Virus record (IMG/VR): IMGVR_UViG_3300006802_010503
Coordinates: 1 to 31,538 of that record
Reading direction: 5' to 3' (one strand)
Length of the DNA stretch: 31,538 nt
DNA from: a virus
Shown: in pieces, positions 1 through 31,538 of the stretch
How positions within the stretch are numbered: the first letter of the stretch is position 1
How the letters are laid out: each line of letters opens with the position of its first letter
The notes under the pieces: generated by a model
Told to the model about the DNA's origin: nothing
Seen by the model: the letters and a program-made list of their open reading frames with translations, nothing else
Database searches by the model: none
Made by a program: the position numbers and the translations under genes

Positions 1-155
1 GGGGTTTGTGTTGCCACCATCAAAAAAACGCTCACGGGTTTGTTGTGCGTCGCCTGCTCGGGGCATGGGGTGCGTGTGCAGGGCATGGGGTGAGCGTGCG
101 TGAGTGCGTGCATGCTTGTATCGCTCCTGATACTTTGCGACGCTTAGAACGCTTC
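1..155. other. Intergenic left edge with direct repeats
   Basis: I see no gene in this 155-base stretch. It holds a 12-base direct repeat, GGGCATGGGGTG at 61-72 and again at 81-92, so the two copies are 20 bases apart. The first copy is part of an 18-base motif (65-82) that matches motifs upstream of queE and of the parB-like gene. A run of seven A at 22-28 would read as a T run in a leftward transcript, but the hairpin before it is weak. The stretch lies after the HNH stop codon, so it probably carries control sites for whatever is transcribed leftward beyond the window edge. Confidence 0.55.
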
Positions 156-165
156 CTATTGCGTC
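139..165. repeat. Imperfect hairpin, inverted copy of the one at 4560-4583
   Basis: The arms GACGC/GCGTC and TAG/CTA flank the 8-base loop AACGCTTC. The 15-mer TAGGAAGCGTTCTAA, read on the minus strand at 144-158, is identical to the plus strand at 4565-4579. The hairpin overlaps the stop codon of the HNH gene. No T run follows on either side, so it does not look like a standard terminator. Confidence 0.5.
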
Positions 166-488
166 TGATTGGCAGTAGGTGGCGTGTATGGCGTGTTGCC
201 GCGTGAACTGTTGCAACTGCGGTGCGCTGGCAGAAGTGGACTGTTGGGGTTTGCTGGCAACAAGTGGTCAGCAGTCCATGGGTCGTCGTTGCGTGCGCCG
301 CCGCCACATATCCAACAATGTGTGGCGTTGTCTCTAACTAACTTTGCGGCTTTGCGGTATGTGGCGTTGTAGTGCGGTCTGTGTTTGCGTTTTGTTTGTG
401 CTGTTTGTCTTTGTGTGGTGCAACGCTGGCATCTTGTGCCTGTGCTTAGTGCGCCGCAGGTTAAGCACGCTCGTGGTGGTTGCGTCAT
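156..488 (-). CDS. HNH endonuclease
   Basis: A 110-residue HNH nuclease. The N-terminus carries a CxxC pair near residues 8-11 and a second at 20-23, like a small zinc ribbon. The HNH core follows: CWIC at 58-61, DH at 74-75, and HRSCN at 89-93, which supplies the third histidine, Cys and Asn. I chose the ATG at 488 because upstream sequence in this frame runs through folE. It is the last gene of the leftward operon. Small HNH proteins of this sort are usually encoded next to the small terminase in HK97-like phages and assist cos cleavage or packaging. Here terS lies at the opposite window end, so the two would be neighbours on a circular map. The role in packaging is inference; the family call is firm. 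Confidence 0.85.
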   Translation of the reverse strand: MTQPPRACLTCGALSTGTRCQRCTTQRQTAQTKRKHRPHYNATYRKAAKLVRDNATHCWICGGGARNDDPWTADHLLPANPNSPLLPAHRSCNSSRGNTPYTPPTANQTQ

Positions 489-511
489 GCAATAAGCCTT
501 ACTAATAAGGG

Positions 512-1057
512 TTAATAGCCTGCGAGACTTAGGAACTCTTGACGCTGTATTGCTTCCGTGCGCAATGTGCCGTGTAGTGCGCTTGTTACCATTTCGCCCT
601 GCTTCTGTATGCCACGACAACTCATGCAACTGTGGTTGCCTCGCATAACAACGCCGCAACCTAATGGCTGTATGTGTTCGTTCATTGCGTCTGCTATTTG
701 TTTTGTTAATCGTTCTTGTACTTGTAGGCGGCGTGCATACGCATCAACAAGTCGTGCAAGTTTGCTTAACCCAACTATGCGGTTTTGTGGCAGATAGCCG
801 AGTGTTGCTGTGCCTGTAAACGGCAACATATGGTGCTCACACAAACTATTGAATGGCACATTGCGTACCACAACGAGTTCGTCGTACTTAACATCAAACG
901 ACACTGCAAGTATCTCGGCAATGTTTGCGCTATAACCGCTTGTCATTTCTTTGAACGCTTTGCATACACGCTTGGGTGTGTTTAGTAATCCGTCTCTACT
1001 TGCGTCCTCGCCAATGTATTCAATCAGTTGTTGTATTGCTGTCAATGGTGCTTCCAT
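512..1057 (-). CDS. folE: GTP cyclohydrolase I, first step of preQ0 synthesis
   Basis: This 181-residue enzyme should turn GTP into dihydroneopterin triphosphate, the entry step for both folate and 7-deazaguanines. The zinc site is visible: CEHH at 73-76 and the second cysteine in the NHSC segment at 141-144, followed by the RG of the active site. Length fits the catalytic core of the bacterial family, which is about 185-220 residues. The start ATG overlaps the queE stop in a TAATG, so translation is coupled. Placement after queC, queD and queE shows that it feeds base modification rather than folate synthesis. A known alternative, a pure folate enzyme, is unlikely in this context. Confidence 0.95.
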   Translation of the reverse strand: MEAPLTAIQQLIEYIGEDASRDGLLNTPKRVCKAFKEMTSGYSANIAEILAVSFDVKYDELVVVRNVPFNSLCEHHMLPFTGTATLGYLPQNRIVGLSKLARLVDAYARRLQVQERLTKQIADAMNEHIQPLGCGVVMRGNHSCMSCRGIQKQGEMVTSALHGTLRTEAIQRQEFLSLAGY

Positions 1058-1824
1058 TACACGCCCCGTTCGTCGTTGTATGCCAGCGTGTGCAAGCGTG
1101 CTGACATGTTGTAGTTGTTAGCCACACACATATCAAACACCCATTGCAAACGGTCTAGCACTTGTTGTTGTGTGCGTCCTTCGGGCATTAGATAGATACT
1201 GCTAGGCGGCAATTGCAGGCGTGCGCACAACCACTTAACTTCTTGCATGCACTGCTCGCTTTGCACAACAAACTTAAACACTGCACCAAGATTTGCATAT
1301 TCTTCTAATGCGTCAATATCTATTGCTTTGTTTACTGCAACACCACTATTGCTTAACTTTGGTGAGCATGTGAACTGCACGCCTAAATCGTTGTACTCGC
1401 TCGAGAGAGCAAGCCATTCTTTGCTATCGGGCATAATGGTGCCGTTTGTTTCTATCTCAACTCTGTGTCCTTGTCTGCGCAACAAATGTACTAGTGCAAG
1501 CATGTTTGTTTGTTGCACCATTGGTTCGCCGCCCGAAATAACAACTGTGCGACATGTTGCTGGCACACAGTCAGCAATCTCTGTTACAAGCATGCGCCGC
1601 AATTCAATTGCTTTGCTGTACGCATAACCGTTCTTACCTGTCCAATCCCATGTGTACGGCGTATCGCACCATTTGCAATCTAGGTTGCACAGTCCAAGTC
1701 GTATGAAGTACGCAGGTTTGCCTGCGCTAATTCCCTCGCCTTGCAGTGTCGGTCCGAAGTGTTCGCTGATTGTTAGTTGCGGCACACTTGTTGTTAATGC
1801 GTAGAAAATTGTTTCTCTGCTCAT
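1057..1824 (-). CDS. queE: 7-carboxy-7-deazaguanine synthase, radical SAM
   Basis: QueE rearranges 6-carboxytetrahydropterin to 7-carboxy-7-deazaguanine using a 4Fe-4S cluster and SAM. The cluster cysteines are C46, C50 and C53 in the CNLDCKWCDT segment, the CxxxCxxC pattern. A GEG motif at 29-31 and an SGGEP motif near residue 120 match the family. Length of 255 is within the usual range. There is no AGGAG before the ATG; the sequence just upstream is pyrimidine-rich (CCTTTT). This contrasts with most genes here. A 67-base gap separates it from queD and holds the conserved 46-base element, so expression may be controlled here. It overlaps folE by TAATG. Confidence 0.95.
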   Translation of the reverse strand: MSRETIFYALTTSVPQLTISEHFGPTLQGEGISAGKPAYFIRLGLCNLDCKWCDTPYTWDWTGKNGYAYSKAIELRRMLVTEIADCVPATCRTVVISGGEPMVQQTNMLALVHLLRRQGHRVEIETNGTIMPDSKEWLALSSEYNDLGVQFTCSPKLSNSGVAVNKAIDIDALEEYANLGAVFKFVVQSEQCMQEVKWLCARLQLPPSSIYLMPEGRTQQQVLDRLQWVFDMCVANNYNMSARLHTLAYNDERGV

Positions 1825-1833
1825 AAAAGGACA

Positions 1834-1888
1834 CGCACAGTTGCGTTCTGTTGCGAGTTAGCGCACGGAATGGGGTAAGTGTGCAGGC
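1834..1888 (-). promoter_or_regulatory. Conserved intergenic element, copy 1 (upstream of queE)
   Basis: Bases 1843-1888 align without gaps to 4571-4616 (36 of 46 identical by eye). Read leftward the order is GCCTGCAC, a CCCCAT block, CTAACTCGCA, then AGAACGC. The 3' part forms a hairpin with arms CGCAACAG and CTGTGCG. The arm bases differ from those in copy 2 while pairing is largely kept. An 8-base inverted repeat GCGAGTTA/TAACTCGC (1853-1860 and 1902-1909) brackets the first half. It could be a phage promoter, an operator or a structured leader RNA. Confidence 0.55.
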
Positions 1889-1891
1889 GTT

Positions 1892-2332
1892 TCAAAGGCT
1901 GTAACTCGCTTTGTTGTTTGCGTGTTCCATGCAAGTAACTTTGCGCAACTTGCATGCAACAAGGTTTTCTACAAGCCATAACGCCACATAGTCGTAAACA
2001 AGTTTCGCAAATGCTTCGCAACCTATTTTGTCTACAACTTCAACACTTGCTAAGCCACTATCCGAAAGCCGCACTAACTCGTCGTACATTGGGTCGTCTG
2101 TTGCAACAAGCAGTGTGTGGTCAAACATATCTTTGAGAAACTCTCGGATATCACTTAACGAGCCAAAGTCAATTACCCAATTGCGTGCGTCTAAAGTTTC
2201 TGCTTCAAACACAATTTCAAAAGCCAATGCGTAGCCGTGTAGGTATTTGCAATGCGAGTTCGCTTTGTGTTGGCGAAACACGCACGACAAACCTAATTCG
2301 TGTCCGAATGTTTTAGTTACTTGATAAGGCAT
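1892..2332 (-). CDS. queD: 6-carboxy-tetrahydropterin synthase
   Basis: QueD converts dihydroneopterin triphosphate to 6-carboxytetrahydropterin, the second step towards preQ0. In the 146-residue protein, H22, the catalytic-type C28 and LHGY at 31-34 form the metal and active-site region; an acidic DFGSL segment and a DHTLL segment follow at about 75-94. The usual LHGH motif is LHGY here, which I associate with a divergent QueD subgroup, so the metal ligand set may differ. The ATG starts one base after the queC stop. The gene is followed by the regulatory gap before queE. Confidence 0.88.
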   Translation of the reverse strand: MPYQVTKTFGHELGLSCVFRQHKANSHCKYLHGYALAFEIVFEAETLDARNWVIDFGSLSDIREFLKDMFDHTLLVATDDPMYDELVRLSDSGLASVEVVDKIGCEAFAKLVYDYVALWLVENLVACKLRKVTCMEHANNKASYSL

Positions 2333-2333
2333 T

Positions 2334-2867
2334 TTATACCGTTCTTTCTATTGCTGTCATTACAGCAATCAACTCGTCTTTACCTCTGTCCCATGTGCCA
2401 TCTTTAATTGCTTTATATTCGTTGTGCAACACGGCACTTCTTGCATCAACAACTAAATGTGCAAAGCCCAACGATGCAAACGCAATCCATTTGCGGCGGC
2501 AAGGTTTGCAAACACCGCACTCAATGTCGTTGTTTGGGTTGTAGCAACTGAAACTTTTGGCAAGTTGCGCAACCCCGGAATCGCCACATTTGTTTTGCAC
2601 TGCCGCAATGATTTGTGTTTTGCTCATGCCTTTCATTGGCATTGTTACTTCTATTGTTTTGCCCTCTGTCCAATGTTGTTGTTGCCACAAGTACGACAAC
2701 AGTGCGCTTGTTTGTGTTGCAAACTCAACGCTCTTGTCCAACACTCTGTCGCCCGCTGTTGCGCCGAGAATTATTTGCTCGCCGTACTGTGCCGCAACTG
2801 CAACGAAAAACAAATTACGCAATGGAATTATGTCGTCCACAACACCAAAAGTATTTAGCACACGCAT
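2334..2867 (-). CDS. queC: 7-cyano-7-deazaguanine synthase, C-terminal part
   Basis: This 177-residue frame is the body of QueC, the ATP-dependent enzyme that turns 7-carboxy-7-deazaguanine into preQ0. It has the LGATAGDR segment near residue 35 and the C-terminal zinc motif, C-x(8)-CGVC-x(2)-C around 108-123, ending CRRKW. It lacks the ATP-binding PP-loop. That part is encoded in the same reading frame directly upstream (2883-3017), separated only by a TAA stop and five further codons. The ATG at 2867 has no recognisable ribosome site. Either the enzyme works as two polypeptides, the stop is read through, or the gene is broken. Joined length is about 227 residues, normal for QueC. Confidence 0.85.
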   Translation of the reverse strand: MRVLNTFGVVDDIIPLRNLFFVAVAAQYGEQIILGATAGDRVLDKSVEFATQTSALLSYLWQQQHWTEGKTIEVTMPMKGMSKTQIIAAVQNKCGDSGVAQLAKSFSCYNPNNDIECGVCKPCRRKWIAFASLGFAHLVVDARSAVLHNEYKAIKDGTWDRGKDELIAVMTAIERTV

Positions 2868-2882
2868 ATCAACAACAATTGT

Positions 2883-3017
2883 TTATTTAGGAAGGCGGCG
2901 CAACTCGGCGTGTGCGTACCGTGTGCCAGCATCAACATACAACAGCACATCTGGTTCGTAAAGCATGCGAGCCGCGTAACTGTCCATGCCGCCACTAAAC
3001 AATAAAACGCTACGCAT
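2883..3017 (-). CDS. queC: QueC N-terminal PP-loop fragment ending at in-frame TAA
   Basis: A 44-residue reading frame that begins MRSVLLFSGGMDSYAA. The SGGMDS at 8-13 is the PP-loop pyrophosphatase motif that binds ATP in QueC. The fragment ends at TAA (2885-2883), and the same frame then continues without another stop into the QueC body. The start ATG overlaps the dpdA stop by eight bases, as expected for a coupled operon gene. Neither half should be active alone. The change from a sense codon to TAA needs only one base, for example from AAA, CAA or GAA. Confidence 0.85.
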   Translation of the reverse strand: MRSVLLFSGGMDSYAARMLYEPDVLLYVDAGTRYAHAELRRLPK

Positions 3018-3891
3018 CACACGCAATTTTCGCTCGTTGCAATTGTGGGTGCAAGTTATTTGTGCGCCAATCTATGCCAACTTGTTTGCCACTTATTAGA
3101 ATTTCACCGTTGCCCAAACTGCTGTACATGATTGGTTGTTTGTTGTTGCGTTGTAAGTGATTTGCAAGTAATGCCGTGCTTAACAAACCTGCTTGGTAGC
3201 CAATTAAGCGTTGTTCTTTCTCTTTGATAATTGCGCCACTTATAAATGCTCGAGCATTCAAACCATAACTCTGGTAAAGGCGTGCATTGTTGCGCCAATC
3301 ATCTTTGTTACCTATTTTGCCGTTAATCATTTGCCTGCGGCTGTAGTCGTAAATCTGCAAACTGCGTATCAAAGTCATGCGACTCACTGCACTACTGTCG
3401 CCACTGTGTGCTTGTGAGACTGCAAACATTTGTGCGCTTGCTTGTCCAAGTGCATGAACTCGTGTATTTGTTTCACGACAAATATCAACAACACGCTTAG
3501 TCGCCGCCTGTTGCAAAGTTTTCGGCACGCCAACCATGCCGCCATAAGCAATGTAATCAAAGTCTCTTGCAATGCGCCGCAACTCTCGTTCGTTGGCTGT
3601 TGCAGTGTAAACAGGCAACACTTTGTGTCCTGCATCTGTGAGCGTGACTAGGTTGCGTGCTGTTGCAATTGTGTTGTGAACTACATCGAGACTCATTGCG
3701 TAGTTGTACACGCCGCGCCAATGTTCTAGAAACGCCATGTAATCAGCCAACTTAATTGGTTTGCCTGTGCTGTGCGCTGTAAATGCGCCACTATCTATCA
3801 TGATATTTGCGTCGTTGCCCACTGCATCTCTCACGGCGGCTAAGTCAATTCGTTTATGAAACGCAAACGAGAACAACAAATCAACTGACAT
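3010..3891 (-). CDS. dpdA: DpdA-type 7-deazaguanine DNA transglycosylase
   Basis: A 293-residue member of the tRNA-guanine transglycosylase superfamily, of the phage DpdA kind. Visible landmarks are the IDSGAF motif at 32-37 with D33, SLDVV at 67-71 with a candidate nucleophile D69, the YGGMVG glycine segment at 116-121 that shapes the base pocket, and VHALGQ at 145-150. It lacks a clear C-terminal zinc site of tRNA Tgt enzymes. The family exchanges guanine in DNA for preQ0 or a derivative. It overlaps the parB-like gene upstream by 11 bases and queC downstream by 8. Together with the preQ0 genes this strongly supports phage DNA modification. Which base is finally present cannot be read from sequence. 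Confidence 0.88.
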   Translation of the reverse strand: MSVDLLFSFAFHKRIDLAAVRDAVGNDANIMIDSGAFTAHSTGKPIKLADYMAFLEHWRGVYNYAMSLDVVHNTIATARNLVTLTDAGHKVLPVYTATANERELRRIARDFDYIAYGGMVGVPKTLQQAATKRVVDICRETNTRVHALGQASAQMFAVSQAHSGDSSAVSRMTLIRSLQIYDYSRRQMINGKIGNKDDWRNNARLYQSYGLNARAFISGAIIKEKEQRLIGYQAGLLSTALLANHLQRNNKQPIMYSSLGNGEILISGKQVGIDWRTNNLHPQLQRAKIACDA

Positions 3892-4468
3892 TCAGCAACA
3901 GTTTCAAACGCTCAACATTATTAGGTGCGTCTATGGCGTGGAACTTTTCTGCAACATCACTAGGCAAGTCAAGCACTATGCGCACTGTTGCTAAGTATTC
4001 GTGCAAGTCGTTAATGGCATTATTTGTAGTGCTTGGTTGAAACGGCTCAGTTTCTAGTAACGCCACTAAATCATCTAAGTCACTCAAGTCGTACAAAGTT
4101 TGTTCAAGTTGTAGTGGCGTTCCTGCTAATTCTTTCAGCACTTCAAGCAAACCTGCATCGTCATAACTTGCAAGGTCGTTAGCACGGTTGTCCGCCAGCA
4201 AAATGCGCAACGCTTCATCATCTGTACAAACGACCATGTTCACTGCAATCTTGTCCCAACCCAAACTGACTGCGGCTTTATATGTGTGGTTGCCTGCCAA
4301 AATAAAACCTGTGCTCGCTTGCACAACGATTGGGCGATACTGACCGTGCGTACTGAGCGACGTGGCAATTGCGCCAACATCACCTTGTCTTACATTGCGT
4401 GGGTGTGGTTGCACGCTGTCAATTGCTTTCGCCATTGAAGCGAGTTCTTGCCGTATGTTGTTTGCCAT
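3881..4468 (-). CDS. ParB/sulfiredoxin-fold protein, possible DpdA partner
   Basis: A 195-residue protein whose residues 16-80 match the ParB/Srx nucleotide-binding fold: PHPRNVR at 21-27, a GQYRPIVV strand at 42-49, and LAGNHTYKAA at 58-66, the GNHT in the place of the usual G-N/E-H-R motif. The C-terminal 90 residues are acidic and unknown. It has an AAGGA site before the ATG and opens the modification operon, overlapping dpdA. In the bacterial dpd system, DpdB also has a ParB-like domain and works with DpdA, so this may be a reduced counterpart; that link is inference. A chromosome or plasmid partition role is unlikely without a ParA. ParB-like nucleases are also scattered through phages. 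Confidence 0.75.
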   Translation of the reverse strand: MANNIRQELASMAKAIDSVQPHPRNVRQGDVGAIATSLSTHGQYRPIVVQASTGFILAGNHTYKAAVSLGWDKIAVNMVVCTDDEALRILLADNRANDLASYDDAGLLEVLKELAGTPLQLEQTLYDLSDLDDLVALLETEPFQPSTTNNAINDLHEYLATVRIVLDLPSDVAEKFHAIDAPNNVERLKLLLNVS

Positions 4469-4559
4469 CGCTGTCCTTATTCGTGTCGTTTGTACTTGTG
4501 CTCACAATATCAAAAGTTGCTTCAATAGTGCGTTATTCGTAAAAACACGCCAATTTAGA
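4469..4559. other. AT-rich leader of the modification operon
   Basis: No gene is visible between the conserved element and the parB-like start. The stretch would be the untranslated leader of the operon. I looked for a promoter and found only weak candidates, such as TTGGCG with CACTAT 17 bases away on the minus strand, which I do not consider convincing. An AAGGA ribosome site precedes the ATG at 4468. Confidence 0.4.
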
Positions 4560-4616
4560 CGCATTAGGAAGCGTTCTAATGCGAGTTAGTGCGCAACATG
4601 GGGCAACAGTGCAGGC
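4560..4616 (-). promoter_or_regulatory. Conserved intergenic element, copy 2 (upstream of parB-like gene)
   Basis: This copy carries the same order of blocks as the one upstream of queE: GCCTGCAC, CCCCAT, CTAACTCGCA, AGAACGC. The hairpin at 4560-4583 is perfect here: arms CGCATTAG and CTAATGCG around an 8-base loop. The arm bases differ from copy 1 but still pair, which favours a structural or palindromic site over chance similarity. No T run follows on the leftward side. The parB-like start lies about 90 bases further downstream. Confidence 0.55.
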
Positions 4617-4644
4617 ACTTTGTGCGAGTGCTTAAACAGCAAGA

Positions 4645-4677
4645 AGCCCGTGCATGCGTCGGGTACATGCACGGGCT
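4645..4677 (-). terminator. Rho-independent terminator after the amidoligase-region genes
   Basis: A perfect 12-base-pair stem, AGCCCGTGCATG at 4645-4656 with its complement at 4666-4677, encloses a 9-base loop. Leftward of it the transcript reads TTCTTGCTGTTT, a modest T-rich tail. It lies 21 bases beyond the stop of the small membrane protein and separates the middle genes from the modification operon. Confidence 0.8.
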
Positions 4678-4698
4678 AATTGTGTATTCAGTTTGTTG

Positions 4699-4890
4699 TT
4701 AATGCTTCCAATGCTTTGTCAAGTTGTGCGTCATGTAAGCCATCACTGCAAACAATGGTGGCACTGCGTATGGGTAAGGCATTGGCTCTGTGCCTTCAAG
4801 CCCACCCATGCACCACAAAAGCGCAACAGTTACAAACAGCATGAATAACAGTTTTGCTCTACGCCACTTTCGTTCATCAACAACTTTCAT
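4699..4890 (-). CDS. Small membrane protein, two predicted helices
   Basis: A 63-residue protein that I do not recognise. A basic N-terminus (DERKWRRAK) precedes one hydrophobic helix at about 15-28, then a short GTEPMPYPYA loop and a second hydrophobic stretch at about 42-52, ending HWKH. The ATG at 4890 overlaps the upstream stop (ATGA), which fixes the start and implies coupled translation. It is the last gene before the terminator at 4645-4677. A lysis or superinfection role is possible for such proteins, but nothing here shows it. Confidence 0.6.
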   Translation of the reverse strand: MKVVDERKWRRAKLLFMLFVTVALLWCMGGLEGTEPMPYPYAVPPLFAVMAYMTHNLTKHWKH

Positions 4891-5426
4891 ATTGTTTGTC
4901 CTTCCAATGGCAACGGGTTCAACCATTCTTCAACTGTTGTTGGCAATGCGTGTCGTGCATTAACAATTGCAGTTGTGTCAATGTTTGTAAACGCAAGTGT
5001 CCAACCTGTTTTGCTGTCTTCACTCCACTGCACCCGAAACTCTTTGTCTATTAGTACGCAATCACGGCAAAGTGTCGCCGCCATTGTCTCACCATAAACC
5101 GTCTCGTATTTGTCAAACCAACCAATTACTTGATTGCATTCAAGTACAAGTGTTGTCAATACTTGCACGGCAACATCTGCGTGGCTAAGACTGTGCAAAG
5201 CCAAACACACTTTGCCTTCGTCGTAACTGTAAGTCCAATCAACTGTGCCATTAAAGTTTGTTGTTCCTAGTGCCGAGAAAAAGGCGTTGTGCCAATTGCT
5301 ACCTGTTACCAGCACATCTGTTGTTGTAACTGTGCGTGCTCTCGCATGCAAACGGACACGCTGATAACGCAAAGCGTTATCGGGGTCTATCGCCCGTTGT
5401 GTAGTTGGTAATGCTGTTGTAATCAT
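4887..5426 (-). CDS. Protein of unknown function, 179 aa
   Basis: I do not recognise this gene. The start at 5426 is set by an AAAGGAG five bases upstream. The protein is soluble and mixed alpha/beta: a basic N-terminal part with repeated Arg (residues 12-33), a VDWTYSYDEG strand region at about 55-65, and a cysteine pair LCRDC in the middle. The C-terminus ends with a Trp-Leu-Asn-Pro-rich tail. No signal peptide or membrane helix is visible. It lies in one run with the amidotransferase and amidoligase genes. A highly stable hairpin occupies its leader just before the ribosome site. Confidence 0.6.
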   Translation of the reverse strand: MITTALPTTQRAIDPDNALRYQRVRLHARARTVTTTDVLVTGSNWHNAFFSALGTTNFNGTVDWTYSYDEGKVCLALHSLSHADVAVQVLTTLVLECNQVIGWFDKYETVYGETMAATLCRDCVLIDKEFRVQWSEDSKTGWTLAFTNIDTTAIVNARHALPTTVEEWLNPLPLEGQTI

Positions 5427-5438
5427 TTCATCTCCTTT

Positions 5439-5460
5439 GTTGGGGGCTTGCGCCCCCAAC
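5439..5460 (-). promoter_or_regulatory. Very stable GCAA-tetraloop hairpin in a leader
   Basis: On the minus strand GTTGGGGGC, a GCAA loop and GCCCCCAAC form a 9-base-pair, GC-rich stem with a GNRA-type tetraloop. It is followed directly by AAAGGAG and the start codon at 5426, not by a T run, so it is not a leftward terminator. Likely roles are mRNA processing, stabilisation or translation control. Confidence 0.55.
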
Positions 5461-5471
5461 GATTGTGGTTG

Positions 5472-6023
5472 TTATTTTTTTACTGCCAACCAACGAACTT
5501 TGCCGTCCGTCTTTGTTGCGAATATCTGTTTTGCGTCATGCAGTCTGTATAGGCTGTTGTACACCTGTTTTATTGGCATGCCTGTAACAGTTGCAATGTC
5601 GTTTGCACTTGCGTCTTGCAATGCACGCAACGCCGCATGCACAGTTTCAATTCGCTTTGCAACTACTGCGGAAGGCTTGTAAGCCTTCTTGTGCTTTTGC
5701 TTGCGCTTTGTTGTGTTTGCTGTTGGGTGCGCTTGTTGTGCAATTAACTTGTCAAGTTGCGCACCAAGCAATGCAGTGTCATCTGGTACTGTGTTTGTTT
5801 CTTTGCGTGCAAGCACTGCGCTTTCGTTTGCTTCGCAAAATACCAAGTGCAACAAATCTTGTTGCATACCCAGCACCGTTATTTCGTAATTCAGCGTTGG
5901 CAGTATTGCGTCCAAAGCCGTGTAATTGCCTGCGCTTCCATAGTCGGGAATTGCGACGGTCAGCGTCACCTTCCAAACATTGTTGTCCAATGGTGTTACC
6001 ACCATTTGCTGTTGCTTTGCCAT
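5472..6023 (-). CDS. Winged-helix protein of unknown role
   Basis: A 183-residue protein with two parts. Residues 1-75 are unrecognised and rich in beta strands (KVTLTVAIPDYG). A basic linker with TKRKQKHKKAYK at about 105-118 leads to a C-terminal winged-helix domain at about 125-183: an alpha-helical VHAALRAL, then DIATVTGMPIKQVYNSLYRL as turn and recognition helix, then a two-stranded wing ending VRWLAVKK. The start at 6023 follows an AGGAGACAAAC ribosome site. A DNA-binding regulator is the simplest reading. It lies downstream of the amidotransferase gene after a 91-base gap with a two-stem hairpin. Confidence 0.65.
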   Translation of the reverse strand: MAKQQQMVVTPLDNNVWKVTLTVAIPDYGSAGNYTALDAILPTLNYEITVLGMQQDLLHLVFCEANESAVLARKETNTVPDDTALLGAQLDKLIAQQAHPTANTTKRKQKHKKAYKPSAVVAKRIETVHAALRALQDASANDIATVTGMPIKQVYNSLYRLHDAKQIFATKTDGKVRWLAVKK

Positions 6024-6061
6024 GTTGTTTGTCTCCTGTCTGTTGTTGTTGTTTATGGCGT

Positions 6062-6106
6062 GCCACGCTCGGGTCGTGAACCCGTGTTGCCTGCGCAATG
6101 CGTGGC
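6062..6106 (-). other. Two-stem structured intergenic RNA
   Basis: A 7-base-pair stem GCCACGC/GCGTGGC (6062-6068 and 6100-6106) encloses a second 5-base-pair stem CGGGT/ACCCG (6070-6074 and 6080-6084). The inner loop on the minus strand carries GGTTCACGA, which looks like a tRNA T-arm. Only 15 bases lie between the outer and inner stems on the 5' side, so D and anticodon arms are missing. No T run follows. Function unknown. Confidence 0.5.
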
Positions 6107-6114
6107 TATTGCTG

Positions 6115-7035
6115 TTACCAGCGTTCTCCGTATTTGCCCATGCGGAATTGTCTGTCTAACGCATCTCGCAAATTGTTGTATTCGTCTTGTTCTGCTTCGT
6201 AGTCAAAGTCGTCTGTTGTTAGCAACAAATCGTCGTCGTCCCACAATGCGTCTAGTTGTGCTTGTGCAATGCTTCGCTGTTGCGCAAACTTGCTGGGCTT
6301 GTTGTAATTGTGCGTAGGCACATATACAGGCGCAACCACTTTTACTTGCGTCATGTGTTTAATGTTGCAGTCTTGCGCCATAATGTGCTCGCCCTGCTTC
6401 ATTTCGTATATGTACTCAAAAACAAGTTTGCATCGCTTCGCTGTTTCTTTCAGTATTGCTTCCGTGCTTGCGAACACAATGCTTCCTTTCTTTGTTTGCC
6501 CAAACCACAACGGGCTACTTGTTAGCCGCACTGCATACAAGCGTTGTTGCTTGTCGTAACTACGCAACCACAAAAGTGCCGCATTGCCACGCACTTCTGC
6601 AAGTCTGTCCACAAGTGCAGTTTCTTTCTTGCCGTGCGCCATGTAAGCAAACACTGCTTCGCTGTCCACTTGTGCTTGTCGCTTGTAGTCCACACACTTT
6701 GCAAGCAACTCGTTGTCGTTTGCAATGTGTCCGTTGTGTACACCAACAATTCCACCAACATCTATCGGGTGATTGTTGTCGTTGTTGCTGGGCTTGCCTT
6801 GCGTTGCCCATCGTGTATGCACAATGCCTGTTGTGCCAATTGTTTTGTCAAGGCTTCGTGCAAGTGCTTTGCCTGCCAATGCGCCTTTACGCACAAATGT
6901 TTGTCCTTTATCGTCGTGCCATGCAACGCCACTTGCATCTTTGCCACGCACTTCTAACAAGCGCAAAAGCACTCGTGCAACCATTGCTGGGTCACACTCG
7001 CCTTCTGCAATTTGGAATGCTCCTATACCACACAT
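6115..7035 (-). CDS. Class II glutamine amidotransferase
   Basis: A 306-residue glutaminase of the Ntn type. It begins MCGIGAF, so C2 becomes the N-terminal nucleophile after Met removal. RWATQG at 75-80 and the VGVHNGHI segment at 98-104 are the glutamine-binding motifs. These domains release ammonia from glutamine for a partner. Residues beyond about 190 have no synthetase domain that I recognise; the last 60 are acidic. The ribosome site AAGGAG precedes the ATG. It sits directly after the amidoligase gene, and near a preQ0 operon. Ammonia could go to the amidoligase product or, as in archaeosine-type DNA bases, to preQ0. A phage peptide-modifying role is a third option. Confidence 0.88.
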   Translation of the reverse strand: MCGIGAFQIAEGECDPAMVARVLLRLLEVRGKDASGVAWHDDKGQTFVRKGALAGKALARSLDKTIGTTGIVHTRWATQGKPSNNDNNHPIDVGGIVGVHNGHIANDNELLAKCVDYKRQAQVDSEAVFAYMAHGKKETALVDRLAEVRGNAALLWLRSYDKQQRLYAVRLTSSPLWFGQTKKGSIVFASTEAILKETAKRCKLVFEYIYEMKQGEHIMAQDCNIKHMTQVKVVAPVYVPTHNYNKPSKFAQQRSIAQAQLDALWDDDDLLLTTDDFDYEAEQDEYNNLRDALDRQFRMGKYGERW

Positions 7036-7062
7036 GTTCTGTCTCCTTTGTTGTTGTTGTTG

Positions 7063-8190
7063 TTACGAATTACGGCTTCGGACTGGAATGTTGCCTGCAC
7101 GCTGTGTCATGTATGCACACACATCAGCGTCTAGTGCTGTACCTGTTTGCAACGCTCCTAAGCGTGTTACTAATTCACGACCAGCAATTACACCTTCAAG
7201 TCTTGTAGGTGCGTTGTAAATACCATTTACAACTGTTCGCTTGTACTCTGCGCCAACAGGCAAGTTGTCGCATAACGCCATAAATGTTGTTTCATGTTTG
7301 CAAGCGTCAATAAATGCCAAGTGCATTGCAATCCATGCTGTTGCATTTTGCCCGTTAAGCGAACCATGATGACTACGAAATTCAAATGTGCCGTGTCTGT
7401 GATAACTTGCAACATTCAATGCGTAGTACCTGTCCATACTGCTTGCAAAGTTACGCCTGTCATTTGTTGTTTCCCAACTTGTTGCAAGGCGTGCGTTTGT
7501 GTCAGCACTGCGCAACGCAGACCAACGGCTGTTCACTCGTCGTTCAAGTATCCATGCCGTCATTGCCCACTGCCACGCACCGTAAGCCTTAATTATTCTT
7601 GTCTGGTGTTCCCTAGCAAGTTGGTCAACGCCAATGTGTATGTGCATGCCACACGACTCGTTAATGCGTGCGCCTGCATCTCGCAACACTTTCATTACTG
7701 TGCGCTCTTCTGTTAGTCCGTCACTGCCACTAAGCACAGGCGAAACAACTTCGCATGCACCATTGCGACTGTGCAAACTTGCGTCAGTAACAACTTTCCA
7801 TGTTGGGCGTGTGTTGTGATTGTATCCATTGTTCTCGCAAGTAATGCCAGCGTCACGCAACGCTCGTGCCGCATCACTTGTTGTCAAGCCCACACATTCA
7901 ATTTCAATTCCAAATGTCAGTGTGCTGTTTGTTTGCCATGCTGTCTGTTCATCAACAACAAGTGTTGTCGTGCGTCCGTTGTGTTGCACTGTAACTCTGC
8001 GTGGCGTGCTGACTGGAATTTCTGCATGTCGTCCACTGTGTCGCAAACCACTAATCCACATGAAGCGTGAAGTGCGTGGGTCTGCGAAACCCATAATGTT
8101 TGCAATCTCACGGAATGTTCTTCCTTGGTCATGCAATTCAAGAACTCGCAAATACTGTGCGAGTCTTTCTTGTGTTACTTGTCTTGGCAT
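7063..8190 (-). CDS. Putative amidoligase with N-terminal HTH-like segment
   Basis: A 375-residue protein of the amidoligase family related to glutamine synthetase, which forms amide bonds between a carboxylate and an amine using ATP. Evidence is FGIEIEC at about 93-99 with paired glutamates, MHIHIG at 182-187, and a late FEFRSHHGSLN segment. Residues 1-50 look like a helix-turn-helix (EIANIMGFADPRTSRF) ahead of the catalytic domain. Start at 8190 is set by AAGGAG seven bases upstream. It is followed at 28 bases by the amidotransferase, a pairing known in phages and bacteria. Its substrate may be a peptide, a cell-wall group or the modified base; sequence does not decide. Confidence 0.8.
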   Translation of the reverse strand: MPRQVTQERLAQYLRVLELHDQGRTFREIANIMGFADPRTSRFMWISGLRHSGRHAEIPVSTPRRVTVQHNGRTTTLVVDEQTAWQTNSTLTFGIEIECVGLTTSDAARALRDAGITCENNGYNHNTRPTWKVVTDASLHSRNGACEVVSPVLSGSDGLTEERTVMKVLRDAGARINESCGMHIHIGVDQLAREHQTRIIKAYGAWQWAMTAWILERRVNSRWSALRSADTNARLATSWETTNDRRNFASSMDRYYALNVASYHRHGTFEFRSHHGSLNGQNATAWIAMHLAFIDACKHETTFMALCDNLPVGAEYKRTVVNGIYNAPTRLEGVIAGRELVTRLGALQTGTALDADVCAYMTQRAGNIPVRSRNS

Positions 8191-8210
8191 TTTCTGTCTC
8201 CTTGTTTTCG

Positions 8211-8268
8211 CAAGTGGCGTTTCCACTTGTCTATAAGCAATGCTAGTGCCAGCAACAGCGCATATCAA
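8211..8268 (-). promoter_or_regulatory. Candidate promoter and hairpin before the amidoligase gene
   Basis: On the minus strand TTGATA (8268-8263) and TAGCAT (8245-8240) are 17 bases apart, close to the sigma-70 type consensus. Downstream, CAAGTGG and CCACTTG (8211-8229) form a perfect 7-base-pair hairpin with a 5-base loop, before the AAGGAG site. The 112-base gap between the upstream small gene and the amidoligase makes a promoter plausible; it is not proven. Confidence 0.4.
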
Positions 8269-8302
8269 CGATGCTTATTTCCTAAGAGATAGTGCAATTA
8301 TT

Positions 8303-8539
8303 TCAGCGCATAACAATTTGCTGATAGGTGAGTGTGCCTTTGCAGTCCAACAACTGCAAGAACTCATCATCATTTAATTGGCGTGCGTCATCAACATTTA
8401 TTAACGAACGACGTGCCAACACATCACGCAACTCAGCAACAGTGTTCGGATTCCAACCGCCTAGCAATTGTTGCAACACATCAGTTGCATCTTTGCCTGC
8501 TGTTACTTCACCATCTTGCCACAACACTGCAACGCTCAT
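8303..8539 (-). CDS. Small protein of unknown function, 78 aa
   Basis: The start at 8539 is chosen because its ATG overlaps the upstream stop as ATGA. The protein begins MSVAVLWQDGEVTAG, with a short beta-strand pattern, followed by two helices containing VLQQLLGGW and VAELRDVLARR, and a third helix DDEFLQLLDC. It has no membrane helix or signal peptide. I do not recognise a family. It forms a coupled pair with the HTH gene before it, so it may act with that regulator. Confidence 0.6.
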   Translation of the reverse strand: MSVAVLWQDGEVTAGKDATDVLQQLLGGWNPNTVAELRDVLARRSLINVDDARQLNDDEFLQLLDCKGTLTYQQIVMR

Positions 8540-8823
8540 ACTTGCCACCATTGTTTGCCCCAAATAGCAGTTGGGTGAACGCCTAATGCGTTGCACGCAA
8601 TTTGGTCTGCTTTTGCGTAATGCAAACCTTGTTGCGTTTCACCGTTGCGCCACTTCTGCAAAGTGCCAGCGTTAATACCTAACATTGCGGCGGCTTCACG
8701 GCAAGGCATGCCATCAACAATTTTTACCAAAGGTTCTGGACTTAAACGAACAGGTCGCTCGCGTGTGGTTGTTCGTGGTTGCGCCGTTGTCCAAACATTG
8801 CTGACAACAGGCGTGTCGCTCAT
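8536..8823 (-). CDS. HTH DNA-binding protein
   Basis: A 95-residue protein with a helix-turn-helix at about residues 40-64: EAAAMLGINAGTLQKWRNGE has the typical A-x-x-x-G spacing and ends in a recognition helix with KWRNGE. The first 35 residues are Thr/Arg-rich and probably flexible. The C-terminal third includes an LGVHPTAIWG segment. It is likely a transcription regulator or excisionase-like binder. It follows an Xre-type gene and overlaps the next small gene by four bases, so three regulators or small accessory proteins form one block. Confidence 0.7.
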   Translation of the reverse strand: MSDTPVVSNVWTTAQPRTTTRERPVRLSPEPLVKIVDGMPCREAAAMLGINAGTLQKWRNGETQQGLHYAKADQIACNALGVHPTAIWGKQWWQV

Positions 8824-8838
8824 GCAACCTGCCGTGCA

Positions 8839-9108
8839 TTAGGTGCGTGCTTCAACATTCGGGTCGTTGTTCGGGTATGCAATAGCAAACAACAATTCAC
8901 CTTGCGGATAATTAAGTGCTGTTTCAATACGAACAATGTCGTCAATTCCGGGAGTAACTTTGCCACATTCCCAACTACTAACGAGCGGCTGACTAACTGC
9001 CAACAATTCTGCCAATTTAATTTGGCTGACATTTGTTAATGCCCTCGCTTTCTTTATTGCACTCGCCGCACTGTCTCGCAGGTCTGTTCGTACTCGTCTT
9101 GCACTCAT
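8839..9108 (-). CDS. Xre/Cro-type HTH regulator
   Basis: The start at 9108 is set by AAGGAG nine bases upstream and gives an 89-residue protein. The HTH_3 domain spans about residues 15-72: IKKARALTNVSQIKLAELLAV, then SQPLVSSWECGKVTPG as turn and recognition helix, and DDIVRIETAL as helix 4-5. Such proteins repress phage promoters. With no integrase in view, it may control early-late timing or superinfection, not lysogeny. Gene order SLT-protein, Xre, HTH, small protein suggests one regulatory cluster. Confidence 0.85.
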   Translation of the reverse strand: MSARRVRTDLRDSAASAIKKARALTNVSQIKLAELLAVSQPLVSSWECGKVTPGIDDIVRIETALNYPQGELLFAIAYPNNDPNVEART

Positions 9109-9148
9109 GTCGCTGTTCTCCTTGTTTGTCACTATATCAGTTGTTGTG

Positions 9149-9676
9149 TTAGTTGTCTTGCTTGTAAGTCGCCTTCCAATGCGACAAGCCTTTGCCATTA
9201 TCGTACAACTCTGCGGCAACTGCCAAGTTGCAGTCTATGTCAAGCAACCCAGCCAAATTGTTTTCTAGTGCCTGCTTGCCACAAATGCGGCGCACACGCT
9301 CTTTATGACCGCTGTTTATTTGTAGCAAGCCACTGTCCCATGTGCCGTTTTTATTGAGTGAATAAGTCATGTTGCCTTGTTTATCCCATCGTGCATTTAT
9401 GGCATTTGGGTTGCAACGGCTTTCACGATAAGCAATGTAAGCAAATGGGTCTGCTGGCAAACCGTATTCAGCCAACTTTGCAACGGTTGCTTTGTTGCAC
9501 CGTTTGCCTTCTGGGGCAAGTGGCAATGTGGTTGTTGTTGTTGTAGTGGTAGTTGTTGTGGGTAACGCTGTTGTTTGGTAATTAACAACGCTTGTTGTTG
9601 GTGCTTGTGTTGCTTGCACTGCGCAACTAGGCGCAAATGCTGTACTAATAAGAATTATTGCTATCAGTCGTTTCAT
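9149..9676 (-). CDS. Exported lysozyme/transglycosylase-like protein with Thr stalk
   Basis: A 175-residue exported wall hydrolase. The start at 9676 follows GGAG. Residues 1-18 are a signal sequence (KR, then LIAIILISTAFA) ending APSC, a weak lipobox with C18 as possible lipid anchor. A run of about 12 threonines at 40-51 forms a stalk. Residues 60-172 look like an SLT-type domain: YRESRCNP with catalytic-type E85, then GLLQIN at 116-121. Cysteines at 60, 88, 132 and 149 could make disulfides. It lies among regulators, far from the lysis genes, so it may alter the host wall or block superinfection. Start overlaps the upstream HTH gene by 32 bases. Confidence 0.75.
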   Translation of the reverse strand: MKRLIAIILISTAFAPSCAVQATQAPTTSVVNYQTTALPTTTTTTTTTTTLPLAPEGKRCNKATVAKLAEYGLPADPFAYIAYRESRCNPNAINARWDKQGNMTYSLNKNGTWDSGLLQINSGHKERVRRICGKQALENNLAGLLDIDCNLAVAAELYDNGKGLSHWKATYKQDN

Positions 9677-10172
9677 TGGAAATCTCCTGTGCTTGTGCTT
9701 CAAATCTTTGTGAAAGTTTCAACATTGTTTTTTTCATTGTTGGTGTGCATGTTTCGGATAACTCACGAAACTGTTGTGCTGTTGCCAATAAGCCGTCTTT
9801 GGTAGGCGTGGCTTCTGCCTTTGGTATTTCTAAAGGATACACCAGCAGTTCTTGTTTCTCATTCATATTGGGTCTAGTTTGTGCAACACTTTTGCGCTTA
9901 CCCGTTGCGGCAATTCTTGTATGGGGTAGGGCAAGATTTGTTGCTACCCCCATAGGCAAAGCCAGCACTGTATAAAGATTGCTTGTCCAATCGCCAGCAT
10001 TGTTTTTTCGTTTGCGTTGCAAGATTGCGCCGTGTTCTACCAATTCTTTCAATGCTCTATCAACTGTTGCAATACTCATGCGACTGCGCATTGCAAGCGT
10101 GCGCCTGCTTGGGTAGCACTCACCACTTTTGTTGTCTGCATATGCGCAAACAGCAGTAAACCCGAATCGCAC
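9645..10172 (-). CDS. HTH_36-like replication/transcription protein, N-terminus disrupted
   Basis: A 175-residue frame with a GTG start. Residues 10-50 hold the second half of a helix-turn-helix of the HTH_36 type: ADNKSGECYPSRRTLAMRS, then TVDRALKELVEHGAI. The C-terminal half is basic to neutral and low in structure, with a helical MKKTMLKLSQRFEAQAQEI. Usual family members start with a strand-helix segment ahead of ADNK; that part is present upstream but in another frame (10144-10224). Thus the annotated start at 10172 is probably not the natural one. Such proteins act as replication initiators or regulators in phages and plasmids. Confidence 0.55.
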   Translation of the reverse strand: MRFGFTAVCAYADNKSGECYPSRRTLAMRSRMSIATVDRALKELVEHGAILQRKRKNNAGDWTSNLYTVLALPMGVATNLALPHTRIAATGKRKSVAQTRPNMNEKQELLVYPLEIPKAEATPTKDGLLATAQQFRELSETCTPTMKKTMLKLSQRFEAQAQEISNETTDSNNSY

Positions 10173-10265
10173 TGCTACTTATTGGCAGGTCTAATACCCA
10201 TTCGGGAATCACCGCAAAGTAAACCTGTGCATCAACTGCGTTTTGTGTGTTATATCCTGTGTCAT
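10144..10265 (-). pseudogene. Out-of-frame N-terminal half of the HTH_36-like gene
   Basis: An AAGGAG and ATG at 10265 open a frame identical to that of the HTH gene, but it meets TGA after 18 codons. From 10224 to 10144 the -1 frame encodes VYFAVIPEWVLDLPIS then AIRVYCCLR, the expected start of this domain. One extra base near the A run at 10241-10244 and one missing base near 10143 would restore a single reading frame. The cause may be mutation, assembly error or, less likely, double recoding. Confidence 0.55.
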
Positions 10266-10334
10266 AACAACTTGTCTCCTTGATTAGTTGGGTAGTGGCG
10301 TGGCGTTGGGCTGTCTCCTTGCGTCACGCCATTG

Positions 10335-10790
10335 CTATTCGCCAAACAATTGTGCGAACGAAGTTAATCGCATTACAACAAGTCCTTCAGTTGTCCCGTC
10401 AGGCATTGCTATAAGTGCAAAAGGTCTTGGGTCGCCAATGCTTCGCTGTTGTTTGCTTTGTGTTTCTGCCAATAAATACTTTGTCCATATCACCGCAACT
10501 TGCGCACCTGCTTTTACTTCTACACGCAAATCGCCGCCCCAATGTTCTTCGTGGCGTGTGTTTGCGCCGCCTATGCCTAATTGCTTGCGTGCTCGCCGCG
10601 CTTTACTGTCGCCCTTCCGTCTATTTCGCTTGCCCCTTGCAACAGGGTCAGCACAATTTTTGACACGACGCTTATTATCACGCCCCATTTTGCCAAGCGT
10701 GCCAAACAACGGACAACTTTTGTCACCGCATTTTTCTCTGTTGCCTTCACACTCACCCTTTCGTGGCAGTTGTTCTTGCGTCATGCGCAT
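10335..10790 (-). CDS. Resolvase-like nuclease (putative)
   Basis: A 151-residue basic protein. The N-terminus has four cysteines (CEGNREKCGDKSC and a later NCADP) that could bind zinc. A strongly basic central part, RGKRNRRKGDSKARRARKQLG, leads to HEEHWGGDLRVEVKAG at about 81-96, where EHW and EVK resemble the D/E-x-K pattern of PD-(D/E)XK nucleases. I associate this layout with Holliday-junction-resolvase-like proteins of actinophages. The neighbours are an exonuclease and annealing protein, which fits a recombination set. Assignment rests on motifs only. Confidence 0.55.
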   Translation of the reverse strand: MRMTQEQLPRKGECEGNREKCGDKSCPLFGTLGKMGRDNKRRVKNCADPVARGKRNRRKGDSKARRARKQLGIGGANTRHEEHWGGDLRVEVKAGAQVAVIWTKYLLAETQSKQQRSIGDPRPFALIAMPDGTTEGLVVMRLTSFAQLFGE

Positions 10791-11271
10791 TTACCTTATC
10801 CACAATTCTGCCAATTTCTGTTGCTTGATATATATTGAAACCATGTTTGCCTGCTTCTCTGCACTGCAACAACAACTTTTCTAATAACTCTTTTCGTTCA
10901 CCTGCTCGTGTTGTTGCTGGCGTATCAAACACTTCGTCGTCTTTGTAGTAACAGCGAAACTGTTTTGCAACATAAGGGTGGCAACGCATAATTTTCTTGC
11001 GCAACATGAACACCTCGCCTGCTTTGTGCAAATTACTTAACACTCCACTTGCTTGTCCGTGATGCAAATTAAGTTGCTGTCCAATAGCAATCCAAATGCA
11101 ACCATTGCGTCCTGCTTTGTTTAGCAATTGCAATACTGCTTGTTGCCTTTTACTTAGCGTGCCGTCTGCAACTTCATCTATTGCTCTTGCAATGCTTGTT
11201 GGGCGTTCCACATAACCGCCCGTGCCGTTGTATGGCGTAAACAATTGTTCATTAGAAGTCATCATCATCAC
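10753..11271 (-). CDS. Winged-helix DNA-binding protein
   Basis: A 172-residue protein starting in a run of four ATG codons, so the exact start is open. Residues about 38-90 form a winged helix: SKRQQAVLQLLNKAG, WIAIGQQLNLHHGQASGVLSNLHKAG, and a wing with EVFMLRKK. The C-terminal part has a basic YVAKQFRCYYK segment and a helix ELLEKLLLQCREAG. It overlaps the upstream gene by 20 bases and the downstream nuclease gene by 38. A regulator or replication accessory protein is likely; no closer family recognised. Confidence 0.65.
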   Translation of the reverse strand: MMMMTSNEQLFTPYNGTGGYVERPTSIARAIDEVADGTLSKRQQAVLQLLNKAGRNGCIWIAIGQQLNLHHGQASGVLSNLHKAGEVFMLRKKIMRCHPYVAKQFRCYYKDDEVFDTPATTRAGERKELLEKLLLQCREAGKHGFNIYQATEIGRIVDKVNAHDARTTATKG

Positions 11272-11488
11272 TGCTGTCTCTTTCTTCGTAGTCGTTTAAG
11301 TTTGGTAGATGTTCCACAATTTGCCCAATGTCGTTAAGCAAAACAATTTTTCCGCTTTGCCACGGCTCGTCGTATTGCTCTTTTATCCAAGTCCGTGCAA
11401 ATGTGCTTGCGGCACTAAGTCGCAACGCTTCAAATGAATGCCGTTCCAACTGTGTGCCTTGCACTGCTCGTATTGTCCACTCTGCCAT
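11252..11488 (-). CDS. Small acidic-tailed protein, unknown function
   Basis: A 78-residue protein whose ATG overlaps the previous stop in TAATG, so the start is well supported. It begins with a strand-rich AEWTIRAVQGTQLERHSF, continues with a helix containing ALRLSAASTFARTW, and ends in the acidic tail DSSDDDDF. The acidic tail is of the kind seen in single-strand binding proteins, but no OB-fold pattern is convincing. It sits directly after the annealing protein gene, so a recombination partner is possible. Confidence 0.6.
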   Translation of the reverse strand: MAEWTIRAVQGTQLERHSFEALRLSAASTFARTWIKEQYDEPWQSGKIVLLNDIGQIVEHLPNLNDYEERDSSDDDDF

Positions 11489-12138
11489 TATTTGTCTCCT
11501 TCTGTGTGTTGCACTTTTGCTTTGCCTTGCTCGTCATAAACAAGTAACGCCTTGTCGTTTTTTAGTGCAAGCAAGTCGTTAATTAGTTGCTTTGCTTGTT
11601 GCACATCAAGTTTGTCTAGTGCAGTGCCATTAGTTAAGTCTGTCATTAACTTGTCGTCTGCTTGCACTTGTTCTTTAAGTGCCTTGACATATTTAATTTG
11701 CGCAACACTTGCAACGCCTGTTGTGTTGCGTTGTGCAGGTTGCGTTTTCGTAAGCGGTAAAACATTGCTCGCAGGTTTAGTGCTTTCCTGTTGCCTGTTA
11801 CGCACTTCATCTAAACTCGCAATCTTTTGTGTGTCCGCCGCAAGGCACGCAACAATTGCTCTGCCCCATGCGCTTGTCTCTGCGTTCATAACTTCGCTGT
11901 CTTTTGTGAAGTTTGTTTTGCCAATGCTTGGCTCTGCCGCAACTGCAACAGCAGGCATCGGGTCGTCTGGTGTGCGAAAGCATGCCGCCGTGTACACAAT
12001 AAATTCCCGTCCGCCTATCTCCATAAGCACGAACGGAATTTCTGGGTTGTACGGACGCAAGCAACCTGTTGGGTACTGCTCTTTGAACTTGCGTATGCGC
12101 TCTGCCACGTCTACATAACTGTCCATGAAATTACTCAT
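11488..12138 (-). CDS. Single-strand annealing protein-like (Erf/Sak type)
   Basis: A 216-residue protein. The N-terminal domain (1-115) has YVDVAERIRKFKEQYPTG at the start and later NAETSAWGRAIVACLA, a signature I associate with phage annealing/recombination mediators in actinophages. A Gln/Thr-rich linker follows at about 120-140, then a helical C-terminal domain (145-200). It should pair with the YqaJ-type exonuclease in a two-component recombination system: the nuclease resects, this protein anneals. An AAGGAG lies before the ATG. The broad family call is fair; which superfamily it belongs to is less sure. Confidence 0.65.
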   Translation of the reverse strand: MSNFMDSYVDVAERIRKFKEQYPTGCLRPYNPEIPFVLMEIGGREFIVYTAACFRTPDDPMPAVAVAAEPSIGKTNFTKDSEVMNAETSAWGRAIVACLAADTQKIASLDEVRNRQQESTKPASNVLPLTKTQPAQRNTTGVASVAQIKYVKALKEQVQADDKLMTDLTNGTALDKLDVQQAKQLINDLLALKNDKALLVYDEQGKAKVQHTEGDK

Positions 12139-12159
12139 GTTGTCTCCTTGTTTGTTGTT

Positions 12160-12534
12160 TTATTTTGTTATCCGTAGCACTCTAAAAGTGCTGTCGGTTG
12201 TGTATGCACTAGCCAACTCTGGGTGGGCAAGTGCAAAAGCCTTTGTGTCAAGTCGTCGTGTGCTTTGCGCTTTGTACGACAACACACGCTGTCCGCCAAC
12301 AGTTGCAAACTCGTGCTCGCGCATAATGTTCGCAATTGTGTCTTTAATTTGTTTTTCTCGTGCATCATATTCTTTTAATGCTTCTTTAATCGCTTCCCAT
12401 TCAGCAATCAGTGCAAGCGCATTGCTGTCTAATTCTATTGTGCCTTCGGGTTTTGCGTACAACGACGCAACTTGCGGTGCAGTAAGCACAGTGTCGTTGG
12501 GCAAGCGTTGTTCGTCTATCGCATTGCAAAACAT
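12160..12534 (-). CDS. YqaJ-like C-terminal region, or separate small partner
   Basis: A 124-residue frame overlapping the exonuclease gene by 19 bases in the -1 frame. It has a helix DSNALALIAEWEAIKEALKEYDARE, a second helix that includes DTIANIMREHEFA, then strands VGGQRVLSYKAQ and a closing TDSTFRVLRI. The closing segment matches the C-terminal tail of full-length YqaJ-family nucleases, which are about 315-320 residues. Together the two frames give about that length. The ATG at 12534 could start it separately by coupling. No canonical slippery heptamer was found at the overlap. Confidence 0.6.
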   Translation of the reverse strand: MFCNAIDEQRLPNDTVLTAPQVASLYAKPEGTIELDSNALALIAEWEAIKEALKEYDAREKQIKDTIANIMREHEFATVGGQRVLSYKAQSTRRLDTKAFALAHPELASAYTTDSTFRVLRITK

Positions 12535-13091
12535 TTAACTTGCTCAATCATTTGCGCAATTGCGTCATCAACACGCACTACATCTTGCAAACCTAAACGC
12601 ATGTGTTTATCTAGCACAACAAAAGTAACTTTCTCTGTTTCCGTGCAGTGCATTTGTGCTTGTGCTTGCCACCACCATGCAGTAGGCAGTTCTTGTCCTA
12701 ATGCCCAGCGATTGTTCGTCTTTGCTTCCACAACAACATTTCGCTCGCCGCCCATGCCCCGTGCGTCAAGTGTTGCAATAATGCGCCCATTCAAATACAT
12801 AACATCAGGCGTTATTAACGGCATCAGCAATTCGTTTTGTGCGTGCTGTATTAACGCAGGTTCAAGCACATTGCCCCGTGTCATTGCTTCGTTGGGTTCA
12901 TTTACAACTACGGACTGCAATTTGCGTACTGCTAAATCTGTTACCGTTTCATAGTCGCTTGCACCCATCACAATGCTCACTTCGCTACTGCCCACAATGC
13001 ACTTGTCGTTGTAACGGTGTCGTGCTTGCAACCAATCCTTTGTGCCGTGTGTTGGTTTTTTTATTTCTATCGCTGTTGTTTTATTTGTCAT
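12516..13091 (-). CDS. YqaJ/lambda-type exonuclease, catalytic part
   Basis: A 191-residue nuclease of the YqaJ viral recombinase family. It starts with GTKDWLQARHRY and GSSEVSIVMG, the conserved substrate-entry segment. RGNVLEP at 88-94, ATLDARG and VVVEAKT at about 125-131 supply the D and ExK metal residues. Enzymes of this kind degrade one DNA strand from ends to give tails for annealing. It is the first gene after the terminator at 13145-13186, so it likely heads an early transcript. The C-terminal region usually present is in the next overlapping frame. Confidence 0.85.
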   Translation of the reverse strand: MTNKTTAIEIKKPTHGTKDWLQARHRYNDKCIVGSSEVSIVMGASDYETVTDLAVRKLQSVVVNEPNEAMTRGNVLEPALIQHAQNELLMPLITPDVMYLNGRIIATLDARGMGGERNVVVEAKTNNRWALGQELPTAWWWQAQAQMHCTETEKVTFVVLDKHMRLGLQDVVRVDDAIAQMIEQVKCFAMR

Positions 13092-13144
13092 GCAAATAAC
13101 TTTACTGCGAAAGTGTTGCAGAATTAGCGATGTAAATAATTAAA

Positions 13145-13186
13145 GTGGCACGACGGTCAGACAGCGACATGCAACCGCCGTGCCAC
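13145..13186 (-). terminator. Strong rho-independent terminator ending the late genes
   Basis: GTGGCACGGCGGT and ACCGTCGTGCCAC (minus strand) pair over 13 bases with one G-U pair, around a 16-base loop. The run TTTAATTATTT follows leftward. The stem starts at the first base after the stop codon of the small membrane protein. It separates the virion and lysis genes from the recombination genes. Confidence 0.88.
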
Positions 13187-13372
13187 CTACTTTCGTTTTA
13201 AGTTTTTACGAGTGTGGTCAAGTAAGTGTGTGTCAATTTTCGTTTCAATGCGCTTAATGCCATCAACAACCATTGCATGGTCACGACTATTATCTTTACG
13301 GCTCTGCTTAATAAGCGCAACAATGACGCCACCAATAACAGTTATTACAGCAACAACAATTGCACTGTCCAT
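13187..13372 (-). CDS. Small membrane protein, holin-like
   Basis: A 61-residue protein starting MDSAIVVAVITVIGGVIVALI, a single N-terminal membrane helix. A charged, helical tail follows: KQSRKDNSRDH, then IKRIETKIDTHLLDHTRKNLKRK. One-helix proteins of this form accompany endolysin genes in actinophages and are often second holins or spanin-like partners. The start at 13372 lies one base after the endolysin stop. It is the last gene before the terminator. Confidence 0.7.
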   Translation of the reverse strand: MDSAIVVAVITVIGGVIVALIKQSRKDNSRDHAMVVDGIKRIETKIDTHLLDHTRKNLKRK

Positions 13373-13373
13373 G

Positions 13374-13925
13374 TCACGTCGTTTGTGGCAATTCTTTATC
13401 GCCCAGCACATAGCGAATGTGCCACGGTTCGCTTTGTAACTCCCAACTCCAACCCAAATCTTGTGCCACTTTTAGCAAGAACTGCAAACCACTTCGCTTG
13501 CAGTCTTTTGGTTTAGTGGTAATAGTTACAACTTTGCCATCTACTTGCAGTGCGGCGTCAATGGCAAGTCCCCAACCATGATTTGATGTGCCTGGAGTGG
13601 CTACTGGTGCGCCTGTGTGCAGATACCAAGTTTCGTTATTAAATTGCCGTGTTGTTTGTTTTGCCACTTTTGCATTTGGGTACGGTTTCATTCGTGACTT
13701 AAACAACGCAAGTTGCTGGTCATAAGGTCTGTAATCGCCAACATGGCACAGCACCAAACCTTCGTTGCTGGCAAGTTGCCGCAACTGCTCCCAACTTTGC
13801 GCGGCACGCCAATATAACTTGCCACTTGGGTTGATTTTCGTAAGTAGTTTTCGTGGCAATTCACCATTTGTTATTCCAGTCAAATCAGTTGGCATGACAA
13901 GTTTTTTTATTGGCAATTTAGCCAT
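13374..13925 (-). CDS. Endolysin, M15 (VanY-type) peptidase
   Basis: A 183-residue zinc peptidase that should cut the stem or cross-link peptides of peptidoglycan at lysis. The zinc residues are visible: SNHGWGLAID at 114-123 gives H116 and D123, and EPWH at 167-170 gives the last His. The RPYDQQ segment near 66 matches the substrate Arg region. No signal peptide, so it needs a holin. No separate wall-binding domain is evident, though residues 1-35 are basic. Start at 13925 overlaps the holin stop in TAATG; an upstream ATG in the same frame would run through the holin gene. Confidence 0.9.
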   Translation of the reverse strand: MAKLPIKKLVMPTDLTGITNGELPRKLLTKINPSGKLYWRAAQSWEQLRQLASNEGLVLCHVGDYRPYDQQLALFKSRMKPYPNAKVAKQTTRQFNNETWYLHTGAPVATPGTSNHGWGLAIDAALQVDGKVVTITTKPKDCKRSGLQFLLKVAQDLGWSWELQSEPWHIRYVLGDKELPQTT

Positions 13926-14152
13926 TATTTTTTCTTTCCAAATGCAGTAGCAATTTCGTCGCTTGTAAGCACGCCATCTTCGTACCATGCACGGAACAAT
14001 TGCTCCGTTACTTTTGCGGCGGCAACAATGCCAGCAATAGCGGCGGCTTTCCAAAGTTCTACATCTAGCACCGCACCGCCAGCAACAGCGGCAAGCGCAC
14101 TACTTCCAAACACTGCACCAATGCGCAGAATAAGAGTGTTAAGTGTTTTCAT
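13925..14152 (-). CDS. Holin
   Basis: A 75-residue protein with two hydrophobic stretches: LILRIGAVFGSSALAAVAGGAVL at about 6-28 and AAAIAGIVAAAKV at about 37-49. A charged tail ends FGKKK. Gene order holin, endolysin, small membrane protein supports the role of timing membrane opening. An AAGGAG ribosome site overlaps the end of the preceding gene. Family-level holin assignment is by layout and position. Confidence 0.75.
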   Translation of the reverse strand: MKTLNTLILRIGAVFGSSALAAVAGGAVLDVELWKAAAIAGIVAAAKVTEQLFRAWYEDGVLTSDEIATAFGKKK

Positions 14153-14158
14153 TGTTTG

Positions 14159-14317
14159 TTACTCCTTTTGTGTAAATGTTCCGAGCATGTGTACCACTAA
14201 ACCTGCAACCGAAATAACTATGCCCATTCGTTTCGTGTCGCCACTCAAAGTAATTAAAACAAGTCCTGTTCCTGCAAGTGTCCAAGACAGCGCACTAATT
14301 TCTTTGAGAAATTTCAT
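14159..14317 (-). CDS. Small two-helix membrane protein
   Basis: A 52-residue protein with hydrophobic segments at about 8-25 (ALSWTLAGTGLVLITL) and 32-47 (GIVISVAGLVVHMLG), joined by a short SGDTKRM loop, and ending TQKE. Its ATG is next to the stop codon of the PA14 protein, and its own stop overlaps the ribosome site of the holin, so it belongs to the lysis block. It may be an antiholin or a second holin. The frame is open from ATG to TAA, and the composition is typical of a real membrane protein. Confidence 0.65.
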   Translation of the reverse strand: MKFLKEISALSWTLAGTGLVLITLSGDTKRMGIVISVAGLVVHMLGTFTQKE

Positions 14318-15727
14318 TTAGCCATTCTTGCGGCTCGTGTGTGATTGTGGCGTACTTGTTGCAACACTGCCAACAATTAACACGCCTGTTGCCGCCACAA
14401 GCACACGCCTAGCACCAACGCTTACTGTGCTACCCAACGGCACATAACTATCAGTCTTGCCATTAAAGATATTTATTTGTGTTTCAAATGCTGTGCGCAC
14501 TTCGTTAGGTGCAGTTTGCACTGCGTCCACAATTTGTTCTATCGCTTGCTCTGATAATTCGTCTAAGTCCAAAACGGCAAACACTTCCGTTGCTTGCTCT
14601 TGCGTTATTTGTGCCAGCACTGCACTACTGCTTGCCAATTCAGTTGCTTGCTCTGTGCTTAATTCATTTGGCACAACAACAGACATCGCTACTTGTGTAT
14701 CAACAGTTGTGGTAGATTCGAGAAATGTTGTTGTGGTTGTTGTTGTGGAGTCCGTTGTTGTAGGTAGTGGTAACAGGGCTGTTTCTACAGTGGCGAGCAA
14801 AGTAGTTGTTGATGCGTAAGTTTCTTGGGTTGTTTCTGTTGTTGTCGTTGCTGTTGTGGTTTGCGTTTCAGGTGCTTGCGTTGTTGTGGTACTTGTTGTG
14901 GTTATTTGTACTGATGGTTGTTGATTTGTGGTTGTGGTTAATAGTTCCGGGGTTGTTGTACTTGTTGTTGTGGAAGTGGTTGTTAAAGGTTGAGTCGTAG
15001 TTGTCGTCGTTACAGGGACAGTCGTTTGCGGAACAGTAGTAGAAGTTGTCGTCGTTGTAGTTGTGGATGTTGTACTTTGAACCCATGTTGTTGTGCTTTC
15101 TTGAACGGTAGTTGTTGATGAAATTGTGGTTGTTGGTGGCAGTGTTGTTGTGGTTGTTGTCGTTGTTGTGGTTGTTGTCGTTGTTGTCGTTGGTGTAGGG
15201 GTTGCTGTTGTAGTAAATGCTGTGTCTGGCACAATTACCCAACCTGTGTTGTTTATATTCCATGCAAGCATTACGCAAGTTCCACCACCATGTTCGTACA
15301 TGAATAGTTCTAATGGTTGTGGTCCTGCGTCAAGTTGTAACAGTCCTGACTCAGTCCATGTGCAACCCTGGTCGTTCCACACACCAAATTCGTCTAAACC
15401 AATTTTTATTGTGCCGCCGTCATCAGACGCAAGCATGAACTCTATTGTTTCGTGTTGCGGTATCTCGATAAAACCCAACATATGAACCATGAATAAATCA
15501 TTAGTGCAATTCTCGTATGGCTCACCGTCGTATGAACGGTTTATGTTGTTCTCTATCTCTGTTCCGCAAACAACATAATTGCTTGTTGATTTAACAGGTG
15601 GAATTTCAGTAATTGTGTAGTAGGTAGTTGCTAGTCCAGATTGCTGTTCTGCTTTAGCGTTTTGCGGTATTAACGCAAACAGAATTGCTGGTAGCGGTAT
15701 CAGCCACCTTGTTAGATTGCGACCCAC
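14318..15727 (-). CDS. Secreted PA14-like protein with Thr-rich stalk and C-terminal membrane anchor
   Basis: A 469-residue surface-type protein with a GTG start, two bases after the stop of the previous gene. Residues 1-26 are a signal peptide (RWLIPLPAILFALIPQNAKA). Residues 27-165 resemble a PA14 beta-sandwich: FIEIPQHETIEFMLASDDGGTIKI and a later EHGGGTCVMLAW segment. Residues about 170-345 are almost all Thr with Pro, Ser, Val and Gln. A helical part (350-410) and a hydrophobic helix VLVAATGVLIVGSVA near the end, followed by SRKNG, suggest a membrane anchor. PA14 domains bind carbohydrate. It may decorate the host surface or act as a virion-associated adhesin. Position between tail and lysis genes does not decide. 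Confidence 0.7.
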   Translation of the reverse strand: MGRNLTRWLIPLPAILFALIPQNAKAEQQSGLATTYYTITEIPPVKSTSNYVVCGTEIENNINRSYDGEPYENCTNDLFMVHMLGFIEIPQHETIEFMLASDDGGTIKIGLDEFGVWNDQGCTWTESGLLQLDAGPQPLELFMYEHGGGTCVMLAWNINNTGWVIVPDTAFTTTATPTPTTTTTTTTTTTTTTTTLPPTTTISSTTTVQESTTTWVQSTTSTTTTTTTSTTVPQTTVPVTTTTTTQPLTTTSTTTSTTTPELLTTTTNQQPSVQITTTSTTTTQAPETQTTTATTTTETTQETYASTTTLLATVETALLPLPTTTDSTTTTTTTFLESTTTVDTQVAMSVVVPNELSTEQATELASSSAVLAQITQEQATEVFAVLDLDELSEQAIEQIVDAVQTAPNEVRTAFETQINIFNGKTDSYVPLGSTVSVGARRVLVAATGVLIVGSVATSTPQSHTSRKNG

Positions 15728-15730
15728 ACT

Positions 15731-16000
15731 TTAAGATTCGGCAGGTTCTTCAACTACAGGTGCAACAAACTCGTCAGCAACAGGGTCATAGGTGTAACCG
15801 ATACCTGCGTATGTGCCACGAAAACTGCCGTTATATGAAGTCTGTTTCCACTCACCATCAAGTTTTAGCGTGTTGACAATAAAAGCACGACCAGCGGCGC
15901 AAGTATCAGGAAAAGTTAATGTTGGTTCACCACAAACATCGTTAGCGACCACAATGACATTCGTAACAATGTCGTTTTCTATTTTAGCAAAATGCGCCAT
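15731..16000 (-). CDS. Small virion-type protein (89 aa)
   Basis: An 89-residue protein beginning MAHFAKIENDIVTNVIVVAND. It then has TFPDTCAAGRAF and a central KQTSYNGSFRGTYAGIGYTYDP. I recognise the pattern from small proteins encoded next to tail fibre genes in marine and freshwater phages, where function is not settled. The C-terminal tail VVEEPAES is acidic. The ATG overlaps the sulfotransferase stop in TAATG. Confidence 0.75.
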   Translation of the reverse strand: MAHFAKIENDIVTNVIVVANDVCGEPTLTFPDTCAAGRAFIVNTLKLDGEWKQTSYNGSFRGTYAGIGYTYDPVADEFVAPVVEEPAES

Positions 16001-16704
16001 TAGTTTACTCTTGACCTAAATTCAATTTCTGAACGAACATCGTGCATACCAGCCAATCCATAAACAAAATCATTTTCACACATAACATTTTCTATATTGT
16101 TCAAATCGTGTTCAAATCTTGGTGCGTCAATAAAAGAATAAACTTCATCTAAAACATTATCTGTCTCGGTAACAAGTTCGTTATAGGTAACAAACAGGAA
16201 CTCTCCTTGATTGACTTGTTTAGCCCACTCAACACCACGCAAAGAACGCATCAACGGCTCACTATCTTCACGAAGATACTCATTCGCATCAAATGGCTTA
16301 TTGTTTAATTCGTGCAACGATTGAAATGAATTAACAATTTCATCTACTGGTCTAGTTAGCACGATTGTTTTCGGGGTATCGGTAACATATCGGCGCAACA
16401 AATCTTGATTTGCGGGCAAAGTCCACGAACGACACTTATCAACAATTATTGGGCGTGTCGTGTTTTGATAATAAATGTTTGGTATTTCGCTAATCAAATC
16501 ATAAGCAGTATTAAAACGATAGTTTGCTTCAAGTTGTTCTCGTGACGAAATCTCGCATGACTGTTGCATATCCCACATCAACTGACATACAGCCGAATTA
16601 CCTTCAGCATAAATATCAGGATTCTGATGCAAGATTGTTGAAAGCAAAGTTGAACCAGAGCGTGGCAGTCCTGATAAACAAACAAACATATTTTTTATAT
16701 CCAC
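16000..16704 (-). CDS. Sulfotransferase family protein
   Basis: A 234-residue enzyme of the PAPS-dependent sulfotransferase fold. GLPRSGSTLL at 13-22 is the 5'-phosphosulfate binding loop; the IVLTRPVDEIVNSFQS segment near 112-128 is the 3'-phosphate binding part with R and S. The C-terminal region has FVTYNELV. The gene starts at GTG (16704) or ATG (16689); no clear ribosome site. It is visibly more AT-rich than its neighbours, a hint of acquisition. It lies between the glycine-rich fibre gene and a small virion protein. Target could be a sugar or tyrosine on the virion or on the host surface. Confidence 0.85.
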   Translation of the reverse strand: MDIKNMFVCLSGLPRSGSTLLSTILHQNPDIYAEGNSAVCQLMWDMQQSCEISSREQLEANYRFNTAYDLISEIPNIYYQNTTRPIIVDKCRSWTLPANQDLLRRYVTDTPKTIVLTRPVDEIVNSFQSLHELNNKPFDANEYLREDSEPLMRSLRGVEWAKQVNQGEFLFVTYNELVTETDNVLDEVYSFIDAPRFEHDLNNIENVMCENDFVYGLAGMHDVRSEIEFRSRVN

Positions 16705-17594
16705 GCTATTGAACCAGACGAGTTAAAAGTGTAGATGCGATACGAACCACTCGTAGTTACAGATGTAGCAGAATGAATAGCGTCAGGAAAACCAGTAGGC
16801 ACTCTGATGATAACCACACCGCTACCGCCAGATTTTGCCGTTCCTATACCCGTGGCGTATCCGTCCATACCACCAGCACCACCACCCGTGTTTGCCGTGC
16901 CAGCAGTAGAGTTATCAACTGTTCTGTCGCCACCTTTGCCACCACCACCATTGCCACCAGTACCACCAGTGCTTGTGCCACCGCCACCGCCACCGCCACC
17001 AGCACGATAAACAGCACTTCCAGTGATGCTTGATGAAACGCCTACACCGCCATTGCCACCCGTTCCTGCGCCAGCATTAGCATTTGCGCCTACTGCGCCT
17101 GCACCACCGCCACCGCCACCTGGCGGTCCACTACCACCTGCATAGCCTTGATTTGTTGTTCCTGCCGCACCCGTAGTAAAAGCATTACCACCACCGCCAC
17201 CACTACCACCAGTAGTAGCAGCAGCGCCACTGGCACCACCACCACCGCCTGTTGATGTGACAGAAGTTGAAGTAGAAGTGATAGATGAATCTGAGCCCTG
17301 AAAACCACGATTGTTGTGCGCACCACCAGCACCACCACCACCAACGACAACGGTATAAGTTTCATTTCTTGTAATGGTCACTGCTGACTCTGCGCTCGCA
17401 CCACCACCAGATGATTCACCACTTACAGACGAACGATAACCACCAGCACCACCAGCACCAGCATAATAAGTTCCACCACCACCACCGCCACCAGCAACGA
17501 TGACATACTCAAAAGATGCAGGAATGAGACTAGCCCCTTGACCCCAAGTAGAAACTGCTGTGGAAACTCGTGTGCGTTTTCCGTATCTAGACAT
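16695..17594 (-). CDS. Glycine-rich tail fibre or receptor-binding protein
   Basis: A 299-residue protein. Residues 28-36 have FEYVIVAGGGGGGG, then about 200 residues of Gly/Ala/Ser/Asn low complexity with many GGGG runs. Near the end SGVVIIRVP and SGSYRIYTF give beta strands. The pattern is the glycine-rich domain of phage adhesins, in which packed polyglycine helices expose receptor-binding loops. AAGG precedes the ATG. Position after tail genes supports host recognition. The poly-Pro track on the other strand is a shadow of it. Confidence 0.75.
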   Translation of the reverse strand: MSRYGKRTRVSTAVSTWGQGASLIPASFEYVIVAGGGGGGGTYYAGAGGAGGYRSSVSGESSGGGASAESAVTITRNETYTVVVGGGGAGGAHNNRGFQGSDSSITSTSTSVTSTGGGGGASGAAATTGGSGGGGGNAFTTGAAGTTNQGYAGGSGPPGGGGGGAGAVGANANAGAGTGGNGGVGVSSSITGSAVYRAGGGGGGGGTSTGGTGGNGGGGKGGDRTVDNSTAGTANTGGGAGGMDGYATGIGTAKSGGSGVVIIRVPTGFPDAIHSATSVTTSGSYRIYTFNSSGSIAWI

Positions 17595-17603
17595 CGCTAA
17601 ACC

Positions 17604-17966
17604 TTACGCTGTAATTCGGTTTACATAACCTGCGATGTTTATTACTGCTGTTGTCGCCGCGAAAGCACGAACAATTAGTGCGGTTGCGTTGCCTTTAATT
17701 ACAAGACCTGGCACTACTAAATATAAACCTGATTCAGCGGCCACAGTGAACTCTATCAAGTCAGTTGGTGATGTAGTGCCACCCCACTCAATAGTCAATT
17801 TGCGAGCAGTCGTATCTGAGTTTACTGCATAGAGCCAAATCTCATCGTATGTTGTCGCTGTCGTTGAGCCTGTGTGAATTGTTGTTCCTGGTGTCGTTGT
17901 CGCAGAAACTTGAATCATTTTTCCGTCTGTGCTACCTGATAAGGCGATTTTGCTAAATGTTGCCAT
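17604..17966 (-). CDS. Virion protein, beta-rich, 120 aa
   Basis: A 120-residue protein rich in Thr, Ala and Val. It has FSKIALSGSTDGKMIQV at the start, DEIWLYAVNSDTTARKLTIEWGG in the middle, LYLVVPGLVIKG later and a closing INIAGYVNRI. The whole looks like a beta sandwich. Similar small proteins occur near tail fibre genes of environmental phages. No motif points to an enzyme. A GGAAAACA ribosome site precedes the ATG. Confidence 0.65.
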   Translation of the reverse strand: MATFSKIALSGSTDGKMIQVSATTTPGTTIHTGSTTATTYDEIWLYAVNSDTTARKLTIEWGGTTSPTDLIEFTVAAESGLYLVVPGLVIKGNATALIVRAFAATTAVINIAGYVNRITA

Positions 17967-17975
17967 TGTTTTCCT

Positions 17976-18260
17976 TTAACTGAAAATTTGAGTGCCTAAA
18001 ACAATTTGGTCTGAGTCACCGCTTCCGCCTGCTGAAAACGGCACCCATGCAGAACCATCATAATACTCTAAAGCATCTGTGTCTGTTAAAAAACTAAACA
18101 TGCCTTCAGCCAATGTTGGTTCGCCTGCGCCACCAAACGCCGCTGTTCGTGCGGCAACATTTGCAAACTTCATAATGGTTTGGTCCATCAAATATGTGTT
18201 TACTTGCGCCGCTGTAAGAACATCACCGCTAACAAATAATTTTGCGCCTGCACCTGCCAT
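17976..18260 (-). CDS. Minor tail or fibre-associated protein, 94 aa
   Basis: A 94-residue protein beginning MAGAGAKLFVSGDVLTAAQVNTYLMDQ, a start I know from small minor tail proteins of actinophages and Gordonia-type phages. A central FSFLTDTDALEYYDGSAW segment is the usual tail fibre repeat with a Y-Y-D-G-S-x-W signature. The last 20 residues are Gly/Ser-rich and end QIVLGTQIFS. It lies between the hub-like protein and the fibre genes. Confidence 0.75.
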   Translation of the reverse strand: MAGAGAKLFVSGDVLTAAQVNTYLMDQTIMKFANVAARTAAFGGAGEPTLAEGMFSFLTDTDALEYYDGSAWVPFSAGGSGDSDQIVLGTQIFS

Positions 18261-18276
18261 AGTCGTTTACTCTACA

Positions 18277-19545
18277 TCATGCGAGCGCATTTGAAGCGTC
18301 TAAAATGCCGTATTCTGCGTCAGACAAAATGAATTCGTAGATGAGTGTTTTAAGACTGCCCAAACCAATAGTGCATGTGTGTTGTCCAGTCGTAATTTCG
18401 TGATTCACTCTTTCTACTTGATAATAAAGTTCCACAGTTAATGGTGAACCTGTAGCGAATGTGCGCACAATTTTTATATTTGAACCTATGTCTAGTGTTG
18501 CCATAACCGTTTGATTTGCTGTAGACAGGCTATTAAAAACAAATTGCATGTCGTCAAAGCGATAGACGGGGTCTTTGTATTTTGCTAGTAGGTCTGTTGC
18601 TAATTGTTCTGCGTCACTGTCGTTTTCCAGTAACAAACCTGTTAGCGAATAGGTTTGTATGCCGTAATCATCTTGGCTTGCAGTGTCGTTTTTTATGTAC
18701 TCTGTGCCGCCTTCGTTGCTTGTAATAATTCTGTTGTACAAGAAAGTTTGGTCTGTAATTGTGCTAATGCCTGTGTACGGAATAATGGCAACGCCTGCCG
18801 TGCTGTCTGTAAATGTTGCGTCAATATCGTAATTCCAAACTGTGCCTAATGGGTCTGTGTACACAATGTCGCCGTCACGACTCATGAACAACAATGCGTC
18901 GTCTGCGAGTGCTACTTGTTGCAAATAAGAGAGCACATTTGTTCCAGCGTCTATCTGCAATGCTTGCAAGTCTTTGCCGCCAGTCTCTATAACTCGCTGG
19001 TCTATTGGATAATTTATTTCGGGCAAATCAAGAATTTCACTTATGCGATTACCACTTATTTCAACAGGCGGTGTAAATGCTGTTGCAATTGTCATGTTCG
19101 CGAGCCGTGTAAAGTCGTCCGATGCCTCTATTGTGCATGTGCTGAATTGTGTCTCATAAGAAATGTTAATGGCAGTTATTGCGCCTTGAAACAAGTGTTC
19201 GCCGTTGCTAATAATTTCAACAAAGCGACGTGGTTGTACACCACTGCTATTTGTTGCGCTGTCCCAATATGGTGAATCCTCATTTATTGGGTCAAAGCGT
19301 CTGTCATTGTTGTTTAGCACGATTGTGGCGACGCCTGCTTGTGTTTCGTTTTGATTAGCACTACGCCCACGAGCAATTGTTACTGATTGCGCAAATTCGG
19401 TTACAGGTTGCGCTACTAGCGCACCATCTAAAATGCCTACATCTAGCACGCCTGTCGTTGCGTCATTAAGCGTGAAAACATTGACAGGAAAACCGAGACT
19501 CATGCCAACAACAATTGTTTCGCCCCAAGGCATTGTCACTGCCAT
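18277..19545 (-). CDS. Tail hub / minor tail protein
   Basis: A 422-residue protein directly after the tape measure gene, the place of distal-tail and hub genes in siphoviruses. It has VARGR-type segment VTIARGRSANQNETQAGVA, the NRRFDP and NNDRRFDPINEDSPY region near 80-90, and a FQGAITAIN segment. These match the phage minor tail proteins of actinophages with gp17/gp18 (Dit/Tal) style beta domains. The late part binds QHTCTIGLGSL. It probably joins tail tip to fibres. The start has AAAGG upstream. Confidence 0.75.
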   Translation of the reverse strand: MAVTMPWGETIVVGMSLGFPVNVFTLNDATTGVLDVGILDGALVAQPVTEFAQSVTIARGRSANQNETQAGVATIVLNNNDRRFDPINEDSPYWDSATNSSGVQPRRFVEIISNGEHLFQGAITAINISYETQFSTCTIEASDDFTRLANMTIATAFTPPVEISGNRISEILDLPEINYPIDQRVIETGGKDLQALQIDAGTNVLSYLQQVALADDALLFMSRDGDIVYTDPLGTVWNYDIDATFTDSTAGVAIIPYTGISTITDQTFLYNRIITSNEGGTEYIKNDTASQDDYGIQTYSLTGLLLENDSDAEQLATDLLAKYKDPVYRFDDMQFVFNSLSTANQTVMATLDIGSNIKIVRTFATGSPLTVELYYQVERVNHEITTGQHTCTIGLGSLKTLIYEFILSDAEYGILDASNALA

Positions 19546-19547
19546 GA

Positions 19548-22376
19548 TTAACCTTTTACAGCAATTGGAATTGCGCCGTTGCGCCGTTGATATTTTACTA
19601 GCGCATCTACTACAGCGTTACCAACTGCACCACCGTCTGCACCCATGCCAGCATTAACAGTTATGTTTATTGTTGTTGCACTGTTCGGGTCGCTCATGCG
19701 ATTGAGTGGCACAATTGCTTCTGGTCCTGCTTCGCCAATCAACCGTAATGCTGGTCGCATTGCAATACCGCCATTTGCCATTGCCATTCCACGCCGTGCG
19801 AACAATGCTTCTAATGTCGCCGCAGACATGCCTGCGGACGCTCCTGTTGCGCTTGTAGCCGTCGCACTGCCTACACCAGCCACAACAGCATTTGTCGCCG
19901 CTATAACGCCTGCAATCGCTGTATCAACTTTGTTAATTGCAGATGGCGTTAATCCTTTTGCTTTCTTTGCTTCATTTAATTTTTCTTGTGCAACACGCAC
20001 TTCGTCTATTGCTCGTGCTTCTTCCAACTGTGCTTTCGCTACATCACGAATTGCGGCGGCTTCGTCATATAACGCCTTTTCATGTTCTCGAATTGCTTTA
20101 GCAACAGCCAACTTTGCGTCGTCAATTGCTTTCAATGCTTCTTCCTCTGCCAGCAACGCATCAGATATTGCTGTTGTTGCTTCTGCTTCTTTTGTGCGTG
20201 CGTCAGTAACAGCGTCTATCGCATCTCGTTCAGCCGCTTTTGCCTCGTTAAGTTTGTCCAACAAATCTTTATAGAGTTCGCTGTCGGTGCGCACACCATT
20301 AAGCATCTGATTGTATTCGTCTTGCGTTGCAGTAACTTCCTCTTGCGTAAGCCGTTGCTCTCGTTGCGCTTCAATTAAATCAAGTTTCGCTGTTGCCAAA
20401 TCTATTTCGGCTTGACGAATATCTCGTTGCGTGCTTGCACTATTCGCACGCACATTTGCCAACTCGGTCTCTGCGTCAATTACTGCCCATTGCGCTTGTT
20501 CTAAGTCGTAGCCACTTGTTTCGAGATTGCGCTGACTTTCCTCGTATGCGTCTTGTGCGGTTCTAGTTTTCTTGTTGTTTGCACCATACCCATTTACTGC
20601 TTCGTCTAATGCTCGTTGTGCTTCCGTAACCTTTGTTGTTACTACAGCCAACTTTTCTTGCGCTCGTTGCGTATCAAGTACAGCGTCAGCCGCTTCACTC
20701 ATTGCTTTGCGTACAGCGTCTTGCGCTCGCTTGTGTTCACGAGTTTTGTTTATTACTTCGTCTTGCGCTTTTGCAATGTCCCGGAACGCATCTTCAACAG
20801 CAAATGAAGCGTCTTTAACTTTCATCTGCGCATCAGTTATTGCTTGCGTTGATTCAGCCAATTTAACTTGTGCGTCTTGTACGCCAAGCACGGCTTCTCG
20901 ATAATCTTTCATCAACTCTTTAAGCGTTTTGACAGACGCACTAACACCACTTGGAATTGGTTTAGGTGCATTTTTAGTAACACCCAAAGCCATTCGCTCT
21001 AGTTGGTCTGCTGTTTGTGTAACAGCCATTTGAGTACTGCGTACCGCTGTTGTTGCTTTGTTTGCGCCTATTTGTAATGCGGAAAATGCTTTGTACGACA
21101 ACTCGGGTATTTCTTCCAAATCGGCGCCAAACATGTTTGCGCCTTTAATAAGAAGGTTGATGCCTTTAATAGCGAGATTTATCCAACCAATGAAATAATT
21201 TTGCACCATCACAATTGCATTTGTAATAACAAATTTCAATATGTCGCCCAATGCGCTAACAACTTTGCGCACAGACTCAAACTTTAAGTACAACGCAATC
21301 AAGCCAACAACAATTGCGGCAATTGCGGCGGCAATCAAACCAATGCCCGTTGCGTTCCAGGCAACACCAAACAGAGTCGTAGCAATTGTTGCGAAACCTT
21401 GCGCAATCGTATATGCCATCATCGCCGCTTTTAACGCAATAAATGCCGTAACAATGCCCATTATCGTGTTGCCTGTTTTGCCCATGTTGCCGAGCATGCC
21501 AAGAAAATCTGTAGACAATTTTTTTATTACGCCACCCACACCCCGTTCGCCCATAATTGCAATAAGGTCGTTCATGTAAGGCACAACCTTTTCAATAACA
21601 AAAGTTGCAAAGCGTTCAATATACGGAATCAAAAAATCTCCAAGGTTGCCTGCCAATATGTTTGCGGCAACAACCATGCGGTCAAAACCAGTTGCACTTG
21701 CGGCGGCTGTACCACCAACTTGCGACTCAATTTCTTTCAAGATTATTTTCTGTGCTTCAAGAGACTTGCCAGACTTCACAAGGGTTTCAATTTGTGTTTT
21801 CTGTTGCTCAGTAAAGTCAATGCCAGATTTTTTTAGTGCAGTCAATCCAGCAACAGGGTCAGACAATGCCTTGCCTAATTGTTTAGCGGCGGCATCTGCA
21901 CCACCAAACACATTTGCCATGTCTTGCGTAATTGCAACCGCTTGATTGAATATGTCGTTGCCTTTACCAGCCTGATTTTGTACTCCCTTAAAGGTAAGCA
22001 ACAAGTTTGCAGACGCTTGGATTAGTTGGTCGTCTACGCCTATTTGCATTGCCATAGATTTAGACATTGCTTCTACTTGTTTTGCTGTTACGCCTGCCGC
22101 ACCACCAGTTGCAGTAATGATGGCAGTTGTTTGCGCCATAACCTTTTGGCCCTCATAACCTGCCTTCGCCAACTTGTAGCCGATAACTCCTGCGGCAACG
22201 CCTACACCTGCGGCAACTTTTGCAATTCCTTTGACTGCCGCTGTTGCACTTTTGTCTAATGTGCCTAATGCGAACGCACTCTTTGCCGCGCCGCCATCAA
22301 GTTTCTTGAACTCTTTGATTGCTTTGCTAATTCCATTGCCACTGAAATTGCTGACTATGTTTACGCCAACAGCCAT
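19548..22376 (-). CDS. Tape measure protein
   Basis: A 942-residue protein that sets tail length and is injected with the DNA. Residues 1-90 are basic and start as usual: IVSNFSGNGISKAIKEF. Residues about 50-300 resemble a phage tail tape measure N-terminal domain (GYKLAKAGYEGQKVMAQ). Hydrophobic segments lie at about 300-375 (MAYTIAQGFATIATTLFG, then IAAAIAAIVVGLIALYL). Residues about 480-800 are a long helical, Ala/Glu/Asp-rich coiled coil with repeats. The C-terminal part has GEAGPEAIVPL, which is typical of tape measure ends. At about 0.15 nm per residue the tail would be near 140 nm, an estimate from family behaviour. Confidence 0.93.
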   Translation of the reverse strand: MAVGVNIVSNFSGNGISKAIKEFKKLDGGAAKSAFALGTLDKSATAAVKGIAKVAAGVGVAAGVIGYKLAKAGYEGQKVMAQTTAIITATGGAAGVTAKQVEAMSKSMAMQIGVDDQLIQASANLLLTFKGVQNQAGKGNDIFNQAVAITQDMANVFGGADAAAKQLGKALSDPVAGLTALKKSGIDFTEQQKTQIETLVKSGKSLEAQKIILKEIESQVGGTAAASATGFDRMVVAANILAGNLGDFLIPYIERFATFVIEKVVPYMNDLIAIMGERGVGGVIKKLSTDFLGMLGNMGKTGNTIMGIVTAFIALKAAMMAYTIAQGFATIATTLFGVAWNATGIGLIAAAIAAIVVGLIALYLKFESVRKVVSALGDILKFVITNAIVMVQNYFIGWINLAIKGINLLIKGANMFGADLEEIPELSYKAFSALQIGANKATTAVRSTQMAVTQTADQLERMALGVTKNAPKPIPSGVSASVKTLKELMKDYREAVLGVQDAQVKLAESTQAITDAQMKVKDASFAVEDAFRDIAKAQDEVINKTREHKRAQDAVRKAMSEAADAVLDTQRAQEKLAVVTTKVTEAQRALDEAVNGYGANNKKTRTAQDAYEESQRNLETSGYDLEQAQWAVIDAETELANVRANSASTQRDIRQAEIDLATAKLDLIEAQREQRLTQEEVTATQDEYNQMLNGVRTDSELYKDLLDKLNEAKAAERDAIDAVTDARTKEAEATTAISDALLAEEEALKAIDDAKLAVAKAIREHEKALYDEAAAIRDVAKAQLEEARAIDEVRVAQEKLNEAKKAKGLTPSAINKVDTAIAGVIAATNAVVAGVGSATATSATGASAGMSAATLEALFARRGMAMANGGIAMRPALRLIGEAGPEAIVPLNRMSDPNSATTINITVNAGMGADGGAVGNAVVDALVKYQRRNGAIPIAVKG

Positions 22377-22972
22377 TAAAACTTCTTTCTACCTATTGCG
22401 CCTAGTTGTCCTTGTAGTCGTCTTGTCGTTTGCTTCTCTAACTTTTGCACAACATCTGCAACAAGTCCTTGAATAGTTGGCTGATTTTTCTTTGTGTACG
22501 GAAACAAAATACGGCTACGAAATCGTCCACCACGACTCTTTATCCGACTGTGCTTGTCTAAGTTTTGCACGAATTGACTTTTCGCACGCATGCCACCTGC
22601 GCTGTCGTAAACCTGTCCACCACCGTCCATTTGTTGCAAACGCAATATGGCTCGCCCTTTGCCATGCTCCCGTCCTGTACCTGCAATTGGTTTTACTTTT
22701 GCTTGTGCTCTACTTGCTTTGTATCCAGGCATGCGTGCATTGCCTGCACGACCATTTTCTTTCCACCATCGCAAAGGCTTTGCAGGAAATTTGCCACCAA
22801 TTTCGTTTGCTAACGGCACTGCATCTTTCACCAAGTCACGTCGCAATTTGTTGTACAACTCTGGCTCAAACAGTTTTAACGCACGCAAAGTATCGGACAA
22901 ACCAACGACTTGATACGACACGACGCCACCAACTTTGTTCCAGTCGCTTGCGCCTATGCCCGTGCTTTTCAT
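22376..22972 (-). CDS. Tail or connector protein, HK97 gp10-like (tentative)
   Basis: A 198-residue basic protein. Residues 17-60 have VVSYQVVGLSDTLRALKLFEPELYNKL, the start seen in HK97 gp10-type tail completion proteins. The middle has RWWKENGRAGNARMPGYKAS and REHGKGRAILRL, and the C-terminus GLVADVVQKLEKQ. Such proteins usually lie before the tail tube gene; here it lies after the chaperone and before the tape measure, so the role is less certain. Its stop overlaps the tape measure ATG in TAATG. Confidence 0.55.
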   Translation of the reverse strand: MKSTGIGASDWNKVGGVVSYQVVGLSDTLRALKLFEPELYNKLRRDLVKDAVPLANEIGGKFPAKPLRWWKENGRAGNARMPGYKASRAQAKVKPIAGTGREHGKGRAILRLQQMDGGGQVYDSAGGMRAKSQFVQNLDKHSRIKSRGGRFRSRILFPYTKKNQPTIQGLVADVVQKLEKQTTRRLQGQLGAIGRKKF

Positions 22973-22987
22973 GCTGTCAATCTATTC

Positions 22988-23409
22988 CTACTTGTTACGA
23001 CGGTTGTGTTCTTTAACCAACCATTTTTGGTAAGCAATCATGACACTTAACATTTCATCAGTTTCTTGCAACAACAAATGCGGCGCAATGCCGTATTCGT
23101 ATGCAAGATGTGCAATTAACCAGTGGGCAGAGTCTTCGCCGAGCCGCTTTCTAAAGGGGTTTCACCTGTCTCTCGCAAACCAACATTCTCTACAGTTGCA
23201 ATCCAATCTGGGTCGAACTTTAGTTTTGTTTTGTTGCGATGCGTAAGTGCGCTCCACGCAAGCCACGCTAAATCTGTAAGCCGTAACTCTTGTTCAAACT
23301 TTGCGACACTGCGTTGCCATGTACGCTCAAAGCCGACGAAGTCTGCAAACACTGCATCTACATCGTCTTTAGTACCGTCAAGGTATGTAACTGTCATTTC
23401 AATTTTCAT
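22988..23409 (-). CDS. Tail assembly chaperone, long form by -1 frameshift
   Basis: The first 86 codons are those of the short chaperone. At the heptamer CCCTTTA (23158-23152) a -1 slip gives a further 54 codons, RKRLGEDSAHWLIAHLAYEY onward, ending HNRRNK at a TAG (22990-22988). The long form would have about 140 residues. Such G and GT-type pairs bind the tape measure during tail assembly. The position between tail tube and tape measure is the classical one. The frame is clean only from the slip site, and slip sequence, place and length agree. Confidence 0.8.
23116..23409 (-). CDS. Tail assembly chaperone, short form
   Basis: A 97-residue acidic/mixed protein, MKIEMTVTYLDGTKDDVDAVFADFVGFERTW, with a helical second half (LAWLAWSALTHRNKTKL). 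Its end, TPLESGSAKTLPTG, is just where the frameshift takes place. It is the more abundant form in known systems. AAAGGAAC precedes the ATG. Confidence 0.85.
   Translation of the reverse strand: MKIEMTVTYLDGTKDDVDAVFADFVGFERTWQRSVAKFEQELRLTDLAWLAWSALTHRNKTKLKFDPDWIATVENVGLRETGETPLESGSAKTLPTG
23152..23158 (-). other. Programmed -1 frameshift heptamer CCCTTTA
   Basis: The heptamer fits X XXY YYZ in the zero frame: ACC CCT TTA slips to CCC TTT. It occurs 11 codons before the zero-frame stop, and the -1 frame is open for 54 codons downstream. Confidence 0.8.
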
Positions 23410-23431
23410 GTCGCTGTTCCTTTGTTAATTG

Positions 23432-23839
23432 TTATGAAGTTGCCTTAACCAATGTTCCGCCAGTGAAACTAAGGCTAGTCATTGCCACTTCGCCTACTGC
23501 ACCAGCAACAGGAGTGTGGCTGACAAGCATGGTGTCCGAAAGTGTGTAAGACGGATTCGTTGCACTTACTGCGTCACTTGTTGGCTTGATGACAACTGTT
23601 GTCGGCGTGCCTACAAGCGGATAGATAGTCGCTTCTGTTTGTGTCGCCGCGAAGTCTTGGAACATTTCCATTTCGCATGTGATGTTTTGCAATCCGCCAG
23701 TGAACTTGTGTCCTGTGTCGCCGAACGCCGTGATTTCAACGCTGTCTTTTTCGTAAGTTAGCGTCACGCTGTTAGACAGCGAACTGAGTGCCACCGAGTT
23801 CACGGTGATGCTTGCATCTGTGAGAATAATCTTTGCCAT
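23432..23839 (-). CDS. Major tail tube protein
   Basis: A 135-residue beta-rich protein just before the chaperone, the standard place for the tail tube subunit. It begins AKIILTDASITVNSVALSSL, then VEITAFGDTGHKFTGGLQNITCEMEMFQDF, matching the actinophage tail tube pattern. The C-terminus, EVAMTSLSFTGGTL, closes the tube sandwich. GGAAGG precedes the ATG. Confidence 0.88.
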   Translation of the reverse strand: MAKIILTDASITVNSVALSSLSNSVTLTYEKDSVEITAFGDTGHKFTGGLQNITCEMEMFQDFAATQTEATIYPLVGTPTTVVIKPTSDAVSATNPSYTLSDTMLVSHTPVAGAVGEVAMTSLSFTGGTLVKATS

Positions 23840-23841
23840 TG

Positions 23842-24006
23842 TTAGTTGCCTTCCTTAACGGGTTTGATTGCTTGTGCTTTCACTTCTTCTAAGTGTCCAC
23901 CTTGTACGAGTGCATCATAGTTGATGCTTGTGTCATTTGCGCTAACTATTGTCTGCCCAATTTTGCCGAGTGTGCAGTTGTTTGAAATAACTTTGTATGT
24001 TGCCAT
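23842..24006 (-). CDS. Small protein before tail tube gene (54 aa)
   Basis: A 54-residue protein beginning MATYKVISNNCTLGKIGQTI and ending QAIKPVKEGN. I chose the ATG at 24006 because AGGAGCA lies just upstream. The upstream in-frame extension would have no ribosome site. A small conserved protein with this start pattern (VISNNCTLGK, V-x-G-G-H-L-E) is common between connector and tail tube genes of actinophages. Function unknown. Confidence 0.7.
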   Translation of the reverse strand: MATYKVISNNCTLGKIGQTIVSANDTSINYDALVQGGHLEEVKAQAIKPVKEGN

Positions 24007-24013
24007 GTTGCTC

Positions 24014-24421
24014 CTATGCGTGAACTTCACAAGTAAATTCAATCTGTAAAAACTCTGCGTCCGCAACACTAAGTGCAGTAATTCTTGCGCCTTGACTAAG
24101 TATCAAAGTTTGCACTCTGCCACCAAGTGTTTTGTCCGCTTCTATCGCCGCCCTAATGCTTTGCGCACCAGAGAACGACAAGTAACTGTCTAGCAGACTG
24201 TGTGCCGTTCTATCTGTGTATCTGCCAACAACAATGCCAATGTTCCAATTTGTTACAACATCACCGCCTTGAAATGCTCGGTGATAAGTAACTGTTGTGA
24301 GTTCAGGGTAAGCAACAGGCGGATTTAATTGTTCGGGCTGATAGTTGTATGTGCGCAAACCACTTACGGTTGCAAGTGCTGTTGCAAGTCCTGTAGCAAC
24401 TTCACTAATTGTTGCAGGCAT
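24014..24421 (-). CDS. Tail terminator-like protein
   Basis: A 135-residue protein beginning MPATISEVATGLATAL. It contains an RTYNYQPEQLNPPVAYPEL segment, then VTNWNIGIVVGRYTDRTAHSLLDSYLS, the helical and strand pattern of phage tail completion or terminator proteins. The start overlaps the upstream connector stop by one base. Position between connector and tail tube fits. Confidence 0.7.
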   Translation of the reverse strand: MPATISEVATGLATALATVSGLRTYNYQPEQLNPPVAYPELTTVTYHRAFQGGDVVTNWNIGIVVGRYTDRTAHSLLDSYLSFSGAQSIRAAIEADKTLGGRVQTLILSQGARITALSVADAEFLQIEFTCEVHA

Positions 24422-25020
24422 TAAGCAACTGCCATTAAGCGATACTGATTAAGTAAATCTCGAACATCTGGGTATACGGCTTTTACTTGTATTGCCATGT
24501 CATTAAAACCAACAATGCCTAAAGCCGCATTCAGCCGTGCAAATTGGCGTATGGACAACAACACGCATGCTTGCGTTACATCTATCGGCACATCTTGCCA
24601 ACCCCATTGCGCCGTGATTTGTACATAAGGAACATTTGGCGTTACTTGAATTGGAAAAGTTTTGCCACCAATAGCGACGATTCTGTTGTAAGGGTCGTTA
24701 TTAAGAGAAGCATTCAGTGGCTCTAGTTGATAATCAGTGCCTTGTGTCCATGTTTGGTCGTAAACGCCGTTGCCTTGAGTGCTTACTGCAACTGTGACAG
24801 TCGTGTTGGCAATGTCTTGTGTTGGCACATTGTAATAGTCAAACGGATAAACCTTAATTGCTGTCTGTGGTGTTTTGTAAAACCAACGACCACAATAACC
24901 GTCAATGCGCCTGCTTGCACTTTCTATCGCTTGCTCTAACAGTGTGTCATCAACGCTGTCTGTTATGCGTAAGGCACTTTTAACTTGCGCCAAAGTGGCA
25001 TAACCGTTTGAAATTGCCAT
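24421..25020 (-). CDS. Head-tail connector (HK97 gp6-like)
   Basis: A 199-residue protein. Residues 1-60 have the gp6-like helical pattern: YATLAQVKSALRITDSVDDTLLEQAIESASRRIDGYCGRWFY. The middle has beta strands with VYPFDYYNVPTQDI. The C-terminus is helical (ACVLLSIRQFARLNAALG). It should form a ring at the portal vertex. Downstream overlap with the terminator-like gene. Confidence 0.88.
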   Translation of the reverse strand: MAISNGYATLAQVKSALRITDSVDDTLLEQAIESASRRIDGYCGRWFYKTPQTAIKVYPFDYYNVPTQDIANTTVTVAVSTQGNGVYDQTWTQGTDYQLEPLNASLNNDPYNRIVAIGGKTFPIQVTPNVPYVQITAQWGWQDVPIDVTQACVLLSIRQFARLNAALGIVGFNDMAIQVKAVYPDVRDLLNQYRLMAVA

Positions 25021-25023
25021 TGC

Positions 25024-25224
25024 TTACTTCTTGCGCTTAGTCGGTTCTGGCTTGTTTGCTTTCTCTGTTGCTGGTTCGTAAGACGCTGTTTCTACTTTTG
25101 TTGTTTTGTGTCCTAATGCCGCTAGTGCGTCATCAACTGCGGCAACACGCTTAACCAAATTGCGTGCAACATAACCTGCACGCTCTACTAGCAACGCTTG
25201 AATTTCTAAATCTTTGTTTGACAT
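25024..25224 (-). CDS. Small basic-tailed protein (66 aa)
   Basis: The ATG at 25224 follows TAGGAGCATT, so it is the likely start. The 66-residue product has an N-terminal helix LEIQALLVERAGYVARNLVKRVAAVDDALAALG and ends in the basic PTKRKK. No membrane segment. It sits between capsid and connector genes, where small head proteins are frequent, but no clear family is recognised. Confidence 0.65.
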   Translation of the reverse strand: MSNKDLEIQALLVERAGYVARNLVKRVAAVDDALAALGHKTTKVETASYEPATEKANKPEPTKRKK

Positions 25225-25286
25225 AATGCTCCTAGATTGTGAGTGCAGTGCGCTTGGAGTCACACTGCACTCACATCATAGTTGGA

Positions 25287-26582
25287 TTAGAAGGTTGGAG
25301 TAACCAAACCTGTTCCGTTAATTTGCGACCATGCGCTTGGGTAACGATTCGCGGTGAATGCGGCGTAGCCGTAAACAATCATGGTTACATCAAGTTCAGC
25401 GGCTTTTGGTTGCTCAAAGCGCAACATCATTGGCTCGCCAGAACCCTGTTCCCACAAGTGCAACTCTTGCGAGTTACCAATGTAAATGGTGTCTTGGTTA
25501 GTTCCTGCGCCTTTGTCAGTTGCAACAGTTGCGTCAGTGAATACTGGCAAGCCTGCGATTGAGTAACCGCTGTTGCCGTAAACAGGTGCGCCACTGCCAC
25601 CAGCAAATGTATTCATTGGTCCTTGCACTGTTGGAACTGCAAGTGGACGGTTGCTTGAATCAACAGCCGCCAAAATAAATGCAAGTCGTCGTGGGTGCAT
25701 GATAATTACATTCGGACCAGCAAAGAACGACGTCTGTACCTTTTGCACTGAGTCCAATAGTTTTGGATAGAGTTCCGCAACTGTTGGTGAAGCGTCAGTG
25801 TAAGTTACTGCGTTACCTGCCGAAGCAAACAACTCTGCAACAACTGCCGTGTTCAATGTTGTGTGGTAAGCCGAAACAAGGTCAGCCATTACAAGGCTGT
25901 CAATGTTTGTTCCACGCTCAATTGCTTGACGCGAAACATTTTGCTGACCAGCGTATGTGTTCACCGAGATGTCCAACTTTGTGTCGTCCATGTTTGTTTC
26001 GGAAACAGTTGCGCCTTCGCTTTGTGCGGCTACTGACGAGCCTGTTGTTACCTTTGAAATTGACAAGGTAAGTCCTGCATCTGGTAGCGCATGCTTGCGT
26101 GCTAAATCAGATGTCACACGACCTGCACGAGCAAATGGTGCCGCAAGGTCTGTCAAGTATTGCGGAACAACAAGTCCAGCAAAGTTGCTTGATGTTACAT
26201 CACGACGCTCAACTCGTTCTTCTTGTGCATGGCGTGCAAGGCGTTCAGCGGCAACATAGTCGTTGTTGAACTGTGCGGCATAAGCGTCTGCAATGAACGA
26301 ATGCGTACCTTGTGGGTTGTATGTGCGTGATTCACGCTTGACAACTGCACCACCAACGCCTGCTTCTTTGCGTACTTCTTTTGCTTGCGCACTGCGTGCT
26401 TCAAGTTCTTCGTGATGCGAAATGTTTGCATCAAGATTTGCGGCATCTTTTAATGCTTGTGCAATCTTTGCATCTTCTTCGCTTGTCAAATCGCGACTCT
26501 CGGCTTCTGCCGCATCAACGATTGCTTGTGCGTCTACGAGTAGCGCACTGCGCTTCTCTTTTAATTTTTCTGACATTGACAT
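25287..26582 (-). CDS. Major capsid protein, HK97 fold
   Basis: A 431-residue capsid subunit. Residues 1-100 are a charged coiled coil (the delta domain), which acts as an internal scaffold and is removed by the protease. The mature part begins near 105 and has QEERVERRDVTSSNFAGLVVPQYL, then GTNIDSLVMADLVSAYHT, and the late NVIIMHPRRLAFILAA and PVFTDATV segments. The order matches HK97-type phages. The ribosome site is AGGAGAAAAAATA. Catalytic crosslinking residues cannot be judged. Confidence 0.93.
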   Translation of the reverse strand: MSMSEKLKEKRSALLVDAQAIVDAAEAESRDLTSEEDAKIAQALKDAANLDANISHHEELEARSAQAKEVRKEAGVGGAVVKRESRTYNPQGTHSFIADAYAAQFNNDYVAAERLARHAQEERVERRDVTSSNFAGLVVPQYLTDLAAPFARAGRVTSDLARKHALPDAGLTLSISKVTTGSSVAAQSEGATVSETNMDDTKLDISVNTYAGQQNVSRQAIERGTNIDSLVMADLVSAYHTTLNTAVVAELFASAGNAVTYTDASPTVAELYPKLLDSVQKVQTSFFAGPNVIIMHPRRLAFILAAVDSSNRPLAVPTVQGPMNTFAGGSGAPVYGNSGYSIAGLPVFTDATVATDKGAGTNQDTIYIGNSQELHLWEQGSGEPMMLRFEQPKAAELDVTMIVYGYAAFTANRYPSAWSQINGTGLVTPTF

Positions 26583-26640
26583 TATTTTTTCTCCTATTGA
26601 GAGTGGTTGATAATTGTTTGCAAGTGTCCTTGTCAGTGAC

Positions 26641-28050
26641 TTATTCAGTCGGCTGTTGAACGGCTCTGCTTGTGCGTTGTATTGCTATTTGTGCTCGCCG
26701 CAACGCCAGCGAACTTGACTTCACCATAGTGGTGTTTGTGTTGTTTGCTTGCGCATTGCGTAACTGCACCATTGTTTCTTCGTAAGCAGGATATGTAACA
26801 ACACTCACATCAAACAATTTCACTTCTTTAAGTTCACGAGTTTTCTTGTCGCTACTCCAACTATCTTTGACGGGTTCAAATGCGAAACTCATTTGACTTA
26901 CATCGCCACGACGAAGTGCGCTCATTACACGAGCCGCATCAGGATTTGCTTCATCTAAGTCTGCTTCAACTCGCAAACCTTTATCATCTTCCTTTATACG
27001 CAATGTGCCACTTTTAGTTCGTGCAAGCGGTACGCCTTCATGGTCTACAAGTAAGCGCACATCTGCGCCATCGTTAATTGTTTTCGCAAATGCGCCACGC
27101 CTTACAAACTCTGTCCAAGGCAACGGTTCACTTGGGCTGTCAAATACTGCCGCATAGCCAACAAGTGTGTTGCCATCTTCATCTGCACGAACTTCTAAAT
27201 TGCTGTAAGCAATACTGCGTTTGTTGTTTGTTGTTACAACCCAACGATTACGAATGCTTGCAGTGTCATCACTTTCTTCCATGTCTGCTTCTACTTCTTT
27301 TTCCTGCTCTACTTGTTCTGTTGATTGTGCTTCGTATGCGTTGCAGTAATAATCAACATCACACATAGCGTCAAAGCGCATGCACATACCTTCATCTGAA
27401 CGGTGCATACAACTACCGCAACTTGCGCCTTCGGGAACATCGTCGCTGTTGGCTGGGCGATAATTGTCTGGCAAAACTCGCTCGTCTTTATCGTGCCACA
27501 TCTTCTGCTCGTTGTTGTCCATTGCTTCTCTTTCTTCGTCTAGTCTGCCAACTACATCGTTTGCATATTCCATTGCACGCCGTGCATCAGATTTGCTTGG
27601 ACCACTGCCCCATAACAAATGAGCAACAAGTCCAGGCGTAATTTCATCACCTTGCACTGCGTCCAAATCTACAAGGTGGCGTGCTATCCAAGGACCAATC
27701 TTTCGCCACTTTTCTTCCGTGACTGTTCCTGCCGCCATTTTGCGTGCGTCCTCTACTGTTTGTGGTCGCATGCCATCACCGCTGAAACCTTCTTCATGCA
27801 ATTGCAATCCACGCTTTGCGGCGGCACGCATATAAGCAGGTGGTTCTAGATTTACTGCACGCACTGAACGAATGCTGTTTAGTTGTCCCATTGCTTTCCC
27901 ATCTGTGTTGATACTTGCCGCGACCATGTGTGCAACTGCATCTTCCTTAGTTGTGTGGCATGCCAACATCTCGTATGTGCCATCATCTTTTTCTAACAAA
28001 GTTGCCCAACCATCGCAATCTGCTTGGTCACTGCTAATCCAATAAGGCAT
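26641..28050 (-). CDS. Prohead protease with N-terminal accessory region
   Basis: A 469-residue protein, more than twice the usual protease length. The C-terminal 200 residues are a HK97-type serine protease: VGYAAVFDSPSEPL, then LLVDHEGVPLART with the catalytic His, MSFAF with the catalytic Ser, and VKLFDVSVVTYPAYEET. The N-terminal part (1-170) has GLQLHEEGFSGDGMRPQTV and VAHLLWGSGPSKSDARRA. A cysteine segment CGSCMHRSDEGMCMRF with C-x(6)-YYCNAY lies at about 215-240 and may bind metal. The extended form occurs in other phages of this lineage. Confidence 0.88.
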   Translation of the reverse strand: MPYWISSDQADCDGWATLLEKDDGTYEMLACHTTKEDAVAHMVAASINTDGKAMGQLNSIRSVRAVNLEPPAYMRAAAKRGLQLHEEGFSGDGMRPQTVEDARKMAAGTVTEEKWRKIGPWIARHLVDLDAVQGDEITPGLVAHLLWGSGPSKSDARRAMEYANDVVGRLDEEREAMDNNEQKMWHDKDERVLPDNYRPANSDDVPEGASCGSCMHRSDEGMCMRFDAMCDVDYYCNAYEAQSTEQVEQEKEVEADMEESDDTASIRNRWVVTTNNKRSIAYSNLEVRADEDGNTLVGYAAVFDSPSEPLPWTEFVRRGAFAKTINDGADVRLLVDHEGVPLARTKSGTLRIKEDDKGLRVEADLDEANPDAARVMSALRRGDVSQMSFAFEPVKDSWSSDKKTRELKEVKLFDVSVVTYPAYEETMVQLRNAQANNTNTTMVKSSSLALRRAQIAIQRTSRAVQQPTE

Positions 28051-28052
28051 AA

Positions 28053-28307
28053 CTAATCGCTATCTGGTGTGAGTGTTACTAAGGTTTGGCTTGACGACGC
28101 TGTTACTGCGTACAGTGTTTCACTCAATGGAATGAATAACTGAATTGTTGTTCCATTCTGCAAGTGAACGCCGTCTGCTGATGTGACATCGCTTCCACCT
28201 ATATACACGCTTCCAGTTCCCGTATGTAAATAGACTGTGCGATTTATATTGTCTGCAGGAACAATAAGTGTTGGTGTTGTTGTAACTGTTGTTGCAAATG
28301 ATTTCAT
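28053..28307 (-). CDS. Small beta-rich head protein (84 aa)
   Basis: An 84-residue protein, MKSFATTVTTTPTLIVPADNI. Its strands NRTVYLHTGTGSVYIGGSDVT and GTTIQLFIPLSETLYAV give the look of a small beta sandwich. The ATG overlaps the portal stop in ATGA. Proteins like it between portal and protease may be decoration or head fibre parts, but function is unknown. Confidence 0.65.
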   Translation of the reverse strand: MKSFATTVTTTPTLIVPADNINRTVYLHTGTGSVYIGGSDVTSADGVHLQNGTTIQLFIPLSETLYAVTASSSQTLVTLTPDSD

Positions 28308-29482
28308 ACTGGTCGTTCCTTGTCACTACCTAGTGGCGGCACAACTCCTGTTGGCAAGAATGTGAAGTTATCGCCACCGTCATACGGTTCGCGTCCTTCA
28401 ATGTGGCGTGCTTCGTTTGGTGTAAGCATGCCCGACGCTATTTGTATCTGACTTGCACGCACTCTTGTTGCAAGGTCTGCTCGTAGATATTCGTCTGCAT
28501 TGAATCGCACGCTTAAATCAACAGGCAACATTTCACTTATTGCTCCTTCAATACGGCGCATGTATGGAAGCAATGTGTGTCGCACAAAGTTAATACCTGC
28601 GCTTTCAACATTTTGATAAGTTTGCGAATCGCCACCTGTGCCGTTGATTAAGTGCAGTGGAATACGGTATGCACGAGCAATGTCTCGCACAATGCTTTCA
28701 CGATGTGCCATTGTGTCCATGTCACTTGCGCTTGCGGCAATGGGTCGCCACTTTAATCCGCCTGACAAGACTGCTGGCTTGCGTGTTTTGTAGTGCATGT
28801 CTGTCCATGTATCACGCAACACTTGTGCTTGGTCTGGTGTTAATTGGTTTTCTGTCTCGAGCACGCTTGACGGTGTTGCGCCATCTCCGTAAAATGCGGC
28901 GAGATAACGGTTGATTGAAATGTCTGTGCCAATAATGTTTCGCATTGCATCTATTGGCGAAATGCCACGCCATTGTCCCGGAAGTTTTAGCCAGTCAATT
29001 TGTCTAATTACATCTCGTCCGATTAGTTCTTTGTTTGCACCAATTTGATACATCATTGTTCCGTCATCACTGACTGCATGTTTAATGTTCAATGGATTTA
29101 AGTTGCGCAACTCTAATGGCATGCCTGTTCGGTCTGTTGGTGCAAACACAAAGTCCACGCCGTGTATTGCAAGCGTTACAACTGTTTGATGAACGAAATC
29201 AAACATAAGTTGTTCATCATTTGGGCGGCGCAATACATCGGGCGTTGGCAATCGTTCCCATCTGCCACCTGTGTCTCGCATTAGTTCCAACGGCATTGTT
29301 GCAACGCTGTCTGCAAGCAAAGTAACAGCCGCAATCATTGCACTACTTGCAAACACATTTGCTTCGTTAATAACTTCGCCTGAGTAGTTACTAAACAATG
29401 GGCGTGCGGTTATTTGATACGGGTCAATGTTTGTTGAAAGTGCTCGTGTCTCTTTGCTTCGGAATAAATCTCTTAAAGCCAT
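28304..29482 (-). CDS. Portal protein
   Basis: I chose the ATG at 29482, which follows the terminase stop by four bases, over an upstream ATG inside the terminase gene. The protein of 392 residues has the HK97 portal pattern: MALRDLFRSK, then VFASSAMIAAVTLLADSVATMPLEL, and YLAAFYGDGATPSSVL, PAVLSGGLKWR. It ends with LTPNEARHIEGREPYDGGDNF. It forms the dodecameric ring for DNA entry and exit. Position next to the terminase confirms it. Confidence 0.93.
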   Translation of the reverse strand: MALRDLFRSKETRALSTNIDPYQITARPLFSNYSGEVINEANVFASSAMIAAVTLLADSVATMPLELMRDTGGRWERLPTPDVLRRPNDEQLMFDFVHQTVVTLAIHGVDFVFAPTDRTGMPLELRNLNPLNIKHAVSDDGTMMYQIGANKELIGRDVIRQIDWLKLPGQWRGISPIDAMRNIIGTDISINRYLAAFYGDGATPSSVLETENQLTPDQAQVLRDTWTDMHYKTRKPAVLSGGLKWRPIAASASDMDTMAHRESIVRDIARAYRIPLHLINGTGGDSQTYQNVESAGINFVRHTLLPYMRRIEGAISEMLPVDLSVRFNADEYLRADLATRVRASQIQIASGMLTPNEARHIEGREPYDGGDNFTFLPTGVVPPLGSDKERPV

Positions 29483-29486
29483 AGCG

Positions 29487-30974
29487 TTACCATACCTGCA
29501 CAACACTAGGTGTTGGCGTGCTAGTTGCTCGGCGTGTTGCACGGTCTAACGCCATGCACATTGCAATTGCCGCATCTATTTTGCGGCGTGATTTTCCTTT
29601 ACTTAATCGCCAGCCACTTTCAGTCATGCGTTGCGCCGCAGATAAAACTTGGTCTGTGAACATAGGCGCACCATCATGAACAATTTTGTTTGTAACGATT
29701 AAGTCGTATGCAGTACCGCATGCAGGAATCATGCGTTGGCTTGATTGCGGAAACTCAACCATTGGTAGTCCTTCGTCAAACAATGCTTCGGCACTGCGTT
29801 GAAAGTAGGCAGGGTCGTAAGCAAATTCACGAACATTGTAAGTCCTGTGCAGTTGTCGTAAATGCTGTTCTACATCTGCCACACTCATATCGCCTTGGTC
29901 TGGGTGCCAAATCTTTGCATCAACAACAATGCGTCCGTCGTCTTGTGGTTGTGCCATAACAACTGCGATGCTGTCGTATTTCATTGCCATGTCAATACCA
30001 ACCCAACTGTCATTAGTTGTGTTCATAGTTGCGTCGCCTATGCACTGTTCCCATGCGCCAACAGGCAACCAACTTTCTTGTGTACGCACCCACTGATTCA
30101 GACGAAATCTGCGAAACGCCATTTCGCTTGTTTGTCTTGCGCTTACTTCCATGTCCTCTGCGTCTAGCAAACCAAGTGCAAGATTGGGATTCGCTTTGCG
30201 CCACTCTGCTTTGTTGTTTATATCGCACTCGGGTTTTGCTTCCCACCAATAAAAACCAAAAGTGTCGTCGTCTATTTCTTTTGCTGATACGCCTTTGCCG
30301 TAGTTGTATAAACGCCCAGCCAAACTGTCTAAGTCAAAGCCTGCTGTTGTGATTGCAATTGCTAACGGGTCTTGGCGTGCGCCAGAACCAAGAGTAAGTG
30401 CGTCCCACAAATCGTCATTAGGTTGCACATGCAATTCATCAAACACGACCAATGACGGGTTCAAACCTTGTTGCAGTTTTCCGTCGCTTGACAACACACG
30501 ATAGACAGCACCATGACGTGGCACTTCTATTGCGTCTCGATAAACCTTGCACTCTTGCGACAGCAAAGGCGACTGCAAGATTTGTTGCTTTGCTTCACCA
30601 AATACGATGCGTCCTTGTTGTCTGTCACCTGCGGCGGAATAAACTTCTGCCCCAGGTTCGCCAGCAAACAAACCATACAACGCAAGCGAACTGCCCATTA
30701 ACGATTTGCCTTGTTTGCGTGGCAAGCCAATTAACGCACGGCGAAAACGCAAATGCTTGTCTTCACGTCGTTCTAGCAACGCACCTAATAACCAGCGTTG
30801 CCATGCTGTGAACTGCAAAGGCTCACCAGCAAGTTTGCCTTTAGTAACGCTCAACCATCGTTGCGCAAACTGTGTGACTAAATCTCCGTCTGTATCTTTG
30901 TTTCGCCTATCAACAAAATATGTGGGTCGCCATTTCTTGTTAGGACTGAGTGCGCTTCGCTGTAACTCTGTCAC
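29487..30974 (-). CDS. Terminase large subunit
   Basis: A 495-residue packaging motor. The ATPase part has the Walker A region LPRKQGKS (near 85-92), EVYSAAGDRQQGRIVFG after it, and the Walker B VVFDELH (near 180). The nuclease part has VGIDMAMKYDSIAVVM with the first Asp and later GKSRRKIDAAIA with the last Asp. Length and order fit HK97-type Terminase_1 proteins. It overlaps the small subunit gene by 35 bases. Confidence 0.94.
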   Translation of the reverse strand: MTELQRSALSPNKKWRPTYFVDRRNKDTDGDLVTQFAQRWLSVTKGKLAGEPLQFTAWQRWLLGALLERREDKHLRFRRALIGLPRKQGKSLMGSSLALYGLFAGEPGAEVYSAAGDRQQGRIVFGEAKQQILQSPLLSQECKVYRDAIEVPRHGAVYRVLSSDGKLQQGLNPSLVVFDELHVQPNDDLWDALTLGSGARQDPLAIAITTAGFDLDSLAGRLYNYGKGVSAKEIDDDTFGFYWWEAKPECDINNKAEWRKANPNLALGLLDAEDMEVSARQTSEMAFRRFRLNQWVRTQESWLPVGAWEQCIGDATMNTTNDSWVGIDMAMKYDSIAVVMAQPQDDGRIVVDAKIWHPDQGDMSVADVEQHLRQLHRTYNVREFAYDPAYFQRSAEALFDEGLPMVEFPQSSQRMIPACGTAYDLIVTNKIVHDGAPMFTDQVLSAAQRMTESGWRLSKGKSRRKIDAAIAMCMALDRATRRATSTPTPSVVQVW

Positions 30975-31422
30975 GGAACTCCTGTAATGCGTCTGTTGAT
31001 TGGTTACTCATGCCAAGCCTTGCACGGTCTGTTGGCGTAAAACCTAGTTGTGCAAGGTTGTTTGCTATCTGTTTCTCTAATTGTCGCAACGCACTTCGTT
31101 CACGCCATTCTAAGCCAATACGAAACATCTTGTCACGCAACATTGTTCGCTCGTCCTGTTGCTCACAAACAAGCATCACTAATTCAGCGTCCATGTCTTT
31201 ACGCAACCAAGGCGAAGCACTCGTCCAAATAAAATGCCACAGTTGTGCGCCTGCACCCAATGCGCCACTTGTTGTACGCATTAAAGGGCGATGTGGTTCT
31301 GGGGGCGTGTTATCAACAACAGGCAATGGAACAACTGTTAATGGCGGCAACTTGCGTCCGCCAGGATTTCCTGTACGCCTTTTCTGTTCAATTGGTTTTG
31401 GTGGCCTGCCAACTTTCGCCAT
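30940..31422 (-). CDS. Terminase small subunit (P27-type)
   Basis: A 160-residue DNA-binding packaging protein. It starts with the P27 family signature GRPPKPIEQKRRTGNPGGRKLP. The central helices have ELVMLVCEQQDERTMLRDKMF and EKQIANNLAQLGFTPTDRARL. It recognises the packaging site and guides the large subunit. No clear ribosome site precedes the ATG. The leader upstream (31423-31538) carries repeats that could be its binding site. Confidence 0.85.
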   Translation of the reverse strand: MAKVGRPPKPIEQKRRTGNPGGRKLPPLTVVPLPVVDNTPPEPHRPLMRTTSGALGAGAQLWHFIWTSASPWLRKDMDAELVMLVCEQQDERTMLRDKMFRIGLEWRERSALRQLEKQIANNLAQLGFTPTDRARLGMSNQSTDALQEFRDRVTAKRTQS

Positions 31423-31538
31423 TTCATAAACATATCAAGTTCACACAACGCATGTTGTTATGCGTGCAGATTATGGCGCATGCAATAAACATATGCAGTA
31501 AAGAAAACTGTTTAGTTTCGCTGATGCGTCTAGTTCGA
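31423..31538. other. Leader before terS with repeats
   Basis: No gene is visible. A palindrome ACGCAT...ATGCGT with a 6-base centre lies at 31448-31465. A 10-base direct repeat ATATGTTTAT (minus strand) occurs at 31426-31435 and 31485-31494. Repeats upstream of terS are common at pac or cos regions, so these are candidate packaging or control sites. Confidence 0.45.

Follow-up and report, generated by a model that had tools for sequence, protein, structure and literature searches.

A phage 7-deazaguanine DNA-modification cassette led by a ParB-like gene that stays in place while the enzyme following it varies

The minimal set FolE-QueD-QueE-QueC-DpdA is known to yield dPreQ0 in DNA (PMC6884629). 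ParBc proteins often adjoin phage DNA-modifying enzymes or are fused to them; they have been treated as DNA-binding, with a role described as unknown (PMC12783734). In mycobacteriophage CRB2 the ParB protein encoded by ORF1 was already proposed in 2019 as a possible homolog of DpdB (PMC6392294), the partner of DpdA in bacteria. The cassette described here lies on the minus strand of a window of 31,538 nt, the whole stretch analysed of the IMG/VR virus record IMGVR_UViG_3300006802_010503 (Table 1). It is a member of this known class of phage 7-deazaguanine DNA-modification systems, and the operon itself is not novel; the same ParB-led gene order occurs in the actinophages Sonali, CRB2, Sour and Funsized and in a gut phage, which have distant hosts. 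The element of use is a pattern: among close phages the ParB-like gene is fixed while the enzyme following it varies.

Table 1. Features of the cassette and its surroundings, with positions in the window.
Feature	Position	Strand	Basis
ParB-like (ParB/Srx N-domain), 195 aa, first cassette gene	3884..4468	-	PF02195 4.1e-6; phrog_8071 1.2e-37; AF2 model
dpdA, DNA-guanine transglycosylase, 293 aa	3013..3891	-	phrog_887 6.6e-27; profile match to 7ui4 E 2.8e-4
queC N-terminal fragment, 44 codons, SGGMDS P-loop	2886..3017	-	aligned to intact homologs L008, L009, L010
queC C-terminal part, starting with ATG 2867 and keeping an intact Cx8CxxCxxC zinc motif	2337..2867	-	PF06508 7.2e-14, profile 91-208
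queD, 6-carboxytetrahydropterin synthase	1895..2332	-	PF01242 (PTPS) 1.4e-16; phrog_2389 1.3e-38
queE, 7-carboxy-7-deazaguanine synthase	1060..1824	-	TIGR03365 8.5e-30; phrog_2076 7.7e-60
folE, GTP cyclohydrolase I	515..1057	-	PF01227 4e-66
HNH-endonuclease-like ORF at cassette end	156..488	-	phrog_338 1.5e-6, ORF read from TTG 659
Class II glutamine amidotransferase (Gat), neighbour	6118..7035	-	PF13522 8e-16; phrog_14519 4.3e-37
Amidoligase, neighbour	7066..8268	-	PF12224 2.3e-34
First repeat copy, upstream of ParB, with a CCTGCACN5CCCCAT box, GCACTAACTCGCATTAGAACGC and an arm of the 23-nt inverted repeat	4557..4615	-	
Repeat copy 2, queD-queE gap	1843..1887	-	
Third CCTGCACN5CCCCAT box (65-82) and second 23-nt inverted-repeat arm (144-166)	65..166	-	

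The gene order of the original prediction, parB-like, dpdA, queC, queD, queE and folE, was borne out, a family match being obtained for each of the six genes. The operon had been drawn as covering positions 156 to 4468; the six genes are present, but they end at 515 and are followed by the separate HNH-like ORF. Overlapping start and stop codons were found at the ParB/dpdA, dpdA/queC and queE/folE junctions, but queC and queD lie 1 nt apart and queD and queE are separated by 67 nt, a gap that holds one of the repeats. The prediction that all four steps of preQ0 synthesis are covered applies to the gene content, with the FolE, QueD, QueE and QueC families all represented, but not to intact frames, as queC is interrupted. 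The inverted-repeat arm beyond the cassette end is 96% complementary to the arm upstream of ParB (4557-4579), and no inverted repeats like these were found in the seven relatives examined. The neighbouring Gat gene pairs with the amidoligase gene and was left outside the modification operon.

The dpdA product matched the family phrog_887, annotated as 'queuine tRNA-ribosyltransferase', and used as a profile it matched the solved DNA-guanine transglycosylase 7ui4. Residues D33, D69, H146 and D165 are kept and were invariant in the alignment with the DpdA of phage 9g. The DpdA2 subfamily is recognised by the absence of a histidine at 9g position 196 (Hutinet 2019; PMC6884629), and membership in it was rejected, as H146 aligns with the histidine of the 9g sequence VHGFG, residue 196. 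ParB adjoined dpdA in 26 of 50 DpdA rows, and this adjacency tracked the DpdA tree, with five changes compared to 16.7 when shuffled.

The reading frame of queC is broken once, by an in-frame TAA (2885-2883) that parts the P-loop start from the zinc-motif remainder. The QueC motifs SGGxDS and Cx8CxxCxxC are both present, one on either side of the stop, and the Pfam match is confined to the C-terminal part. In place of the canonical YPDC motif stands GDRVLDKS. A frameshift was rejected because both halves share one frame. General recoding of TAA was rejected too: the codon terminates folE and other genes, and the other large ORFs of the window are uninterrupted. The syntenic relatives carry canonical QueC, whereas the QueC of this phage falls into a different phage QueC subfamily. 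The cassette genes are of mixed ancestry, and recombination appears to have exchanged the segment dpdA-queC-queD.

The ParB-like protein belongs to the ParB/Srx N-domain superfamily, its PF02195 match lying above the gathering score. Foldseek matched its AF2 model (pLDDT 71) to Noc (7nfu, E 9e-8), to ParB structures with CTP or CDP and to sulfiredoxin. The ParB nucleotide motif GERR(WRA) is changed to GNHT(YKA), which makes the use of CTP or ATP by this protein doubtful.

IMG/VR relatives were retrieved with QueC and ParB alignments. The partners neighbouring or fused to 56 close ParB relatives were Tet_JBP (13), N6_N4 methylase (10, fused), DpdA (8), TET-associated glycosyltransferase (TAGT; 6), C5 methylase (3) and Mom (2), as well as PP-loop enzymes and GNAT, counts that are not independent as they include loci of recent common ancestry. 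ParB domains may have been noted before in Tet/JBP operons of phages (Iyer et al. 2013, NAR). Among loci with separate genes, such an enzyme stood downstream of ParB in 32 of 46 and upstream in about 8 of 48 (Fisher p 3e-7). The ParB tree required at least 29 partner switches. Phages with a TerL 58-77% identical to that of this phage carry differing enzymes between ParB and terL, the cassette lying regularly 0.8-4.4 kb upstream of terL. In the Sourvirus pair, ParB is followed by dpdA and que genes in Sour and by GNAT and formyltransferase genes in Mariokart. At the 10 methylase loci ParB and the N6/N4 methylase form one polypeptide, and at most others start and stop codons overlap. Furthermore, ParB adjoins dpdA in unrelated phages, and in L040 and L068 the order of the two genes is reversed.

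On balance, we lean towards a 7-deazaguanine modification cassette in which ParB serves as a constant adaptor while the base-modification module, placed upstream of the terminase, is interchangeable. FolE, QueD and QueE would produce 7-carboxy-7-deazaguanine (CDG), QueC would convert CDG to preQ0, and DpdA would exchange guanines of the phage DNA for the pathway product; the inserted base would be dPreQ0 with a functional QueC and dCDG without one. The ParB-like protein would be the constant first member of the cassette, with the downstream modifying enzyme exchanged between phages. Through its ParB/Srx fold it would attach to DNA, perhaps depending on a nucleotide, and bring the modifying enzyme to phage DNA or hold it there. 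More tentatively, the protein could be a general targeting factor for enzymes of unrelated chemistry (transglycosylase, Tet/JBP, glycosyltransferase, methylases and Mom), so that phages would alter their DNA chemistry by swapping the downstream enzyme alone. In 9g and other phages DpdA functions with no ParB, so ParB is not always needed, which counts against an adaptor role.

The original prediction had seen a reduced DpdA-DpdB pair, with the ParB-like gene as a phage counterpart of bacterial DpdB. The partnership of ParB and DpdA is upheld by the adjacency and its tracking of the DpdA tree, but the identity with DpdB is not. The two genes adjoin as in the bacterial island, the authors of the CRB2 study made the same suggestion (PMC6392294), and the sole overlap in the profile-profile comparison pairs AGNHTYKAA with the DpdB motif DGQQRTAAL, which fits a shared ParB/Srx superfamily. 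However, neither profile found a match when searched against the loci of the other, hhalign gave a probability of 2% over 54 columns, and PADLOC returned no DpdB match at E≤1. The ParB-like protein is half the length of DpdB, a 375-aa DGQHR protein, and has no DGQHR motif. At the family level, by sequence comparison, the phage protein is not DpdB. The predicted DpdB model was too poor for a fold comparison (pLDDT 63, with values below 50 across much of its N-terminal half) and had no significant PDB match. The nearest relatives of the ParB-like protein stand before genes for Tet/JBP, glycosyltransferase, C5 methylase or Mom, or form fusions with methylases. As these enzymes are unrelated to DpdA, the protein appears as a general partner and not a 'reduced DpdB', and we consider the DpdB reading quite improbable. 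It is also unlikely that the protein is a nuclease acting on unmodified host or rival DNA, with the partner enzyme protecting the phage DNA as in a restriction-modification pair. DNA nicking has been described for some ParB/Srx proteins (PMC12839542), phage annotations use the term 'ParB-like nuclease domain', and a nuclease that any modification blocks would go well with partners of many protective chemistries; still, the protein has just 195 aa, in which a short helical tail follows the ParB N-domain, and the ParBc neighbour has been treated as DNA-binding (PMC12783734). The regular distance to terL would allow position alone to maintain the linkage, with ParB having no role in modification and marking a locus upstream of the terminase that is prone to recombination, but such hitch-hiking is unlikely given the methylase fusions, the overlapping codons, and the association with dpdA that recurs in unrelated phages and also with the gene order reversed.

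Two further alternatives concern the product and not the role of ParB. The nonsense codon may have abolished queC function, in which case DpdA would insert CDG, giving dCDG, or the system would be decaying; this is a real possibility, although not the one we would expect, and it is compatible with the adaptor reading. The in-frame TAA follows the P-loop, related cassettes without queC exist (L100-L103, L167 and Hilltopfarm L003), and CDG was considered by Hutinet et al. for the queC-less phage Bipper (PMC6884629). Yet the sequence flanking the stop is still conserved on both sides, a single base error in the metagenome assembly would give the same picture, and a split or read-through QueC could be formed. 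The stop may mean that the pathway ends short of preQ0, which counts against the preferred explanation as far as the product is concerned. Very unlikely is a cooperation of the separate Gat with QueC to produce dG+ (archaeosine), as in the fused Gat-QueC of phage 9g: the QueC is similar to the corresponding domain in Gat-QueC of the 9g type (31%) and a class II Gat is encoded in the window, but the Gat-QueC profile match is weak (phrog_10428, 5e-6) and the Gat-amidoligase pair occurs also in relatives with canonical QueC (L098, L121) and at loci in which que genes were not found (Ottawa L095, L141, L119, L124). A split Gat-QueC was rejected as the main reading, the QueC having no N-terminal Gat and the Gat pairing with amidoligase even without que genes.

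If the protein is such a general targeting factor, unannotated genes in the slot would be new DNA-modifying enzymes, the candidates being Asn-synthase-like and PAPS-reductase-like PP-loop proteins, GNAT/ABC proteins and a family of 392-412 aa. The slot after the ParB-like gene would offer a simple rule for spotting new base-modifying enzymes, and the pattern makes the role of the ParB domain (PMC12783734) directly testable. Taken with the relatives that have no queC, the interrupted gene suggests a step between modification by dPreQ0 and by dCDG.

The actinophage operon of mycobacteriophage CRB2, Gordonia phage Sour and Arthrobacter phage Sonali shares with the present cassette the gene order and the ParB/dpdA overlap, and in CRB2 and Sour it also adjoins the terminase genes. 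The proteins of this phage are, however, mostly less than 50% identical to those of the actinophages, its QueC is interrupted and of another subfamily, and the HNH ORF stands at the end. The order ParB-dpdA-queC-queD-queE-folE and the same QueC subfamily (43-46%) occur in gut phage MT835752 (L008) and at the IMG/VR loci L015-L021 and L047, but their queC is intact, and their ParB and DpdA are only 28% and about 20% identical to those here. The IMG/VR loci L098, L099, L104 and L121 share the synteny amidoligase-Gat-ParB-dpdA-queC-queD-queE-folE and have closer proteins (ParB 55-67%, QueE up to 64%, FolE up to 76%), while their QueC is canonical with YPDC and their DpdA is of a different lineage, L121 having also a second DpdA. 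Enterobacteria phage 9g has the same D and H residues in DpdA and a related QueC domain, but no ParB beside dpdA, a QueC fused to Gat and another gene order. In the bacterial dpd island a TGT-like DpdA likewise stands beside a protein suspected of belonging to the ParB superfamily, but that protein, DpdB, belongs to the longer DGQHR type that the phage ParB profile does not match. Finally, the ParB-domain DNA methyltransferases and the CmoX-ParBc neighbours have ParB_N fused or adjacent to a base-modifying enzyme (PMC12783734), whereas the partner here is a guanine transglycosylase with a precursor pathway of its own.

The minus strand carries all six genes named in the original prediction (parB-like, dpdA, queC, queD, queE and folE), ordered as predicted and each with family matches. 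They had been described as mostly overlapping, which was true of ParB/dpdA, dpdA/queC and queE/folE but not of queD and queE, separated by 67 bases containing a repeated element; a single base lies between queC and queD. The window has exactly three copies of the element CCTGCACN5CCCCAT, one in the gap between queD and queE and the others at the edges of the cassette, which is flanked by a 23-nt inverted repeat (96%). Repeats of these types were not found in the fetched relatives (inverted repeats were sought in seven). Those of the window may be regulatory or recombination borders.

Every gene family of the four preQ0 steps was there, as had been claimed, but queC was not one open frame, being broken in the window record by a single in-frame TAA 44 codons past its start. 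The SGGMDS P-loop lies on the first fragment and the zinc motif on the second, and intact QueC homologs of three related loci (L008, L009 and L010) align across the site. Two further interruptions, in dpdA and queE, were detected among about 70 related loci, so interruptions do occur in records of such loci. The window DpdA retains the aspartates and histidine invariant between actinophage and phage 9g DpdA, and its profile finds 7ui4, a solved DNA-guanine transglycosylase. The gene set is the same as the one (FolE, QueD, QueE, QueC and DpdA) tied to dPreQ0 in Rosebush and CAjan by Hutinet et al. (PMC6884629). Because the gene families are established, the cassette is predicted, most likely, to install 7-deazaguanine in phage DNA; queC determines whether the product would be dPreQ0, dCDG or nothing.

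Features of the window and of fetched related loci (L-numbers)
Locus	Position	Strand	Feature
Window	4468-3884	minus	ParB-like, overlaps dpdA
Window	3891-3013	minus	dpdA, overlaps queC
Window	2885-2883	minus	TAA in queC
Window	156-488	minus	short HNH-like ORF after folE
Window	4557-4615, 1843-1887, 65-82, 144-166		repeat elements
Window	6118-8268		amidoligase and class II glutamine amidotransferase pair, kept upstream of ParB cassette in several related phages
L055	8206-9045		dpdA with one in-frame stop (metagenomic phage record)
L020	7002-7549		frameshifted queE (metagenomic phage record)
L010	4473-6671		732-aa DpdA ORF, intein-like insertion at catalytic DSS/TTW site
L072	6686-8881		DpdA ORF, also 732 aa, length similar to L010
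L121	5503-7901		extra DpdA; two dpdA genes with short ORF of no recognised family between, one operon
L006 (Microbacterium phage Megan)			two dpdA genes side by side
L100	6396-6974		methyltransferase-like ORF (PF13489, 2e-5) replacing queC
L147	5477-6286		Asn-synthase-like PP-loop protein after ParB
L148	2271-3107		as L147
L156	5444-6301		as L147
L119	5621-6829		PAPS-reductase/DUF3440 PP-loop protein after ParB
L134	1245-2480		as L119
L097	609-2446		GNAT protein with weak ABC-type match after ParB
L107	603-1718		as L097
L177	676-1887		as L097

ParB was found within 400 bases of DpdA in 26 of 50 DpdA rows, mostly from loci fetched via QueC and not via ParB, and this adjacency tracks the DpdA tree (5 changes vs a shuffled mean of 16.7). 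A ParB-like gene directly precedes dpdA in many mycobacteriophage records; in L040 and L068 the order is reversed.

Close relatives of the ParB, used as queries, brought up 80 loci, from which 56 proteins were scanned, each encoded immediately downstream of ParB or by the ParB ORF itself if fused to a longer C-terminal part. These included Tet_JBP proteins (13), N6_N4 methylases (10, all fused to ParB), one cluster of eight DpdA, TET-associated glycosyltransferases (6), C5 methylases (3) and Mom (2); among the rest were PP-loop proteins of the Asn-synthase and PAPS-reductase types as well as GNAT proteins. Mom follows ParB in Arthrobacter phage Wyborn. With separate genes only, recognised DNA-modifying enzymes made up 32/46 downstream vs about 8/48 upstream (Fisher p 3e-7, a rough figure, the loci being related to one another). 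The partner type switches at least 29 times (minimum possible 8, shuffled mean 37) on a ParB tree with weak support on many branches. Phages with terminases 58–77% identical to that of the window have differing enzymes between ParB and terL, and in the Sourvirus pair ParB is followed by dpdA-que in Sour but in Mariokart by genes for a GNAT and a formyltransferase-like protein. The tabulated PP-loop proteins are candidates for unknown DNA-modifying enzymes, and the GNAT proteins, in Mariokart beside the formyltransferase-like gene, possibly make a new base modification. ParBc proteins near CmoX, also fused to methyltransferases, were reported in 2025, their role being called unknown (PMC12783734).

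Linkage, fusion and exchange suggest that the ParB-like protein would be a general DNA-targeting partner, the modifying enzyme behind it being exchangeable. That ParB merely hitch-hikes at the locus is unlikely, and a nuclease role is about equally unlikely. The predicted structure of the phage ParB (pLDDT 71) resembles those of Noc and ParB and, to a lesser degree, that of sulfiredoxin. The ParB/Noc nucleotide motif GERR is GNHT in the window protein. The original prediction of a reduced DpdB fared worse and appears improbable; CRB2 ORF1 had earlier been proposed as a DpdB homolog (PMC6392294). The bacterial DpdB compared here, a DGQHR protein of 375 aa, came from plasmids and from Enterobacterales and other bacterial genomes. 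Its profile had no match in the phage ParB loci, nor the phage ParB profile in the DpdB loci, and profile-profile comparison gave 2% probability over 54 columns around AGNHTYKAA/DGQQRTAAL; the predicted DpdB structure was too uncertain for comparison with the phage model. At the sequence level, membership of the DpdB family is thus not supported, though a distant common superfamily is possible. The proposed partnership with DpdA is supported by the tree-following linkage, but with a partner not identifiable as DpdB. Least probable of all, and very much so, is dG+ as a product dependent on the amidotransferase.

The genes are of mixed ancestry. ParB, QueE and FolE, like the amidotransferase and the amidoligase, resemble their counterparts in L098 and L121 (55–76%), and DpdA is closest to that of L100–L103 (43%), while QueC belongs to another subfamily, that of L011, L012 and L008 (43–48%), unlike the canonical QueC of the syntenic relatives. 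The dpdA–queD interval varies in relatives, holding canonical queC or the window type in some, the methyltransferase-like ORF in L100, where queC is absent, an ORF without recognised family in L167 and the extra DpdA in L121. The methyltransferase-like ORF of L100 could methylate carboxy-deazaguanine.

The operon taken alone belongs to an already known kind: Sonali, Sour, CRB2 and gut phage MT835752 have the same gene order with ParB first, as does Funsized with one additional gene, and ParB also leads the queC-less version of Hilltopfarm. What sets the present case apart from the known operon is the pattern of partner exchange together with the altered QueC.
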